Both the position numbers and the translations under genes were made by a program. 64,000 nucleotides of DNA, taken from Methylobacter tundripaludum (GTDB lineage Bacteria > Pseudomonadota > Gammaproteobacteria > Methylococcales > Methylomonadaceae). This document shows positions 1 to 64,000 of the stretch, piece after piece (within the stretch, counting starts at the first letter, position 1; the number at the start of each line of letters is the position of its first letter). Below the pieces are notes generated by a model. That model saw only the letters and a list, made by a program, of their open reading frames with translations, was not told the origin of the DNA and did no database searches. The stretch is from positions 1-64,000 of the forward strand of contig NZ_PTIY01000006.1 of assembly GCF_002934365.1 (NCBI RefSeq), read 5' to 3'.

Positions 1-44
1 TTGGTCTGATGACCTGTACTGGAAGTAATCAACATTTTTCACCC

Positions 45-89
45 TTTCGACCGGAAAACAGGGGCATATTTTAGCATTTCCGGTCGAAA
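45..89. repeat. 13-bp perfect inverted repeat
   Basis: The arms at 45-57 (TTTCGACCGGAAA) and 77-89 (TTTCCGGTCGAAA) are exact reverse complements separated by 19 bases. The structure sits about 90 bases upstream of the FRG-domain ORF. It could be an operator, the terminator of a gene to the left, or the end of a mobile element. There is no long T-run, so a simple terminator is not clearly indicated. Confidence 0.6.
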
Positions 90-180
90 AGATGGGCTTA
101 AAAATAGATATTAATTAAATATTTCAATTGGATAGAGGGTTTTTCAGGAGTGACTAAGTAACGGTAGCTTCACTACCAGA

Positions 181-843
181 ATGTGGCGGGGACAAGGTGA
201 TCTTGATTGGCCAATTCATAGTTCTGCTTACCGAAGAATCTCATCGCCTAGCGAAGGGAAATTAGCTTCATATGAACAGCGCCTGCTTGAACAAGCCACC
301 CATAATGGCTATAGGTTTTTGGATGGTAGAGAGTTGTCAGACATGGAGTTGCTCGCTCGCCTTCAACACCATGGTGCAGCAACCAGATTAATCGATACAA
401 GTAAGAGTGTGTTGGTAGCTCTCTGGTTTTGCTGCGTTTCGGAACCTAATAAAACTGGGGCTCTTATTGGCGTACACACCAATCATTTGGGTGGCTATGA
501 AGGTGAAACTGATCGCCGCAAATACCAAGAGGTGATTAAAGGCCTAAAGGGGGTACCGCACCCACTTACTTGGGAGCCGCCGTCAATTACTAAACGCATT
601 GCGGCCCAGCACTCACAATTCTTGTATAGCGAAGTTAAGAAAGATAAATGGGGTAGCTTAGCCCTCCCAAGGGATAAGGGGGCTACCTATATATTCGCTA
701 TTCCTTCCACACTAAAAACAAAATGCATTGAGATTCTACAAGAGGCTTTCGACATACGTCATCTGACGCTATTCCCTGATTTAGACGGTTTCGGACAGGC
801 AAATAGCCATAACAAATATGAGTTCTATAACAACAGGTGGTAA
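181..843 (+). CDS. FRG domain-containing protein, probably N-terminally truncated
   Basis: The 220-residue product opens almost directly on the FRG signature (MWRGQGDLDWPIHSSAYRR) and continues with the family's conserved LLARLQHHGAATRLIDTS segment. FRG domains occur in phage- and mobile-element-associated proteins, and the biochemical function is unsettled. Normally a few dozen residues precede the W/F-R-G-Q motif. Here the same frame is closed by a TGA at 151-153 and no good ribosome site precedes the ATG at 181, so the natural N-terminus is probably lost or frameshifted. A short alternative reading from GTG 150 ends after three codons. The gene is the only plus-strand gene in this part and is AT-richer than its neighbours, which is compatible with transfer. 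Confidence 0.7.
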   Translation: MWRGQGDLDWPIHSSAYRRISSPSEGKLASYEQRLLEQATHNGYRFLDGRELSDMELLARLQHHGAATRLIDTSKSVLVALWFCCVSEPNKTGALIGVHTNHLGGYEGETDRRKYQEVIKGLKGVPHPLTWEPPSITKRIAAQHSQFLYSEVKKDKWGSLALPRDKGATYIFAIPSTLKTKCIEILQEAFDIRHLTLFPDLDGFGQANSHNKYEFYNNRW

Positions 844-860
844 TCAATAGTATTAGTGCC

Positions 861-946
861 ATAGGATGGGCCGAGCTTGCAAGCCCACCGTTCGCGATTG
901 ATGCGGTTCGCTACTGCTCACCACATCCTACGGCACTACCCCATAC
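861..946. repeat. dispersed palindromic repeat (GTAGGATGGG class)
   Basis: The stretch begins with ATAGGATGGGCCGAGC and ends with CTCACCACATCCTACGG, forming an imperfect palindrome between the FRG gene and the 3' end of the Nudix gene. It resembles the short intergenic repeats beginning GTAGGATGGG that are common in gammaproteobacterial genomes; this assignment is by recollection, not by search. Confidence 0.4.
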
Positions 947-960
947 CAACCCTACAGCAC

Positions 961-1899
961 TCAATCCAAAAAAGCCCTGATCGCCGCTATCCCTTGGCCT
1001 CCACTTTGCCTCGCTGTCGTCAGATTGGATTCGGTCATGCCGCCCAGGGCGTAAACAGGCAGGTTGATCTTGGCGACCAGATCGGCAAATTGCTCCCAGC
1101 CTAACGATGCCGCGCCCGGATGGGTTTGGGTTGCGAGCACAGGAGCCAGCACGACAAAATCAACGCCTATGTTTTGCGCATGTAGCAGTTGTTCAAGATT
1201 GTGGCACGATGCGGCGAGCCATTTGGGTCGCTTGGTCAAGGCTTGTCCTGAACTAGATCGAAGGGCCATTAAGTGGTTGCTGGTTAGGTGGACGCCGTCT
1301 ACTTCGGCTGGACATTCAACGGCTGAATTCATTAACAACACGGCCTGTTGCTGTTGGCATAGCGGGTAAGCCTGCTCAATAAACTTTGTGACGGAGACTG
1401 GCGGCAGGGTTTTCAATCTGGCCTGGATCAGCTTGACGCCCCGGTTCAATATTTCTTGCAGGTTAGTCAGCAACAAGGCTTCATCTGCGTCATCCAGAAT
1501 CGCGTAATGATGCGGCAATCGGGCGGCGGTGATGATGGGCCGGTTGGCGGCGGGAAATGCGTAGTGTTCCAGTTCAGCCGGTGTTACCCATTTAAACAGC
1601 TGGCCTTCCAAGCTTTTGGCCTCGCCTGAAAACTGCTCGACCAAGAAAACGTTTAGCTGTACGAGCCGGTCGGGATACTGGTGCTTGATGGTAATCAGCG
1701 GGATTGCCGTGGTCACGGTGATGTTGATCTCTTCCTTGAGTTCGCGGGCCAGTGCTTGTTCGGCTGTCTCAAATTCTTCAATCTTGCCGCCGGGGAATTC
1801 CCACAGGCCGCCTTGGTGCAAATCGGCATGGCGCAGGGAAATCAGGATTTTTCCTTCCGGGTTTTTGACTACGCCTACGGCGACTTGGAGTGGGTTCAT
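961..1899 (-). CDS. Nudix hydrolase (MutT-like) fused to a ThiE/TenI-like domain
   Basis: Residues 1-130 form a MutT-type Nudix domain, expected to hydrolyse 8-oxo-dGTP or related oxidised nucleotides. The Nudix box is visible (GGKIEEFET then RELKEEIN), although the usual Gly near its end is Asn. Residues about 135-312 resemble thiamine-phosphate synthase/TenI barrels, with GVKLIQARLK and the terminal VYALGGM...GGQGIAAIRAF phosphate-binding stretch. Such fusions are widespread in gammaproteobacteria, usually next to argJ as here, and the ThiE-like half has no established role. The ATG at 1897-1899 is followed directly by the first Nudix strand. A repeat of about 300 bases separates it from argJ, so co-transcription is not certain. 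Confidence 0.88.
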   Translation of the reverse strand: MNPLQVAVGVVKNPEGKILISLRHADLHQGGLWEFPGGKIEEFETAEQALARELKEEINITVTTAIPLITIKHQYPDRLVQLNVFLVEQFSGEAKSLEGQLFKWVTPAELEHYAFPAANRPIITAARLPHHYAILDDADEALLLTNLQEILNRGVKLIQARLKTLPPVSVTKFIEQAYPLCQQQQAVLLMNSAVECPAEVDGVHLTSNHLMALRSSSGQALTKRPKWLAASCHNLEQLLHAQNIGVDFVVLAPVLATQTHPGAASLGWEQFADLVAKINLPVYALGGMTESNLTTARQSGGQGIAAIRAFLD

Positions 1900-1952
1900 A
1901 TTTTACTGGACGCTGGAGCGATCATCGTAATACACAAGTGTCTGGGGTACAC

Positions 1953-2136
1953 CGTCATTCCGGCAGGGATTCACTTCGGGCTGTCCTGCCCGAAGTCCTT
2001 CGGATAAATGCAAATCCGTTCCTGACGGATTTGTGCCGGAATCCAGAGCACAGGGATGTGAATTCTTGATATTGTTGCTGTTTCAGTATCGCCATCCATG
2101 GCATCTGGATCCCGGCAATCCCTGCCGGGATGACGT
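1953..2136. repeat. dispersed intergenic element, copy 1 (TTCCGGCAGGGAT family)
   Basis: This palindromic element opens with GTCATTCCGGCAGGGATTCA and closes with CAATCCCTGCCGGGATGACG. An internal palindrome, AAATCCGT...ACGGATTT, lies in the middle. Related copies are at 11419-11531 and 37433-37591. It fills most of the gap of about 325 bases (1900-2224) between argJ and the Nudix gene, and I see no gene in that gap. Confidence 0.75.
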
Positions 2137-2190
2137 GCTTTAAAATACCTGTGTATATCGACGGGCGCCGGAGCGTGGGAACGATAAAAT

Positions 2191-2218
2191 CTTTCGCCTT
2201 GTACCTTGCGCCTTTCAC
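2191..2218. repeat. degenerate heptanucleotide repeat (4 units)
   Basis: Four consecutive 7-mers, CTTTCGC, CTTGTAC, CTTGCGC and CTTTCAC, follow the pattern CTTNNNC immediately downstream of the argJ stop codon. They look like a decayed relative of the perfect heptamer arrays at 47152-47235 and 54986-55069. Confidence 0.5.
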
Positions 2219-2224
2219 CTGCTT

Positions 2225-3439
2225 TTAAGTCCTATATTCCGCATTGATTTTCACGTAATCATACGAAAAGTCGCAGGTTAAGACTTCCTGTACTGCACTC
2301 CCGCGACCCAGTTTGACGGTCACGGTGATCTCTTCCTGATTCATCACCCGCTGCCCGGCTTCCTCGGTGTAGTCGCCAGCCCTACCTCCGTTTCTGACGA
2401 TGCAGACGTCATCCAGATACAGCTGCACGTCTTCCAGCACCATGTTTTCGACGCCTGCGCGGCCGACCGCCGCCAGTATCCGCCCCCAGTTCGGGTCGCT
2501 GGCGAAAAAGGCGGTTTTCACCAACGGCGAATGGGCGATGGTTTTGCCGACGCGCACCGCTTCTTCATCGGTCAAGGCCTGCTCGACCACGATGCGCATC
2601 AGCTTGGTTGCGCCCTCGCCGTCCCTAACGATGGCTTCCGCCAGTTGTTTGCAAACGGTCATCACGGCGTCGGCAAAGATTTGATAATGCTCGCTGTCCT
2701 GTTTGATTTCAGGAGCCAGCGAGCAGCCGCTCGCCATCAACACGCAAGCGTCATTGGTCGAGGTGTCGCCATCGACGGTGATGCGGTTGAACGATTGCTC
2801 GACGGCCAGCGCCAGGCAGTTCTGCAACAGGGTTTGCTCGATTTTTGCATCGGTCGCCATAAAGCCCAGCATGGTCGCCATATTCGGCTGGATCATGCCC
2901 GCGCCTTTGGAAATGCCGTTGATAGTGATGGTTTGTCCGTCGATTTCGATGACCTTGGATACGCCTTTCGGGAAGGTATCGGTGGTCATGATCGCCTGGG
3001 CAGCCTTGTCCCAGTTGGCGGCACCAAGGTTGCTGACGGCTTCCCGTAAAGCGGCTTTGATTTTGTTGACCGGCAGCGATTGGCCGATGACGCCGGTCGA
3101 AAAAGGCAACACCTGGGTTGCCGCACCGTCGACCACTGCGGCCAGATCGGCGCAGGTCGCCAACGCATCCTGCATGCCCTGCTCGCCGGTGCCGGCGTTG
3201 GCGTTGCCGGAATTGATCAGTAACCAGCGCGGACTATGCGCCAGATTCGCTTTCGCGACATGCACAGGTGCCGCGCAAAAGGCGTTCTGGGTAAACACCG
3301 CCGCACAGGTCGAATGCTCCGGCATTTGTATCACCAGAATATCATCCCTGACGGTTTGCTTGATGCCTGCGTTCGCTGTACCCAGCGTTATGCCTGCTAC
3401 CGGGTGCATAATCGGAAAACTGCACTGTCCTACTGCCAT
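2225..3439 (-). CDS. argJ: arginine biosynthesis bifunctional protein ArgJ
   Basis: Glutamate N-acetyltransferase/amino-acid acetyltransferase (404 residues, normal family length). It transfers the acetyl group from N-acetylornithine to glutamate in the cyclic arginine pathway. The self-cleavage site is visible around residue 190 in KGAGMIQPNMATML: cleavage before the Thr of ATML yields alpha and beta subunits with Thr as nucleophile. The N-terminal GITLGTANAGIK and the C-terminal SFSYDYVKINAEYRT-like end are typical (here the end reads FSYDYVKINAEYRT). It lies 3 bases downstream of the MNT-HEPN gene and upstream of the Nudix/ThiE gene, a familiar argJ-mutT neighbourhood. Confidence 0.96.
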   Translation of the reverse strand: MAVGQCSFPIMHPVAGITLGTANAGIKQTVRDDILVIQMPEHSTCAAVFTQNAFCAAPVHVAKANLAHSPRWLLINSGNANAGTGEQGMQDALATCADLAAVVDGAATQVLPFSTGVIGQSLPVNKIKAALREAVSNLGAANWDKAAQAIMTTDTFPKGVSKVIEIDGQTITINGISKGAGMIQPNMATMLGFMATDAKIEQTLLQNCLALAVEQSFNRITVDGDTSTNDACVLMASGCSLAPEIKQDSEHYQIFADAVMTVCKQLAEAIVRDGEGATKLMRIVVEQALTDEEAVRVGKTIAHSPLVKTAFFASDPNWGRILAAVGRAGVENMVLEDVQLYLDDVCIVRNGGRAGDYTEEAGQRVMNQEEITVTVKLGRGSAVQEVLTCDFSYDYVKINAEYRT

Positions 3440-3442
3440 AAG

Positions 3443-4210
3443 TTAAGCCTCGTTAAACTGAGTGGTTATATAACACTTGTCTTTTATCGCTAAATAAATG
3501 CCTTCAATAACTTCTTTTTTTGCATAAATTAAATTAATACTATTGGCCATTTCAATGGCGTCATCCTCATATTCATGAGACAACTGATTTCGTATATTTC
3601 TCAAATCCTGCCATTCATTGACAATATCTATATCGATATATTTTTCCATTTTTTTAATAACATCCAAAAACGATAATTTATCGGCATTGCCTTCAAACCG
3701 CCCCACTAATACCCTAAAAAGCTTTTCACCCATACTATCCTGGAGCTTTGAAAACCTAAACAAATACTGATCTATCGCTTGCACTTGATCTTTGGATAAA
3801 TTTTCATATTTAGTCGCAGTAAGCGGCATAAATGCCGACATATCGCTATAGGCTTCGTTTATCCGTTGCAAATGCTTAGTGCATTCTTTGAAAATCTTCT
3901 CGATTTTTAAGTTCTCTAAGTTCAATTCTATGCCTTTTTCAATCGCTTCTTTTTCTATGGGCCGGGTTTTGTCTTTGGCGATAACAACATCTATTTTTTG
4001 CTCGCCTAAAGCCATGTCTAATGCGCTTAAAAACTTGATCTTTTTCTCATACAAATTATCTTTATTATCAGGTACAAGATATAAATCTATATCCCCGCCT
4101 TTTTTATTGTCATCTACTCTGCTGCCAAAAAGATATACCTTTACTGTATCGCCGAATATGTTTTGGGCACTGTGTTGTATAGCGGTTATCTCAAATAGGG
4201 TTAATCGCAT
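3443..4210 (-). CDS. fused minimal nucleotidyltransferase-HEPN protein (HepT/MntA-like on one chain)
   Basis: The 255-residue protein starts with a minimal nucleotidyltransferase domain: GS at residues 29-30, then DID at 40-42 (GSRVDDNKKGGDIDL), and a further acidic strand IDVV near 73. The C-terminal half is alpha-helical and carries RNQLSHEY at 207-214, the R-x4-H-x-Y motif of HEPN RNase toxins whose Tyr is the site AMPylated by MntA antitoxins. In known systems these are two adjacent genes; here both motifs are on one polypeptide. The region is clearly AT-richer than argJ. It may be a self-neutralised toxin, or a nucleotidyltransferase whose HEPN part only binds nucleotide. Activity is inferred from motifs alone. 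Confidence 0.75.
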   Translation of the reverse strand: MRLTLFEITAIQHSAQNIFGDTVKVYLFGSRVDDNKKGGDIDLYLVPDNKDNLYEKKIKFLSALDMALGEQKIDVVIAKDKTRPIEKEAIEKGIELNLENLKIEKIFKECTKHLQRINEAYSDMSAFMPLTATKYENLSKDQVQAIDQYLFRFSKLQDSMGEKLFRVLVGRFEGNADKLSFLDVIKKMEKYIDIDIVNEWQDLRNIRNQLSHEYEDDAIEMANSINLIYAKKEVIEGIYLAIKDKCYITTQFNEA

Positions 4211-4248
4211 TATTTATAACCTATCCTGCAAAACTGGCTTTTAACGGA

Positions 4249-5385
4249 TCAAACTTTAAAAAACACAAACACATTATCGATTTTTTTAACTTCCACGCAC
4301 ATCAGTTTGCATTGTTTTTTTATCGCCTCCAGCTGCTCGCTGAGCGCAAAAGGCAAAATCACTTCCACTTCAATCTGGCCGTCCAGGTAATGGATTCTGA
4401 AATCCTCTATAGCCGTCTTAAATTCCACCAGATAAATATCCAGCAATCGCTGCACTTCCCCTCGGGACAGCGGTCTGGATTGCTCCTGCAAACTTTCGTC
4501 ATCTTCGGGGTCGACATGCACCAACACGTCCATCACGTCGTCAAAACGCCGGATCAAATCATCCCTGACGATGTCGCCGATCATGTGGCCTTCCGAAACG
4601 GTAATGCGGGGATCGACGACGATGTGCGCATCGATCAGCGCATCCTCGCCCATTTGCCGGGTGCGCAGTAAATGGATGCCTTCGACGCCATCAATCGCAT
4701 GAATGGCGGTCCTGATCTCGGCGACCAATGCGGGCGGCAATGAGGTGTCGACCAGTTCCTTGATGCTTTCAAACACCAAGTTCAAACCGATTTTAGCCAC
4801 CATCAACGCAACCACTACGGCGGCAATCCCGTCTGCCAACGGATAGCCCATCATCACCGCGCCTATGCCGAACAAGACCACTAGCGATGAAACGGCATCG
4901 CTACGCTGATGCCAGGCATTGGCCAGCAGCAATTTGGAGCGGGTCTTTTTGGCGATGCGCTTGGTATATTGGTACAGCCATTCGTTGATCAGGATTGAAA
5001 CAGCCGCAACAGCCATTGACAAAACGTTAGGTACAGGCAGGTGCTCGGGATCCGCCATACGCTCCATGACCGACCAGACGATCGCGCCGCCGATCGCAAT
5101 TAAGCTCCCGCCCAGAATGACCGTCGCGATGGTTTCAAAGCGGCGGTGGCCGTAGGGATGATCATGATCGGCCTCGCGGCTGCCTAACCTAACCGCAATA
5201 ATCACCAGCAGATCGCTGAGCAAGTCCGAAAGCGAATGAATGCCGTCGGCAATCAGGGCCGCAGACTGCCCGAGGATGCCGAAACCGATTTTGATCAGCG
5301 TCTGGACAACATTAATCGCCGCGCCGACATAGCTGGCTCTGGCTTTTAATTTATCCGTTTTTGCGGCGTCTAAGGCTTCGGCCAT
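4249..5385 (-). CDS. cation diffusion facilitator family transporter
   Basis: An inner-membrane divalent-metal/proton antiporter of the CDF (FieF/ZitB-like) family. Membrane segments cover roughly residues 20-205. The metal-site helix reads ADGIHSLSDLLSD and is followed by the HDHPYGHRRFE loop. A long cytoplasmic C-terminal domain (residues 210-378) carries the regulatory ferredoxin-like fold plus an extra tail of about 80 residues beyond normal FieF length. The frame can be opened from a TTG at 5409, but the ATG at 5385 has an AGGA 11 bases upstream and starts MAEALDAAKTDK, so I place the start there. The substrate metal cannot be told from sequence. Confidence 0.9.
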   Translation of the reverse strand: MAEALDAAKTDKLKARASYVGAAINVVQTLIKIGFGILGQSAALIADGIHSLSDLLSDLLVIIAVRLGSREADHDHPYGHRRFETIATVILGGSLIAIGGAIVWSVMERMADPEHLPVPNVLSMAVAAVSILINEWLYQYTKRIAKKTRSKLLLANAWHQRSDAVSSLVVLFGIGAVMMGYPLADGIAAVVVALMVAKIGLNLVFESIKELVDTSLPPALVAEIRTAIHAIDGVEGIHLLRTRQMGEDALIDAHIVVDPRITVSEGHMIGDIVRDDLIRRFDDVMDVLVHVDPEDDESLQEQSRPLSRGEVQRLLDIYLVEFKTAIEDFRIHYLDGQIEVEVILPFALSEQLEAIKKQCKLMCVEVKKIDNVFVFFKV

Positions 5386-5436
5386 TATTCTATAAATCCT
5401 CGTTTCCAAGCGCTGCCATTAAGTTAAGTTCAAATG

Positions 5437-5493
5437 GAGTACAAGGCTTGCCTTGTACTAACCGCGCCATATTGCAAGGCCAGCCTTGCACTC
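5437..5493. repeat. imperfect palindrome (GGAGTRCAAGGC ... GCCTTGCACTCC)
   Basis: GGAGTACAAGGC at 5437 pairs with GCCTTGCACTCC ending at 5493 in the gap between the CDF gene and tusA. A similar structure built on GGAGTGCAAGCT/AGCTTGCACTCC is at 17887-17930. It is probably a dispersed intergenic repeat. Confidence 0.45.
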
Positions 5494-5590
5494 CAGCCGT
5501 TGGAAATACGCTGTCATTAACTTAATAGCAGTGACGCAGCGCCTGGGAACAGGAACCGTAGCGGGTAGGAATGAGGTATTGTCTAAAACC

Positions 5591-5824
5591 TCAGCCATTA
5601 CCGCCCACTTCCAAAATAATAATGTATTCATGATCGCCCGAACGGGTTTCCAGCACCTTATGCCCGTTGATCCGGCACCAGGCCGGGATGTCCTGCATGA
5701 CGCCCGGATCGGTGCAGATAACCTCCAACTGGTCGCCTGATTTAAGCTGCTTGACTTTATCCTGAGTGCGGATGACCGGTAACGGGCACAACAGGCGGCG
5801 GGCGTTTAAAGTTTCTCTATTCAT
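5591..5824 (-). CDS. TusA/SirA-family sulfur carrier
   Basis: A small protein of about 77 residues with the family signature around a reactive cysteine (RRLLCPLPVIRT). It is expected to carry persulfide sulfur. The start ATG at 5822-5824 overlaps the stop of the upstream thiouridylase-like gene (ATGA junction), so the two are translationally coupled. That arrangement suggests this TusA paralogue feeds the PP-loop enzyme rather than acting as the general cellular TusA. A further in-frame ATG nine bases upstream is possible. Confidence 0.88.
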   Translation of the reverse strand: MNRETLNARRLLCPLPVIRTQDKVKQLKSGDQLEVICTDPGVMQDIPAWCRINGHKVLETRSGDHEYIIILEVGGNG

Positions 5825-6876
5825 ATATACCATTCTTGCGGAATCTCTTCTGTGCCGAACGGCTTGACCTGAATAACCCGTTCGGAACCCGCTTTATCGG
5901 TGATGCTCACATCGACTTGCTCGGCATTGCGCCCCTGGCCGTAGCGGGCGGTAATTCTGGCCGCCAGGAACAAATCCTCGGCCGAAGGCGAACCGTCCAC
6001 CAGCACCAATGGCCCTGCATGGCTGGTGCAATTCATCGTGATGAATTCTTTTTTGTAGCCCTGCATGAAGCGGCCTTCGCCTTCCTCCCTGGCGACAATA
6101 ACCTTAAAGTTTTGTCCCGGCCTGATGTGCCTGCCGACTTTCAGCAGCATCACATCGTCCAGGTCGTATTGTTTGTCGCCGTCGCGCGCTTTCCATAAAT
6201 CGACCAGTTTGGCCGAATAGTTGGCATCGGTCAGGAAACAGCAGCCGCCCGCAGGCTGGGCGTAGTCGTCAAAACCAAACTGCCGGGCCATCGCCATCTG
6301 CGGCTTGCGCGAGCGCCCGGTAAAATCATACAGCTTCTCCCGATCGACCCAACCTTCCCGTTCCGGCAGGGTGAGCGGCAAATTCTTCGCGCACAAAGGC
6401 CGCAGTAAGCGGTCATCGGCGCCTGATTCTCTCGATATGATCGGCATCGTATCCTTGCGTTGCGACATCGGCCGTTGGCCGATCACTTCGCCGGTTATGA
6501 TGAAGTCGAAATCGTTTTCCACGATCCACTGCTTGGCCTTGTTGACCATGAAAATCTTGCAGTCCAGGCAAGGATTCATGTGCGCGCCGTAGCCGTGTTT
6601 CGGGTTGATCAGGACATCTTTGTATTCTTCGATCACGTCGACGATATGCAGCTTCATGCCCAGCTGTTCGGCGACCCAGAGGGAATTGTTGCGTTTAGGC
6701 TTGGCCTTGTCATTGGCCCGGATAGCATGGGTGTGGCCTTCCACGCAAAAACCGGTAAAGAAGTTGATGCCTTCGACATGGACGCCCTGCTCCATGATGG
6801 TTTTCGCAGCCAGCATCGAATCCAGTCCGCCGGAAATTAACGCCACTGCTTTTCTTTGTTTACTCATATCACTCAA
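5821..6876 (-). CDS. PP-loop tRNA thiouridylase-like protein with C-terminal NFACT-R-type domain
   Basis: The 351-residue protein has an ATP-pyrophosphatase PP-loop near the N-terminus (ALISGGLDSMLA) and resembles MnmA/ThiI-type tRNA thiolases. A CLDCK cysteine pair lies near residue 105 and another Cys pair (GGCCFL) near 213, possible sites for the persulfide or metal. The C-terminal third (VGRHIRPGQNFKVIVARE onward) resembles the RNA-binding NFACT-R domain found attached to some of these enzymes. Genomes often annotate such proteins as tRNA (5-methylaminomethyl-2-thiouridylate) methyltransferase, but they are shorter than MnmA and the target base is unknown. It is coupled to a TusA carrier downstream. 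Confidence 0.82.
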   Translation of the reverse strand: MSDMSKQRKAVALISGGLDSMLAAKTIMEQGVHVEGINFFTGFCVEGHTHAIRANDKAKPKRNNSLWVAEQLGMKLHIVDVIEEYKDVLINPKHGYGAHMNPCLDCKIFMVNKAKQWIVENDFDFIITGEVIGQRPMSQRKDTMPIISRESGADDRLLRPLCAKNLPLTLPEREGWVDREKLYDFTGRSRKPQMAMARQFGFDDYAQPAGGCCFLTDANYSAKLVDLWKARDGDKQYDLDDVMLLKVGRHIRPGQNFKVIVAREEGEGRFMQGYKKEFITMNCTSHAGPLVLVDGSPSAEDLFLAARITARYGQGRNAEQVDVSITDKAGSERVIQVKPFGTEEIPQEWYI

Positions 6877-6946
6877 AAATTGGGAAAATTTGCCTATTAT
6901 ACCGGCTTATCTTCCAATTTGGCTTTCAATTCCATGTTCCGGCTTC

Positions 6947-7001
6947 GTAGGTACGCTTTGCGTAGTTTTCGGCGCTCAATGGTATGCACAGCGTACCCTA
7001 C
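6947..7001. repeat. dispersed palindrome (GTAGGTACGC ... GCGTACCCTAC)
   Basis: GTAGGTACGC at 6947 pairs with GCGTACCCTAC ending at 7001. The non-coding stretch 6877-7177 contains this repeat, the imperfect attC-like palindrome at 7101-7163 and the ribosome site of the chitosanase gene. I see no gene in it. Confidence 0.5.
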
Positions 7002-7100
7002 ATGGCTGGGTCGAGTAATTTTTTGGGAGGGTATCGATGTCGTATTTGTTTGCATGATATGTCGCCTTGACCTATACTCTAGCCAAGTAAAAACAACAAG

Positions 7101-7163
7101 ATAGCTTTAATTAAGCATGATTATACGACACATCACACTGATGTCGTATATATTACGTTAGCT
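7101..7163 (+). other. degenerate attC site (left edge of cassette cluster)
   Basis: An imperfect palindrome with outer arms ATAGCT/AGCTAT and inner arms TATACGACA/TGTCGTATA. It ends in ACGTTAGCT, one base off the attC core GTTRRRY and nearly complementary to the R'' box of the next attC. The left R''-like box is poor. It would be the attC of a cassette now lost to the left. Confidence 0.5.
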
Positions 7164-7177
7164 ATTAAGGAGAAGTT

Positions 7178-7933
7178 ATGCGTATCCAAGCATTTGTTGT
7201 AATGTTGTTTCTGTGCGGCTACTCACTTGCCGAAGAAAAATACACACCACCTCAAAGTAGTGCGCTTGGTGGGGTGAGCTTCGACGGAACGGCAGTTGGG
7301 CAACAATTTCATTCGCGTTTTACTGAATGCGATATGAAAAATATGTGTGATGGAAAAAAATTAAAATATGGTTGCAGCAGTGACCAGAATCACAACACAA
7401 CAATACTAAAATTGAAAAACGACACCATTTTTTATGACGCAAAAATGGGACTTGACGCGGATGGGTCGCCATACTCAAAAAATACACCTGGGCAAACAGA
7501 TCAACCTGAAACGTCGTTACGCTATCCTCTTTCAGGCAAGCCTAGCATTAATGCTGACCGCGTTCCTTTTATAGTTATTCCTTTGGGCGGTTTTGATAAC
7601 GAGTTGGGAGTTACAATTGGTGATGTAGCTGCGGTTGTCTATGGTCAAAAACGTGTATTTGCTGTTGTTGCGGATCAAGGGCCTAAGTGTAAATTAGGTG
7701 AAGGCTCAATACAGCTTCATGAACTACTCGGTCATACGGTTTGTAAGGCTAGAGATTCCAAAGGCGACTGCGTAAAACTCCGCAACGTTGGCATTGATAA
7801 AAACGTCCAGTATTTTATCTTTCCTGGAACACACAAAGAACTTATGCTGGGTTTAACTCCACAAAATATCATTGAGCATATTAATTCCATTGGTGAAACG
7901 TCTTGGCAAAAGCTAACAGCATCTGCCGAGTAA
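7178..7933 (+). CDS. secreted GH75-family chitosanase-like protein (cassette 1)
   Basis: Signal peptide at residues 1-18 (MRIQAFVVMLFLCGYSLA) followed by a domain resembling glycoside hydrolase family 75 chitosanases: FYDAKMGLDADGSPYS, PFIVIPLGGF, GDVAAVVYG and VVADQGPKCKLGEGS. The Asp of VADQGP (residue 166) and the Glu of GEGS (175) are the likely catalytic acids. It would cleave chitosan outside the cytoplasm. Six cysteines suggest disulfides in an exported protein. A strong ribosome site (AAGGAGAAGTT) precedes the ATG. The stop lies seven bases before attC1, as expected for a cassette gene. The gene is AT-rich compared with its surroundings. GH75 is best known from fungi and some bacteria; assignment is from motif memory. 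Confidence 0.78.
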   Translation: MRIQAFVVMLFLCGYSLAEEKYTPPQSSALGGVSFDGTAVGQQFHSRFTECDMKNMCDGKKLKYGCSSDQNHNTTILKLKNDTIFYDAKMGLDADGSPYSKNTPGQTDQPETSLRYPLSGKPSINADRVPFIVIPLGGFDNELGVTIGDVAAVVYGQKRVFAVVADQGPKCKLGEGSIQLHELLGHTVCKARDSKGDCVKLRNVGIDKNVQYFIFPGTHKELMLGLTPQNIIEHINSIGETSWQKLTASAE

Positions 7934-7940
7934 CAGCATT

Positions 7941-8063
7941 GGCTAACAAGTCGGTCAAAGGGACGCGCCGCCCGTTGGCGGTTTTGAAGTCCAGTCTTTT
8001 ATCAAGGTTCGGCGGCTTCGCTCAAGCCCAGAGAGCGGCGCGCCCCTTACCGTAACGTTGGGC
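7941..8063 (+). other. integron attC site 1
   Basis: A 123-base imperfect palindrome. R'' is GGCTAAC (7941-7947) and R' is GTTGGGC (8057-8063, fits GTTRRRY). Inner arms AAAGGGACGCGCCGC (7957-7971) and GCGGCGCGCCCCTTA (8035-8049) pair with a one-base mismatch, giving the asymmetric stem typical of attC. It separates the chitosanase gene from the membrane-protein gene. Confidence 0.85.
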
Positions 8064-8083
8064 GTCATAGGAATATTCCTCGC

Positions 8084-8947
8084 ATGCAATTCACATTCCC
8101 GCCGGGCCGCACCTGGTTCTATGAGGTGTGGCATCACAAAGCATCGGTGCTCGGGGCCGTCCTAGCAATCATTTCTCTATCGCTAGCGCACTACGCTGGC
8201 TTTTTGATGAAAGTTCCACTCCAGATCGTGGCAGTAGCCGGAATGTCGCTCGCCAAAGGAGTGACCGCTACATTTCTGTTTTATATGTTTTTTTGCGCGG
8301 TTTTTGCGCGGGTATTTACTTCGATGTTGCAGCTCGTTGTCCTTCCATTTCTCGCCTTAACCGATCGGCTGGAACGCGGATTCAGCCGAAAAATGGATTG
8401 GACACATCAGCGCCGCTTCGTCCGATCGCATACCCAGACCATCAAGTGGGAAGGACACATTTGGATTGCTATTCAAGCATTTTTGTTTCTTCTACTGATG
8501 TTGGGGATATACGTGGAATTTACGATTACTTGGATTTCAGGTGTTGGGCTATTCACGTCAATAGTATTAGTCCTCCTGTCCGGGCTTGTCCGATCTGGAT
8601 TCTTTCTTCAACCAAGTCCAAGCACCTTTTCCAGAAAAATCAAAAAGCGTCCCGCGCGCTCAGGACGTGCGGCATCAGCTGCGTTTGTAACAATCACGGC
8701 AGCTCTTATTCTCGTGGCGTTTTTCATGGGGGGCATGCGCGCAAGTTTGTTACGAGATCAAGAGCCGCAGATGACAATGACAAAAGACTTCACTGGTATG
8801 GCTACAGTAATTGCAAGTTCTGAAGGGGCGCTGCTTTTGTTTCAAAAACAGGGCATCGAGCTTCGATATATCTACTCCACCCCTGAATTTACGACATCAA
8901 TAGAAACCAAGCCGGTGTTCCCGCCAATCGGCTCTAAGAAGGAGTGA
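8084..8947 (+). CDS. predicted multi-pass membrane protein of unknown function (cassette 2)
   Basis: The 287-residue product has about five hydrophobic segments: near residues 22-46, 62-98, 128-156, 158-178 and 200-223. Basic loops lie between them (SRKMDWTHQRRF; SRKIKKRPARSGRAA), and a soluble tail of about 55 residues follows. I recognise no family. The gene lies entirely between attC1 and attC2, begins 20 bases after the attC1 core and stops 7 bases before attC2, so it is a complete single-gene cassette. Like most integron cassette genes it has no assignable function. Confidence 0.75.
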   Translation: MQFTFPPGRTWFYEVWHHKASVLGAVLAIISLSLAHYAGFLMKVPLQIVAVAGMSLAKGVTATFLFYMFFCAVFARVFTSMLQLVVLPFLALTDRLERGFSRKMDWTHQRRFVRSHTQTIKWEGHIWIAIQAFLFLLLMLGIYVEFTITWISGVGLFTSIVLVLLSGLVRSGFFLQPSPSTFSRKIKKRPARSGRAASAAFVTITAALILVAFFMGGMRASLLRDQEPQMTMTKDFTGMATVIASSEGALLLFQKQGIELRYIYSTPEFTTSIETKPVFPPIGSKKE

Positions 8948-8954
8948 CAGTGAC

Positions 8955-9022
8955 GCCCAACCCATCATTTCACCGGACCTGCGCGAAAAGCCGCGCAGGC
9001 CAATGAATTTAAACGCTAGAGC
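8955..9022 (+). other. integron attC site 2
   Basis: A compact 68-base attC. R'' is GCCCAAC (8955-8961, perfect RYYYAAC). The inner hairpin GGACCTGCGCG/CGCGCAGGCC has a single unpaired A in the left arm, the extrahelical base that orients integrase. The R' end reads GCTAGAG (9015-9021), a degenerate form of GTTRRRY. The R'' complements the R' of attC1 exactly over 11 bases. Confidence 0.85.
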
Positions 9023-9039
9023 TCTCAGGTCATCACACC

Positions 9040-9666
9040 ATGCCTACATCAGTCACATGTCTTTGGAATGGCTCTGCAATTGGGATCGCAGAAGCTATCG
9101 AAATTAGAGACAGGGGAGATTCGCCTCTGTTCTTGTGCGTTCATTGCGGGGAAAGGGTAAAAGCCCACTCAGGCGGCGGGCATACCAGCGCTCACTTTGA
9201 GCATGTCCAAAGGAATCCAGAATGCCCCTTAAGTCACAGTGACTCCTATCAATATGGAGGCATTAAGGGAGCGAATTGGCAAAACACGGACGCTGAGGAT
9301 GCTATTGAGGGCTATGCGAGAGAGCGAAAATACCTCGCACATCACCGCAACGGAGCTATTGTTCTGCAATGCAAAGAAAGAGATAACTATACGTGCAGGG
9401 CGTGTGGATTTTCTTTGCGCGTAAACGGAAGAAGCATTGTCGAATGTCATCACCTAGTTCCATTGGCAAATAGTCGCGAGCGAGTGACATCGGTCAATGA
9501 TCTTGTTTGCCTGTGTCCGACATGCCACAGAGTTGCGCATACGTCAAATCCTCCACTCCCGCTTGAAGAAATAGCGAAACTTACAAAAGGTTCTAACCCT
9601 ACGTTGCAGGGGACGCCCGGCAAGCGGTGTGCTTCCAACCAATCCGCATCGCGCGGTCGCCCCTGA
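9040..9666 (+). CDS. HNH endonuclease-family protein with N-terminal zinc-ribbon-like region (cassette 3)
   Basis: The 208-residue protein has an N-terminal Cys/His region (CVHCGE, then AHFEHV...PECPLSH) and a C-terminal HNH domain: YTCRACGF, VECHHLVPLANS, VNDLVCLCPTCHRVAHT. The two CxxC pairs bind a structural zinc and the HH of ECHHL is the catalytic site. The reading frame runs into attC3: the last 25 or so residues (from SNPTLQGTPGKR) are encoded by the recombination site itself, which is common in cassette genes. Targets are unknown; it could act on DNA during defence or competition. The ATG lies 18 bases after the end of attC2. Confidence 0.85.
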   Translation: MPTSVTCLWNGSAIGIAEAIEIRDRGDSPLFLCVHCGERVKAHSGGGHTSAHFEHVQRNPECPLSHSDSYQYGGIKGANWQNTDAEDAIEGYARERKYLAHHRNGAIVLQCKERDNYTCRACGFSLRVNGRSIVECHHLVPLANSRERVTSVNDLVCLCPTCHRVAHTSNPPLPLEEIAKLTKGSNPTLQGTPGKRCASNQSASRGRP

Positions 9667-9680
9667 ACTCCACGTTAAAT
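9591..9680 (+). other. integron attC site 3
   Basis: R'' is TTCTAAC (9591-9597) and R' is GTTAAAT (9674-9680, perfect GTTRRRY). The inner arms GCAGGGGACGCC (from 9606) and GGTCGCCCCTG (9655-9665) pair with one extra A in the left arm. It overlaps the 3' end of the HNH gene, whose TGA is at 9664-9666. Confidence 0.85.
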
Positions 9681-9683
9681 GCA

Positions 9684-9782
9684 ATGAAACCCAGCGTTGT
9701 TCGCATTAAATCTGAGTTTAGCGTTGCTCTACCCGCCTTACGAAAAGCTGCAAGGTGGATTCGCGCCGACAATCTGACGTGA
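9684..9782 (+). CDS. short orphan ORF after attC3, probable remnant of a fourth cassette
   Basis: ATG at 9684, four bases after the attC3 core, opens a 32-residue frame (MKPSVVRIKSEFSVALPALR...) ending in TGA at 9780-9782. The position matches a cassette gene start. No attC with an R'' complementary to GTTAAAT is found downstream, so the cassette seems truncated before the pilus ATPase gene. There is no clear ribosome site. The rest of 9783-9906 holds nothing I recognise. Confidence 0.35.
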   Translation: MKPSVVRIKSEFSVALPALRKAARWIRADNLT

Positions 9783-9906
9783 CCGGGATGATCTTGTCTG
9801 GCTCTTACCACTAATTTTGAAATCGCCCTACAACCATCCGCGTAAACCCGTTCAATCCGTGTCGCCTAGAGGCGCCTACTTTTGGCATCCGTGTTCCATT
9901 GCTTTA

Positions 9907-11334
9907 TCAACCGAAATTGATCTTAGCCTCCAGATCGTTACTGGAATCGGCATTTTTCAGCGCCTCTTCCAGACTGATCAGTCCTTCTTTATAAAGCCCG
10001 TACAAAGCGTCGTCGAATGTTCGCATGCCTTTGCTGCCGCTCGACGCCATTGCCGATTTGATTTCATTCAATTCCCCTTTCAAAATCAGGCTCGCGATAT
10101 GAGGGGTGTTGATCATCACCTCGATGGCCGCGCAGCGCTTCCCCGCCGTGTCGGGAATCAGGCGCTGGGAAATAACGGCGTTTAAATTGGTGGCAAGATC
10201 CATAAACAACTGGGCATGATAATCATGGGGGAACATGTTGACTACCCGCTCCATGGCCTGGTTCGCGTTGTTAGAGTGCATGGTCGATATGCACAAGTGG
10301 CCGGTATTGGCCAGTTCCAGCGCGGCCGACATGGTTTCACGGTCCCGGATCTCGCCGATCAAGATAACATCGGGCGCTTCCCGCAAGCAAGCTTTCAGCG
10401 CTCTGGCATAGGAATCCGTATCCACGCCGACTTCGCGCTGGTTGACGATGGACATCAGGTTCGGGTGCGAGAATTCGACCGGGTCTTCGATGGTCAGAAT
10501 ATGACCGGCTGAATTGGCGTTGCGGTGGTTAATCATGGCCGCCAGCGTGGTCGACTTTCCCGATCCGGTGCCGCCGACCATCAACAGCAGCCCCCGTTTG
10601 GCCATGATCAGTTCCATCAAAATATCCGGCGTGCCTAAATCCTTGCCGGTCGGAATGACCGATGGAATCAGGCGCATCACCAAACCGACGGTTTTGCGCT
10701 GGTAAAAGGCATTGGCGCGAAAACGCGCGCTGCCGTCCGGCAGTGTGATAGCAAAGTCCAGGTCCCGCTTGGCTAAAAACTCGTCGATTTGTTCCTGGGT
10801 CATAATCCCGAATGCGCCGGACTGGGTCAGCTCGGGCGTCAGCAGGAAATCGTCCAGCGCCACGACCTTGCCGTAAATTTTGGCTTTGACCGGCGAATCG
10901 ACCGTTAAAAACAAATCCGAAGCGTTCAGTTTAGCCATTGCCGCCAGATACGGCAGGATGTTTAAATCGTCTTCCGGCGTTGCGCCCAAAATTTGATAGC
11001 TGACAGGCTCCGGCTCATCGGTTTTTGCCTGCGCTGAATCGGGGACGATCAACAATACCAAGCCGTTATCCTCGACCTTGGCGCTAACCCTGAATTTCTC
11101 CCCGTCAGGCGCGGCGCATTTAAAATCAAGCGCTTTGTTTTGGACTAATTCCTGCTTCTGGGCGTCGTTAATCAGGCTGAAGGTGATTTCTCTGATGATA
11201 TTCGGGCTTAACTCGTTTTTACCCAGGGGATATTCCTCCCCGGCCAAGCCCAACAGCGCCGGTGAGCCCGCCTTTAAAGACAAGCTATCGGCGTTTTTTT
11301 CCAGCATTAGTTTTAAATAAGGTGTCAGGGTCAT
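9907..11334 (-). CDS. PilT/PilU-family type IV pilus ATPase with duplicated N-terminal domain
   Basis: A retraction-type hexameric ATPase at the cytoplasmic base of type IV pili. Motifs: Walker A GGTGSGKSTTL, Asp box IEDPVEF, Walker B VILIGEIRD, His box TGHLCISTMHSNNANQAM. At 475 residues it is about 100-130 longer than PilT. The extra N-terminal part (residues 1-105) is a second, diverged copy of the PilT N-terminal domain: YLKLMLEKNADSLSLKAGSP matches YLAAMAKLNASDLFLTVDSP of the normal domain, and LDFKCAAPDGEKFRVSA matches LDFAITLPDGSARFRAN. It is followed upstream by a second PilU-type ATPase gene, with a repeat element between. Confidence 0.92.
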   Translation of the reverse strand: MTLTPYLKLMLEKNADSLSLKAGSPALLGLAGEEYPLGKNELSPNIIREITFSLINDAQKQELVQNKALDFKCAAPDGEKFRVSAKVEDNGLVLLIVPDSAQAKTDEPEPVSYQILGATPEDDLNILPYLAAMAKLNASDLFLTVDSPVKAKIYGKVVALDDFLLTPELTQSGAFGIMTQEQIDEFLAKRDLDFAITLPDGSARFRANAFYQRKTVGLVMRLIPSVIPTGKDLGTPDILMELIMAKRGLLLMVGGTGSGKSTTLAAMINHRNANSAGHILTIEDPVEFSHPNLMSIVNQREVGVDTDSYARALKACLREAPDVILIGEIRDRETMSAALELANTGHLCISTMHSNNANQAMERVVNMFPHDYHAQLFMDLATNLNAVISQRLIPDTAGKRCAAIEVMINTPHIASLILKGELNEIKSAMASSGSKGMRTFDDALYGLYKEGLISLEEALKNADSSNDLEAKINFG

Positions 11335-11418
11335 ATCGGTATCTGGTTTTGTGTGATGGGGTTAGAAATCTGCCTATATCGATTTGCGGAGCTTTATCTG
11401 ATGAGTCATCACTACCCG

Positions 11419-11531
11419 GTCATCGTTCCGGCAGGGATTCATCGACACTTTAACGGATGCCGGAACGAGGCGGCTTACGTTGCTTACATCCATGTAGTCT
11501 GGATACCGGCAATCCCTGCCGGTATGACGTG
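11419..11531. repeat. dispersed intergenic element, copy 2 (TTCCGGCAGGGAT family)
   Basis: It starts GGTCATCGTTCCGGCAGGGATTC and ends CAATCCCTGCCGGTATGACG, the same termini as at 1953-2136 and 37433-37591, with a shorter and different interior. It sits between the two pilus ATPase genes. Confidence 0.75.
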
Positions 11532-11585
11532 CTCCTATGAAGCCTACCTTTTTGCTAATCAAGTCGCTTTACCACAGCGGCAATC

Positions 11586-12728
11586 CTACTCTTCGTCGCC
11601 GCCGTCCTCTTTCGATTGCAGCGAAAGCCCGCCCATCGACCTGTCCTCGCCGGACGCCAGTTTGATCTGCAAGCGCAACTCATTTTGGGAATCGGCATTT
11701 CTTAAGGCTTCGTCATAATCTATTTTTCCGGCCTGATAAAGTTCCAGTAAGGCTTGGTCAAAGGTCTGCATCCCCAGTTCGCGGGATTTGGCCATCAGCG
11801 GCTTGATGCTGGAAGCCTCGCCTTTGGCGATATAATCGGAAATCAGCGGGGTATTCAATAAAATCTCGATAGCCGCGCAACGCCCACCGTCAACAGTTTT
11901 GACCAGACGCTGGGAAATAATCGCGCGCAAATTGACCGAGATGTCCTGCATCAATTTCGCCTGCTTCGCCATCGGAAAGAAACCCAAAATCCGGTCGATG
12001 GCCTGGTTGGCGTTGTTCGCGTGCAAGGTAGCCAACGCCAGATGACCGGTCTGGGAAAATTCCAGGCCGTAATTCATAATCTCTTCGTCGCGAATTTCGC
12101 CCAGCACAATCACATCGGGAGCCTGGCGCAAGGTGTTGTGCAGCCCCGCTTCCCAGCTTTTGGTATCGACGCCGACTTCCCTTTGCATGATCACGCAGTT
12201 TTTATGGCTATGCACGTATTCAATCGGATCTTCCAGCGTGATGATATGGCCGTAACTGTTCGCATTGCGATAATCGATCATTGCCGCCATAGACGTTGAT
12301 TTACCTGAACCGGTGCCGCCGACCATGATAACCAGGCCGTTTTGGTTCATCATCACGTCTTTTAAGATCGGCGGCAGACCCAGTTTATCGAAATTGGGTA
12401 TTTCTGCGGCGATGACCCGGACGACCAAGCCCTGGCAGCCTTGCTGGACATAGGCGTTAACCCGGAACCGGGACAGCCCGGCAGGCGCAATCGCGAAGTT
12501 GCATTCTTGTGTTTCTTCAAATTCCTTGAGCTGCTTGTCATTCATGATGCACTGCGTCAGGGCCTTGGCGTCATTGGCCGATAACGCCTGCTGCGAAACC
12601 GGCGTCAGCTTGCCTTTGATTTTTATTGCAGGTGGAAAACCGGCGGTAATAAATAAATCGGACCCTTCTTTATGTAGCATAAGCTTGAGCAACTTAATCA
12701 TAAAGTCCATCGCTTCTTTTCTTTCCAT
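11586..12728 (-). CDS. pilU: type IV pilus ATPase PilU
   Basis: The 380-residue protein has the length and pattern of PilU, the PilT paralogue that assists pilus retraction. It shows GSDLFITAGFPP at the N-terminus, Walker A VGGTGSGKSTSMAAM, IDYRNANSYGHIITLEDPIE, REVGVDTKSWE, Walker B VIVLGEIRD, and TGHLALATLHANNANQA. A GGGGGA ribosome site lies five bases before the ATG at 12728, supporting that start over the internal Met at residue 7. The hydrophilic C-terminal tail (SKEDGGDEE) is typical. It lies upstream of the longer PilT-like gene on the same strand. Confidence 0.92.
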   Translation of the reverse strand: MERKEAMDFMIKLLKLMLHKEGSDLFITAGFPPAIKIKGKLTPVSQQALSANDAKALTQCIMNDKQLKEFEETQECNFAIAPAGLSRFRVNAYVQQGCQGLVVRVIAAEIPNFDKLGLPPILKDVMMNQNGLVIMVGGTGSGKSTSMAAMIDYRNANSYGHIITLEDPIEYVHSHKNCVIMQREVGVDTKSWEAGLHNTLRQAPDVIVLGEIRDEEIMNYGLEFSQTGHLALATLHANNANQAIDRILGFFPMAKQAKLMQDISVNLRAIISQRLVKTVDGGRCAAIEILLNTPLISDYIAKGEASSIKPLMAKSRELGMQTFDQALLELYQAGKIDYDEALRNADSQNELRLQIKLASGEDRSMGGLSLQSKEDGGDEE

Positions 12729-12953
12729 TGATTTCCCCCTGTATTGGTTAGCGGTATGTGGTTTTACCCGGAATCAGATAACACGCGCTTGATTATAATT
12801 TTAATTATTCAGGATGCCTAAAAAAACGCATCTCAGGTAATCGAGCTGCGGACTGGGCAGGAGGCAATGCCATGACGGCTTCGCCGCCGATCTATAATGA
12901 GAGGGGAAAGCCCCGGAACCCATCGTTCCGGCGCTAATATGTCGCTGATTTTT

Positions 12954-13070
12954 TAGGGAAGCGCTGAATAAAATGCTTCCGTTCATGGTTCGACGGGCTC
13001 ACCACGAACGGAATCAATACGTTACCGTTCGTCCTGAGCCCGTCGAAGGACTAAATCGACACTTCCCTAG
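12954..13070. repeat. MITE-like element with terminal inverted repeats and an inner REP-type palindrome
   Basis: The left end TAGGGAAGCGCTGAATAAA is matched in inverse orientation by the right end, which reads GGACTAAATCGACACTTCCCTAG. Inside, GGTTCGACGGGCTCACCACGAACGG is opposed to CCGTTCGTCCTGAGCCCGTCGAAGG. It overlaps the stop codon (TAG at 13067-13069 on the minus strand) of the aldehyde dehydrogenase gene and may act as its terminator. The remaining bases 12729-12953 hold nothing I recognise as a gene. Confidence 0.65.
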
Positions 13071-14596
13071 AAAAACCCCAATGGATTAATATCGTAGCTG
13101 ACCAGCATGTTTTTGGTTTGCTGATAATGATTCAGCATCATCTTGTGGGTTTCACGGCCCACGCCTGATTTTTTATAACCGCCGAAAGCCGCGTGCGCCG
13201 GATAATGGTGGTAGCAATTAACCCATACCCGGCCGGCCTGAATGCCACGGCCCATACGATATGAACGATTCATATCGCGAGTCCAGACACCCGCGCCCAG
13301 ACCGAACTGAGTGTCGTTGGCAATCTCCAGCGCTTCGGCTTCATCCTTAAACGTGGTGACCGATATGACGGGGCCGAAAATTTCTTCCTGGAAAATGCGC
13401 ATCTTATTGCCGCCTTTCATGATCGTCGGTTCGATATAGTAGCCTTCGGAGAAACCGCCGCCTAAAGATTCAGCCTTGCCGCCGATTAAAACTTCAGCGC
13501 CTTCGTCCTTACCGATTTGCAGATAACTCAGAATCTTGTCAAATTGTTGTTTAGAGGCTTGCGCGCCTACCATCGTTTCGCTGTCTAACGGGTTGCCGCG
13601 TTTAATCTGCTTGACGCGCGCAATGACCTTAGCGATGAATTCATCGTAGATGGACTCCTGCACCAACAAGCGGGATGGACAGGTGCAGACTTCACCCTGG
13701 TTGAAAAACGCCAGCACCGCGCCCTCGACGCATTTGCTGACAAAATCATCTTCCTGATTTAATACATCCTCAAAAAAGATGTTCGGCGATTTTCCGCCCA
13801 ACTCAACGGTTGACGGAATGATATTTTCGGCGGCGCACTTTAGAATATGCGCGCCGACGGGGGTTGATCCGGTAAAGGCTATTTTGGCAATCCGTGTACT
13901 GGTCGCTAATGCCTGCCCTGCTTCCGCGCCATAGCCGTTGACGATATTAACCACGCCTGCGGGCAATAAATCGCCGATCAACTCCATCAGCACCAAAATA
14001 GACGCAGGGGTTTGTTCCGCCGGTTTCAAGACCACACAGTTTCCTGCGGCCAAGGCGGGGGCTAATTTCCAGCAAGCCATCAGCAACGGGAAATTCCACG
14101 GAATAATCTGTCCGACCACACCCAGCGGCTCATGAAAATGGTAAGCGACGGTATTTTGGTCGATTTCGCCGATAGAACCTTCCTGTGCGCGAATGCACCC
14201 GGCAAAGTAGCGAAAATGATCGGCGCACAGCGGTATGTCAGCCGCCAGCGTTTCCCGCACCGCTTTGCCGTTATCCCAGGTTTCGGCAACGGCCAATGCT
14301 TCAAGATTCGCTTCAATCCGGTCGGCTATTTTTAACAGCCTGTTTGACCGCTCGGTGACGGAGGCCGTTCCCCAGGCGTCTTTGGCGGCATGGGCGGCGT
14401 CCAGCGCCAGCTCAATATCTTCCGCGCTGGAGCGGGGTACTTCGCAAAAAACCTTGCCGTTAACCGGACTCGAATTTTCGAAATACTGGCCTTTGACCGG
14501 AGCGACCCACTGGCCGCCGATAAAATTTTGATAGCGGGATTTAAAGTCAACTTTACTGCCTGGCTGATTTGGAGCTGTATAAAGCATTGCTTTCAC
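13067..14596 (-). CDS. NAD-dependent aldehyde dehydrogenase (AldB/ExaC type)
   Basis: The 509-residue protein oxidises short aliphatic aldehydes such as acetaldehyde to acids. Visible hallmarks: the [20 protein letters not shown] start, [14 protein letters not shown] (NAD pocket and oxyanion Asn), FTGSTPVGA, catalytic Glu in [10 protein letters not shown], catalytic Cys in [12 protein letters not shown], and [10 protein letters not shown]. The [16 protein letters not shown] stretch and C-terminal [27 protein letters not shown] are characteristic of the AldB/AcoD/ExaC group. In a methylotroph it could handle C2 by-products. It is monocistronic, and the upstream gap leads to a divergent sensor gene. 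Confidence 0.92.
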
Positions 14597-14967
14597 CTAA
14601 ATATGGATAAGTTGAGAGTGGCGAATTCTATCATCATAAGCAACGTAAAATAACGTTCCTTTTCATTGGCAAAATCGTAGCATGAACGGAATTTGAAAAC
14701 AGCGGCCGTTATCCTTACGCCTGCCTGACTAGGGTTGTCGGCTTTGGCACAATCAGAAACCACAAATAAATCAAGATATACAAGCGGCCCGCACAACATT
14801 AGCAACTATCGCCCTTATTTACGCACCATTATTGTGCATCAACTAAAACGCAATATACACGATAACCGCGCAAAACCTTATCTCCGTAGAGTCATGAGCA
14901 ATGTGGCTTATATATTGCTTTTTGTCATGCATATCTCATTTGTAATGCATAATCCAGGATCAATGAC
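14597..14967. other. intergenic region between divergent genes, no gene seen
   Basis: 371 bases separate the aldehyde dehydrogenase from the CheW-type sensor gene, which are divergent, so promoters for both must lie here. An AGGATCAATGAC ribosome site precedes the ATG at 14968. I find no convincing -35/-10 pair or RNA gene. A weak GG-N10-GC pattern around 14669 lacks the other sigma-54 positions. Confidence 0.6.
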
Positions 14968-17535
14968 ATGCTGACTGAAGCTGAACGTTTTGAAACTTTC
15001 TCCCCCTATATTCGAAGTGTTACCCAGTGCAAGGAAATACTCCGCGACTTGAACGGAACCTGGGGGCTTATTTCTTCGATTGCAGAAATAAGCTGCCCTA
15101 AAGAAGCCGCAACGATACTGCCGGCGATGGAAGCGACAAAAAAAGGTTTTGCCGATCTTGAAGGCAAATTGAACAGCCAGCTGGTATCCGAAGAAATTAA
15201 AAAAACCTGCCTTGAGCTTGAATCCAAAGCGCAAGTATCCATCGACATTCTGGTGCGCAACCTGTACGAGCGCACCGCAGACATCGGCTTTCTGGCGACC
15301 AATGCCGATATATGCAATTTTGTACTGGATTCCGTAAACGGCGAAAGAACCGATATAGATTCGATTAACCGGCTGCTCGATGAATACTGCGCAAAATATA
15401 CCGTATACGACGACATTATCATTCTGGATGCCAAAAGCCGCATACTGACCCGGCTTGACCGCAACGCGCCGACAGGCGCGCAAAGCATTTCCGATCCGAT
15501 TATCGACCGCACCTTGCATTCGATAGAAGACTATGTCGAAACCTTCGGTAAAACCAGCCTGCGCCCCGGCGTGGACCGGGCCCTTATTTATTCAAAACGC
15601 ATCGTCGACCCGACCGACGACTCGGTGATTGGCGTTTTGTGCCTGTCGTTTCGTTTTGATAACGAGATGGAAGGCATCTTCCGCAGCCTGCAAAAAAAAG
15701 GCGATAAAGCCGTGATGCTACTGCTGAACGCCGATTCCGTGGTCATTGCCACCAGCGACTACGACCATGTGCCGATTGGCCGCGTCATCGAAGCCGTTCC
15801 TGAAGGCCGTCACTACGGCGTAACCGACTTTGCCGGACGCGAATATCTGTCGGTAACGCACAGAGGGCGCCCGTACCAGAGCTATTCCGGGCAGGAATGG
15901 TACGGCCATGCGATGATTACATTGCATTCGGCCTTCGCTCCTTCCGCGTCCGACAAGGAGATCAATGCCGAAATTCTTCGTCATGGCGACTCGCTGTCGC
16001 CCGAGCTGTCCAGCATCGTTGCGACCGCCGCCCAGGACATCAACATGTTCCTGCACCGCGTGATATGGAACGGCCAAGTCATGGCGACCAACCAGCACGG
16101 CAACCTTTTATCGCTGAAAGCGATTCTAAGACAGCTGCGTTCGATGGGCGCCCGCACGGCCCAAGCGCTTGCCGACTCCAGCAGCAAACTGCATACCACG
16201 ATGATTGCGTCCGAACTGCGCAATGCCGAGTCCATCGCGCGGCTGATGATTGATATTATGGACCGCAACCTGTACGAGCGCAGCAATGACTGCCGGTGGT
16301 GGGCGCTGACTTCGGAAATACGGCGCATCCTGTCCGAAGGCCGCCTGAGCCCGGAAGACAAGGCGAAAATCACTGATATTCTGGTCTACATCAACAAGCT
16401 TTACACGGTCTACACGCGCCTTTTTATCTACGACATCAAAGGCACTATCGTGGCCGAGTCCAATCTGCATGACGACCCGATGGACGCCCTGGGCAGGCAG
16501 GTGACCGCCTCCTACGCGCAGGAGACTTTTTCGTTGCGCTCGCCGCAGGAATACCGGGTATCGCCTTTTGAAGAATCCTGGCTGTATGAAGGCAATCCAA
16601 CCTATGTCTACAATGCCGCCATCCGTCATATTGACGACATGAACAAAATAGTCGGCGGTATCGGCATCGTTTTCGACTCCACGCCCGAATTCAAGCACAT
16701 GCTTGAAGATTGCCTGCCCGACAAACCCGGCTCTTTCGGCTTATTTGTGGAGCGCCCCAGCGGCCGGATTATCGCTTCGACCGAGGGTTCCAATTACACC
16801 AATGGCGAGGTTCTGTGGATAGACCCTGAGTTTTTTGAGCTGCAAGAAGGCACGGGCAAATCCAAAATCGTGTTTTACAACAAAAAGTACTACGCCGTCG
16901 GCTGTTACTCGTCGCGCGGATACCGCGAATTTAAAACCACAGGGGACTACCATAATGATGTAGCGGCCTTCGTGTTTATACCCATCGGCGAGAAAAGCGA
17001 AGCCACGGCTGCCGAACAACGCGTAGCCATCACTTACCCGCAAGAGCCGGTAACCGGCGAAGTTACCGACCTGGCAACGTTTTACATCGGCCAGGAGATC
17101 TACGCATTTCTTGCCTCCGAGGTACTGGAAGCCGTGGACGTTGCAATGATCAACGCCCTGCCCGGCGTAAAATCCTATATTGTCGGTAGCGTCATGTATT
17201 GCGATAACAGCCCCGACGGCATCAACGAAAAAATCCCGGTTATCGTCATTGACGGCAGGATTCTGACTAATACGCCGATTGATTCCGATCAAGCGGAAAA
17301 GACTAACGGCGCAATCATCATTGTCCGAACCCAGGTAGGCCCTATCGGTCTGTTGGTTGACGGGCTCGATGCCGTTCCCAGCTTTGAGAAATCGCAAGTC
17401 CAGCCGGTTAACGAATTACTGCGCGGCGACGGCGGCTATGTGAAATCATTGGTCAACATCCCCGAAAGCAACACAACCGGAAAAATGCTTATCGTATTGA
17501 ATCAAGACCTGATTCTTTCCTCGGTTCGCAAGTAA
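14968..17535 (+). CDS. soluble protein with two Cache-like sensor modules and a C-terminal CheW domain
   Basis: The 855-residue protein has no transmembrane segment or signal peptide. Two homologous sensor blocks are evident: RNLYERTADIGFLATNADI (near residue 100) with TVYDDIIILDAKSRILTRLD, and RNLYERSNDCRWWALTSEI (near 432) with TVYTRLFIYDIKGTIVAESN. Each is followed by Cache-type strands. Residues about 700-855 form a CheW domain (TDLATFYIGQEIYAFLASEVLEA; IIIVRTQVGPIGLLVDGLD). CheW domains dock on CheA and receptors, so this protein probably feeds a cytoplasmic ligand signal into a chemotaxis-like array. The lack of any MCP signalling hairpin or membrane anchor is unusual. It stands alone, with no che genes beside it. 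Confidence 0.82.
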   Translation: MLTEAERFETFSPYIRSVTQCKEILRDLNGTWGLISSIAEISCPKEAATILPAMEATKKGFADLEGKLNSQLVSEEIKKTCLELESKAQVSIDILVRNLYERTADIGFLATNADICNFVLDSVNGERTDIDSINRLLDEYCAKYTVYDDIIILDAKSRILTRLDRNAPTGAQSISDPIIDRTLHSIEDYVETFGKTSLRPGVDRALIYSKRIVDPTDDSVIGVLCLSFRFDNEMEGIFRSLQKKGDKAVMLLLNADSVVIATSDYDHVPIGRVIEAVPEGRHYGVTDFAGREYLSVTHRGRPYQSYSGQEWYGHAMITLHSAFAPSASDKEINAEILRHGDSLSPELSSIVATAAQDINMFLHRVIWNGQVMATNQHGNLLSLKAILRQLRSMGARTAQALADSSSKLHTTMIASELRNAESIARLMIDIMDRNLYERSNDCRWWALTSEIRRILSEGRLSPEDKAKITDILVYINKLYTVYTRLFIYDIKGTIVAESNLHDDPMDALGRQVTASYAQETFSLRSPQEYRVSPFEESWLYEGNPTYVYNAAIRHIDDMNKIVGGIGIVFDSTPEFKHMLEDCLPDKPGSFGLFVERPSGRIIASTEGSNYTNGEVLWIDPEFFELQEGTGKSKIVFYNKKYYAVGCYSSRGYREFKTTGDYHNDVAAFVFIPIGEKSEATAAEQRVAITYPQEPVTGEVTDLATFYIGQEIYAFLASEVLEAVDVAMINALPGVKSYIVGSVMYCDNSPDGINEKIPVIVIDGRILTNTPIDSDQAEKTNGAIIIVRTQVGPIGLLVDGLDAVPSFEKSQVQPVNELLRGDGGYVKSLVNIPESNTTGKMLIVLNQDLILSSVRK

Positions 17536-18048
17536 TAATTGCATCTGCCCGCGATTGGGTGGGCGTGTGAAAGCCGTTCGTACTGAGCCTGTCGAAGCAT
17601 GAGCGGCTTTCGCACGTTCCAACTTCATCTTTTAGTTGATTCGGCCTGGAGTGTACTTTAAAAGATGCAATGTCGCGCTATTACATCAACCGTTTAAATA
17701 GAAGTTTGGTTGAAAATGTCAACTCAGATTGAAGCTGAAATTAATCATTATTTACTGATGTTACGCATGGATAGTGTTTGTCGCGCTGCATGGATGGAGT
17801 GCGTAGAATACACTCAACTCGCGGCGTAGCGCGCCTTTAACCGCATTCCCGCGCAGTGCGGGGGAACGAGAAAAAACGAAGAAATTGGAGTGCAAGCTTT
17901 GCCTGCTAATGCAAGCAGAGCTTGCACTCCAGCCAATGCTCTTTCTTATATCGTTTAATTTAACGGGGCTTCCCGTTTAAGGCGGGACATATAAAAGGCT
18001 TAACCTCAGGCTGTCCCGGCTTAAGTTGATAGCCCTTACGGTATTGGC
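17536..18048. other. repeat-rich intergenic region
   Basis: The 513 bases contain (i) a palindrome at 17565-17615 (GTGTGAAAGCCG/CGGCTTTCGCAC) that encloses a REP-like core TTCGTACTGAGCCTGTCGAAG and may end the upstream transcript; (ii) a 37-codon frame at 17716-17829 (MSTQIEAEINHYLLMLRMDS...) with no clear ribosome site and no recognised family; and (iii) a 12-bp-arm palindrome at 17887-17930 (GGAGTGCAAGCT/AGCTTGCACTCC). No confident gene is present. Confidence 0.55.
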
Positions 18049-18741
18049 TTAAGGGTTTCGTCGCTCTAACTCTGTCTTGGCAACTTTATCGCGCAAGTAA
18101 ACCGGCATGGCCTGTTCGACGACAACGGCCAAGCCCTGCTCGAAACCTCGCGCGCCTAAACGGGCAATCGCTCCGGCTCTGGGCAGCAGTTCGGCTTGAT
18201 AGCGACTGACGCGCCCTGGCAAGCGGGCCGTCAATTCCTGGCTGTAAACGCCCCAGCCTGAACCGATGCCTACGCCGGTCAGATCGGGGAACTCAACCGC
18301 ATCGGCCGGAGTCACCGCTTCGTCACCGATCAGTTCGGCATAGCCCTGTGCATCGCGCCGGTAAACGCCCCAGAATATCTCATCCATCCGCGCGTCCATC
18401 GCGACAAAGGCGACGTTATCATCATTGTGATCGAAAAAATCCTGGGCGATAGCCGCCAGCGTGGACACGGGCACGACCGGCAAGTCCGCGCCCAACGCGA
18501 TACCCTGGATCACGCCGGTGGCGATACGCACGCCGGTAAACGAGCCGGGGCCGCGGCTGAACGCCAACGCATCGAGCTGTTGCGGCTTTAAGCCCGCGTC
18601 TGCCATTAATGAATCGATCATCGGCAAAATCAGCTTGGTGTGTTCCTTGGGCGCCAACTCAAAGCGTTCCACCACTTCGCCGTCGATAAACAGCGCTGCC
18701 GAACAGGCTTCGGTCGATGTTTCTACTGCCAATAATTTCAT
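18049..18741 (-). CDS. tsaB: tRNA threonylcarbamoyladenosine biosynthesis protein TsaB
   Basis: The 230-residue partner of TsaD, required for the t6A37 modification of ANN-decoding tRNAs. The ASKHA-fold start MKLLAVETSTEACSAAL, KEHTKLILPMIDSLM and the SRGPGSFTGVRIATGVIQGIA stretch are diagnostic. Length and start match the family. A repeat element separates it from the yoaA-type helicase upstream, a neighbour pairing (helicase-tsaB) also seen in other gammaproteobacteria. Confidence 0.95.
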   Translation of the reverse strand: MKLLAVETSTEACSAALFIDGEVVERFELAPKEHTKLILPMIDSLMADAGLKPQQLDALAFSRGPGSFTGVRIATGVIQGIALGADLPVVPVSTLAAIAQDFFDHNDDNVAFVAMDARMDEIFWGVYRRDAQGYAELIGDEAVTPADAVEFPDLTGVGIGSGWGVYSQELTARLPGRVSRYQAELLPRAGAIARLGARGFEQGLAVVVEQAMPVYLRDKVAKTELERRNP

Positions 18742-18761
18742 TATTCGGTCTCTGTGATAAT

Positions 18762-18870
18762 TAAGGAATGTGCGTGAATAACTTTTTAAACCATGAAGAG
18801 CATGAAGAATTTAAGTCTTCATGTCCTTCATGCTCTTCATGGTAATTGATTAAATTTATGCCTGTTCCTG
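18762..18870. repeat. MITE-like palindromic element, copy A (ACCATGAAG family)
   Basis: The core ACCATGAAGAGCATGAAG is opposed to CTTCATGCTCTTCATGGT, a near-perfect palindrome. The outer ends TAAGGAATGTGCGTGAATAA and TTAAATTTATGCCTGTTCCT are imperfect inverted repeats of the same type as the ends of copies B (37271-37391) and C (59110-59256). Confidence 0.7.
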
Positions 18871-18882
18871 CAAAATCAATAT

Positions 18883-18935
18883 GTAGGGCGTGCCGTGCGC
18901 GCCTTAGATCTCAAGGCGCGCACGGCACGCTCTAC
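18883..18935. repeat. long near-perfect palindrome at the yoaA 3' end
   Basis: GTAGGGCGTGCCGTGCGCGCC is opposed to GGCGCGCACGGCACGCTCTAC across the centre TTAGATCTCAA. The right arm overlaps the stop codon of the helicase gene (18932-18934), so it probably serves as a terminator for that gene. Its GTAG ends resemble other dispersed repeats in this genome. Confidence 0.65.
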
Positions 18936-20863
18936 TGCTCTTCGTCCTGAAAAAACGCCCGCACATCTTCTATATCGCGGGTGCGCTTCATCGCCGGTAC
19001 GCTGTCTAAAAATATCTGGCCGTATGATTTCTTTAACAACCTGGGATCGCAGACCATCAATACGCCCCTGTCGGTCACGTCGCGGATCAAACGCCCTATG
19101 CCCTGCCTCAACGCTATCACGGCGGTGGGCAGTTGGTATTCGAAAAACGAGTTCCGGCCCTGTTTGACCATTGCATCCAATCGCGCTTTCAATACCGGGT
19201 CGCCGGGCGATGCGAACGGCAGCTTGTCGATAATGACGCAGGATAAGGCTTCGCCCCGGACATCCACGCCCTCCCAAAAACTCGAGGTGCCGAGCAACAC
19301 GGCATTGCCCGCGTCTTTAAACTGGTCCAACAGCAAGGCCTTGGGGCGGCTGCCTTGAATCAGCAACGGAAAATCGATTTTCTTCTCCAGCAATTCTGCG
19401 GCCTGTTTTAGTGCGCGGTGGCTGGTAAACAGGAAAAACGCCCGGCCCTTGCTGGCCTCCAACACCGGCACCGCAAACTCGATGATCAGCGGGATGAATT
19501 CGGGATCATTGGGCTGCGGCAAGCCTTTCGGATGATAAAACAGCGATTGGTGGGCGTAATCGAAAGGGCTGCCCCAACTTGCGCTGGCCGCATTGCTCAG
19601 CCCCAGGTTATTGGCGAAATGATCGAACCTGTTCGCCACGCTTAAGGTCGCCGAGGTAAATATCCACGCCGCCTGATGTTGTTGCATAAAGGAACGGAAT
19701 TCCGCCGCAATATCCAGCGGCGTCCGGCTCAAGGTGAAGGTGTTTTTATAGGTTTCATACCAGCGTATCCATTTGCCGCTGTTGTCTTCCAGGATAATCT
19801 TTAGCTGCTGCACCAGTTCGTCGGCGCGCTTGAAACACGAATCCAGGCCCTTGGATTTGACCGACGCCAGTTCCAGCTGGTCGGACAGGCGCTGCAACTG
19901 GTCTTTAACCGCCGTCAACGCACCAGCTATTTTCGGATTATTCTCGATGTCCTGCCAGTCGCCGCGTTTAAGCTCGATGCCGAACGCCAGCCGCATGTCT
20001 TTAACTTCATGCTCCATGTCTTCGCAGGCGGTGCGCAACGCGGGCATGTCGGTCGCGTCCTTGAAATATTCCATCAACGCGTCTTTGGTCAGATCGTTCA
20101 GCTGCTTGGCGCTGACGGTAATGCCCAGAAAATTGGACGCGGTATCGGCCAGCTGGTGCGCTTCGTCGATGATGACCACCTCGGCGTCGGGCAACAACTC
20201 GCCGAAACCGCTGTCGCGTATCGACCAGTCTGCGCACAGCAAATGATGATTAACCACCAGGATCTCGCTTTCCTGCGCTTTTTTTCTGGCCTTGACCAGA
20301 AAACAATCGGCGTAATCAGGGCAGTCTTGGCCCAGACAATTATCCAGTGATGAAGTCGCCTGATACCAGACCGGGTCGGCCTCGGTCACCTCGGACATTT
20401 CCGAGGTATCGCCGGTTTTGGTGCGCTTCGACCAGGAGCTTATTTTTGCCAGAGCGGCGGCATCTTCCTTGCTGAAACCCAGCGTGGAAGTCAGTGCGTT
20501 TTTCAGCCGGTAGGTGCATAAATAATTGCTGCGGCCTTTTAGCAGCGCGGCGATAAACGGCGTCTTCATCGCCTTGCGGATCACCGGCAAATCCTTGTTG
20601 AACAGCTGATCCTGAAGGTTTTTGGTGCCGGTCGAGATGATGACTTTTTTGCCGGATAAAATCGCGGGTACCAAATAGGCGAAGGTTTTGCCGGTTCCGG
20701 TTCCGGCTTCGGCGATTAAATGCTGGTTTGCGTCAATCGCATGGGCAATGGCCTCGGCCATTTCAATCTGGGCCGCCCGCGGCTGATAGCCTGGGATGAC
20801 TTCGGCCAAGCCGCCGTCACTGCTGAAAAAATGTTTCGTGTCTGTCAATTGAGTCTCTTGCAC
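18932..20863 (-). CDS. yoaA: ATP-dependent helicase of the DinG/YoaA family
   Basis: The 643-residue superfamily 2, XPD-like 5'-3' DNA helicase is of YoaA length. Motifs: Walker A EAGTGTGKTFAYLVP, four Fe-S cysteines (YLCTYRL; CLGQDC; YADC), DEAH box VVIIDEAHQLADTA, motif III-like FTSATLS, and GIGRLIRD near the C-terminus. YoaA works with the Pol III chi subunit in repair of stalled forks. The start MQETQLTDTKHFFSSDGGLAE matches the family. The gene is followed by the palindrome overlapping its stop, and tsaB lies downstream. Confidence 0.93.
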   Translation of the reverse strand: MQETQLTDTKHFFSSDGGLAEVIPGYQPRAAQIEMAEAIAHAIDANQHLIAEAGTGTGKTFAYLVPAILSGKKVIISTGTKNLQDQLFNKDLPVIRKAMKTPFIAALLKGRSNYLCTYRLKNALTSTLGFSKEDAAALAKISSWSKRTKTGDTSEMSEVTEADPVWYQATSSLDNCLGQDCPDYADCFLVKARKKAQESEILVVNHHLLCADWSIRDSGFGELLPDAEVVIIDEAHQLADTASNFLGITVSAKQLNDLTKDALMEYFKDATDMPALRTACEDMEHEVKDMRLAFGIELKRGDWQDIENNPKIAGALTAVKDQLQRLSDQLELASVKSKGLDSCFKRADELVQQLKIILEDNSGKWIRWYETYKNTFTLSRTPLDIAAEFRSFMQQHQAAWIFTSATLSVANRFDHFANNLGLSNAASASWGSPFDYAHQSLFYHPKGLPQPNDPEFIPLIIEFAVPVLEASKGRAFFLFTSHRALKQAAELLEKKIDFPLLIQGSRPKALLLDQFKDAGNAVLLGTSSFWEGVDVRGEALSCVIIDKLPFASPGDPVLKARLDAMVKQGRNSFFEYQLPTAVIALRQGIGRLIRDVTDRGVLMVCDPRLLKKSYGQIFLDSVPAMKRTRDIEDVRAFFQDEEQ

Positions 20864-20934
20864 TGTGTTTATTGGCTATTTTAAATTTAATTATCAAGTG
20901 CGGTTCATTTTTTTACGATAAATTAAAAACCATC

Positions 20935-20987
20935 ACCACGAAGACACGAAGGACGCGAAGCTTTATTTATTCGTGCCGTTCGTGTCC
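20935..20987. repeat. palindromic repeat (ACCACGAAGACACGAAGG family)
   Basis: ACCACGAAGACACGAAGGACGCGAAG is loosely opposed by TTCGTGCCGTTCGTGTC. Related sequences are at 48013-48100 and a half-copy is at about 37252-37267. The rest of the gap of about 317 bases (20864-21180) holds only the GAGGAAGG ribosome site of the multicopper oxidase. Confidence 0.5.
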
Positions 20988-21180
20988 CGGCAACCGCTCC
21001 CGGCCGCATAAACCGCCTGTTTATCAGTGCCTGCCTCGTTCTCGATTTGACTCCAATACCGTCCAATTTACAACGCCATTGACTAATTATTGCTTGTGTA
21101 GTCTCATCACACTACGGAGGCCGTGATACAAAATCGCATGCCCCAATTACTAAAATAATAATTAAACCGAGGAAGGCCAC

Positions 21181-22806
21181 ATGAAAACGACGACGAATTG
21201 CAACCGCAGAAAATTTTTAAAATATGCCGCAATCGGTATCGCCGGAGCGGTCACTTACCCGAGCTGGACGCAAGCGGCCGGCAAATTTACCCGAGTCAAT
21301 ACGCCGTCTGACGATTTTCTTCCCGACGTTGAAATTGAATTGACCATGAACACGGCCGATGTAGCCATTTTAAACGGTGAAAAAACCCGCGTCTGGAAAG
21401 TCACCGGCAAGGTCATAACAGGCGATTCAAACATTCTTGATAATAATGAAGGCACCTATCTGGCCCCTACCCTGCGCTTTAAAAAAGGCCAGAAAGTCAG
21501 GATGATCCTTAATAATGATTTACCGGCGCAATCGATTCTGCACTGGCACGGCCTGCATGTGCCCGCCAACATGGACGGCAACCCGATGTACGCGATCAAT
21601 CGCGGCGAAACCTATATCTATGAATTCGAGATACTCAACCGGGCGGGCACTTATTTTTATCACGCCCACACCCACGGCGTAACGGCCCGGCAGGTCTATT
21701 CCGGCTTGGCTGGCCTGTTACTCGTCAGCGATGACCAGGAACACGCGCTGCATTTGCCGAGCGGCGACCACGACGTGCCGCTGGTGATTCAGGACCGCAG
21801 TTTTGACGGCCAAAATCAGCTGGTTTATTCGGCTAACATGATGCAACGCATGCAGGGCTTTTTGGGCGACCGGATCCTGGTCAACGGCCGGCCTGATTTC
21901 GTGTTGCCGGTGGCGACGCGCGCCTATCGGCTCCGGCTGGTCAACGGCTCTAATTCCCGCATCTACAAACTCGCCTGGGATGACGGCACGCCTATGACCG
22001 TGATTGGCGTTGACGGCGGTTTGCTGGAAAAGCCCGAACAACAGCCTTATGTGATGATGGCGCCGGGACAGCGGCGGGAGTTATGGGTGGACTTTAGTGG
22101 ACGGGCGGTAGGCGCCGAGCTGACCTTGCGCAGCCTCCAGTTCGACATCGACATGCACGGCGGCATGATGGGCAGGCGCGGGGGCATGATGGGGCACGGT
22201 ATGATGGGACACAGGCGCGGCATGATGGGCGGCATGATGTCGGTCAGCACCCTGCCTTCAGGATCGGACTACCCGATCTTAAAAATCCGGGTCGCCAAAA
22301 AGGAGCAAGGCGACAACACCTTGCCGAAGGCGCTGACCCCGATCACCGAACTGCAAACCAAGAACGCGGCCAATGCGGGCAAGCCGAAAACCATCGCCTT
22401 ATCGATGGCGCACATGTCGGCCCTGCTTAACGGCCGCTCTTATAAAATGGACGACGTTCAACCGGATGAAATTATCCCTGTCAACAGCCTGCAATTAATC
22501 GAGTTCGATAACGGTTTTGATGGCGGCATGCACGGCATGATGATGGATATGCCGCATCCGATGCATTTGCATGGCGAACAGTTCCAGATCGTCAAGCGGG
22601 AAGTGAGTGCGCATGTGACCGATAACTACGCCACCGTTTCAGCAGGGCTTATAGATAGCGGCTGGCAGGATACGGTTCTGGTGATGCCGGGCGAGAAAGT
22701 CACGATATTAAAACCGTTTAACGACTTTAAAGGCCTGTTCATGTACCACTGCCATAACCTGGAACACGAGGATATGGGCATGATGCGGGATTTCCTGATC
22801 AAATAA
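21181..22806 (+). CDS. multicopper oxidase (CueO/CopA-like) with Tat signal and Met-rich insert
   Basis: The 541-residue exported oxidase begins with a twin-arginine signal (NRRKFLKYAAIGIAGAV). All four copper-ligand motifs are present: HWHGLH, FYHAHTHG, HPMHLHGEQF and YHCHNLEHEDMGMM. Near residues 320-355 lies a Met/His/Gly-rich segment (MHGGMMGRRGGMMGHGMM and following) like the substrate copper-binding loop of CueO and PcoA, pointing to Cu(I) oxidation and copper tolerance. Copper handling would suit a methanotroph, but no copper regulator is adjacent. A GAGGAAGG ribosome site precedes the ATG. The gene is monocistronic. Confidence 0.92.
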   Translation: MKTTTNCNRRKFLKYAAIGIAGAVTYPSWTQAAGKFTRVNTPSDDFLPDVEIELTMNTADVAILNGEKTRVWKVTGKVITGDSNILDNNEGTYLAPTLRFKKGQKVRMILNNDLPAQSILHWHGLHVPANMDGNPMYAINRGETYIYEFEILNRAGTYFYHAHTHGVTARQVYSGLAGLLLVSDDQEHALHLPSGDHDVPLVIQDRSFDGQNQLVYSANMMQRMQGFLGDRILVNGRPDFVLPVATRAYRLRLVNGSNSRIYKLAWDDGTPMTVIGVDGGLLEKPEQQPYVMMAPGQRRELWVDFSGRAVGAELTLRSLQFDIDMHGGMMGRRGGMMGHGMMGHRRGMMGGMMSVSTLPSGSDYPILKIRVAKKEQGDNTLPKALTPITELQTKNAANAGKPKTIALSMAHMSALLNGRSYKMDDVQPDEIIPVNSLQLIEFDNGFDGGMHGMMMDMPHPMHLHGEQFQIVKREVSAHVTDNYATVSAGLIDSGWQDTVLVMPGEKVTILKPFNDFKGLFMYHCHNLEHEDMGMMRDFLIK

Positions 22807-22835
22807 GCTCAAATGCGCTATGGATGGCGCGTTTT

Positions 22836-24392
22836 CTACGCAGTGACCAGCGAACGCAGTTGGGCGTCTTCAATCAGGATGTGTTTCACCAGCCAGTCGC
22901 GCAAATAAGTCAATACATCAAATTGCGCGACCAGCGGATTCGCGTGCAGCTCTTCGTAAAACTCGCAAATTTTCGCCTCGAACGCGTGATGCTGATGTTC
23001 CTGGCGATTAAGGCCCTCATAGCCGTAATGCGTCATCATCAATTCCTCGGCGCGAAAATGCACTTTGGCATAAGCATCCAGTGCCTTGACCAGGCGCGCC
23101 ACTTCGCGGGCTCCGAGCTTATTGCTGACCACCTCGTACAAATCGTTGATCAGGTCAAACAGGTAGCGGTGATGTTCGTCGATGACATCAATACCGACAC
23201 TGAGGCTTTCATTCCATGGCGCCCACGCGTTTTCTCTCGGTTCGACCGGTGGGAGCATCAATACGTGTTTGGGATCGATGATGTCATCGCGGTACAGCTC
23301 GCGCACCCGTAAAATTTCCGGCATGGCAAGCTTAAAGGCATCGACGATTGCAGGATCAAAATGCTTTCCCGATTCGGAAATAATCCAGGCGGCCGCATCC
23401 TCCACGGTCCACGCTTTTTTGTAAGGCCGTTTTGAGGTCAACGCATCGAATACATCGGCCACCGAACAAATCCGGGCCAAAATCGGAATCTGCTCGCCAG
23501 CCAAACCTTGCGGGTATCCGGTTCCATCCCAACGCTCATGATGCGAACCGGCAATATCCCGCGCAGCGGCAATCAATGCGTCATTACCCATCAAGATGGA
23601 AACGCCGATATTGGTGTGCGTTTTCATGATTTCAAATTCATCATCCGTCAGCTTGCCGGGTTTTAGCAATACCGCATCGGCAATGCCGATTTTTCCCACA
23701 TCGTGCATCGGCGCCGCAACATAGAGCAACTCCCGCTGATCCGCCGGCAGCCCCATCGCTTTCGCAATCGCCTGGGCAAAGTTGGTCATGCGCATGATGT
23801 GCCAACCGGTCTCGTTGTCGCGATACTCGGACGCCACCCCCAAGTTGCGGATTGCATCCGCACGCGCTTCCTCCAGTTCCAGCTCCCGAATACGGAGTGT
23901 TTCATTGGTCAGGGCGCGATGAATCAAACTGGAAAGGACATACGCCAATTCATTCATGAAATCGAGATGGGAGGGAGACGACTGATAATCGAGCGGAACA
24001 AACATCGTGGTGTAACCGATTCCCTGGCCGTCAATACAAAGCGGCAACAGAAATAATCGCTGTTGCAACGCCTGTTCATCACCAACGCCGGGGTGGAACG
24101 AAACCGTTTCAACCAGGCAGCCCGGCGCAATAACGGCGGATGCAAACACCCCGAAATCCCAGCGCAGCTGCGATTTCCATAAGGGCTCCATGCCGAATTG
24201 CGCGACTTGAAAGTAGCGGCCCCGCGGATTAAGCAGCACCATCGCGCCACGCGGTTCTAACGGCAGATCGTGATAGTCGCGCAATATTACAAACAAGCGC
24301 TCAAGCAATACATCCAAATCCGATGAAGTGGCGCTGCTGACGGTTAACTCAAACACCCGTTTTCTGATGGACTGCAATGCTTCTTCGTTCAT
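22836..24392 (-). CDS. GAF-like/HD-GYP phosphodiesterase with C-terminal hemerythrin domain
   Basis: The 518-residue protein has an N-terminal GAF-like sensor (1-175), an HD-GYP c-di-GMP phosphodiesterase domain (about 180-360) and a bacteriohemerythrin domain (about 375-515). The HD-GYP core is intact: APMHDVGKIG, the metal-site HH, HHERWDGTGYPQGL, and ADVFDALTSKRPYK. The hemerythrin helices carry WNESLSVGIDVIDEHHRYLF, HFRAEELMM, HQHHAFE and HILIEDAQ, matching the di-iron ligand pattern. This suggests oxygen- or redox-controlled breakdown of c-di-GMP in the cytoplasm. It is a single gene, convergent with the multicopper oxidase and divergent from the pqi operon. Confidence 0.92.
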   Translation of the reverse strand: MNEEALQSIRKRVFELTVSSATSSDLDVLLERLFVILRDYHDLPLEPRGAMVLLNPRGRYFQVAQFGMEPLWKSQLRWDFGVFASAVIAPGCLVETVSFHPGVGDEQALQQRLFLLPLCIDGQGIGYTTMFVPLDYQSSPSHLDFMNELAYVLSSLIHRALTNETLRIRELELEEARADAIRNLGVASEYRDNETGWHIMRMTNFAQAIAKAMGLPADQRELLYVAAPMHDVGKIGIADAVLLKPGKLTDDEFEIMKTHTNIGVSILMGNDALIAAARDIAGSHHERWDGTGYPQGLAGEQIPILARICSVADVFDALTSKRPYKKAWTVEDAAAWIISESGKHFDPAIVDAFKLAMPEILRVRELYRDDIIDPKHVLMLPPVEPRENAWAPWNESLSVGIDVIDEHHRYLFDLINDLYEVVSNKLGAREVARLVKALDAYAKVHFRAEELMMTHYGYEGLNRQEHQHHAFEAKICEFYEELHANPLVAQFDVLTYLRDWLVKHILIEDAQLRSLVTA

Positions 24393-24625
24393 AATAAGTC
24401 CTGACGATGATAAAAGAGGGCCGTAGGTGATAACATGAGTACTTTATGCACTGGCGAATCAATAAATATTACGGCCCCAAAACTTATACTAATTTATCAT
24501 CGTAAACTTAATTTTTTTACAAACCAAGAAATATCTGCCTTTACTCCCGCCGCTTTAGTCAAAATGACAACAGGCGGGCTGACGGGGATAATAGCCACCA
24601 CGCCCTGATTATTTAACCGCTCGAC

Positions 24626-25237
24626 ATGAACAAGATAACCCTCACCGCCTGCCCCGAGTGTGATTTATTGCTTAACCCCACCCAGACTGTCGTCGGCGAC
24701 AAGGCGCATTGCCCCCGTTGCGGCTACCTGCTGCAACGGCCGAGCAAACAAAGCATCGAGCGTACTTTTGCGCTGTCTATCGCCGGGCTGATATTAATGT
24801 TCCCGGCCAATTTGATGCCGTTAATCGGCATCAAGATGCTGGGTAATGCGAAAGACGGCACCTTGTGGTCGGGCGTGCTTGCGTTATTCGAGGAACACAT
24901 GTGGGGCGTTGCGGTACTGGTGTTCTTGTCCAGCATTTTATTTCCGCTGCTGAACATCATTTTGTCCTTGCTGATCAGCGCGCATCTTTATTTTAATAAA
25001 CCGAACCGGCATCTGGCCCACTGGATGCGCTGGCTGCAACACATTGATGAATGGGCGATGCTGGAAGTCTATATGCTAGGCATTATTGTCGCCTGCGTTA
25101 AACTGTCCTCCACGTCCGAGCTTAAGTTCGGTTTTGGACTCTACGCCTTTGTCGCCCTGCTGATCGTAACCGGCATGCTGACCAGCAGCCTGGATAAAGT
25201 TCTGTTCTGGCGGCAAATCGGACGATTAAAACCATGA
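24626..25237 (+). CDS. pqiA: paraquat-inducible protein A, first paralogue
   Basis: The 203-residue inner-membrane protein starts with a zinc-ribbon (CPECDLLL ... CPRCGYLL) and has four predicted membrane helices. PqiA partners the MCE protein PqiB in lipid movement between inner and outer membranes. E. coli PqiA is a single protein of about 417 residues with two such halves; here the halves are separate genes. Its 3' end overlaps the next gene by four bases. Confidence 0.9.
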   Translation: MNKITLTACPECDLLLNPTQTVVGDKAHCPRCGYLLQRPSKQSIERTFALSIAGLILMFPANLMPLIGIKMLGNAKDGTLWSGVLALFEEHMWGVAVLVFLSSILFPLLNIILSLLISAHLYFNKPNRHLAHWMRWLQHIDEWAMLEVYMLGIIVACVKLSSTSELKFGFGLYAFVALLIVTGMLTSSLDKVLFWRQIGRLKP

Positions 25238-25845
25238 AATCAAAAAAGACAGCCCTGGCTCAAGGCTTTATCCGTTGTCATGATTGCGGCTGTTTATCGA
25301 AACGGGCCGACAAAAACAGGCTTTGCCCGTTATGCGGCGGTCAGTTGCATCCCAGGCTACCCAACAGTTTTCAACGTACCGCCGCATTGCTGCTGAGCGC
25401 CTTCTGCCTGTATATTCCGGCCAATACTTTTCCGATCATGACCGTTACGAGCCTGGGCGTCGGAGAGCCGCACACCATTATCGGCGGCATTATTGCGTTA
25501 GTTAACAGCGGCATGGTGCCGATAGCCCTGCTGGTTCTGGTCGCCAGTATTCTGGTACCCTTGTTAAAACTGCTGGGAATCAGCCTGTTATTGCTCAACG
25601 TTCATTATCGCTGGCAAGCCCATGCGAAAAAATGGACTGTCATGTACCGGATTATCGCTTTTGTAGGCCGCTGGTCAATGCTGGATATTTTTATGATTTC
25701 AATTCTTGTGTCTTTGGTCGATATGGGCGGTGTCGCGCAGGTTATCGCAGGCCCTGCGGCAACGGCGTTTGCTGCGGTCGTGGTGTTGACCATGTTCGCC
25801 GCCAAAAGTTTCGATCCACGTTTAATATGGGATAACCAGCGCTAA
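25234..25845 (+). CDS. pqiA: paraquat-inducible protein A, second paralogue
   Basis: The second half-size PqiA (203 residues) has the zinc-ribbon CHDCGCLSKRADKNRLCPLCGG, then four hydrophobic helices. A conserved NTFPIM-type motif is present (IPANTFPIMTVTSLG). The gene overlaps the first pqiA by four bases and stops one base before pqiB, so the set is clearly one operon. Together the two halves are equivalent to one full-length PqiA. Confidence 0.9.
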   Translation: MKSKKTALAQGFIRCHDCGCLSKRADKNRLCPLCGGQLHPRLPNSFQRTAALLLSAFCLYIPANTFPIMTVTSLGVGEPHTIIGGIIALVNSGMVPIALLVLVASILVPLLKLLGISLLLLNVHYRWQAHAKKWTVMYRIIAFVGRWSMLDIFMISILVSLVDMGGVAQVIAGPAATAFAAVVVLTMFAAKSFDPRLIWDNQR

Positions 25846-25846
25846 T

Positions 25847-27427
25847 ATGAATGACTTTATCGACCCTGATGTATCGGAAGTAATCATCAATAAAAGAACC
25901 GAGTTGCCGCTGGTGTGGCTCCTGCCGTTAATCGCCCTGCTCGTCAGCGGCTGGTTAATCGCCAAGTCCATTAATGAAAAAGGCCCGGTCATCACGATCA
26001 GCTTCCCTACCGCAGAAGGCCTGGAAGTGGATAAAACCAAAATCAAATACCTGAATGTGGAAGTCGGCAAAGTCACCGCGATCACCATCAGTGACGATTT
26101 AAAAACCATCCTGATTACCGCGCAAATGAACAGCTCGGCGGCCGACTATTTGAACCAGAATACCAGCTTCTGGGTGGTGCGGCCCCAGGTGGGCTTGGGC
26201 GGCATTTCAGGCCTTGGCACACTGCTCTCGGGGCCTTATATAGAGGTCAAACCGGGCGACGGTTCCAGGCAAGATCATTTTGTCGGGCTGACCGCGCCGC
26301 CCTTGTTGAAAAACAATGCCGAAGGCACACATTTCATTCTGGAAACCAATAATCTTGGCTCTATGAGGCCCGGAACGCCGATCAATTTTCACGGCATAAC
26401 CGTCGGTGAAGTGCTCAGCCACAAATTATCCGATGAAGCGAACTCGATACGCCTGACCGTTTTCATCAACAAACCTTACGACCAGTTCATCAGGAAAAAT
26501 ACCCGTTTCTGGATAGACAGCGGCGTCGATTTATCCGCCGGGGCCGATGGTTTTAAAGTCAGGACCGGGCCGTTGATTTCCTTGTTAAGCGGCGGCATTG
26601 CCTTTCGCGCCTCTGCGGAGGACAGCATTGAAAATATCCAGCCTGAAAACACCATTTTTCAACTGTACGATACCTATGATCTGTCGACTCAAGTTGTGTA
26701 TCAAAACACATTGAAATACGTCATGTATTTTAACGGCTCCGTGCGCGGATTAACCGTAGGTGCGCCGGTACAATTACGCGGCATCGCCATCGGCAAGGTC
26801 ACCGACATCAGTCTGGAGCTGGACAAGAAGACTGCGGAAATCCACATTCCGGTCACCGTGGAACTCGAACCGGCGCGCATCAAGGAAATCAATAACGACA
26901 GCAACATCAGCGATAAGGATATTATGGCGCAGCTGATCAACAAAGGCCTGCGCGCGCAATTGCAAACCGGCAGCCTGCTGACCGGACAACTGCTGGTCGA
27001 TCTTGATTTTCACCCGAAAAGCAAAATTGTGTTGAGCGACAATCAAAGCGTTTATCCCGAGTTCCCGACCACCGCCAGCTCGTTGGATCAATTCACCCAT
27101 TCCGCGAACATCATCATGGATAAAATCGCCAAATTGCCGCTGGAGGACTTGACGATTGAAGCCAATAAAACCCTGCAAACCTTGCAAGGCACCTCAAAGG
27201 CGGCAACCGGCATGCTGACCACCGCCCAAGGAACGCTCGATACCGCCGACAAAACCATGAATTCGGCGCACCAGGTATTGAGCATTATGGAACCCGGCTC
27301 CACCACCCACTACGAACTGGAACGGCTGTTGCAGGAACTGACCCAGGCGGCAAGTTCGGTCAAACAACTGACCGACTACCTGGAACAAAACCCCAACTCA
27401 TTAATTCGCGGCAAAGAAGAGCAGTAA
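25847..27427 (+). CDS. pqiB: MCE-domain lipid transport protein PqiB
   Basis: The 526-residue protein has one N-terminal membrane helix (WLLPLIALLVSGWLIAKSI) followed by three MCE domains (starting near residues 43, 160 and 285) and a long helical C-terminus from about 415. This is the PqiB architecture: periplasmic hexameric rings and a needle that conducts lipids to the outer membrane. The MCE signature is seen in GPVITISFPTAEGLEVDKTKIKY and the VGAPVQLRGIAIGKVTDI stretch. It is one base from pqiA and one base from pqiC. Confidence 0.93.
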   Translation: MNDFIDPDVSEVIINKRTELPLVWLLPLIALLVSGWLIAKSINEKGPVITISFPTAEGLEVDKTKIKYLNVEVGKVTAITISDDLKTILITAQMNSSAADYLNQNTSFWVVRPQVGLGGISGLGTLLSGPYIEVKPGDGSRQDHFVGLTAPPLLKNNAEGTHFILETNNLGSMRPGTPINFHGITVGEVLSHKLSDEANSIRLTVFINKPYDQFIRKNTRFWIDSGVDLSAGADGFKVRTGPLISLLSGGIAFRASAEDSIENIQPENTIFQLYDTYDLSTQVVYQNTLKYVMYFNGSVRGLTVGAPVQLRGIAIGKVTDISLELDKKTAEIHIPVTVELEPARIKEINNDSNISDKDIMAQLINKGLRAQLQTGSLLTGQLLVDLDFHPKSKIVLSDNQSVYPEFPTTASSLDQFTHSANIIMDKIAKLPLEDLTIEANKTLQTLQGTSKAATGMLTTAQGTLDTADKTMNSAHQVLSIMEPGSTTHYELERLLQELTQAASSVKQLTDYLEQNPNSLIRGKEEQ

Positions 27428-27428
27428 T

Positions 27429-28025
27429 ATGGCAAATCAACTTTCAAAATGGTTACTACCGGTCTCGGCCTGCACCCTGCTCTCGGCATGCCTGTCGACG
27501 CCGCCCACCCATTTTTATGTATTGGAACCGCTGAGTGAGTCGCCCCCACCCTCAACGACAACTGAAACAAAACGCCAAATCGGCATCGGTCCCGTATCCA
27601 TACCGGCATTACTTGAGCGTAAGCAGATTGTCACCCGGCTGCCGGATAACAGCGTAAACATTGCCGAATTTCATCAATGGGCGTCGCCGTTAAAAGATAA
27701 TGTCGCCCAGGTGTTAACCCACAACCTGGCGACGCTGCAAACAGGCGACCTGATCAGGGCCTATCCCTGGAGTGCTTACGGAGCGGTCGATTATCGGGTC
27801 ATCATAGACATCATCAGATTCGACGCCAACCCGGAGCAGGCCGTAAATTTTGAAGCCCGTTGGTCGATCATGAATGAAAAAAACCATACCCTTATAAGCA
27901 ATGGTCACTCCAAAACCGAACACCGGTTGGATGACTCGTCCTACCCGTCGACCGTCAAGGCGCTCAGCAAAGTCCTCAGTGAATTCAGCCAGGAATTGTC
28001 TATAGCGCTGGGTAAGATAAAGTAA
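27429..28025 (+). CDS. pqiC: outer-membrane auxiliary lipoprotein PqiC
   Basis: The 198-residue protein has a lipoprotein signal (LPVSACTLLSACLSTPP, lipidated Cys in LLSAC), followed by the ABC-type transport auxiliary lipoprotein fold (THFYVLEPL; RQIGIGPVSIPALLERKQIVTR). PqiC sits in the outer membrane and docks the PqiB needle. It is the last gene of the pqi operon; tRNA-Lys follows with its own promoter. Confidence 0.92.
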   Translation: MANQLSKWLLPVSACTLLSACLSTPPTHFYVLEPLSESPPPSTTTETKRQIGIGPVSIPALLERKQIVTRLPDNSVNIAEFHQWASPLKDNVAQVLTHNLATLQTGDLIRAYPWSAYGAVDYRVIIDIIRFDANPEQAVNFEARWSIMNEKNHTLISNGHSKTEHRLDDSSYPSTVKALSKVLSEFSQELSIALGKIK

Positions 28026-28042
28026 AGCCGGGTATTTTGTCC

Positions 28043-28071
28043 TTGGATTTACTTAGAAAATCCTTTAGAAT
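28043..28071 (+). promoter_or_regulatory. sigma-70 promoter for tRNA-Lys
   Basis: TTGGAT (28043-28048) and TAGAAT (28066-28071) are spaced by 17 bases and end 15 bases before the mature tRNA 5' end. This allows the tRNA to be expressed separately from the pqi operon. Confidence 0.65.
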
Positions 28072-28086
28072 TACCGGACAAATATT

Positions 28087-28162
28087 GGGATGTTAGCTCA
28101 GTTGGTAGAGCAGTGGACTCTTAATCCATGGGTCCAGGGTTCGAATCCCTGACGTCCCACCA
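28087..28162 (+). tRNA. tRNA-Lys (anticodon CTT)
   Basis: A 76-base cloverleaf: acceptor GGGATGT pairs with ACGTCCC, the D arm is GCTCAGTTGGTAGAGC, the anticodon loop is CTCTTAA (anticodon CTT), and the T arm has GGTTCGAATCC. The CCA end is encoded. All stems pair, with one G-T pair in the acceptor. Confidence 0.97.
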
Positions 28163-28170
28163 ATAATATC

Positions 28171-28207
28171 AAGGCCTTACAGATTTATGTTTGTAAGGCC
28201 TTTTTTG
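28171..28207 (+). terminator. rho-independent terminator after tRNA-Lys
   Basis: AAGGCCTTACA and TGTAAGGCC form a strong stem with a short loop and are followed by TTTTTTG. It lies nine bases after the tRNA. Confidence 0.9.
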
Positions 28208-28244
28208 TTTGCTTTGAAATTGCACCCCGTCTGCAACCGCGTTT

Positions 28245-28370
28245 ACTCAAAATTAGGGACGCCCTCTGGATATGATCCTTGCTGACGACTCCTTTTATAA
28301 TCCGAATTTCAAATACCTCGCACGTTTGCCTAACCAATTCCTTGACTCGTCTACCTACATCACCTTTCCA
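28245..28370 (-). pseudogene. remnant of an IS200/IS605-family TnpA transposase
   Basis: On the minus strand the translation contains VWKGDVGRRVKELVRQTC followed by EIRIIKGVVSKDHI. This strongly resembles the N-terminal half of IS200-type Y1 transposases just before the HUH (HxH) motif. The frame then departs (DHIQRAS instead of DHIHxLxS) and there is no catalytic Tyr, so this is a decayed fragment next to a tRNA gene. The open frame spans 28185-28478, but its ends look random. Confidence 0.6.
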
Positions 28371-28474
28371 AACCTTTGGTGCGCAAGCGCGTCCTACTCG
28401 ATTAACATTTGTTTGCGACCTATTTTTCTTAACTTTTAGTGGCAGTGAGGCAACGTAAAGGAGCTGGACAACGC

Positions 28475-29428
28475 TCACGTTACAGCATCACAACGGCGTT
28501 GCTCGAGCTGCGCATACAGTGGCGCGACTCGTTGTTGCAGTATCGGGTGCGATGAGACTGGCGTCGCATCGGCGCTGAACCGGATGCCCTGGCTTTTGGC
28601 ATGAAAACCGGCCCGTTGCCGCATGCGCTCCAGTTGTTCCAACGTGCAATCGAGCCCTTGCCTGGGCAACAGGTCTTGCCACAGGACATCCGGCAATTGC
28701 CGGTAATTGATTAATTGCAAGTGTTCTACATTGGCGAGCGCCGCTTCGAAGAAGCCGGCCAAAACCTTGGTGCAATAGCCGTCCAAATCCCCTGCCTCCA
28801 ATGTTTCCGCCGCCAGCGACGCGATCATGCCGGGCACCATCTGCGGTCCGCGCTGGCGTCGATGCGAAGCCAGTACGGCTTCCGGTTCGCGGTAGAGAAA
28901 CCAACATGGCGTATTCGGGAAAGCGGCGCGAAATATCGGCAAAAATTGAGTATGCCAGCTATCGAGCTTGATGAAAAAGTGAGTTTCTTCGGGGGTTCGC
29001 TGTTGCCCCAAGGCCAGAATTAATTGCCTAAGGTTCGCGCTGCCGCCACTGGTTTCAGGCTCTGTTTGATGGCTATTTAAGAAAGCATCAATGACCGGCG
29101 GCTCCGACATCACAATACAACAGGACAGGGTTGACAATAATTGGGTCAGCAAGGTAGAGCCGCAACGCGAGGTATGAAAAATAAACGCGCTCGGCATCAG
29201 CCCCGGTTCCAGACGCTTCAACCAGTCGAATCCTGTGCGGCAGATATAACGTTGCGCCGGATTTTGCTGTTGCAATGTATCGGTAAAAAACGAAGCGGTA
29301 AAGCGGCCTTGGACATGCCGCCAAACGACTTCCCGTCCTTGCAGACTTACCGGAAACCAATTGCGCAACGATGCCAAAGCGTCGACTGCAACAGGTCGAC
29401 CGCGTAATAACTGCTGGTCATTCAACAT
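28475..29428 (-). CDS. sulfotransferase-family protein
   Basis: The protein (about 317 residues from this start) carries the PAPS-binding P-loop FHTSRCGSTLLTQLL, SEPPVIDAFL and a second conserved stretch CWFLYREPEAVLASHRRQ that matches the 3'-phosphate-binding motif. It would transfer sulfate from PAPS, or act as a related kinase-like enzyme. The open frame extends to 29509, overlapping the collar gene by 35 bases, but homology-like sequence begins at MLNDQQLLRGRPVAVD, so I prefer the ATG at 29428; neither start has a good ribosome site. Its position directly after the collar-domain gene suggests linked function. Confidence 0.75.
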   Translation of the reverse strand: MLNDQQLLRGRPVAVDALASLRNWFPVSLQGREVVWRHVQGRFTASFFTDTLQQQNPAQRYICRTGFDWLKRLEPGLMPSAFIFHTSRCGSTLLTQLLSTLSCCIVMSEPPVIDAFLNSHQTEPETSGGSANLRQLILALGQQRTPEETHFFIKLDSWHTQFLPIFRAAFPNTPCWFLYREPEAVLASHRRQRGPQMVPGMIASLAAETLEAGDLDGYCTKVLAGFFEAALANVEHLQLINYRQLPDVLWQDLLPRQGLDCTLEQLERMRQRAGFHAKSQGIRFSADATPVSSHPILQQRVAPLYAQLEQRRCDAVT

Positions 29429-29474
29429 GGGATAGTATGAGAAGGAAGGCGCGGACAAGCCGCGCCTAGCAGGT

Positions 29475-30155
29475 TTAATTTCTGGAAGGGAAAATGCCTT
29501 CCATCGCAATTATGTAGTTAAGCCCAATATAGGGAGGCATGGTGGAAATGTTGGCACTGGTTATAACTGGAGCCGTCACTGCAGAACCTGTCCCAGTGGT
29601 ACCTGAATTAACATTAGCATTACCTACAAGCGTAGTCGTTACACTTTGGCTATTGAGTGCAACCAAATCCGTAGCGGGACCGGTTGTGGCCTGATACATT
29701 GCAGCGGAGGTTGGGCCTGTACCGGTAGTGCACAAGGTTGCGTTAGCAGCGGGCGCCGTTGCTCCCGGCCCCTTCGAAGTGGCATTGAGCGTTGAGGAAG
29801 CCGTGAATGCACTTCCCGGTACAGTTACGGCATGGTTGTGTTGAGGCAGATTATTGATACCTATTGTAAATGATACCGAGCCAGAGCTAACCACAGTTGC
29901 AGTATTTGCACCACCCTTTAAACCCTGCGGAACATTCATCAAACCCGGCCCTTGGGCCTGCGACCCGACGACGACCCGGCCGCGCAGATCGGGTATGCCG
30001 AAAGTGTTCTGCCCATCCCCGCCATACATGGTGCCTAATAACGCAAACATTGCCGCATTCTGCTGAATCGGCACTGTTTGACCATTGCAAAACAGCCAGC
30101 CTCTTGGCGGATAATTAAATCCCACTGCCAGAACGCTTCCCATAAATGCATCCAT
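29475..30155 (-). CDS. phage tail-collar domain protein (MdpB/microcystin-dependent-protein type)
   Basis: The 226-residue protein has a Tail_Collar domain at residues 1-70: GWLFCNGQTVPI, ALLGTMYGGDGQNTFGIPDLRGRVVVG. A Ser/Thr/Ala/Gly-rich middle follows (including NLPQHNHAV), and the family's C-terminal signature is PPYIGLNYIIAMEGIFPS. Such proteins occur outside prophages in many bacteria as secreted or surface collar-like proteins of unknown role. No other phage genes are present. It is the first gene upstream of the sulfotransferase and is preceded by a non-coding stretch of 530 bases. The Thr/Ser-rich middle would offer many sites for modification. Confidence 0.88.
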   Translation of the reverse strand: MDAFMGSVLAVGFNYPPRGWLFCNGQTVPIQQNAAMFALLGTMYGGDGQNTFGIPDLRGRVVVGSQAQGPGLMNVPQGLKGGANTATVVSSGSVSFTIGINNLPQHNHAVTVPGSAFTASSTLNATSKGPGATAPAANATLCTTGTGPTSAAMYQATTGPATDLVALNSQSVTTTLVGNANVNSGTTGTGSAVTAPVITSANISTMPPYIGLNYIIAMEGIFPSRN

Positions 30156-30685
30156 AATAAACTCCTGCTTTTACTCTATATGATTGAAATGCAACGGCAA
30201 TAGACCGCTGCACAATAAGATCGCCTAGTATTTAATCACGCAAACAGGGTTATGTTTTTTAGTAAAAAGCCTTAAAAAACAGCCCACACAAAACAATACG
30301 CCCCCGATTTTTTTGAAATTAAGCACTGGTTACCGGTAATACAATTTTACTCAAACTCCAATCGGTAAGATGAAACTAAGGTTTGAATTTAATTCACAGC
30401 CGCAATTTATTGTTTACTTAATTGGAAAAGTCAGTGCTATGCCCAATTTTTAATTCTAGCCAAGCTAGTCAGCTGACCGGGGCGAAAGATAGCAGAACAT
30501 ATCGTTAAATAAAACAAAAAAGATCAGGGGCTAGTCGGACCGGCGAGCAATTTACGCGGCATCGACAAATAAATGACTGAATATATTGATTAAATCCCCA
30601 GCTTTTCTTTCACAGAGCCGCGCACTACTGCCGATATTATTTTATTAAGAGAGAGAAAGCGCAACTATCGCTTAATTGTGTTTAT
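30156..30685. other. AT-rich intergenic region, no gene seen
   Basis: 530 bases lie between the hydroxylase stop and the collar gene start, both on the minus strand. The CAGGAGTTT-type ribosome site of the collar gene is at the left edge. A small palindrome, GGTTACCGGTAATAC, lies near 30328. The length suggests an independent, possibly regulated, promoter for the collar gene. I find no ORF or RNA I can name. Confidence 0.5.
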
Positions 30686-31387
30686 TTAGCGCGCCGCATC
30701 CAATCGATTAGCCAAACTCAATGCTGCCGCAGTGCCGCTTTGCCTCAATTCAGCAATAACTTCCAGTACATTAGCATCGGTGATACTGGGATCGCCATAT
30801 TTCGGTTCGGGATTAGCAACAAATCCGGCAGCGTTAAATATATCGGTCAGCCATTGGTTCGGGATGCAATCAAGCACTAAATGAATACGATGCACCTTGC
30901 TAGAGTTTTCAACCCGGTGCCTGCAATTGGCATTCATGTACCAAGTGCCGCCCGCGGTAAAATGAATCGGCTCGCCATCCAGCCAGAATAATACCTCAGG
31001 ATCGGTGATAACAGGAATATGCAAGCGCGCCAAGCCATCTTCGAAATTGGTTCCGGGATCGGTATGCTCGTGGATGACGCCGCCGGGCGCCAATGCCATC
31101 AAGCGCACGGCGCAAGTTTCGCATTTGAAGCGCTGCAGAACCTGCTGAAAATAAGGGCAGCGCGCCAATAACGGCGTATCCAGGAATTGATTATTCGAAA
31201 ATGCCAGAATATCGTCGCTACGTCCATGTGGAGAACGCAACGCCTGACAGTGCCAATACCCGGCGCCGGCAGCCTGGTCATTGTAATGAGGCACCCATTG
31301 ATCCGGCATTACGCGCTGCAAATCGATTTGCAATGCGGTCAGATCGAATTCGAACGGCAAACGCAAATAGCGGGTAACCTGTTTCAT
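30686..31387 (-). CDS. aspartyl/asparaginyl beta-hydroxylase-family dioxygenase
   Basis: The 233-residue Fe(II)/2-oxoglutarate-type cupin shows GGVIHEHTDPGTNF, RLHIPVITDPEV, GGTWYMNANCRHRVEN and VHRIHLVLDC. The His of HEHTD and the His of CRHRVEN are the expected metal ligands, and the Arg of HRIHLVLD binds 2-oxoglutarate. Family members hydroxylate Asp/Asn in proteins. It overlaps the GNAT gene by four bases, so the two are co-translated, and it lies in a cluster with a collar-domain protein that may be the substrate. Confidence 0.87.
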   Translation of the reverse strand: MKQVTRYLRLPFEFDLTALQIDLQRVMPDQWVPHYNDQAAGAGYWHCQALRSPHGRSDDILAFSNNQFLDTPLLARCPYFQQVLQRFKCETCAVRLMALAPGGVIHEHTDPGTNFEDGLARLHIPVITDPEVLFWLDGEPIHFTAGGTWYMNANCRHRVENSSKVHRIHLVLDCIPNQWLTDIFNAAGFVANPEPKYGDPSITDANVLEVIAELRQSGTAAALSLANRLDAAR

Positions 31388-31920
31388 ACCGTAATTCCAG
31401 CTCGCCAGCGCATCTGTTCGCTCAGTGCATCTTCGTCAACAATTTGGAAGCCGGCAGAAAGATAGAGCCGGCGCGCTTTGAAGTTATTTTTTACCACACG
31501 CAAACTCAAGCTTACCTGATGGGTTCCGGCCATTTGTTGAAGGTACTGCAACATATATCGCGCCAAACCCTGTCCTTGAGCGCTAGGCAGGACTGCAATG
31601 TCGATCAGGTGAATATCGCCGGTAGCATGCTCGTATATCATGCGCCCCAGCGCTTGACTTTGAGATTCGAGAATTTTGGTTTGAGCATTTGGATAGTTCT
31701 GCTGCACTCCAAATGCATGAAGCTGCTGCTGAGATCGAACCAAGTTGTCGATAAAGACCGGATCCATCGGCAACATGAGCAAATCTTCGCGGGTTGAGCG
31801 GTAAAGTATGTCGATAAATTCTTGATCGCGCTCATGAACGGAACGTAAATAAAAATCGGGCGGCGACATATCTATAAATTTTTTTACGAAGTTTAAAATA
31901 TTTTTTCTGCTATCATGCAC
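31384..31920 (-). CDS. GNAT-family N-acetyltransferase
   Basis: The 178-residue protein has the acetyl-CoA-binding signature LPSAQGQGLARYMLQYL and the following VVKNNFKARRLYLSAGFQIV strand-helix of GNAT enzymes. A GGAG lies three bases before the ATG at 31920. The alternative Met at 31869 (MSPPDFYLRS) starts nearer the conserved fold but lacks a ribosome site. It is coupled to the hydroxylase downstream (four-base overlap) and divergent from the DUF6916 gene, with only about 40 bases between. GNAT enzymes next to collar and DUF6916 genes recur in other genomes, to my recollection. Confidence 0.85.
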   Translation of the reverse strand: MHDSRKNILNFVKKFIDMSPPDFYLRSVHERDQEFIDILYRSTREDLLMLPMDPVFIDNLVRSQQQLHAFGVQQNYPNAQTKILESQSQALGRMIYEHATGDIHLIDIAVLPSAQGQGLARYMLQYLQQMAGTHQVSLSLRVVKNNFKARRLYLSAGFQIVDEDALSEQMRWRAGITV

Positions 31921-31959
31921 TCCGTCGGCTTTTGACGCAACTCTATCTAAAGGTTAGCA

Positions 31960-32265
31960 ATGAATCTTAGTCTTGAACAAGCCTCTCCGTTAGTGGGCAC
32001 AAACTTTACAATACACACACAAGCAGGCCTCATCGACTTGCAATTAATCGATGTAGCGGAATTACCGCGCCGCAATATACCGGAACAATTTCGCACTCCG
32101 TTATCATTGGTCTTTACAGGGCCGCCCGACATACTGTTGTTGCAAGATATTTATCTTGTTGAGCATGCTGAGTTGGGACAGCATCAATGGCTGATGGGGC
32201 CTATATTATCAATCAACCCGGGGGTTAATGATAACAAACTCTACTATGAGATAATGTTTGCCTGA
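31960..32265 (+). CDS. DUF6916-like small protein
   Basis: The 101-residue protein has LVGTNFTIHTQAGLIDLQLIDVAEL, PLSLVFTGPPDILLLQDIYLVEHAELG and a C-terminal YYEIMFA, the pattern of the DUF6916 family that accompanies collar-domain (MdpB-type) proteins. No catalytic residues are evident; it may be a structural partner or chaperone of the collar protein. It is divergent from the GNAT gene and shares its upstream region of about 40 bases (31921-31959). A ribosome site AAAGGTTAGC precedes the ATG. Confidence 0.75.
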   Translation: MNLSLEQASPLVGTNFTIHTQAGLIDLQLIDVAELPRRNIPEQFRTPLSLVFTGPPDILLLQDIYLVEHAELGQHQWLMGPILSINPGVNDNKLYYEIMFA

Positions 32266-32517
32266 GAATAACAGGTTCGCCGCACAATAATCCAAGCAGA
32301 ACCCATCATTAAAAGCCATGCAATCGAGCAGGGCTGCTTTATCGGTCCGAGGTGACGAGAGCCGTCCGTCACCCATCCGGCTTACCTCGCCAAGCTGAAA
32401 GCTGAGCACAAACCCCGTGATTTGGGTTAGTTCGATTCTGTTGAGACTTTCAAGGATTGGCGATTTCTAAATTTATCTTTAAATGGGTGATTTATACTTG
32501 AAGCAGCCAATACATTG

Positions 32518-33012
32518 CTATTCCCTTAACCAACGTTGCATCTGTGGAAACGCTTTCCAGCCTAATTGCTCGGCCTTGCTCGGTTCCGCAGTCAACCCCA
32601 TCCACTGCAACAGTGGTACTCCCAGATTGCTGCCGTTGCTAAAAATATCTATCAACCATTCCGATTCGCCTTTATAGCCATCGGGATGAAACACAACTTC
32701 CGGCTTCAGGTTTAAATGCACCAGCGCCGCCCACGACCAAGCTAACGCAGCTATTTCATCACCGGCATTTTTGCTGACGTCGTTACATAAAATGTTGCGT
32801 TGCGCACCGTCCATAACGGCTAAATGTCCAGCCTCATGCAATAAATCTCCCGGATATTTCAACTTGGTTTCGTCCACTACCAATACGCCCTTATCGATCA
32901 AAATACCGGGCAAAACAACATTATCGGGAATTTCTCCTGCCTGTACAGGGATACCTATTTCGGAAATAAAATCGGTGATTTGTTGGGTTAATGGATTTGC
33001 AAATACAACCAT
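32518..33012 (-). CDS. HEXXH-containing protein of unknown function
   Basis: The 164-residue soluble protein contains LLHEAGHLAV near residue 60, a zincin-type HEXXH metal site. Further acidic residues (DEIAALAWSWAAL) are candidates for a third ligand. No signal peptide is present. It resembles no peptidase family I can name, and proteolytic activity is only a possibility. It stands at the edge of the collar-protein cluster, but is about 250 bases from the DUF6916 gene and convergent with it, so a functional link is uncertain. Confidence 0.7.
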   Translation of the reverse strand: MVVFANPLTQQITDFISEIGIPVQAGEIPDNVVLPGILIDKGVLVVDETKLKYPGDLLHEAGHLAVMDGAQRNILCNDVSKNAGDEIAALAWSWAALVHLNLKPEVVFHPDGYKGESEWLIDIFSNGSNLGVPLLQWMGLTAEPSKAEQLGWKAFPQMQRWLRE

Positions 33013-33215
33013 ATTTTTCTCCTCGTGGGTTATTATTTTAGATATATTTGTTCAAGCCGATAATCCTGATTTTTGACGATCTCGTCAAAAATTGACCAAC
33101 AGTTGCTAAATTAATATTTCAACTGGTACAAATAACGGGATAAAGCGTTCTAATGAAGAAATTATCAATAATATTATAACGGCAAAAGTTGGCTGCTTTA
33201 CTGACTAACAGGCAT

Positions 33216-33250
33216 AAAAAAACCGTAGCTCCCGAAAAAGCTACGGTTTT
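33216..33250 (-). terminator. rho-independent terminator of the cold-shock gene
   Basis: AAAACCGTAGCT and AGCTACGGTTTT are perfect 12-base arms, with a run of T following on the minus strand. It lies 13 bases past the csp stop codon. Confidence 0.9.
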
Positions 33251-33262
33251 GTTTGCCGGCAA

Positions 33263-33463
33263 TTAGACGATTGTTACTTCTTCTGCTTGCGGGCCTTTTT
33301 GTCCTTGAGTGACAGTAAACTGTACTTTCTGTCCTTCATCAAGGGATTTAAAGCCGGAGCTGTTGATGTTGCGAAAGTGAACAAAAACATCTGGGCCGTT
33401 TTCTTGCTGAATGAAACCAAAACCTTTTTCAGCGTTAAACCATTTAACTATACCTGTAGTCAT
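33263..33463 (-). CDS. CspA-family cold-shock protein
   Basis: A 66-residue single cold-shock domain with both RNA-binding motifs: RNP1 KGFGFIQQ and RNP2 VFVHF. It binds single-stranded RNA/DNA as an RNA chaperone. The mRNA has a predicted leader of about 144 bases (see the promoter entry), the usual layout for cold-regulated csp messages, and its own terminator. Confidence 0.96.
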
Positions 33464-33613
33464 TTTGTGTAATCCTAATTTGTAGTAATTGAAGCCTTAT
33501 AAAGGCCGATGGAGCTGGGAAATTAAAGAATTACTTAATGATAACGGAAGAACAATTACATGACGAACTTCGTAGCGGTAAGCATAACGGTAAAACAATT
33601 TCAAGCTGAGCGC

Positions 33614-33642
33614 ATTCTATAGACGCGCAATGGCAATGTCAA
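33614..33642 (-). promoter_or_regulatory. strong sigma-70 promoter of the cold-shock gene
   Basis: Read on the minus strand: TTGACA (33637-33642), 17 bases, TAGAAT (33614-33619). Transcription would start near 33607, giving a long 5' leader before the ATG at 33463, as in cspA-type thermosensing leaders. Confidence 0.75.
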
Positions 33643-33749
33643 GCCTTTCAGTTTAGCGATGCGACAAAGAGATGGCGGCTTGAAGAATTGAATGTGCTAA
33701 CGAATAGAGCAAGCGGTCACAAAATACATCGTGCGCGCAGGATGTTAGG

Positions 33750-33837
33750 TGGCGGAGAGAGAGGGGTTCGAACCCTCGATACGTTGCCGTATACACACTT
33801 TCCAGGCGTGCGCCTTCGACCACTCGGCCATCTCTCC
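33750..33837 (-). tRNA. tRNA-Ser (anticodon GGA)
   Basis: An 88-base class II tRNA read on the minus strand: acceptor GGAGAGA/TCTCTCC, D arm GCCGAGTGGTCGAAGGC, anticodon stem-loop CACGC-CTGGAAA-GTGTG (anticodon GGA), a long variable arm TATACGGCAACGTA, T loop GTTCGAA and an encoded CCA. Confidence 0.97.
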
Positions 33838-33879
33838 TAACTATTTTTTTTGCTCCCCGCAGATAGCGGGAAGCCGCGT

Positions 33880-33908
33880 AGAATAATCGATATTGCGTTT
33901 TAGCGCAA
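33880..33908 (-). promoter_or_regulatory. probable promoter for tRNA-Ser
   Basis: Minus strand: TTGCGC (33903-33908), 17 bases, TATTCT (33880-33885). A GC-rich discriminator follows (ACGCGG), as in stringently controlled stable-RNA promoters. It lies between uup and the tRNA. Confidence 0.5.
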
Positions 33909-33940
33909 TGGCCTTTCTGCTTTTGGTAACCGCCGCTTGC

Positions 33941-35836
33941 TTAGCGCATCGCTTCCAGCTCATCCCACCGGTGATAAACCCGCTCCAGTTCGGCATCGAT
34001 CAGTTTCAGTTCGTCCAGTGTCTTGGCAACGACAGCTTGGTCTTTTTTATAGAACTCCGGCGCACTGATTTGCTGGTTTAATTCCGCTTGCCGGGTTTCC
34101 AGATCATTAATCAGTTCCGGCAACTTATCCAGTTCCTGCTGCTCCTTAAAGCTTAATTTCTTTTTGGCTGCGGTAGGCGCGGAAGTCTGTGCCGCCGGTT
34201 TTTCCTGCTTGGTCACCTTGGCAGTTGTTTCGGCCTGTTTCGCCTGCTTGACATGGTTCAGCCAATCGCTGTAACCGCCGACAAACTCATCGACGTCCCC
34301 TGAGCCGTCAAGCACAAAGACGCTGGTCACGACGTTGTCCAGGAAAGCCCGGTCATGGCTGACCAGCAACAAGGTGCCGTCAAAATCGACCAGTTTTTCT
34401 TCCAACAATTCCAGGGTTTCCAAATCCAGGTCATTGGTTGGTTCGTCCATAACGATCAGGTTGGACGGCTTGGTAAACAGCCTGGCCAGCAGCAAACGGT
34501 TTTTCTCGCCGCCCGACAAACTTTTTACCGGGGAACGCGCCCTGGCCGGAGCAAACAGAAAATCCCCCAGATACGACATCACATGTCTTTTGTTTCCGGC
34601 GATTTCGACAAAATCGTTGCCGTCGGCGACGGTGTCGGCGACAGTCATTTCCGGGTCGAGCTGGTCGCGCAACTGGTCGAAGTAGGCGATTTCAAGCCGG
34701 GTACCCTGCTCTACCGCGCCGCTGTCCGGTTCCAGCTGCTTTAACAGCAATTTCAACAACGTCGATTTGCCTGCGCCGTTCGCGCCGATCAAACCGATTT
34801 TGTCGCCCCGCTGAATCAGCGTGGAAAAATGCTTGATAATCTGCCGGTCCTGGTAAGCAAAGCTGATGTCGTTGACTTCGATCACTTTCTTACCGGACGC
34901 ATCGCCCCGGTCCAGGGATATTTTGCTGGTGCCTTGGGTGTTGCGGCGCTGGGCGCGTTCGTTACGCAATTTCTCCAACGCCCTGACGCGGCCTTCATTA
35001 CGTGTGCGCCGGGCTTTTACGCCTTGCCTGATCCAGACTTCCTCGTCGGCCAGCTTCTTGTCGAACTCGGCATTCTGGTTGGCTTCGTCCTCCAGCGCGG
35101 CGGCCTTGCGAGTCAAAAAATCGTCATAACTGCCCTGCCAGGACACCAGATTGCCGCGATCCAGATCGATAATGCGGGTCGCCAATTTTTGCAGGAACGA
35201 GCGATCATGGGTCACAAACAATACCGCGCCTTGGAAATTGAGGATTTGTTCTTCCAGCCAGCTGATGCTTTCAAAATCCAGATGGTTGGTCGGTTCATCC
35301 AGCAACAACACTTCCGGCTCTATGACCAGAGCTCTGGCCAAGGCTACGCGGCGCTTCCAACCGCCGGACAAGCCGCTGATTTTCAATTCGCCGGGCAAGT
35401 CCAACTTGCTTAAGGTGGTTTCGACTCGCTGCTGGAAATGCCAGCCGTTATGGGCTTCCAGCTTGTGCTGCAAATCGCCCAGCTCATTCAAGGCCTTTTC
35501 ATCATCGTAATCCATCGTTAACGACAGCGCATGATAACGGGTGATCCACTCGCCCAGCTCGCCCAGACCACCGGCAACGGCATCGTAGATGGTCGCATCG
35601 TCAGGCAATTCGGGCGTTTGCTCCAGCCATGCCAACCTTAATCCCGGTTGCCGCCAAATCTCGCCGTGATCGGCCTGGATGTTGCCGGCAATGATCTTCA
35701 TCAAGGTCGATTTGCCCTCGCCGTTGCGGCCTAACAAGCCTACCCGCTCCCCGGCATCCAGCTGAAAATCGGCATTGTTTAATAAAGCGTGAGTTCCGTA
35801 AGCAATGGAAACGTTGGACAATCGTAATAAGGGCAT
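33941..35836 (-). CDS. uup: ABC-F ATPase Uup
   Basis: A 631-residue cytoplasmic ABC-F protein with two ATPase domains: Walker A LLGRNGEGKSTLMK and LIGANGAGKSTLLK; signatures LSGGWKRRVALARAL and LSGGEKNRLLLARLF; Walker B LLLDEPTNHLD and IVMDEPTNDLD. A C-terminal helical hairpin (from about residue 560, SFKEQQELDKLPELI) is the DNA-binding tail of Uup. Uup affects transposon precise excision and ribosome-related functions. It is one base from cinA upstream. Confidence 0.95.
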   Translation of the reverse strand: MPLLRLSNVSIAYGTHALLNNADFQLDAGERVGLLGRNGEGKSTLMKIIAGNIQADHGEIWRQPGLRLAWLEQTPELPDDATIYDAVAGGLGELGEWITRYHALSLTMDYDDEKALNELGDLQHKLEAHNGWHFQQRVETTLSKLDLPGELKISGLSGGWKRRVALARALVIEPEVLLLDEPTNHLDFESISWLEEQILNFQGAVLFVTHDRSFLQKLATRIIDLDRGNLVSWQGSYDDFLTRKAAALEDEANQNAEFDKKLADEEVWIRQGVKARRTRNEGRVRALEKLRNERAQRRNTQGTSKISLDRGDASGKKVIEVNDISFAYQDRQIIKHFSTLIQRGDKIGLIGANGAGKSTLLKLLLKQLEPDSGAVEQGTRLEIAYFDQLRDQLDPEMTVADTVADGNDFVEIAGNKRHVMSYLGDFLFAPARARSPVKSLSGGEKNRLLLARLFTKPSNLIVMDEPTNDLDLETLELLEEKLVDFDGTLLLVSHDRAFLDNVVTSVFVLDGSGDVDEFVGGYSDWLNHVKQAKQAETTAKVTKQEKPAAQTSAPTAAKKKLSFKEQQELDKLPELINDLETRQAELNQQISAPEFYKKDQAVVAKTLDELKLIDAELERVYHRWDELEAMR

Positions 35837-35837
35837 T

Positions 35838-37136
35838 TTAAAGTTCTTTATGTTGTAAATAGCGTCGTAATAAATCCAGTGCCAGCAACGCCGCCTGATT
35901 TTGCTTGACGTTGATAGGACCTGCCACGGAATGGGTGGTTTGATGAAATCCGTCTCCAGTCAGCAACGTATTATATAGAATAATGGCCCGGTCTTTATCG
36001 CGAAATGTTTTATTGTCTCCGCCATTCAGCTGAACCAGCACAAAATCGGCTGCGCTGGTCTTTTGTATTTCAGCGGCAATGGCCTGTGCGGTTGCCGGTA
36101 AATCATATGAAATACATTCCTGTATTTCACCCTTCGGGCCAGCTGTTGGCTGTTCAAGTTCGCTCCCGGCGAATTTGTCGGCATTGACGGTAACCGCAAG
36201 TTTTTGCACCAACCTTTCCACCGACTGCTCATAGCGTGCTTCCAGCAGCCAATCTGCGCCTACGCACTTGGCCGCCAGCAATCCTTGACTGACTGTTTCC
36301 ACGACAGCCAGCGTGTATTTTCCGCCCGTCATCAGCCGATCGATCACAAAGGCCAAGTCGCCGCCGGCCTGCCCGAAACCGTCAATGGCAAAAACATGAT
36401 CGCCCAGTTGACCTGCAACTTCGGACACCAATGCCGTCATGGCTGTTTCAGGATAATCATGCGGAAACAGCAACTTGGTTTGCACATCATCGGGACTCGC
36501 CCGAAAACCCAGCTGTACTTGAGCCGGAATTTCAACACCGCCGATGAGTTGCTGAATCGATGACTCGCCTATGCCGAGAGTTTTGATGCTAACCAGCTTG
36601 CCGGGCCGCAATAAAAACCGGCTGGCCAATGTCGGCTGTATGGACTCCAGGAACAAATGGCGCATTTCCGAAGGCACGCCGGGCACAAAGGAAAACCAGC
36701 AGCGCCCGGCTTGCAAGGAAAAACCCGGCGCAGTACCCCAGGCATTGTCGATACGCTCCGCACCTTTCGGAAACATCGCCTGCTTGCGGTTCGACTCGGG
36801 CATGACCCGGTTTCTGCGCGCAAAAAACCGTTGAATCTGTTCAAAGGCAATCCCGTCGAATTCCAGCGGCAGACCGAACGCCTTGGCGACAGCCTCGGCG
36901 GTCAAATCGTCGCTGGTAGGCCCGAGCCCGCCCGTGCAAATGCAACAATCCGCACGCTGTGCAATTTCCCGCAGCAGCGCGATCAAATCATCCAGCTTGT
37001 CGCCTACGGCGGTATGCCGCGCGACCGTAAAGCCCAGGGCTACGGCCCGCTCCGACAACCAGGCCGCATTGGTATCGACGATTTGCCCGGTCACGACTTC
37101 TTCGCCTTGGGAGAATATTTCTAATATTGGATTCAT
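35838..37136 (-). CDS. cinA: CinA-like protein with degenerate C-terminal deamidase motif
   Basis: The 432-residue protein has an N-terminal MoCF/COG1058 domain (GEEVVTGQIVDTNAAWLSE; CICTGGLGPTSDDLTAEAVA) and a C-terminal CinA/PncC-like domain. In active NMN deamidases the C-terminal domain opens with ESCTGG; here that place reads VVETVSQGLLAAK, so the usual Ser/Thr site is altered and the GTG/DLAV-type motifs that follow are poorly kept. The first domain (ADP-ribose pyrophosphatase-type activity) looks intact. The short gap suggests co-transcription with uup. Confidence 0.85.
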   Translation of the reverse strand: MNPILEIFSQGEEVVTGQIVDTNAAWLSERAVALGFTVARHTAVGDKLDDLIALLREIAQRADCCICTGGLGPTSDDLTAEAVAKAFGLPLEFDGIAFEQIQRFFARRNRVMPESNRKQAMFPKGAERIDNAWGTAPGFSLQAGRCWFSFVPGVPSEMRHLFLESIQPTLASRFLLRPGKLVSIKTLGIGESSIQQLIGGVEIPAQVQLGFRASPDDVQTKLLFPHDYPETAMTALVSEVAGQLGDHVFAIDGFGQAGGDLAFVIDRLMTGGKYTLAVVETVSQGLLAAKCVGADWLLEARYEQSVERLVQKLAVTVNADKFAGSELEQPTAGPKGEIQECISYDLPATAQAIAAEIQKTSAADFVLVQLNGGDNKTFRDKDRAIILYNTLLTGDGFHQTTHSVAGPINVKQNQAALLALDLLRRYLQHKEL

Positions 37137-37270
37137 GTTGTCAATCGGTGCTATTGGGTTTGTGTGCCGGCCATAGTCTGATAACCCGTATTAAAATACA
37201 AATTGACCTTGCGGATGAAAATGGTTTCTTATACTTCATAAAGCCTTTAATTGACCACGAAGACACATGG

Positions 37271-37391
37271 TTAGGAACATGCATAAATTAATTTAAGCAA
37301 TCACCATGAAGCGCATGAAGACTTAAATCCTTCATGCGCTTCATGGTTTAAAAATAAAATTTGCTCAAGTTATTTCATGCACGATCCTTAG
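37271..37391. repeat. MITE-like palindromic element, copy B (ACCATGAAG family)
   Basis: The ends TTAGGAACATGCATAAATTA and its inverse counterpart (right end reads TTATTTCATGCACGATCCTTA) are imperfect terminal inverted repeats. The centre is ACCATGAAGCGCATGAAG opposed to CTTCATGCGCTTCATGGT. It appears inserted beside a half-copy of the ACCACGAAGACAC repeat (37252-37267). Confidence 0.75.
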
Positions 37392-37432
37392 TTCTACTTT
37401 GTCATATTTAATGAACACATAATATCCAGAAT

Positions 37433-37591
37433 CGTCATTCCGGCAGGGATTCATGTCAGGCTATCCTGCTGACACCCTTCGGGTTAATGCAAATCCGTTC
37501 CAGACGGATTTGTGCCGAAATCCAGGCTCCTGGGATGGATTTAAGCTGACCATCCTTGGCTCTGGATACCCGCTTCCCGGCGGGCATGACG
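37433..37591. repeat. dispersed intergenic element, copy 3 (TTCCGGCAGGGAT family)
   Basis: The same start (GTCATTCCGGCAGGGATTCA) and internal AAATCCGTTC/GACGGATTTGTGCC as copy 1, ending CCCGGCGGGCATGACG. With copy B of the MITE-like family it fills the gap of about 590 bases 37137-37730. No gene is seen in the gap. Confidence 0.75.
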
Positions 37592-37730
37592 AGCTTGCGT
37601 ATAATCTAACAAAGTAAAATTAGCTGTTTGCAGTTTTGCAAACACATTATATGGATTTTCCCACTTAAACCGATGCCGATGACAAAAGCGTAGAATAATC
37701 CGATCGACACGACACGGATTGAAAAATATT

Positions 37731-40700
37731 ATGAAAAGAAGCCGGATACCGGATACGCCTAAATTCCAATCCTACATTCTCACCGAGAAACTCGGCGAGA
37801 GCCTGCAATCGCAAGTCTATAAAGGCTATCACAAGAGCAGGCCAGAGCAGCCGCTGGTGTTCAAACTGCTCAAGCTGCTATCCGGCTGGGATGACCAATC
37901 GCGCCATTTGCAGCAAAAAATCGAACGCCTCAAGGTGCTGCACGACCCGCGCGCCTGCACGCCTATCGCCCTGGATTCGGATGCCGGCGTGCAGTTTATC
38001 GTGCAACCCTGGTTTGCCGGGCAGACGCTGAAGGCCTGGACCGATCAGCAACGGCACATCAATCTGACGGATTTTTTCAAGATCGCCTGCATGCTGGCGG
38101 ACACTTTGCAGGCCGTGCATGAAGCCGGCATCACCCACGGCGGCGTCAAGCCGCACAACATTCTGGTGCAGCCGGGCACGCTCACCTTGCGCCTGACCGA
38201 TTTCATCACGCCGCTGGACATCCGTGATGTCAGCCATTTCATCTATGACCCCGAGTTTGTGCGCGGCACACTGGCCTATACTTCTCCCGAACAAACAGGG
38301 CGCATCAACTATCGGGTGGATTTTTCCACCGACCTTTATTCGACGGGCATCGTGTTCTACGAGCTGCTGACCGGCAAGCTGCCGTTTTTTTCCACCGACC
38401 CGCTGGAACTGATACACTCGCACCTGGCTGAAGAGCCGCCCAAAGTGCATGAAAGCAATGCAAAAATCCCGGAGCAGCTCAGTAAAATCATCGCCAAACT
38501 GACATTCAAGCAGCCGGAAAAGCGTTATCAAAGCGCGGCAGGATTATTGGCAGACCTGATTCGCTGTCACGAGGACTATGCAGCAACCGGCGCAATTGCC
38601 GATTTCCCGGTCGGCTTGCGCGACCGCAGCAAACGCATGATTTTCATTTCAAAAATGGTCGGACGTCATGCGGAATGCGCGCTGATCCGGCGCGAATACG
38701 ACGAGGTCATGCGCGGCGCATTCCGTTCGGTGTTCATCTCCGGCCTGTCCGGCATCGGCAAGACCCGACTGATTCAAGAGCTGCAAAAGCCGCTGGTACG
38801 CCATCGCGGTTATTTCACCTCGGGCAAGTTCGACCAGTATCAGAAAAATATCCCCTACAGCTCGCTGATCCAGGCGCTACGCAATCTGATGCGCACCTTT
38901 TTGACCGAAAGCGATGCGCAGGTGGCGCAGTGGCGGACCAAGATTCTCGATGCGGTGGGCCGCGACGGCCGTGTGATTATTGACGTGGTGCCGGAACTTG
39001 AATTCATCATCGGCGCGCAGCCGGAAGTGGCGCATCTGCCGCCGGTCGAAGCGCGCAACCGCTTCAATAATCTGTTCGGGCGTTTTCTCGCCCGTCTGGC
39101 CGACGAAGCGCATCCGCTGGTGCTGTTCATTGACGATTTGCAATGGTGCGACACCGCCACCTTCGATTTTTTGCAGACTATTTTCGCCAATCATAAAGAA
39201 CATCCTTATTTATTTTTTATCGGAGCCTACCGTCACAACGAGGTCGATGCCGCCCATCCGCTGACCAAACTGATCCGCAACATTCGGGAGCGCAAAGACG
39301 CATTGCAGGAAATCCGGCTAAATGCGCTGGACGAAGACGATTGCCACGAGATGGTGGCTTATATCCTGGATTCGCCGCTGGGGACGACCGCCAACCTGTC
39401 TCAATTTATCGCGCGGCTGACCGAGGGCAATCCGCTGTTTGTCAGCGAGAGTTTGGCTTGGCTGTACAACGAGAATCTGCTGCACACGGACGAACAGCAA
39501 CACTGGCAATGGGATATGAACAAGATCCGCGATGCGCGGATGCCCGCCACCGTGGTCGAATTATTCAGCTCCAAAGTGCGCACGCTGCCGCCCGCCGCAT
39601 TGCACATCCTCAACTACTGCGCCTGCATGGGCAACCGATTCACGGCCGCGGAGGTGGCGCAGGTGCTCGACATGAGCCTGGAACAACTGTTCGAAAACCT
39701 GAAACCGGTACTGACGCTGGGGATGCTGCTGGAGAACAAATCCGACCTGCAATTTGTGCATGACCGGGTGCAGGAAGCGGTGCTGCGCCAAGTCGATGAA
39801 CAGGCGCGCCCCGGTATTCACTGGCGTATCGGCAACCGTCTGTTGGATGAGATACCGGCAGGTGCAAATCTTGAGGTACAGGATAATTTATTCAATATTG
39901 CGATGCACCTTAACCGGGGGCGTCCGGCCGATATGGATCAAGCCTCGCTTTACCGCCTGGTCGATATTAACTTCCATGCCGGAAACAAGGCGCTGGATGC
40001 GCTGGCCGGGGACGCCGCCAACGACTTCTTTTCCATTGCACACGATCTGTTGCCGCCGGATTGCTGGAACAGCGCTTACGAGATGACCTTCCGCATCTAC
40101 CAGCGATTGGCGAAAACCGACCTGATGCGCGGCCGCTACGAAGCCTCCGAATCGCTAATCAATCAACTGATCGAGCATGCCGTCAGCGATTTTGACAAGG
40201 CCGAAGCGCTGGCCGAACAGACGACTTCGCTGTCCTCTTTCGGCAATTTTAACAAAGCCATCGAAACCGCCAACCGCGGCCTGGCCTATTTCGGCAAATC
40301 CATACCCGCAGCCCCGGATCTGGCCCGGCGGCACACCCAAGCCCTGATGGCGCAGATCGAAGCGCAGGACGATGTGTGGAATACCATCCTGCACATGCCC
40401 TTTACCCAGGACCGCAAAAGCAAGATTGAACTCGCCTTTTACAGCGAGCTGATCCCCGATCTCTACATGTCCGGGCTGGTAGAGCAACTGTACCTGTCCG
40501 CCGCGCAATCGACCCAGCTTTGCCTGGCGGGCGGCATGGATGAGTCGGTCATCTATTCTTTCTCGATCATGGGACTCAATTTGGGCGAGCAGGAAAAATT
40601 CGAGCTCGCTTTCCGTTACGAGGACCTGGCGCATGACCTGTGCGCGAAATACCCGAATACCTTCGGAGCCACCCGCGGCATGAACGGCATCGTCTGGTGC

Positions 40701-42911
40701 AATATGCACTCGCGCAGCCACCCCGCCGCCATTGCCGACTACTGTTTAAAGGGCATCCAGTGCGGCAAGAACTGCGGCGACTTGTACAACGCCGGCTTGT
40801 CCTACGGCCCGCTGATGTGGAATTTGCAGGTTCAGGGCAAGAATCTGCACCTGATCGAAGAAACCGCCGAGGAGTGCCTGAGCTTCTCGCGCAAAAACCA
40901 ACTGTCTTTCTCGCTGGCCCTGGCGGAAGCCGTGCTGGCAGGCTCGGTGGCTCCGATGAAAACGGATTACCGGCCGGTGGCGATGGAAGAAACGCTGCAA
41001 CGCTGGGCGACTGACAATTATGTCGCCGCGTCCGGCAGCTACTTTGTGCTGCTCGGCATCAGCCGGCATTATCTGGGCGACTACGCGGCGGCAGCGGTTT
41101 CGCTGGCTGCGGTCGAGCGTTATCTGCATGGACTGACCGATAACGTGCTGAAACGCTTATGGTTTGTGTTCCGCATTCTCAACCGATTGCGCCTGCCCGC
41201 CGAATCGACGTGGACGGAAATCGAAGCGGAAATCGCCCCGCTGCTGCAAAATATCGAAACCTGGGCGCGACTGGGCCCTTTGCTTCGGCCTTATCTGGCC
41301 TTTATTCGCGCCGAAATCGCCCGCGTCAAAGGCGAACCCCGCGAAGCGCGCAATCTGTACCTGGACGCGATTGCCGAAGCGCAGGTGCAACAATACGACC
41401 TGCTTGCCGGACATTTGTTCGAAAGCCTGGGCGACTTACTGACAAAAACCGCGCTGGGCGATGCCGCCATCTACTATGCCGAGGCGCGGCGGCTATATCT
41501 TGCCTGCCGCGCCGATAGCAAAGCCGCCCGGCTGCTGGAACAGTGCGACGTTGCCCAGCCGGGCAAATCGCTACAGGACCCGGAAAGCGAAACCGAGATA
41601 ATGGAACTGTCCACCCTGCCCAATCTCGATATTAACTACCTGATGAAATCCGCGCTGGCGCTGTCCGCCGAAATCGACCTGGCGCAACTGCTGCAAAAAA
41701 TCATGAATGTGGAATTGGAAAGTTCCGGCGCGCAGCACGGCTATTTGCTGATCAAGGAACAGGACGAACTGGTCATCGTCGCGGAACACCATGTCGGCAA
41801 AAAGCAGGCCATCAACCCTCAGCACTACAGTCTGACCAAAGCGGTCGGCGTTTGCCAGGCCATCGTCAATTACGTGTACCGCACCCACGAAAAAGTAGTG
41901 CTGCGCGATGCAAGCACCGAGGGCGACTTCCAAAATGCGCCCGAAGTGCAGATGCTGGGCTTGCGCTCGGTACTGTGCCTGCCGATGATCAAGCAAGGCG
42001 AGCTGGTCGGCGTACTTTACCTGGAAAACCGGCTGTCTGAGGGCATCTTCACCACCGAAAAGAGCGTCATGACCGAGCTGCTGACCTCCCACGCCGCGAT
42101 TTCCCTGGAAAACGCCCGTTTGCTGAACGAAACGCGCCATGCTTATACGCAGCTGCAGGAGAGCCGGGAACACATGATGCAGATGGAAAAACTGTCCGCT
42201 CTCGGCACCTTGGTCGGCGGTGTCGCGCATGAAATCAACAATCCGTTAATGGGCTTGATGAACTTTGTCGAGTTTGCCGAAAGTAAAGCAACCGATCCTA
42301 AAACCCGTGAGATGCTGGGTAAAGCCCTGCATGAAATCGAGCGCATCAAGACCATCGTGCGCAATATGCTGATTTATGTTAGAACTAAGTCACATCTGAC
42401 CGGTGCGTCGCAAATCAGCGAGACGGTCAGCCAAACTTTGTCTCTATTAGACGGGGAATTTAAAAAATCCAATATCCAGCTGCATATCGAATTACCCGAT
42501 AACCTGCCGTTGATTGTGTGTGACGCCGACAGTCTGCAACAGATACTGATTAATCTATTGCTTAACGCCAGAGACGCCTTGTCGGGCCGCGACCAAGCCC
42601 ACATCGACATCGCAGCGCAACGGAATGGCGCGATGGTGGAATTGACCATAGCCGACAATGGACCGGGCATTCCTGACGCCATTCTCAGCCGGATATTCGA
42701 TCCGTTCTTCACCACCAAACCGCCGGGAAAAGGAACGGGGCTGGGTTTGTCGGTGTCTCACCGTTTAATCGAAGAAACCGGAGGAAATATAATCGCGTAT
42801 AATAAAATTACATATAATGAGGTTATAAGCGGTTGTTGCATGAAATTACAATTCAAAATAGCCGATCAGTTTACTAGGGGGAATGATGCCAAACAAAATA
42901 CTGGTTATTGA
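37731..42911 (+). CDS. giant sensor: protein (pseudo)kinase - AAA ATPase - helical repeats - GAF - histidine kinase
   Basis: About 1,726 residues, no membrane segments. Order (numbered from the TTG at 37719): Ser/Thr kinase-like domain 15-290; AAA/NACHT-like ATPase 310-560 (Walker A GLSGIGKT, Walker [12 protein letters not shown]); a long helical TPR-like region to about 1280; GAF about 1310-1465; HisKA with GVAHEINNP (His near 1504); HATPase with [17 protein letters not shown] and GTGLGLS. In the kinase domain the HRDLKPxN loop reads HGGVKPHN and DFG reads DFI, so the catalytic Asp is Gly and the domain is probably a pseudokinase. The histidine kinase looks active. The frame can open at a TTG (37719), but the ATG at 37731 is likelier. 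Its 3' end overlaps the next gene, its presumed partner regulator. Confidence 0.88.
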
Positions 42912-43575
42912 TGACGACCCGGCAGTGCGCGGAGCATTCAGCTTGGTACTGGGCGAGGCCGGCTATGACCTGCGTGAGGCGGAGAATGGCTTGCAAGGCG
43001 TCGAAATGGCGAAGGCTGATCGCCCCGACCTGATTTTCCTCGATCTCAGAATGCCGGGCATGGATGGCGTCGAAACCTTGCGCCGTCTGAAAGCGATAGA
43101 TGGCACAATGAACGTTTACATCGTGACAGCTTTTGCCCATGAATATATGGAACAACTCAAGGTTGCCCTCGATGAAGGCTTGAGCTTCCAGCTTGCAAGT
43201 AAGCCGCTGTCATCCAAACAAATCAAACACGTCGCCAACTCCATCAACCGGCCGATGGAAGTGAACAAGGAAGGCGACAAACTGCTTCTGACGTTGTATA
43301 TCGTTTCCCTGAACGCAGAGTTCAGAATGCTGGTTGAGCAGCTCAGCACGGTCCTGGCGGCTACCTATAAACCGGGATACTGGCGGCTGGATGTGGTGGA
43401 GGTGCTGGAGATGCCTGAAAAAGCGCTGTCGCAAAATATATTCGCCACGCCGATGCTGGTGCGGGACCTGCCGACACCGGTATTGAAATTGCTGGGTAAC
43501 CTGACCAAAATGCCGGAAGTGATTGCCTCCATTACCTCCCACCATAGCAATGGATCAGATACCGTTATCATGTAA
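42886..43575 (+). CDS. response regulator with C-terminal KaiB-like domain
   Basis: The protein of about 229 residues has an N-terminal receiver domain ([14 protein letters not shown]; phospho-acceptor Asp in LIFLDLRMPGMDG; Lys in LASKPLS) and a C-terminal domain (about 132-215) that matches KaiB: LLLTLYIVSLNAEFRMLVEQ, LDVVEVLEMPEKALSQNIFA, TPMLVRDLPTPVLKLLGNL. KaiB is the fold-switching clock protein; KaiB-like domains also occur in SasA-type kinases. No DNA-binding or enzymatic output is present. The gene overlaps the giant kinase gene by 26 bases. An AGGGGG ribosome site suits the second ATG (42886) better than the first (42883). Phosphorylation may control binding of the KaiB-like part to a partner. 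Confidence 0.88.
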   Translation: MPNKILVIDDDPAVRGAFSLVLGEAGYDLREAENGLQGVEMAKADRPDLIFLDLRMPGMDGVETLRRLKAIDGTMNVYIVTAFAHEYMEQLKVALDEGLSFQLASKPLSSKQIKHVANSINRPMEVNKEGDKLLLTLYIVSLNAEFRMLVEQLSTVLAATYKPGYWRLDVVEVLEMPEKALSQNIFATPMLVRDLPTPVLKLLGNLTKMPEVIASITSHHSNGSDTVIM

Positions 43576-43638
43576 TTTTTACGGCCCAAGTTACGCTAAC
43601 GAACCTGTGAAAACATCCATTATCCTAAAAACCGCAGT

Positions 43639-43703
43639 TGAGCATTCCAACATCCCGCTCATCCTTCGACAAGCTCAGGACGAACGGGCTGTTGAAATGC
43701 TCA
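43639..43703. repeat. palindromic repeat with REP-type core
   Basis: TGAGCATTCCAACATCCCG is opposed to CGGGCTGTTGAAATGCTCA around the core ATCCTTCGACAAGCTCAGGA. The core also occurs at about 13030 and 17577 (TTCGTCCTGAGC...GTCGAAG). It may end the kinase/regulator transcript. Confidence 0.6.
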
Positions 43704-43737
43704 CAATAAACCGCCAACCAGCCCAATACCTAAGCAC

Positions 43738-45720
43738 ATGACCCCCGCTCTAGCCAACCTGGACCTGATTCTTGAGACTATTACCGATGGCATATTGGTC
43801 GTCGATGAGCTGGGTTTTGTCCTGTATACCAACCGGAGCGCCGAACGCATTTTCGACCAGGATGCGCTGTTGGGGACCAAGCTTGCGATTCCGGTCAGTC
43901 CGAGTGACGCTCCCCAGGAAATCAACCTGGTTCGCCGTAGCGGTCTGGGCTGGGCGGAATTGAGATCCGCGCCCATTGAGTGGGAAGGTCGCAAGGCCTA
44001 TGTTATTGGCGTGCGCGACATTACCGAACGCAAGCTGAGCGATGATCGCCTGCTTCAGGCCGCCACGGTTTTTGAAAGCACCCGTGAAGGCGTGCTGATG
44101 ACCGATGCGAACAAACGCATCCTGAGGATAAACCGCGCATTTACCGACATCACCAGTTATACCGAGGCCGAAGCCATCGGCCAACAACCCAGCATGCTGC
44201 GTTCCGGCCGACATGACGCGAAATTCTACGCCGAAATGTGGGCCAGCATCGCGGCGACCGGCCATTGGCAGGGCGAAATCTGGAACCGGCGCAAAAACGG
44301 CGAGGTCTATCCCGAGCTGCTCAGCATCAGTGCGATCACCGACAAATCGGGCGAAGTGACCAATTATGTCGGGGTGTTTGCCGATATTTCCCGGCTCAAG
44401 GCGACCGAGTCGCAGCTCGATTTTCTCGCCCATCACGACCCGCTGACCCGCCTGCCCAATCGTTTATTACTGCTTTCTCGGGTCGATCATGCCATTGAAG
44501 TCGCATTGCGCGACGGCAAAATGCTGGCGCTGCTGATGATCGACCTGGATCGATTCAAAGATGTGAATGACAGCTTCGGCCATTTGACCGGCGATGATCT
44601 GTTACAACAGGTGGCCAAGCAGCTTAATTTCCGTCTGCGCGGCATCGACACGCTGTGCCGGTTGGGCGGAGACGAATTTACCGTACTGATGGAAAATATC
44701 GCACATCCTGAAGATGCGGCACGGGTGGCTAATGACATCATTACTACATTGGGCGAGCCTTGGCTATTATCCAACGGCAAAGAAGTGCGTATCGGCGCCA
44801 GCGTCGGCATCAGTCTGTTTCCAGAGCATGGCGCAACCCCGGTGGAGTTGTTGCAACAGGCAGATACGGCTCTTTATCAGGCCAAAGCGGAAGGACGCGG
44901 CCGCTTCAAATATTTCTCGGAGGAGCTCACTCATTCCGCCCGCGCACGCATGGACCTCGAAGTCCGTTTGCGCCGGGCGATTGATAAAGGCGAGCTAAGG
45001 GCGTTCTATCAACCGCAGGTCAATGTCGACAATGGCCGCATTGTCGGCGCCGAGGCGCTGATCCGCTGGCAGGATCCCGACCAAGGACTGATTCCGCCGT
45101 TGCGCTTTATCCCGGTCGCCGAAGAAACAGGGCTGATTACAGCGATCGGCAACTGGATTCTGAAAGAAACCTGCCGCCAGGGTAAATGCTGGATCGAAGC
45201 CGGTTTGCCGCCGCTGACGCTGGCGGTGAATGTTTCGCCGCACCAGTTTCTGCACAGCAATTTAGAAGAAATCGTCGCCGAAACCTTGGCCGAAACAGGC
45301 TTTCCGGCCAACCGCCTGGAACTGGAGCTAACCGAAAGCGCGTTGATGCAACGTGAACATGAGGCCATTCGGATTCTCAACCGCCTGCATGCGCTGGGCG
45401 TGCGTCTCGCCATCGATGATTTCGGCACCGGCTACTCCTCGCTGGCTTACCTGAAGCTGTTTCCGCTGGATGTGCTGAAAATCGACAAAAGTTTTATCGA
45501 CGACATCCCGCATCATCGGGACGACATGGAAATCGCCGCCGCCATCGTCGCCATGGCGCATACGCTGCGCCTGAAGGTGCTGGCCGAAGGTGTCGAAACC
45601 AAGGAACAGCTTGCTTTCCTGCAGGCGCAAGGTTGCGATCTATACCAGGGCTATTTGACCAGTCCGCCGGTGCCTGCGGATCAATTCGAGAAGTTGCTGC
45701 CGGCTCAAGGGCTTTTGTAA
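43738..45720 (+). CDS. PAS-PAS-GGDEF-EAL protein (c-di-GMP turnover)
   Basis: The 660-residue soluble protein has PAS 1 (about 5-95; LDLILETITDGILVVDELG), PAS 2/PAC (about 105-225; ATVFESTREGVLMTD), GGDEF (about 230-390; RLGGDEFTVLMEN, active-site motif intact) and EAL (about 400-655; GAEALIRWQ, DDFGTGYSSL, DVLKIDKSFI, LAEGVET). Both catalytic domains keep their key motifs, so it could make or break c-di-GMP depending on the PAS signal. It follows the receiver-KaiB gene with a repeat between, so it may be functionally related but is probably separately transcribed. Confidence 0.93.
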   Translation: MTPALANLDLILETITDGILVVDELGFVLYTNRSAERIFDQDALLGTKLAIPVSPSDAPQEINLVRRSGLGWAELRSAPIEWEGRKAYVIGVRDITERKLSDDRLLQAATVFESTREGVLMTDANKRILRINRAFTDITSYTEAEAIGQQPSMLRSGRHDAKFYAEMWASIAATGHWQGEIWNRRKNGEVYPELLSISAITDKSGEVTNYVGVFADISRLKATESQLDFLAHHDPLTRLPNRLLLLSRVDHAIEVALRDGKMLALLMIDLDRFKDVNDSFGHLTGDDLLQQVAKQLNFRLRGIDTLCRLGGDEFTVLMENIAHPEDAARVANDIITTLGEPWLLSNGKEVRIGASVGISLFPEHGATPVELLQQADTALYQAKAEGRGRFKYFSEELTHSARARMDLEVRLRRAIDKGELRAFYQPQVNVDNGRIVGAEALIRWQDPDQGLIPPLRFIPVAEETGLITAIGNWILKETCRQGKCWIEAGLPPLTLAVNVSPHQFLHSNLEEIVAETLAETGFPANRLELELTESALMQREHEAIRILNRLHALGVRLAIDDFGTGYSSLAYLKLFPLDVLKIDKSFIDDIPHHRDDMEIAAAIVAMAHTLRLKVLAEGVETKEQLAFLQAQGCDLYQGYLTSPPVPADQFEKLLPAQGLL

Positions 45721-45752
45721 AAAGCTGAATAATTAAAAAATCTTTTTACAGA

Positions 45753-46673
45753 TCACTGCTGCAACACGCTATGCCAGAACGGCAATGCAATCAGGCTGAT
45801 TGCCGTCGTTACCGTTACCGCCATCGCGTACAGCGAGCTATCCAGGCGATAGCGGTCGCAAAAAACAATGCCCAACACCATGCTCGGCATCGACAGATCA
45901 AGCACCGCCGCCTCCCTGTATTCGCCGGTTATCGGCAAAAAACCGACCAAAATCATTGCAAGCAACGGCATTACCGCCATTTTAATAACGGCAACGGGGA
46001 TAATATAGGGGATATTGCGGACAGTTAGCGCCTTCCAGCTTAAAGCCAGTCCCAACGAAAACAGCATCAGTGGCACGACGCCGGCGGACAACTTTTGCAG
46101 TACGCCCAACAGCCAAACCGGAGCGACAACCCCGTTAATATTTAAAATAACGGCAGCTGCCGCCGCCCAAAACGGAGGCGCATGAAAAAACAGCCATACC
46201 GGCCTCGGACTTTTTGCGGTTTCTTCGCCGTAGTGCCGGGCAACGATGACGCCGATGGTAAACAATAACGGCGTGGCGGCAAAGAGATCCATCTGTATAG
46301 CCACGGACCTGGCCCAGCTGCCGAAGGCCTGCTCTAAAACCGGCAAGCCCAAGTACGTCACGTTCGGAAATGCCGCCGCCAGTATCATTGCCCCCAAGCG
46401 CCTGTCGTCAAACCTGAACAACGCGCCAATCACCCAGAGGCAGAGCATGGCGGCAATAATACTGCCCATCCCCAGCCAAGCGTACTGAAACGAATGCAAG
46501 CCTATATCCGCTGACCATAACACCTCCAGAACCATGGCCGGCAGCAGCAGATAGTAGACCACTGTCGTTAAAACCTGCCGGGTTTGCTCGGCTGACAGCC
46601 CCGCCGGTTTTGCAAAACGCCAAGCCGCGCCGCACACCATTATCAGGGTCATTTGTATCAATGTTGAGTTCAT
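45753..46673 (-). CDS. AEC-family (auxin efflux carrier-like) permease
   Basis: A 306-residue integral inner-membrane protein with about ten hydrophobic helices and the family's inverted-repeat pattern. Conserved features include the N-terminal CGAAWRFAKPAGL segment and AAFPNVTYLGLPVLEQAFG, the half-site Asn/Gly-rich motif. Substrates of bacterial AEC proteins are typically carboxylates such as malate or lactate; the substrate here is unknown. It is a single gene, convergent with the GGDEF-EAL gene. Confidence 0.9.
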   Translation of the reverse strand: MNSTLIQMTLIMVCGAAWRFAKPAGLSAEQTRQVLTTVVYYLLLPAMVLEVLWSADIGLHSFQYAWLGMGSIIAAMLCLWVIGALFRFDDRRLGAMILAAAFPNVTYLGLPVLEQAFGSWARSVAIQMDLFAATPLLFTIGVIVARHYGEETAKSPRPVWLFFHAPPFWAAAAAVILNINGVVAPVWLLGVLQKLSAGVVPLMLFSLGLALSWKALTVRNIPYIIPVAVIKMAVMPLLAMILVGFLPITGEYREAAVLDLSMPSMVLGIVFCDRYRLDSSLYAMAVTVTTAISLIALPFWHSVLQQ

Positions 46674-46765
46674 AATCGGAGACTATTGTGACAATAGTGA
46701 ATTTTAACATTCACCGTTAAAACAAGTTCCGGTAATATATATCGAAATTATTTTGGAGCGTTTGA

Positions 46766-47149
46766 GTGCGTTTATTGTCAAAGTTTTGCCTACTCGGTGT
46801 TTTTTTATTGATGATCAGTTCTTTTGCCGTTGCGGAAACTGATGTCATCTCGCCTAATGAAGCTGCAACGATGCGCGTTAAGAACAAGGCGGTCATTGTC
46901 GATGTACGTGAACATGACGACTGGAATGAACATCAAATTCACGGCGCCATTCATATTCCGCTGTCCCAATTAAATGAACGGCTAGCGGAACTTGAACCTT
47001 ATAAGAATCGCCCGGTCATCACACAATGCCAAGCCGGCCTGCGTTCCGCACAAGCCCAACTGATATTAAAGGCGGCGGGATTTCCCAAGGTTTACTTAAT
47101 GAACGGCGGAATACAGGCTTGGCATGGACAAGGCTTTGTGACTGAATAA
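46766..47149 (+). CDS. exported rhodanese-like protein
   Basis: The 127-residue protein has a signal peptide (MRLLSKFCLLGVFLLMISSFAVA) and one rhodanese domain: AVIVDVREHDDWNEHQIHGAIHIPL and the active-site loop VITQCQAGLRSAQAQ with catalytic Cys. A periplasmic sulfur-transfer or redox role is likely. It starts with GTG, preceded by TTTTGGAG. Its TAA stop is in the same frame as the downstream pyrF, and the 93 bases between, including the heptamer array, contain no stop in that frame. Confidence 0.88.
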   Translation: MRLLSKFCLLGVFLLMISSFAVAETDVISPNEAATMRVKNKAVIVDVREHDDWNEHQIHGAIHIPLSQLNERLAELEPYKNRPVITQCQAGLRSAQAQLILKAAGFPKVYLMNGGIQAWHGQGFVTE

Positions 47150-47151
47150 GC

Positions 47152-47235
47152 CTTTTACCTTTTACCTTTTACCTTTTACCTTTTACCTTTTACCTTTTAC
47201 CTTTTACCTTTTACCTTTTACCTTTTACCTTTTAC
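47152..47235. repeat. perfect heptanucleotide tandem array, 12 x CTTTTAC
   Basis: Twelve uninterrupted copies of CTTTTAC (84 bases) fill the gap between the rhodanese gene and pyrF, ending eight bases before the pyrF ATG. They occupy the place where a ribosome-binding site would be, and the strand reading into pyrF is almost pure pyrimidine plus A. A heptamer array can change length by slippage. Confidence 0.97.
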
Positions 47236-47242
47236 CTTAACC

Positions 47243-47968
47243 ATGCCCCACTCATTCGTCTCAACCAAACCCATCCCCGTCCGTGAACGCTTAATCATGG
47301 CGCTGGATGTCCCCAGTATTCCCGAGGCGCAGGCGTTAGTCGAAGAACTCGGCGATTCGGTAATCTTTTACAAAGTCGGCATGGAACTGTTTATGTCGGG
47401 CGATTATTTCGGTTTTATTGAATGGTTGAAACAGCGCAATAAAAAAATCTTTGTCGATCTGAAATTTTTCGATGTCCCGGCCACCGTGGGCCGTGCGATT
47501 AAAGCCTTGAGCAGCAAAGGCGTTGATCTCGCCACCATACACGGCAACGACGCGATTATGGAAGCCGCCGCCAAGGAGAAAGGCGATCTTAAAGTGCTGG
47601 CCGTAACCGCATTAACCAGCCTGGACCGCGGCGACCTTGACGACTTGGGCTTTGCCTGCGATGTCCGCGAGCTGGTTTTGTCCCGCGCCAAACGCGCGCT
47701 GCAAATCGGCTGCGACGGCATTGTCTCATCGGGACTTGAAGTCGCGATGTTGAGGGAGGAACTGGACCATAAGCTGCTGGTCATCACGCCGGGCATCCGA
47801 CCGGTCGATAACCGCGAAGAGGACGATCAAAAACGTGTGGTCAGCGTAGAAATGGCTTTCCAGAATGGCGCTGATTACATCGTCGTCGGCAGGCCTATAC
47901 GCGATGCCGAAAACCGAAAAGAGATGGCGGAGAAGATTCAGGGACAGATCCTTGCGCAGTTTGAGTAA
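47243..47968 (+). CDS. pyrF: orotidine 5'-phosphate decarboxylase
   Basis: The last step of UMP synthesis. The protein of up to 241 residues is a TIM barrel with the catalytic DLKFFDVPATV motif (Lys and Asp), RLIMALDVPS at the first strand and ITPGIRPVDNREEDDQKRV phosphate-binding loop. Family members keep residues before MALD, so the ATG at 47243 (MPHSFVSTKPIPVRERLIMALD) is likelier than 47297, but it has no purine-rich ribosome site because the heptamer array ends just upstream. Confidence 0.94.
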   Translation: MPHSFVSTKPIPVRERLIMALDVPSIPEAQALVEELGDSVIFYKVGMELFMSGDYFGFIEWLKQRNKKIFVDLKFFDVPATVGRAIKALSSKGVDLATIHGNDAIMEAAAKEKGDLKVLAVTALTSLDRGDLDDLGFACDVRELVLSRAKRALQIGCDGIVSSGLEVAMLREELDHKLLVITPGIRPVDNREEDDQKRVVSVEMAFQNGADYIVVGRPIRDAENRKEMAEKIQGQILAQFE

Positions 47969-48012
47969 CTGCCTGCACACAAATAAATTCGCTTAAAAAA
48001 TACAAAAAATTC

Positions 48013-48100
48013 ACCACGAACGACTGCACGGATGCAGGAGGTAGAGCAATGCAGGAGCAATTGCCGAGACACGAAGTTTTATTTCTTCGTGTCTTCGTGG
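48013..48100. repeat. palindromic repeat (ACCACGAAG family) downstream of pyrF
   Basis: ACCACGAACGACTGCACGG near 48013 and GAGACACGAAG...CTTCGTGTCTTCGTGG near 48065-48100 make an imperfect palindrome related to the copy at 20935-20987. Confidence 0.5.
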
Positions 48101-48176
48101 CGAATAACAAGAGTTAAATAACTTATAATTTTGCGCAATGGGCGACCTTGCTCCTATTTTAATATATCCTGCGACT

Positions 48177-48905
48177 ATGGAATTTGACCTCGCCTTTAGC
48201 ACCTCTACTCTGGTCGCCTTTACTATGGGCCTGTTCAGCAGCATGCATTGCATCGGCATGTGCGGCTCGATTATCGGGACATTAACCTTAAGCCTTAACC
48301 CGGAAATACGGAACCAAAAAAGCAGGCTATTTCCCTTTGTATTCAATTACAATATCGGGCGCATTACCAGTTATACGATAGCCGGGGCATTAGCGGGCGT
48401 TATCGAAACATTGATTACCATGCCGATGGGTGAAATCAGCGGACATCGGTTGCTGCAATTGCTGTCTGCTGCCGTCATGACCGGCGCGGGACTTTATATC
48501 GCCGGCTGGTTTCCCCACTTTGCCTACATTGAAAAATTAGGCCTGCGTTTCTGGAAGAAAATAGAGCCTTTCGGCCGGAAACTGATCCCAGTCAAAAATC
48601 TCAGCCAGGCTTATCTTTTCGGCATGGTGTGGGGATGGCTGCCGTGCGGTTTGGTTTATTCGGCTTTGGCGCTCGCCGCAACCGCAGGCAGCATCAGCCA
48701 AAGCGCGCTGACCATGCTGTTTTTCGGCTTAGGAACTTTGCCAGCCGTCATGGGAGTCGGTATAATGACCGGCATATTAACAAGGTTGTCCAGAATGCAG
48801 CGTTTCAAACAGGCTATCGGCCTGTTTATGATTGTCCTGGCTTTGCTGGCCGCCCTGCCCTGGCTTAATCCCATGGCCATTACGACACACACAGCTCTAC
48901 ATTAA
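48177..48905 (+). CDS. sulfite exporter TauE/SafE-family (COG2836-type) membrane protein
   Basis: A six- to seven-helix inner-membrane protein of about 242 residues with the conserved FTMGLFSSMHCIGMCGSIIG motif, which recurs in proteins linked to heavy-metal handling and cytochrome oxidase assembly, and GMVWGWLPCGLVYSAL in the second half. The frame also opens at an ATG at 48138, but a TATAAT sits only nine bases before it (48124-48129), which favours the start at 48177 (MEFDLAF). Substrate unknown. It is ten bases upstream of a sigma-54 activator gene. Confidence 0.85.
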   Translation: MEFDLAFSTSTLVAFTMGLFSSMHCIGMCGSIIGTLTLSLNPEIRNQKSRLFPFVFNYNIGRITSYTIAGALAGVIETLITMPMGEISGHRLLQLLSAAVMTGAGLYIAGWFPHFAYIEKLGLRFWKKIEPFGRKLIPVKNLSQAYLFGMVWGWLPCGLVYSALALAATAGSISQSALTMLFFGLGTLPAVMGVGIMTGILTRLSRMQRFKQAIGLFMIVLALLAALPWLNPMAITTHTALH

Positions 48906-48914
48906 GAGGCATCT

Positions 48915-49880
48915 ATGGATCATTTTAACGCGATCATCGGTCAATCTCCTGCACTGGATTCCTTAATCCGTAGCGCCAAAATCGTTGCCGCTACCGACGT
49001 CACTGTATTGCTTAAAGGCGAAACCGGTACCGGCAAGGAAGTGCTCGCTTCCGCCATTCAACAAGCCAGCGCCCGCGCCGACAAAGCGTTTATCACCCTA
49101 AATTGCGCGGCCTTGCCTGAAAGCCTGATCGAATCGGAATTGTTCGGCCACAAAAAAGGCTCGTTTACTGGAGCGACGACCGATAAACAAGGCCTGTTCC
49201 AGGCAGCTGATGGCGGCACCTTGTTTCTTGACGAAATCAATTCCTTGCCGCTGTCGATTCAGGCAAAATTATTGCGTTTCCTTGAGTCCGGCGAATGTCT
49301 TGCAGTCGGCGAAATCAAGCCTTACAAAGTTGATGTGCGCATTATTTCCGCAACCAACGCCGATCTGAACAGACAAATTGACTCAGGCGAGTTCCGGTCG
49401 GATTTATATTTCCGTTTGAATGTCGTGCCTTTAGAACTGCCGCCGCTGGCGCAACGCACTGAAGACATTGAGTCGCTGATCAAGCACTTTCTCGCATTAT
49501 TCGAGGATGCGCATGCGCTGACAGCCCCCAAATTCAGCAAGCAGGCTTTAAGAGTGCTAAAAACCTATGCTTGGCCGGGCAATATTCGCGAATTGCGTAA
49601 CTTATGCGAAAGACTCAGCATTTTATTAGCGGGCAGAGTCATCGAGCCGGAAAACCTTCCATCTGAATTTACCGCCAAAGTCATCGCTAATGCGCCTGCA
49701 ACATCCAATTTCACGCTGCCTGAGACCGGTCTACAGTTGGATACCTTGGAAGCCGATTTGATACATCAAGCTTTGAACCGTACTAACGGCAATCGCAGCA
49801 AGTCCGCAAAACTGCTGGGCATCTCCCGCGACACCTTGCTTTACCGTATGCAAAAACACGGTTTTGCAGTGTCGCATTAA
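48915..49880 (+). CDS. sigma-54-dependent transcriptional activator without receiver domain
   Basis: The 321-residue protein starts directly with the AAA+ domain: Walker A GETGTGKEVLAS, the sigma-54 contact loop GSFTGA (GAFTGA variant), Walker B GGTLFLDEIN, and a C-terminal Fis-type HTH (NGNRSKSAKLLGISRDTLLYRM). With no N-terminal regulatory domain it resembles PspF, which is controlled by partner proteins. The close spacing to the TauE/SafE-type gene suggests one operon. The Ser in place of Ala in the contact loop occurs in some active members. Confidence 0.93.
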   Translation: MDHFNAIIGQSPALDSLIRSAKIVAATDVTVLLKGETGTGKEVLASAIQQASARADKAFITLNCAALPESLIESELFGHKKGSFTGATTDKQGLFQAADGGTLFLDEINSLPLSIQAKLLRFLESGECLAVGEIKPYKVDVRIISATNADLNRQIDSGEFRSDLYFRLNVVPLELPPLAQRTEDIESLIKHFLALFEDAHALTAPKFSKQALRVLKTYAWPGNIRELRNLCERLSILLAGRVIEPENLPSEFTAKVIANAPATSNFTLPETGLQLDTLEADLIHQALNRTNGNRSKSAKLLGISRDTLLYRMQKHGFAVSH

Positions 49881-49888
49881 TCGGACAT

Positions 49889-50623
49889 TTAATACCGTCT
49901 AACCCACTGCGCGGTTACGTTGTCGCTTTTCCCATGAGCGCGGAATATCGCTAATCGCGCCAGTTTTGCCAACTCCTCCTTGCCGCTCGCTGGTTCCGCC
50001 AATTGCAACAGCTCTGTTGGCTTTATGTATTCCCAGAAACCGTCGCTGCAAAGTATAAAAGTCTCGCCTTGTTGCATAGCCGGGTACAGATTAATCTCCG
50101 CCTCATGCGCTTTCAAGATGTTGATGCTGCGTGTTAAGCGGTTTTGCTCCCGGTGCTGACCCATTTCCCGCTCGGTAATCTTGCCGTTATTCAATAATTG
50201 TTGCGGAATGGAGTGATCCTGGGTTCGCCACAAGATCCGTTGCGGATTCATCCTGTATATCCGCGAATCGCCGCAATGCGCGGTCAACACCCGCTGTGCA
50301 TCCAGGTAAAGAATTGCACAGGTGGTGTGTGCATCATTACCCGATTGATCGATTGCGAACAGTCTTTTCATTTCATTGACAGCCGCCGTAATCCAGGCGG
50401 AAAAAGTCTCGACAGGACTCTGTGCTATCTGTTTGCTGTAAATATCGGCGCTCTTTAGCAAGCCATCGCAGAAAAAACGGGACGCTTTTTCTCCGGCATG
50501 ATGGCCGCCTAAACCATCGGCAACGACAAACAGCGCATAAGCCTCAGTGACGCTATGCGTCATAAAATCTTGATTAATCTCCCGATCGCCGACCGAGCTT
50601 AGTTGATAAAACTCCAGCGCCAC
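49889..50623 (-). CDS. PP2C-family serine/threonine protein phosphatase
   Basis: A 244-residue cytoplasmic metal-dependent phosphatase with the start VGDREINQDFM, the metal-site motif VADGLGGHHAGEKAS, LTAHCGDSRIYRM, and ILCSDGFWEYI near the C-terminus. It resembles the stand-alone phosphatases that accompany PknA/B-like kinases or type VI secretion, but no kinase is adjacent here; the nearest kinase-like protein is the pseudokinase sensor 7 kb away. It is convergent with the sigma-54 activator. Confidence 0.92.
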   Translation of the reverse strand: MALEFYQLSSVGDREINQDFMTHSVTEAYALFVVADGLGGHHAGEKASRFFCDGLLKSADIYSKQIAQSPVETFSAWITAAVNEMKRLFAIDQSGNDAHTTCAILYLDAQRVLTAHCGDSRIYRMNPQRILWRTQDHSIPQQLLNNGKITEREMGQHREQNRLTRSINILKAHEAEINLYPAMQQGETFILCSDGFWEYIKPTELLQLAEPASGKEELAKLARLAIFRAHGKSDNVTAQWVRRY

Positions 50624-50677
50624 TTGTTTCCCTCAGGTCAAACGATCTTCAAATACTCTGCTGTAGTCTTGCATCGC

Positions 50678-51421
50678 CTAAAAGCGCCTACTGTTGGTGC
50701 GCATGATCCGCTTCAAATCCCTGACCGTCTGAGCCAAGCCTGAAAATACGGCCTGCGCGATAATCGAATGACCGATATTCAGCTCCACCATTTCCGGTAT
50801 CGCGCATATCGCTTCGACATTATGAAAATTCAGGCCATGCCCCGCATTAACCTGGAGCCCGGCGCTGTGTGCATAAAAAGCGGCCTGCCTGATGCGCGCC
50901 AGTTCTTCAGCTTGCTGTTGCGGGTTTTCCGCATCGGCATAACAGCCGGTGTGTAATTCGACAACCGGCGCGCCTGCTTTTACCGCCGCATCGATCTGAC
51001 TTTCATCAGGATCGATAAACAGCGACACTTCGACACCGGCGCTCGCCAGTTTATCGCAGGCCCATTGCATGCGATGCAGGTTGCCGGCAACGTCCAGCCC
51101 GCCTTCGGTGGTCAATTCTTCCCGTTTTTCCGGCACCAGACAACAGGCAAAGGGTCGCACTTTCCCGGCTATGCCGACCATTTCATCGGTCACCGCCATT
51201 TCCAGATTCAACCGGGTATGCAGCACGTCTTTTAATAAATAGATGTCCCTGTCCTGAATATGCCGCCGGTCTTCGCGCAAATGCGCGGTAATGCCGTCGG
51301 CTCCGGCCTGTTCTGCAATTAATGCGGCCTGAACCGGCTCGGGGTATAGCGTGCCTCTGGCCTGCCTCAACGTAGCGACGTGATCGATGTTCACGCCTAA
51401 TAGGATCTGTTTGTTATTCAT
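50678..51421 (-). CDS. pdxJ: pyridoxine 5'-phosphate synthase
   Basis: A 247-residue TIM barrel that condenses 1-deoxyxylulose 5-phosphate with 3-amino-2-oxopropyl phosphate. [32 protein letters not shown] and [11 protein letters not shown] are diagnostic. It overlaps the recO stop by eight bases and is the last gene of the lepA-lepB-DUF4845-rnc-era-recO-pdxJ block. Confidence 0.97.
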
Positions 51422-52211
51422 TTTTCATATTGGACGGCGTTATCACGCCGCCCACTCCGTTTGAGATATGTTGTGATTGACGATAGGTTTGCAATCCCCG
51501 TTCGCCGCCGGTGTGTTTCATGATGTTATTAATAACCGCCCGGCTTTTAAGCTGTCTGCCCTGCAAATAAACATCAATGACCGTCCTCATCAGTAGTTTT
51601 GCTTCGCTTAACACTTGCGGATCGATCAATTCCCTGGTGCTTAATGCCTGGAAAGTCCGTCCTGAAAACTGTCCGCGCCCGGCTTCAACCGGCCCCAGCC
51701 CGACATTGAAGTCGTATTTTTTTGCTGATGCAATCGGATGTTGCTTGTCATCATATTCCAGCTGCAAGCCATAACCCGAACACTCGATCAGGTTCAACTC
51801 AAACAGCCGCAATGCCGCTTCCATGCCGGCGCCATCCGCCAGACCGGATAAACATTCGCGGTAATGGCCGAACACTTCGGGATGGGGGTCGTATTTGTGC
51901 AAAAAACAAGCGACCAGCTCATTGATATAAAAACCGCAATAAAGCGCAAGCCCCTTTATCTGGCTAAACGGCTGAATCATTTCGACATCGGTCAGCGTTT
52001 TGAGCTCCGCCTTACCGAAATAGGAAATGGTCAACGGGATAAAGGGTTGCAGCATCCCTGCCGTTTTGGACTTGGTTTTTCTTACGCCTTTGGCCAACAG
52101 GGAAATCCGGCCGAAATCGCGGGTTAACGCATCGATAATCAGGCTGGTTTCCCGGTATTTGCGCTGCTGCAAGATAAACGCAGGCTGCAAATAAACGACG
52201 GTTTCAGTCAT
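51414..52211 (-). CDS. recO: DNA repair protein RecO
   Basis: A 265-residue mediator of RecF-pathway recombination with an N-terminal OB fold ([32 protein letters not shown]) and a helical C-terminal domain ([16 protein letters not shown]). Overlaps era and pdxJ by eight bases each, so it is translationally coupled. It is slightly longer than E. coli RecO. Confidence 0.95.
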
Positions 52212-53085
52212 TAAAACCTAGGCTTTGCAAGGCGCGTTCACTATCCGACCAGCCTTTTTTAACTTTGACCCAAAGCTGCAAATAAACTTTCTGCCCGATC
52301 AATTTTTCTATGTCATGCCGTGCGTCGGTACCGACTTTTTTCAGCATCTCGCCGTCCTTGCCGATCACGATGTTCTTTTGGGTCAAGCGTTCCACCCAGA
52401 TAATCGCGTATATTTTGGTGATGTTGGGCTTTTCTTCGTAGCGCTCAATCTCTACCGTCAGCGCATAAGGCAGCTCGTCGCCCAAGCGCCGGGTCAGCTT
52501 TTCCCTGACAATTTCAGCGGCCAAAAAACGCTCGGACCGGTCGGTCACCTGATCCTCGGGATAGATCAAGTCCCGTTCCGGCAACAGCCCCATGATCAGG
52601 CTTTCCAGCTGATCGAGATTGGTGCTTTTTAATGCGGAAATGGGCACTAAATGCTTGAACGGGAACCGGTGTTGGGCTTCGTTAAAGAACGTCAAGATAG
52701 CTTCCTTGTCCGCGACCTTATCGACCTTGTTCACAGCAAGAATCACCGGTAGGCCCGCCTGCTCCAGTTTTTTGAAGATCGCCTCGTCATATTCATGCCA
52801 GGACAATCCGTCGATCAGCCAGACGATCACGTCGACGCCCAGCAAGGTCGTATCGGCGGTCCGGTTCAAATAACGGTTCAATGCCCGCTTTTCGCTGTCA
52901 TGCATGCCCGGCGTATCCATATAAATGGCCTGCCCTGCGTCGGTGGTGTTAATGCCGAGAATTCGGTGCCGGGTTGTTTGCGGCTTGCGCGAGGTAATGC
53001 TGATTTTCTGCTTCAACAAATGATTCATCAATGTTGATTTGCCGACATTGGGGCGCCCAATCAGGGCGACGAAACCACAATTCAT
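52204..53085 (-). CDS. era: GTPase Era
   Basis: A 293-residue essential GTPase that binds the 3' end of 16S rRNA in 30S maturation. G1 GRPNVGKSTLMN, G3 DTPGMH, G4 NKVDK and a C-terminal KH domain with VIGKDGEMLKKVGTDARHDIEKL. It overlaps rnc by four bases. Confidence 0.97.
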   Translation of the reverse strand: MNCGFVALIGRPNVGKSTLMNHLLKQKISITSRKPQTTRHRILGINTTDAGQAIYMDTPGMHDSEKRALNRYLNRTADTTLLGVDVIVWLIDGLSWHEYDEAIFKKLEQAGLPVILAVNKVDKVADKEAILTFFNEAQHRFPFKHLVPISALKSTNLDQLESLIMGLLPERDLIYPEDQVTDRSERFLAAEIVREKLTRRLGDELPYALTVEIERYEEKPNITKIYAIIWVERLTQKNIVIGKDGEMLKKVGTDARHDIEKLIGQKVYLQLWVKVKKGWSDSERALQSLGFND

Positions 53086-53765
53086 TTAGTGTCCTTATTT
53101 AATAATTCGAGCATGAGCTCCGCTGCCGACTGCTCGGCTTTTTTCCTGGAATTTCCCATGCCGATACAAGACTCTGTCGTTAATGGCGTTGTGCACTTAA
53201 CTTTGAAGGTTTGCTCATGTGCAAGCCCCGACATGGTCATTAAGGTGTAATCCGGCAGATCCATTTTTTTTGACTGCATTAATTCCTGTAATTGGGTTTT
53301 AGGATCTTTCTGCCAATTATCCAGCGACAAGCTTTTCAGCTTTTCCGCAAACATCTGCAAGATCCATTGCTGGCAGGCATCCATGCCCTGGTCGTTGTAC
53401 AGCGCGCCGATAATGGCTTCCACCGCATCGGACAGGATCGAATCGCGGCGAAAACCTCCGCTCTTCAACTCCCCTGAACCCAGCAGCAAATAATCACCCA
53501 GCTGATGCTTTCTGGCCAACTCCGCCAGTGAACTCTGATTGACCAGGCTCGCTCTTAACCGGCTCAAAACGCCTTCGCTGGCACCCGGAAACAACTCATA
53601 TAACTTATGGGCGATCACAAAACCCAAAATTGAATCGCCTAAAAACTCCAAACGTTCATTATTGCTCGAACCTGCGCTTCGATGCGTTAAAGCCATAGTA
53701 AAAAGCCGGGGATTATTGAACGTCAGGCCCAGCTTTTTAGATAATACTTCAGGCTTTTTTATCAC
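53082..53765 (-). CDS. rnc: ribonuclease III
   Basis: A 227-residue dsRNA endonuclease. The catalytic signature ERLEFLGDSILGFVI, the second acidic site DAVEAIIGALYNDQG, and a C-terminal dsRNA-binding domain (DPKTQLQELMQS; GMGNSRKKAEQSAAELML) are all present. Overlaps era and the DUF4845 gene by four bases each. Confidence 0.97.
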   Translation of the reverse strand: MIKKPEVLSKKLGLTFNNPRLFTMALTHRSAGSSNNERLEFLGDSILGFVIAHKLYELFPGASEGVLSRLRASLVNQSSLAELARKHQLGDYLLLGSGELKSGGFRRDSILSDAVEAIIGALYNDQGMDACQQWILQMFAEKLKSLSLDNWQKDPKTQLQELMQSKKMDLPDYTLMTMSGLAHEQTFKVKCTTPLTTESCIGMGNSRKKAEQSAAELMLELLNKDTK

Positions 53766-54139
53766 TTCTGTCCGACCTCGAAAGAGTCATGAAACTCGGC
53801 TAATGCGCTCAGGTTGCCGACCAATTTCACAACCGTCTCATACTCGATATCCACCTTCACATAATCGCCATGCCTGACGACGGTAATATCGTCCTGGTTA
53901 ACATCGTAGACGTAATTGATGTTAAAACGCTTGGTCAAGCTATCCCTGATTTCAAATTCGCTAAGCGTTTGCAGATCGGGCATTTGTTTTAACGCCTCCA
54001 GAGCGCTCTTTACCTTGCCGTGATCCAGGTAAATAGGGACTATCTTAAGTGTCAATAAGGTAAAAAATCCGATCAAGCCCAAAACAAAAACAAGCGAGAT
54101 CAAGGTCAAGCCTTGCTGACGTCCAGGTGTTAAATTCAT
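53762..54139 (-). CDS. DUF4845-family membrane protein
   Basis: A 125-residue protein with one N-terminal membrane helix (GLTLISLVFVLGLIGFFTLLTLKIVPIYLDH) and a periplasmic domain. This family sits between lepB and rnc in many gammaproteobacteria. The N-terminus resembles type IV pilin-like segments. Function unknown. Confidence 0.9.
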   Translation of the reverse strand: MNLTPGRQQGLTLISLVFVLGLIGFFTLLTLKIVPIYLDHGKVKSALEALKQMPDLQTLSEFEIRDSLTKRFNINYVYDVNQDDITVVRHGDYVKVDIEYETVVKLVGNLSALAEFHDSFEVGQK

Positions 54140-54183
54140 TCTTTTCTCCAGATGATTTATGAAAAAACCAAGTATAGTGCAGT

Positions 54184-54960
54184 TTATTTCAGCGCTGTGC
54201 CAATACGGTCAAGGTTCACACCTTTATATTGCCAATCCCAGCTCATCCAGATAAAAAAAGCTTGTCCAACCAGATTTTCTTCGGGAACCGTGCCCCAATA
54301 ACGGCTGTCATTGCTGTTATCGCGGTTGTCGCCCATCACAAAATAATTCCCCTCCGGCACCACATAAACACCCTCGGCTGAAAGCGCTCCGCTCCTGATC
54401 AAAATACTGTGCTCAATACCGGTCAAGTCTTCCAGCAAGTGCTCATTCCCGGTCATATCCTCGCCCTGGCCTACACCCTGATAGCGTCCCAAAGACACTT
54501 GATTGATCGGCTGCCCGTTGATATGTAGTTTTTTATCGTAATAAGCAACCCGATCGCCCGGCAAGCCGATCACACGCTTGATGTAATCGACAGTCGGATC
54601 TTTAGGATAACGAAAAACGACAATATCCCCGCGCTTGGGTTCATTCAGTTCAATGATTTTTTTGTTGATAACCGGCAAACGTATGCCGTAAGTGAATTTA
54701 TTAACCAGAATAAAATCACCTATCAGTAAAGTCGGCATCATTGATGCCGAAGGGATGCGGAAAGGCTCGGCAATGAAAGAGCGCAGCAATAACACGATCA
54801 ATACGACCGGGAAAAAAGACCGTGCATACTCTACCAGTATAGGTTCATGTTCTTCATCGAAAATCTCCCCCCTCGCTTTGAGCACCAGCAAATACCCGCC
54901 CCAAATTACACCGGTAACCAGCGTGGCGACGGCAAGAAAAAAGGAAAAATCGTAGTCCAT
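54184..54960 (-). CDS. lepB: signal peptidase I
   Basis: A 258-residue inner-membrane peptidase with two N-terminal helices. The catalytic Ser lies in IPSASMMPTL, the Lys in DYIKRVIGLPGDRV, and box E is FVMGDNRDNSNDSRYWG. It cleaves exported pre-proteins. Between it and lepA lies a 178-base gap with a 12-unit heptamer array. Confidence 0.96.
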   Translation of the reverse strand: MDYDFSFFLAVATLVTGVIWGGYLLVLKARGEIFDEEHEPILVEYARSFFPVVLIVLLLRSFIAEPFRIPSASMMPTLLIGDFILVNKFTYGIRLPVINKKIIELNEPKRGDIVVFRYPKDPTVDYIKRVIGLPGDRVAYYDKKLHINGQPINQVSLGRYQGVGQGEDMTGNEHLLEDLTGIEHSILIRSGALSAEGVYVVPEGNYFVMGDNRDNSNDSRYWGTVPEENLVGQAFFIWMSWDWQYKGVNLDRIGTALK

Positions 54961-54985
54961 GTTTTTAAATTTAGATTAGGTTAAG

Positions 54986-55069
54986 GGCTAAAGGCTAAAG
55001 GCTAAAGGCTAAAGGCTAAAGGCTAAAGGCTAAAGGCTAAAGGCTAAAGGCTAAAGGCTAAAGGCTAAA
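54986..55069. repeat. perfect heptanucleotide tandem array, 12 x GGCTAAA
   Basis: Twelve uninterrupted copies of GGCTAAA (84 bases) on the plus strand; in the lepB sense the unit is TTTAGCC. The array lies 25 bases upstream of the lepB ATG, within the lepA-lepB gap. Its unit length and copy number equal those of the pyrF array, and in both cases the sense strand has the form TTTNNCC. Confidence 0.97.
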
Positions 55070-55105
55070 AATTGAACGGCTTATTAAATCCAAGCGCAAG
55101 CTTTT

Positions 55106-55133
55106 TTACCTTTAGCCCTTCACCTTTTGCCTG
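55106..55133. repeat. degenerate inverted heptamers facing the array
   Basis: TTTTACC, TTTAGCC, CTTCACC and TTTTGCC follow each other just past the lepA stop, in the opposite orientation to the GGCTAAA array, so CCTTTAGCCC can pair with GGGCTAAAGG of the array. This could give a hairpin in the lepA-lepB mRNA. Confidence 0.55.
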
Positions 55134-55138
55134 TTTTT

Positions 55139-56938
55139 TTATTCTTTATTAAGCTGCAAAACGGCCAGAAATGCTTCTTGAGGAATCTCAATATTGCCGA
55201 CCTGTTTCATCCGTTTCTTACCGGCTTTTTGTTTTTCCAGCAGCTTTTTCTTACGGCTGATGTCGCCGCCGTAACATTTCGCAATCACGTTCTTCCGCAT
55301 CGCTTTAACGGTGGACCGAGCGATAACCTTGGAGCCAATCGCCGCCTGTATTGCAACCTCGTACATTTGCCGCGGAATCAGGTCTTTCATCTTTTCAACC
55401 AAATCCCGGCCCCGATTTTGGCTCAGGTCGCGATGCACGATGATAGACAGCGCATCCACTTTCTCGGCATTAATCAACACATCCAGTTTGACCAGCTCGG
55501 CCGGCTGGAAACGCAGGAACTCGTAGTCAAACGATGCAAAGCCGCGGCTGACCGACTTTAAGCGATCGAAAAAATCCAGCACCACTTCGCTGAGCGGCAT
55601 TTCATAATGCAGCGATACCTGTCTGCCGACGTACTGCATGTCTTTCTGCACGCCACGCTTTTCTATGCACAACGTGATCACGCCGCCCAAATAGGTTTCA
55701 GGAACCAGGATATTGGCCCGGATAATGGGTTCCCTGATTTCCTTGATGGTCCCCATATCAGGCAACTTGGCCGGATTATCGATCATCAGAACCTGTTCGT
55801 TCTGGGTGATGACCTCATAGATAACGGTAGGCGCCGTCGTGATCAGATCGACATCGTATTCCCTTTCCAAACGCTCCTGCACAATTTCCATATGCAGCAT
55901 GCCGAGAAAACCGCAACGGAAACCGAAGCCTAAAGCCTGCGAGGTTTCCGGCTCAAAATACAAGGAAGCGTCGTTCAGGTTTAACTTCTTCAGCGCCTCG
56001 CGCAAATCCTCGTAATGATCGGAGCTGACCGGATACAAGCCGGCAAAAACGCGCGGCTGAACCTTTTGAAACCCGGTGAGCTGCTCAGCAGCCGGGTTAT
56101 CCGTCCAGGTAATGGTGTCGCCGACCGGCGCGCCGAAAATGTCTTTGATACCAGCCACGACATAACCGACTTCGCCGGTATTTAGAATATCCTTTTCCAG
56201 CCGTTTGGGGGTAAAAACGCCGACCTTTTCGGCGATAAACGACTTGCCGGTGGACATGATGGTGATCTTTTGCTTCCTGCGGATACTGCCGTGCATAATC
56301 CTGACCAACGACACCACGCCCAGATAACTGTCGAACCAGGAATCGATAATCAACGCCTGTAACGGACCTGCCGTGTCGCCTTCAGGCGGCGGAACTTTCA
56401 GCACCAATTGCTCCAGCACATCCTGCACACCCAACCCTGTTTTAGCGCTGATCATCAGCGCCTCGTCGGCCGGGATGCCGATCACCTCTTCGATCTCATT
56501 CTGCACCCGCTCGGGCTCGGCAGAAGGCAAATCGATTTTATTCAACACCGGCACCACTTCGAGCCCCTGCTCTATCGCCGTATAGCAGTTAGCGACGCTT
56601 TGCGCCTCGACGCCCTGAGCCGCATCGACGACCAGCAGCGCGCCTTCGCAAGCCGCCAAAGACCTGGAAACCTCATAAGAAAAATCGACATGCCCCGGAG
56701 TATCGATGAAATTAAGCTGATAGGTCTCGCCGTCTTTCGCCTTAAAATCCAGCGTGACGCTTTGCGCTTTAATGGTAATGCCGCGCTCTTTCTCAATATC
56801 CATCGAATCGAGCACTTGCGCGGACATTTCCCTGTCGCTCAGGCCGCCGCAGATTTGAATGAAACGATCAGCAAGCGTCGATTTTCCATGATCGATATGC
56901 GCGATAATGGAAAAATTTCTTATATGTTTTAAATCCAC
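55139..56938 (-). CDS. lepA: elongation factor 4 (LepA)
   Basis: A 599-residue translational GTPase that back-translocates ribosomes or aids 30S biogenesis. G1 [14 protein letters not shown]2 [27 protein letters not shown], and the LepA-specific C-terminal domain [18 protein letters not shown] with QEAFLAVL at the end. Start and length are canonical. Confidence 0.97.
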
Positions 56939-57080
56939 TTGGTTTTCAACTTGTTATGGTAGTGTTAATGCATGGCGCCAAACATTGTCGTAATCGTATT
57001 TGCACACCTGTGTCAGCCTGCATTGTAACAGATTTAGACCTGTTCAAAGCCAATGTTGAGGGATATTGCGCACATTAGCC

Positions 57081-57902
57081 TCACTGATTTTGGGGCGTAA
57101 CATCATCATTACCCGGCTTCGCCGTCTCCGCAGTTACTCCCAACCAACTGTATATCCGCTTAACAACCAAGCCTTCATCATGCAGATAAGCATGGCCTTC
57201 ATCGTCGATTCTAATCTGCCGGTAACCCGCATTTTCTTTTGCCGCCAAGCGCCTGTCCCTGGCGCTTTGTGTAACATCAGGCACATCTACCGCACCATAA
57301 ATATCCAGCATCGGAATATTGATTTTTTTGATAAATTCCAGCGTTTGACCTGCTTTGTTGTCGGTAATCGGCGCCGGCAGACTGATAGTCACCAGCGCTT
57401 TAATATCCAGCCCCTGCTCACTGAGCGCATAAACACTCATCAGTCCGCCCAGCCCATAACCGGCCACAATGATATTTTCCGCGCCACCGCTCCTTGCATA
57501 GTCGATTCCGGCCCGAATCCGCGCCGCCGCCTCAGGAAACAACGCATAATAATCTTCCTGTCCAGCACCGACTTCCCTGAGCGGCATTTGCAGCGAAAGC
57601 GTCGCCCAGTTATGCTCGGGCAAAAAAACTCTCAAGCCGTAAATCAGCGGCCGCTGATCGGGATGCCCCCCCATATCATGGAGAATAATAACGACCCCTT
57701 TCGTGCCGGCTTTTTCGGTTTCGGTATAAACACCGAGGAATTTTTTTTCACCGGACTCCAGCCAGAGCGCCTTACCGATAGTCAGCGTCTTGTTAATGCC
57801 TTCGGCAAAATCGGCTTCCCGCTTTTCATCGCCGGCCCAACAGACATCGCCAAGCAAGTAGCCCATGCACAGCACAAAAACAACAGCCCTAAGCGACTTC
57901 AT
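57081..57902 (-). CDS. DUF3530-family alpha/beta-hydrolase-like exported protein
   Basis: The protein of about 273 residues has a signal peptide (MKSLRAVVFVLCMGYLLGDVCWAG) and an alpha/beta-hydrolase-like core: GVVIILHDMGGHPDQ, the nucleophile-elbow position IIVAGYGLGGLMSV (Gly-Tyr-Gly-Leu-Gly, with Tyr instead of Ser), and DDEGHAYLHDE with the late His. The missing nucleophilic Ser suggests a non-hydrolytic member. The open frame runs up to 58055 inside the upstream permease gene, but a GGAGTGAGCC site before the ATG at 57902 fixes the start. It is five bases downstream of the permease gene. Confidence 0.82.
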   Translation of the reverse strand: MKSLRAVVFVLCMGYLLGDVCWAGDEKREADFAEGINKTLTIGKALWLESGEKKFLGVYTETEKAGTKGVVIILHDMGGHPDQRPLIYGLRVFLPEHNWATLSLQMPLREVGAGQEDYYALFPEAAARIRAGIDYARSGGAENIIVAGYGLGGLMSVYALSEQGLDIKALVTISLPAPITDNKAGQTLEFIKKINIPMLDIYGAVDVPDVTQSARDRRLAAKENAGYRQIRIDDEGHAYLHDEGLVVKRIYSWLGVTAETAKPGNDDVTPQNQ

Positions 57903-57906
57903 CGGC

Positions 57907-58962
57907 TCACTCCAGGCCGTAAAAATCGCTGTAGCGATATAAATCATGCACATGCCGTAACAACACCATAATGACCGACGCAACCGGCAATGCCAGCAGT
58001 ATGCCCAGAAAGCCGAACAACTGGCCTCCGGCCAATACTGCGAACATAACCGCAACCGGATGCAGGCCGATTTTATCGCCCACCAGCATCGGCGTTAACA
58101 CCATGCCTTCCAGCGATTGTCCGATGATGAAAACAATACCGACCGGCACCAGTTGTATTAAGTCATGAAATTGCACCAAGGCCGCCACGCAGGCCGTAAC
58201 GATACCGACAATCGACCCCAGATAAGGCACGAAACTGACCAACCCGGCCAACATGCCAATCAACAAAGCCAAATCGAGGCCGGTCATCCACAAGCCGATA
58301 CTGTAAATACAGCCCAAGGCCAGCATGACATAGAACTGCCCGCGGACAAAAGCCGCCAATACCGTATCGACTTCGCGTGCCAACTTGGAAGCGGTGGGCG
58401 CGACACGCCGGGGCAATAAATCGTGGATTTTGGCAATCAGACCGTCCCAATCGCGCAATAAATAGAACGTGACCACAGGGATGAGCAGCAGGTTCATCAG
58501 CCATGCGGCTATCACCCCCCCGGAATGCGAAACCGAGCTCATGACCGTTGCGGCAATGCCGCCTGCTTGCTCCCAATGGCCTTTAATCAGATTAATAATC
58601 TGGCTAAGATTAACCGGCCTGATGCCCAGGTGAAACCGCCGCTGCAACCAGGGAATGACGGTCTCATTGAGCCATGCGACATAGGCGGGCAGGTTGCTTA
58701 CAAAATGCTCGACCTGGTATTCCAACAGCGGCACAAGCAGCAATAAAACCAATGCCAAAACCAGCGTCATCACGGCAAAAACCACCAACACGGCCTTGGT
58801 TCTGGATAATTGATAGGTTTCCAGCTTATCGGTTAACGGATCGCCGAGGTAAGCCAACATCGCTGCAAACGCAAACGGCATCAATACCGGGGCCAACAGG
58901 TAAACCAACCAAGCCGAACCTGCGATAAAAGCGAAAACCAGCCATTTTTGTGAATCGGTCAT
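57907..58962 (-). CDS. AI-2E transporter/PerM-family permease
   Basis: A 351-residue inner-membrane protein with about eight helices and the family's long central extracellular segment. Typical stretches are MLAYLGDPLTDKLE, LLRDWDGL, GIVFIIGQSLEGMVLTPMLVGDKIGLHPV and a C-terminal LPVASVIMVLLRH. Family members export small molecules, peptides or ions. Co-transcribed with the DUF3530 gene (four-base gap). Confidence 0.92.
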   Translation of the reverse strand: MTDSQKWLVFAFIAGSAWLVYLLAPVLMPFAFAAMLAYLGDPLTDKLETYQLSRTKAVLVVFAVMTLVLALVLLLLVPLLEYQVEHFVSNLPAYVAWLNETVIPWLQRRFHLGIRPVNLSQIINLIKGHWEQAGGIAATVMSSVSHSGGVIAAWLMNLLLIPVVTFYLLRDWDGLIAKIHDLLPRRVAPTASKLAREVDTVLAAFVRGQFYVMLALGCIYSIGLWMTGLDLALLIGMLAGLVSFVPYLGSIVGIVTACVAALVQFHDLIQLVPVGIVFIIGQSLEGMVLTPMLVGDKIGLHPVAVMFAVLAGGQLFGFLGILLALPVASVIMVLLRHVHDLYRYSDFYGLE

Positions 58963-59109
58963 TACAAAACCTCAATGCAATATGTATCTGTGTAGTTTAG
59001 TACCGCCAATTACCGCCGCCGCAACAGGAAGAACAACCGATATGATTGGCGCAATAAATGTTCGCCGCATTCCTTTTGCAGTCTAACTGCGTATAAAGCC
59101 ATATCGATA
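58963..59109. other. left part of a 579-base gene-free stretch
   Basis: The stretch 58963-59541 between the permease and the cold-shock-domain gene holds MITE-like copy C (59110-59256), a terminator (59491-59522) and otherwise nothing I recognise. A 71-codon frame on the minus strand at 59254-59469 has no homology I can name and no ribosome site. Confidence 0.5.
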
Positions 59110-59256
59110 TTAAGGATCGTGCATAAATTAATTTAGGCAATTACCATGAAGAGCATGAAGGGCATGAAGACTTAAACCTTTCATGCCGCTTCATGTCCTT
59201 CATGGTTAAAAAATGAAAAATAAAACTTGCTCAAGTTATTTCATGCATGTTTCTTA
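59110..59256. repeat. MITE-like palindromic element, copy C (ACCATGAAG family)
   Basis: The left end TTAAGGATCGTGCATAAATT and the right end (TCAAGTTATTTCATGCATG...TTCTTAA) are imperfect inverted repeats. The inner palindrome is ACCATGAAGAGCATGAAGG opposed to CTTCATGTCCTTCATGGT. The left 45 bases match copy B almost base for base (GTGCATAAATTAATTTA, then GGCAA versus AGCAA). Confidence 0.75.
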
Positions 59257-59490
59257 ACAAACTCGTCCATTGCAAAAATAAGCGGCAATCGAACCGGTTT
59301 TTTTAGGACTTATCCGTTCCAGTGCGCAGGTCAACCGCCATGAACGCTTAATGCCGTCCTCCACCAGAATCGGCGCAGACATCGCCTCGACAGGCGTATG
59401 ATGTAAAAAAGCGCTCCAACGCCTTGTTGCAGAACTTTTCATAACTACGGGTAGAAAGTGCCGTAGCACCGTGTATTCAATCGCTTATAA

Positions 59491-59522
59491 ACAAGCCGAT
59501 GCTTTCTGCCGCATCGGCTTGT
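59491..59522 (-). terminator. terminator of the cold-shock-domain membrane protein gene
   Basis: ACAAGCCGATGC and GCATCGGCTTGT are perfect 12-base arms with an 8-base loop, followed by TTTATA on the minus strand. It lies 20 bases past the stop codon of the gene at 59542. Confidence 0.8.
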
Positions 59523-59541
59523 AGAAAAACTTCCCCTACGA

Positions 59542-59880
59542 TTACGGCGCCAGATTGAGCGCAACAACCGCAGCCGCGATAGCCACTAAGGCCAGTATTA
59601 TCAGCACAATAGTGCCTTTCTTCGTACTGAAAAAATTAACTGGTTTATCTTCCAGAATTTCCACGCCTTCAATATAGGCATTAACCGCTTTGAACTTGCC
59701 CCGATTATCTCTTGCTACCTGGTAATGAATAACATCGCCGGTCAACGGGCGGCGACTCGTTCCCTTAAGCGCCGAAATATGAATAAAAATATCTTTTCCT
59801 CCATCATCAGGGCTGATGAAACCAAACCCTCGATCTTCTTTCCATGTTTTTAAAACTCCCTTAATCATTGTCTTTGTCAT
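59542..59880 (-). CDS. cold-shock-domain protein with C-terminal membrane anchor
   Basis: The 112-residue protein has an N-terminal cold-shock domain (GVLKTWKEDRGFGFISPDD, KDIFIHISALKG; RNP1 and RNP2 intact) joined to one C-terminal hydrophobic helix (GTIVLIILALVAIAAAVVAL). It would tether an RNA-binding domain to the inner membrane. Related proteins carry a DUF1294 multi-helix region; here only a single helix remains. A 12-base-arm terminator follows. Confidence 0.85.
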   Translation of the reverse strand: MTKTMIKGVLKTWKEDRGFGFISPDDGGKDIFIHISALKGTSRRPLTGDVIHYQVARDNRGKFKAVNAYIEGVEILEDKPVNFFSTKKGTIVLIILALVAIAAAVVALNLAP

Positions 59881-60026
59881 AAAATTTCTTTTGTTGTTTT
59901 TAGCCTTGTCCGCGCGAATGGATAAAAAGCGCCAGCCGTTTTACAGCTGTTTTTACGAAGCCTACAGCGAGTACCTGCTGTTTTATCGTTTAGCGAATCC
60001 AATCTCCGGCGCTTATAAAACAAATA

Positions 60027-60057
60027 ATCCCGGTTAGATACAAGATCCAGCCGGGAT
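60027..60057 (-). terminator. possible terminator after the 60068 gene
   Basis: ATCCCGG (60027-60033) and CCGGGAT (60051-60057) form a short stem with a 17-base loop, just past the stop of the minus-strand gene at 60068. It is weak. Confidence 0.4.
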
Positions 60058-60067
60058 ATTTCGTGGC

Positions 60068-60427
60068 CTAGATTTGTTTCTTTATGATGACCTTATCATC
60101 GATAATCAACTCCGATATTCCGCCCAAAGACGCATGCAATGTACATGATGCCGTTTTGAACCCTTTTTCACCCACCCATTTCAACGTCACATAGGTTTCC
60201 TTATCGCTCTCGACTTCGGAAGGGAAAAATACCTGCTCCCCTGTTTGCTCCTTGATTTTTGGCGGACACTTTTCATTTGCCATGGTTTGCATTGCAACAT
60301 TGTTTCTAATCTTAGCCGCAGCTTCGACTTGCTCAACAGGCTGATCTTCCTTACTTAAGCCAACCATAACAAAACCCATTACAAAAACGGCAATAACAGC
60401 CAGCATTATTTTTTGTGCTTCAGACAT
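60068..60427 (-). CDS. small membrane-anchored or exported protein of unknown function
   Basis: About 119 residues with one N-terminal hydrophobic helix (KIMLAVIAVFVMGFVMVGLS) and a small C-terminal domain containing two cysteines (EKCPPKIKEQ and FKTASCTLHA) that could form a disulfide if periplasmic. The GAGGAGAG ribosome site places the start at 60427 (MSEAQKIML) rather than at the first in-frame ATG at 60460. No family recognised. Confidence 0.7.
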   Translation of the reverse strand: MSEAQKIMLAVIAVFVMGFVMVGLSKEDQPVEQVEAAAKIRNNVAMQTMANEKCPPKIKEQTGEQVFFPSEVESDKETYVTLKWVGEKGFKTASCTLHASLGGISELIIDDKVIIKKQI

Positions 60428-60548
60428 TTTTCTCTCCTCATTGTGACAATCGCCAACCATTTTACAGGTTGACCTGCGTATTTACCTTAAAATTCTATGA
60501 ATGCAATCCATCCTCAACAATTTGCCTGCATTGTTGGCGCAACGCCTT

Positions 60549-61085
60549 TTAAAACTCAATCCCCTGTTCCGCCTTGATGCCTTGTTCATAAGCATGTTTT
60601 ACTTTGACCATTTCGGTTACGGTATCGGCGCAATCGATGACCTCAGGCGCCGCATTGCGGCCCGTCAAAATCAAATGCATCCAGGCCGGTTTTTCATCGC
60701 GAATGAAATCGGCTATTTCCTGGCCAGAAATCCAATTATAGCCGCAGCAGTAATTGATCTCGTCCAGCAGCACCACGTCGAATTCTTCAGACAGGATCTT
60801 GGCTTTGCTAAACTCCCAAATCTCCCGGCTGGTTTTAATATCCTGCTCAGGATTTTTAGTATCCCAAGTAAAACCGTCGCCCAAGGCATGCCATTCGATA
60901 TTATCAAAGCGTTCGGCGGCTTTTTGTTCGCCGGTTTGCCATTTCCCCTTAATATACTGGACCACGCAGATTTTCATATCCCAGCCTGCGGCACGGAACA
61001 CCATACCTAAAGCACTGGAAGACTTTCCCTTGCCTGAGCCGGTATTGACCAAAACCAGCCCCCGTCGTCTATCTCTCGACTTCAT
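60549..61085 (-). CDS. cobO: cob(I)yrinic acid a,c-diamide adenosyltransferase (CobO/BtuR type)
   Basis: An enzyme of about 178 residues that adenosylates corrinoids in cobalamin synthesis or salvage. The P-loop NTGSGKGKSSSALGM, VVQYIKGKWQTGE, VVLLDEINYCCGYNW and LILTGRNAAPEVIDCADTVTEM are family hallmarks. The frame can be opened at 61184, but sequence before MKSRDRRRGLVLVNTGSG is not conserved-looking and the core starts at 61085. No other cob genes and no cobalamin riboswitch were recognised nearby. Confidence 0.93.
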   Translation of the reverse strand: MKSRDRRRGLVLVNTGSGKGKSSSALGMVFRAAGWDMKICVVQYIKGKWQTGEQKAAERFDNIEWHALGDGFTWDTKNPEQDIKTSREIWEFSKAKILSEEFDVVLLDEINYCCGYNWISGQEIADFIRDEKPAWMHLILTGRNAAPEVIDCADTVTEMVKVKHAYEQGIKAEQGIEF

Positions 61086-61579
61086 AACACCATTCCGTAA
61101 TTTGAGTATACATAAGAACTCTCGTCTTATAGCGACCGGCATTATCGCCTGAATCCAGTTAAAATCAAATGTCTGGCTTTGCACCGCACGCGCTGTTCAA
61201 TCACGGAGCCGGATTTGCAGAACAGTTATTTCTAAACGCGCATGACATTGCCGTCATCAGGGACAGGAGGACCGGAACCGGGTTACAGCGGAATTTTCCA
61301 GCTAATGTTCAAGATGCGCGCGGTGGTAAAGCGGCGCTCGCAAAGATTTGAGGGATTTAAATGACTTCTACGCCGCCGCAATCGATTTTTGCGGCCCTTA
61401 TAGTTTGTTAGCGACCAACACGGACGGCCTATTTTTATGGCGAGCGATGAGGATTATATACCATCGTGGTGTATTGAGATTTGATGCCTGTTTTTTGATA
61501 ACACAGAGTTTGATACCTTGCCGTGCTTAGTTTTATTTTATAAGCACCGCTAAAATCGGCGCAGTGGCATCGATTAGCA
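61086..61579. other. gene-free stretch between cobO and a small coiled-coil gene
   Basis: 494 bases with only short frames on either strand. On the minus strand around 61300 a fragment (ERRFTTARILNISWKI-like) might be the remains of a coding sequence, but I cannot assign it. No RNA or repeat recognised. Confidence 0.4.
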
Positions 61580-61897
61580 CTATTTTTTTTGCGCATCGCG
61601 GGCGCTTAACACCTCAAACTCAAGTTTTATGGCCCGCTGCACCCATACATCGCATGATAGTTTAAGTTTCCAGTTTTCCCGCTTTAACTTATAAATGTAC
61701 TCGTTAGAATCTTTTAGATGGGACTCTATCACCTTAAGCTGGCTTTCAATCTCACCCAGAGTTTGAGTATTTCGTTTCAATGTTTCACGCAGCAAATGCT
61801 GAGCATGCTTGCTTTCGTTTAATTCAATTATTTTTTGATTTATTTCACTTTCAAGCTGCTCTATCTTGGTCACGCAAACTCCCCCGGCCATCGCCAT
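61580..61897 (-). CDS. small coiled-coil protein of unknown function
   Basis: 105 residues. From about residue 10 to 80 the sequence is a continuous charged heptad-like helix (KIEQLESEINQKIIELNESK ... SQLKVIESHLKDSNEYIYKL), consistent with a coiled coil. There is no signal peptide or membrane helix. An alternative GTG near 61873 would start at VTKIEQLE and remove the unconvincing MAMAGGVC leader. It lies downstream of the chemoreceptor gene on the same strand. Confidence 0.6.
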   Translation of the reverse strand: MAMAGGVCVTKIEQLESEINQKIIELNESKHAQHLLRETLKRNTQTLGEIESQLKVIESHLKDSNEYIYKLKRENWKLKLSCDVWVQRAIKLEFEVLSARDAQKK

Positions 61898-62048
61898 AAA
61901 ACTGCGGTATTGAAGCGGTTGTTCGATTCCTGTTTTTTATGCCCCGGATTACCTGATGCTCTGAATACCTGATGTTATGGTGCAAATAATTCCGTTATTT
62001 ATTTGCACCTTATACATGCCCCAAAAACGCCAAACCGGACCTATCGAA

Positions 62049-64000
62049 TTAAAACTCTTCCCATTCGCTATCGTCGTGTTTTGGCTCCCTATGAATAACG
62101 GGCGCTACCGGCTTTGGCCCCGCCACGCGAGCAACCGGAGCTTTGGCTTTTAGCGGAGCGGAAACTTTCTTTGATGAGTTTACTTTAAAAAAATTGAGCA
62201 ACTTGGTCATGTTGGTGGACTGCTCGCTCATTGAAATACTGCCCGCTGCCGCCTGTTCCGCCAAAGCCGCATTTTGCTGGGTAATATCGTCCATTTGAGA
62301 AACCGCCTGGTTAACTTGTTCGATGCCTGCGGATTGCTCGGCGCTGGCGCTGGCGATGTGGGCGACAATGTCGCCGACTTTCGCAACGCTCTCGACAATT
62401 TCATTCAGCGCGGCGCCGGTTTCATTAACGAATGCCGTTCCGGCGCGGACTTTCTGCACACTGCTCTGAATCAGTTCGTTACTTTGCTGGGCGGCATCCG
62501 CGCTCCGCTGAGCCAAATTACGCACTTCCGTCGCCACAACCGAGAAGCCTCGCCCCTGCTCTCCCGCCCTGGCCGCTTCAACGGATGCGTTTAACGCCAA
62601 CAGATTAGTTTGGAATGCAATTTCATCAATCACGCCGATAATCTCGGCAATCTTGTTGCTGCTGTCGTTGATTTCCTGCATGGCTGCGATAGCCGACTTA
62701 ACCACATCACCGCCTTTTTGGGCCAATTGGCTGGCCGAATTAACAACCTCGGTCGCTTGAACCGTATTCTGCGCATTATTTTTCACGGTGCTGGCCAGCT
62801 GTTCCATGCTGGCTGCGGTTTCTTCGAGGCTCGCCGCTTGCTGCTCGGCACGGCCGGAAAGATTGTTGTTGCCGCTGGCCATTTCCTGCGATGAGCTGTC
62901 TATAAAATCGGCCGCATCCCGGATTTGAATAATAAAATCGCTCAATTTTGCCAGTGTGCCATTGATATTATTCTTGCATTCGGCATAGACGCCTTGGTAA
63001 TCATTAGTGATAGAACTGGTTAAATCGCCTTGAGACATGCTTTCCATAACTCTATTGATGTCATTAAAGGCGCACTCTATGACATCCGTCAGTTCATTGA
63101 TACCGGACGACAACATTTTGGCGAATCCTTGCTTGTCGCCCATGTTAATGCGGCTGCTCAAATCGCCTGCTTTAATATCCTGCACTAATTGTTCAATCTC
63201 CTGTTCAATTAAAATGTCCTGGGTTCTGTTCTTCCATTCCGCAACAAAACCGATGCGCTCGCCGTCATCATTAATAACCGGGCTGGCAACCACATTCATA
63301 TGCTGGCCGGCAATAACCAGTTCCGAACTGTACGGTTGCGTTAGGCTTGCCAATAAGCGTCGCTGGTGAGCAGGGTCCTTGTGAAAACTATCGATATTGG
63401 CGCCGATCAGTTTATCGACAGCGAAATTCGGCAACTGCTTGCGAATATCCTGTTCGACTTCCTTGAGTATCTTCTCAACGCTCTCGTTGGTATAAATGAT
63501 TTCCAGATTGTTATCGGCTACCATGACGCCGGACTGGACATTATCCAATGCCTGATTGATCCGCATGGCTTTTTCAGCAGCCTCTCTGGATTGCGCCAAA
63601 TCCAGACTCAGATTTACTTCCATTGAATACAGGCCGCGCTGAAAATCGCCGACCAGATCATTCCGGGTTAAATCCTGCACATTGCCGAATCTCTTCTCTG
63701 CCAGACGATAAAAAATACCGATGGCTTTATTTAATACCGTGGTAAAGCTTTTGATCACATTGAAACCAATTGCCGATGCAACCGCAACTGATGCCGCAAC
63801 ACCGGTCAACAGCAAATAGTCCTGCACTAAAAACAACTGATACATCAGGTAAAAAACAGGTATCAGAAGCACCGCCAACGCCACCGCCATTTTTTTCCAG
63901 GCGTCCATCTCCTTGATTGACTTGACCACGGCAGCTAAACCGGTAGGCCTTATTGTTGCTTTCCTTGCATTAACCAGCTGATATAACTGTTCTGCCTTTT
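62049..64000 (-). CDS. methyl-accepting chemotaxis protein, Aer-like, 5' end outside the window
   Basis: At least 626 residues from a GTG at 63929, but the frame stays open to the window edge and reads [19 protein letters not shown] upstream of it. That resembles the linker after the PAS domain of Aer-type receptors, so the true start is probably beyond 64000. Next come a membrane hairpin ([37 protein letters not shown]), a HAMP-like region, a PAS-like domain ([22 protein letters not shown]), and a signalling domain with the hairpin tip [22 protein letters not shown]. The C-terminal SEWEEF is a CheR/CheB-tethering pentapeptide (xWxxF). It would sense redox or energy state and signal to CheA. 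Confidence 0.9.

Follow-up and report, generated by a model that had tools for sequence, protein, structure and literature searches.

A probable decayed chromosomal integron with three gene cassettes between a ThiI-like and a PilU-like gene in Methylobacter

Introduction

In contig C6 of a Methylobacter genome (G000) there is a region, positions 7158-9674 of the window (i.e., the whole 64-kb stretch of DNA analysed here), in which three plus-strand genes lie within a minus-strand neighbourhood. The original prediction described it as a cluster of attC-delimited cassettes with no integrase (CALIN). The usual explanation of CALINs is that they are broken integrons, with the break itself not visible. 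The question that this locus raises is whether the three genes are true integron cassettes and, if so, what became of the integron to which they belonged.

Three attC sites and the circular past of the cassettes

The attC sites were searched with two covariance models, neither of which contained a site from the window. R1 was built from six attC sites that belong to the two intact integrons of G000, and R2, extended from the R1 matches with a structure set by the analyst, comprised 30 attC sites drawn from G000 and from five congeners. The R2 pairs covary (score 0.227 versus 0.079 when shuffled), in an alignment that was fitted to the structure, and the E-values given here are rough due to the short calibration of the models. 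At E ≤ 10, R2 yielded exactly three matches in the window, all on the plus strand, and R1 found the same three sites alone, weakly. They are attC1 (7941-8063; R2 49.3 bits, E 1.7e-9), attC2 (8955-9021; 26.4 bits, E 5.4e-4), which has a degenerate R' (GCTAGAG versus GTTRRRY), and attC3 (9591-9680; 29.2 bits, E 1.1e-4). This search, which had been suggested for 7941-8063, 8955-9022 and 9591-9680, gave a match in each place, and the claim that every unit is closed by an attC site is borne out. Along 117 bp, attC1 has 93% identity with attC on contig C8 and 84% with attC on C4. When R2 was run on the whole genome, it listed 27 attC at E ≤ 1, spread over ten contigs; there, attC2 reached only E 0.035 and attC3 was absent from the list, probably because of a limit of the first-look filter. 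Our own attC scanner gave a noisy output headed by attC1 and attC3, in which attC2, with its degenerate R', went unranked.

In a circular cassette, the attC combines R'' with the 5' end of that same cassette. Over six arrays, that of the window and five others, 90 of the 96 variable positions of R'' fitted the 5' end of the cassette to which it belongs, versus 57 of 96 for the R' now standing at its own 3' side and 58.8 when the cassettes were permuted (p ≤ 5e-5); for the window array alone, these values were 10/12 for the own 5' end and 5/12 in place. The R'' of attC2 (GCCCAAC, 8955-8961; TGACGCCCAAC up to 8961) and the stretch 8057-8067, in the R' region of attC1, are exact reverse complements. 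Each unit passes the test for a past circle, its R'' being complementary to its own 5' end. The argument considered strongest in the original prediction is thus correct, and it also holds for other Methylobacter arrays. The boundaries that it placed at 7158, 8058, 9016 and 9675 are indeed G^TT positions (G^CT in attC2). The three units are integron gene cassettes.

Cassette 1 (7158-8057) contains a plus-strand gene (7178-7933) encoding a protein that looks exported and contains a GH75 (chitosanase-like) domain (PF07335, 36.5 bits, cut-off 27), which has a 41% relative in one of 200 genomes of the family and weaker matches in six. Cassette 2 (8058-9015) contains a plus-strand gene (8084-8947) for a 287-aa predicted membrane protein of no known family; Pfam, NCBIfam, and PADLOC gave no match for this protein, and relatives of the gene were found neither among 200 family genomes nor in plasmids. 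Cassette 3 (9016-9674) carries a plus-strand gene (9040-9666) for an HNH endonuclease with a CoiA/DUF7830-like N-terminal domain (PF25169 and PF01844, both over cut-off), for which only partial relatives were found; in two other genomes, some of these have attC on their flanks. Its stop at 9666 lies within attC3, so the HNH gene does run into this site, as proposed. PADLOC and NCBIfam recognised no system from the cassette genes, the HNH matches being partial. Judging from these domain matches, the cargo would consist of a GH75-like exported protein, a membrane protein, and an HNH nuclease.

The remains of a platform upstream of the array

The array had been taken for a cluster without a platform, and its left edge for an attC site. 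Both points have to be revised, since an attI and a 5' stub of intI persist at 7006-7157. The hairpin at 7098-7170 was considered as an attC end and dropped after comparison with the complete integron on C4, and the left-edge site is an attI, as the comparison with C4 and an alignment of 16 attI regions show. The segment 7006-7130 shares 82% DNA identity over 125 bp with the intI start and attI of the C4 integron. The stub comprises codons 1 to ~16 of intI (MQTNTTSIPSQKITRP; 7006-7055, minus strand), after which the intI homology ends, and it belongs to an ORF at 6897-7055 on the minus strand; its translation opens MQTNTTSIPSQKITRP, and that of the C4 integrase opens MQTNTTSAQPKKLLDQ. The attI extends over 7079-7160 (plus strand) and was delimited by the attI alignment and by a core pattern search, with the core ATGTCGTATATATTACGTTA at 7141-7160 and the crossover after G7157. 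The 16 aligned attI regions, from seven genomes, are conserved up to TATATTACGTTA and diverge immediately after it (G^TTA), which is the expectation for an attI x attC junction.

A hexamer pair, TTTGCA-18-TATACT (7049-7078, plus strand), overlaps the intI start codon and would be the cassette promoter Pc, as judged by its match to the consensus only; like hexamers with the same spacing and position occur in 11 of the 16 aligned attI regions. The window attI lacks a segment of ~20 nt, containing one TTATACGACAA repeat, that is present in most of the other attI and likely holds an integrase-binding repeat. This loss, together with the degenerate R' of attC2, suggests that the platform is decaying.

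In summary, the locus has no intact intI beside attI, as a complete integron would, and only about 16 codons remain. What is found is an attI of the IntI family heading the array and, divergent from it, a minus-strand intI remnant (7006-7055), as in a decayed sedentary chromosomal integron. A motif like CCYTACMnGG|CT adjoins the intI stub in the window (6990-7005), in the congener G002 (L150), and in all three platforms of the congener G003 described below (L248-L250); it may be the end of a REP-like palindrome and a deletion or joining hot spot. We also considered IntI-driven excision as the origin of these stub junctions, but did not adopt it because the window, G002, and the G003 platforms show no G^TT at their left junctions.

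The same chromosomal spot in congeners

The array is flanked on the left by a ThiI/NFACT-R-domain gene (tRNA thiolation-like; 5821-6876, minus strand; Pfam PF18297 and PF02568), conserved in Methylococcaceae and with a 95% identical orthologue in Methylobacter sp. DP16D_bin.19, and on the right by a gene for a T2SSE-family (PilT/PilU-like) ATPase (9907-11334, minus strand; PF00437, 146 bits). At gathering thresholds, Rfam detected two tRNAs in the window and nothing else. In six congeners the gap between both anchor genes is only 164-367 bp, which represents the empty site. The flanks common to the window and the congeners extend up to ~6932 and resume from ~9836, where the stretch 9836-9906 is 93% identical to the intergenic sequence of G010. 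The strain comparison that had been recommended thus revealed an empty site, and none of the three cassette genes is conserved in synteny in any of 22 congeners.

The spot is not always empty in the congeners, as it may also hold an attI with another cassette or a 3' remnant of intI. G002 has an attI behind an intI stub with an identical junction (CCYTACATGG|CT), and its first gene is another one. G021 retains IntI residues 280-330 (96% identity), after which its contig runs out in unrelated sequence. Both contigs break off within the element or near it, and any arrays or intI there cannot be read through. An integron has therefore stood beside the ThiI-like gene in these relatives as well, and the G002 stub and the G021 remnant indicate that intI was formerly present at this spot and was lost in different ways.

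In M. tundripaludum SV96, other genes occupy ~9 kb of the same intergenic spot (L021:1039-10000), and DP16D_bin.19 has there at least 5 kb in which the PilU-like gene is missing (L018:1-5181). No attC was found in either genome at this spot, and thus the spot receives other insertions or rearrangements too.

Integrases and integrase-less platforms elsewhere in the genome

The absence of an integrase holds locally, but not for the genome as a whole. On contig C6 no protein exceeds the cut-off of NCBIfam TIGR02249 (265 bits), the nearest being a Xer-like gene (219635-220444) under the cut-off; with no integron-integrase gene nearby and three consecutive attC in one orientation, where at least two are needed, the array falls within the definition of a CALIN. 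The genome-wide search for intI that had been proposed identified two integron-integrases, one on C4 (461 bits), whose protein is full length, and another on C18 (375 bits). An intact integron adjoins lnt and leuS in four genomes.

The attI cores are more numerous than the integrases. A pattern search yielded 6-7 copies in G000 versus two intI, with zero control hits, and the core is present in 12 of 23 congeneric genomes. One of these copies, on C8 (G000:C8:195143-199536; L147:7138-11537), is a recent integrase-less platform, with an attI 98% identical to that of C4, ~8 intI codons, and four attC. G003 has three integrase-less attI platforms (L248:8202, minus strand; L249:3589, minus strand; L250:6542, plus strand) with 5, 1, and 7 attC, respectively, which resemble that genome's complete integron over ~290 bp (89-92% identity), share one intI cut codon, and are each preceded by CCCTACC. 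These several attI heading arrays with a mere intI stub are the less ordinary part of our results, and they lie outside the window. They may stem from repeated deletions or, rather less likely, from the copying of platforms that are used in trans.

Some other observations concern the recombinases and cores of this family. The C18 integrase (G000:C18:67878-68813; L017:7864-9300) has 478 aa, with an N-terminal extension of ~150 aa, and three attC lie between it and the contig end. Other genomes of the family also have integrases whose open frames are of a similar length. A 423-aa tyrosine recombinase (G000:C3:119368-120850) has two weak attC matches directly adjoining it. The attI cores at C10:83172-83206 and C22:566-599 of G000 have no promoter-like stretch; downstream of the C22 core there are one gene and one attC, and downstream of the C10 core one gene with no attC detected.

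Origin of the locus

We consider it very probable that this locus is a decayed sedentary chromosomal integron, located between the ThiI-like and PilU-like genes, that has lost intI and retains three cassettes. This reading is based on the three attC, the circle test, the homology of the attI and the stub to C4, the divergence of the attI regions past the crossover, the two IntI of the genome, the empty sites, the remnants in G002 and G021, and the lack of synteny of the cassette genes. The ancestor at this spot would have had intI, attI, and Pc. The cassettes would have entered singly at attI through attI x attC recombination catalysed by IntI, as the G^TT boundary and the circle complementarity support. 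A later deletion of the intI body left the ~16 codons that overlap the putative Pc, the attI, and the three co-directional cassettes. Transcription of the cassettes from the putative Pc probably continues, and their mobility would be possible at most in trans, via the intact C4 integrase.

The platforms outside the window raise another explanation, i.e., that a stub-Pc-attI block lacking intI was copied to this spot, as may have happened with several others in these genomes, and is a satellite served in trans by the C4 integrase. The excess of attI cores over intI in G000, the C8 copy with its short stub and nearly identical attI, and the G003 platforms cut at one intI codon speak for it; however, G021 carries an intI 3' remnant at exactly this locus, showing that intI was formerly there, and the window attI is devoid of the segment that likely holds an integrase-binding repeat. 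We regard this explanation as rather unlikely. Just as tentative is the broader proposal of a distributed integron, in which one full integrase would act in trans on several scattered integrase-less attI platforms, the window being one of them, partly decayed; it is likewise doubtful that each platform keeps Pc by means of the first 8-17 intI codons, allowing parallel docking and expression at several loci.

Two further explanations dispense with a platform of this locus. Insertion of the cassettes by IntI at a secondary genomic site (attG), producing a CALIN without a platform of its own, has been reported (Loot et al., 2024, cited in PMC12444791), but the attI-type sequence and the intI start directly upstream already contradict it here and make it very improbable. 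That chance palindromes lie between ordinary genes is hardly credible at all: the single-strand folding of the bottom strands of the three attC gave modest z-scores (-2.1 to -2.9), as this explanation would have it, but the covariance model matches, the circle test, the attI, and the empty sites oppose it. The decayed integron is thus the reading that we retain. Since one can see the break as well as the platform of the ancestor, the empty site, and a remnant in a sister genome, the locus documents the origin of a CALIN. Should the attI copies without an integrase be live docks, these methanotrophs would not be bound to a single locus for integron capture.

Relation to known integrons

The element is of a well-known kind, a decayed chromosomal integron or CALIN. 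CALINs have been proposed to be degraded integrons (IntegronFinder 2.0, PMC9024848), and the window resembles them in having at least two attC sites with intI absent nearby; it differs in that it keeps a recognisable attI, a putative Pc, and an intI 5' stub, leftovers that do not form part of the CALIN definition.

The original prediction supposed that integrons had not been a focus in this group. This does not hold, since an attC model specific to Methylococcales has been in print since 2021 (PMC8352920), integrons have been reported in Methylococcus, i.e., in Mc7 and M. geothermalis (PMC8527097), and we found an integrase over the cut-off in 93 of 201 genomes of the family. Those systems belong to the same order or family and include complete integrons, separate attC arrays, and stand-alone integrases, but the available sections of both papers describe neither Methylobacter nor integrase-less attI platforms. 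The Delta-attI-type cassettes of class 1/2 integrons (PMC12901181) also have partial attI copies outside the native platform; in them, however, the attI piece replaces the attC downstream of a gene, whereas in the window normal attC cassettes lie downstream of the attI.

Among published systems, the closest parallel is provided by the chromosomal integrons of Xanthomonas at ilvD, where an ancestral platform occupies a fixed locus, intI has been inactivated by deletions or stops with the cassettes retained, and further CALINs are found at other loci (PMC12444791). The locus studied here shares with them the fixed-locus platform, the loss of intI, the retained cassettes, and the additional CALINs elsewhere, but it is found in another taxon and at another locus, next to the ThiI-like and PilU-like genes, and here the intact integron stands at lnt/leuS.
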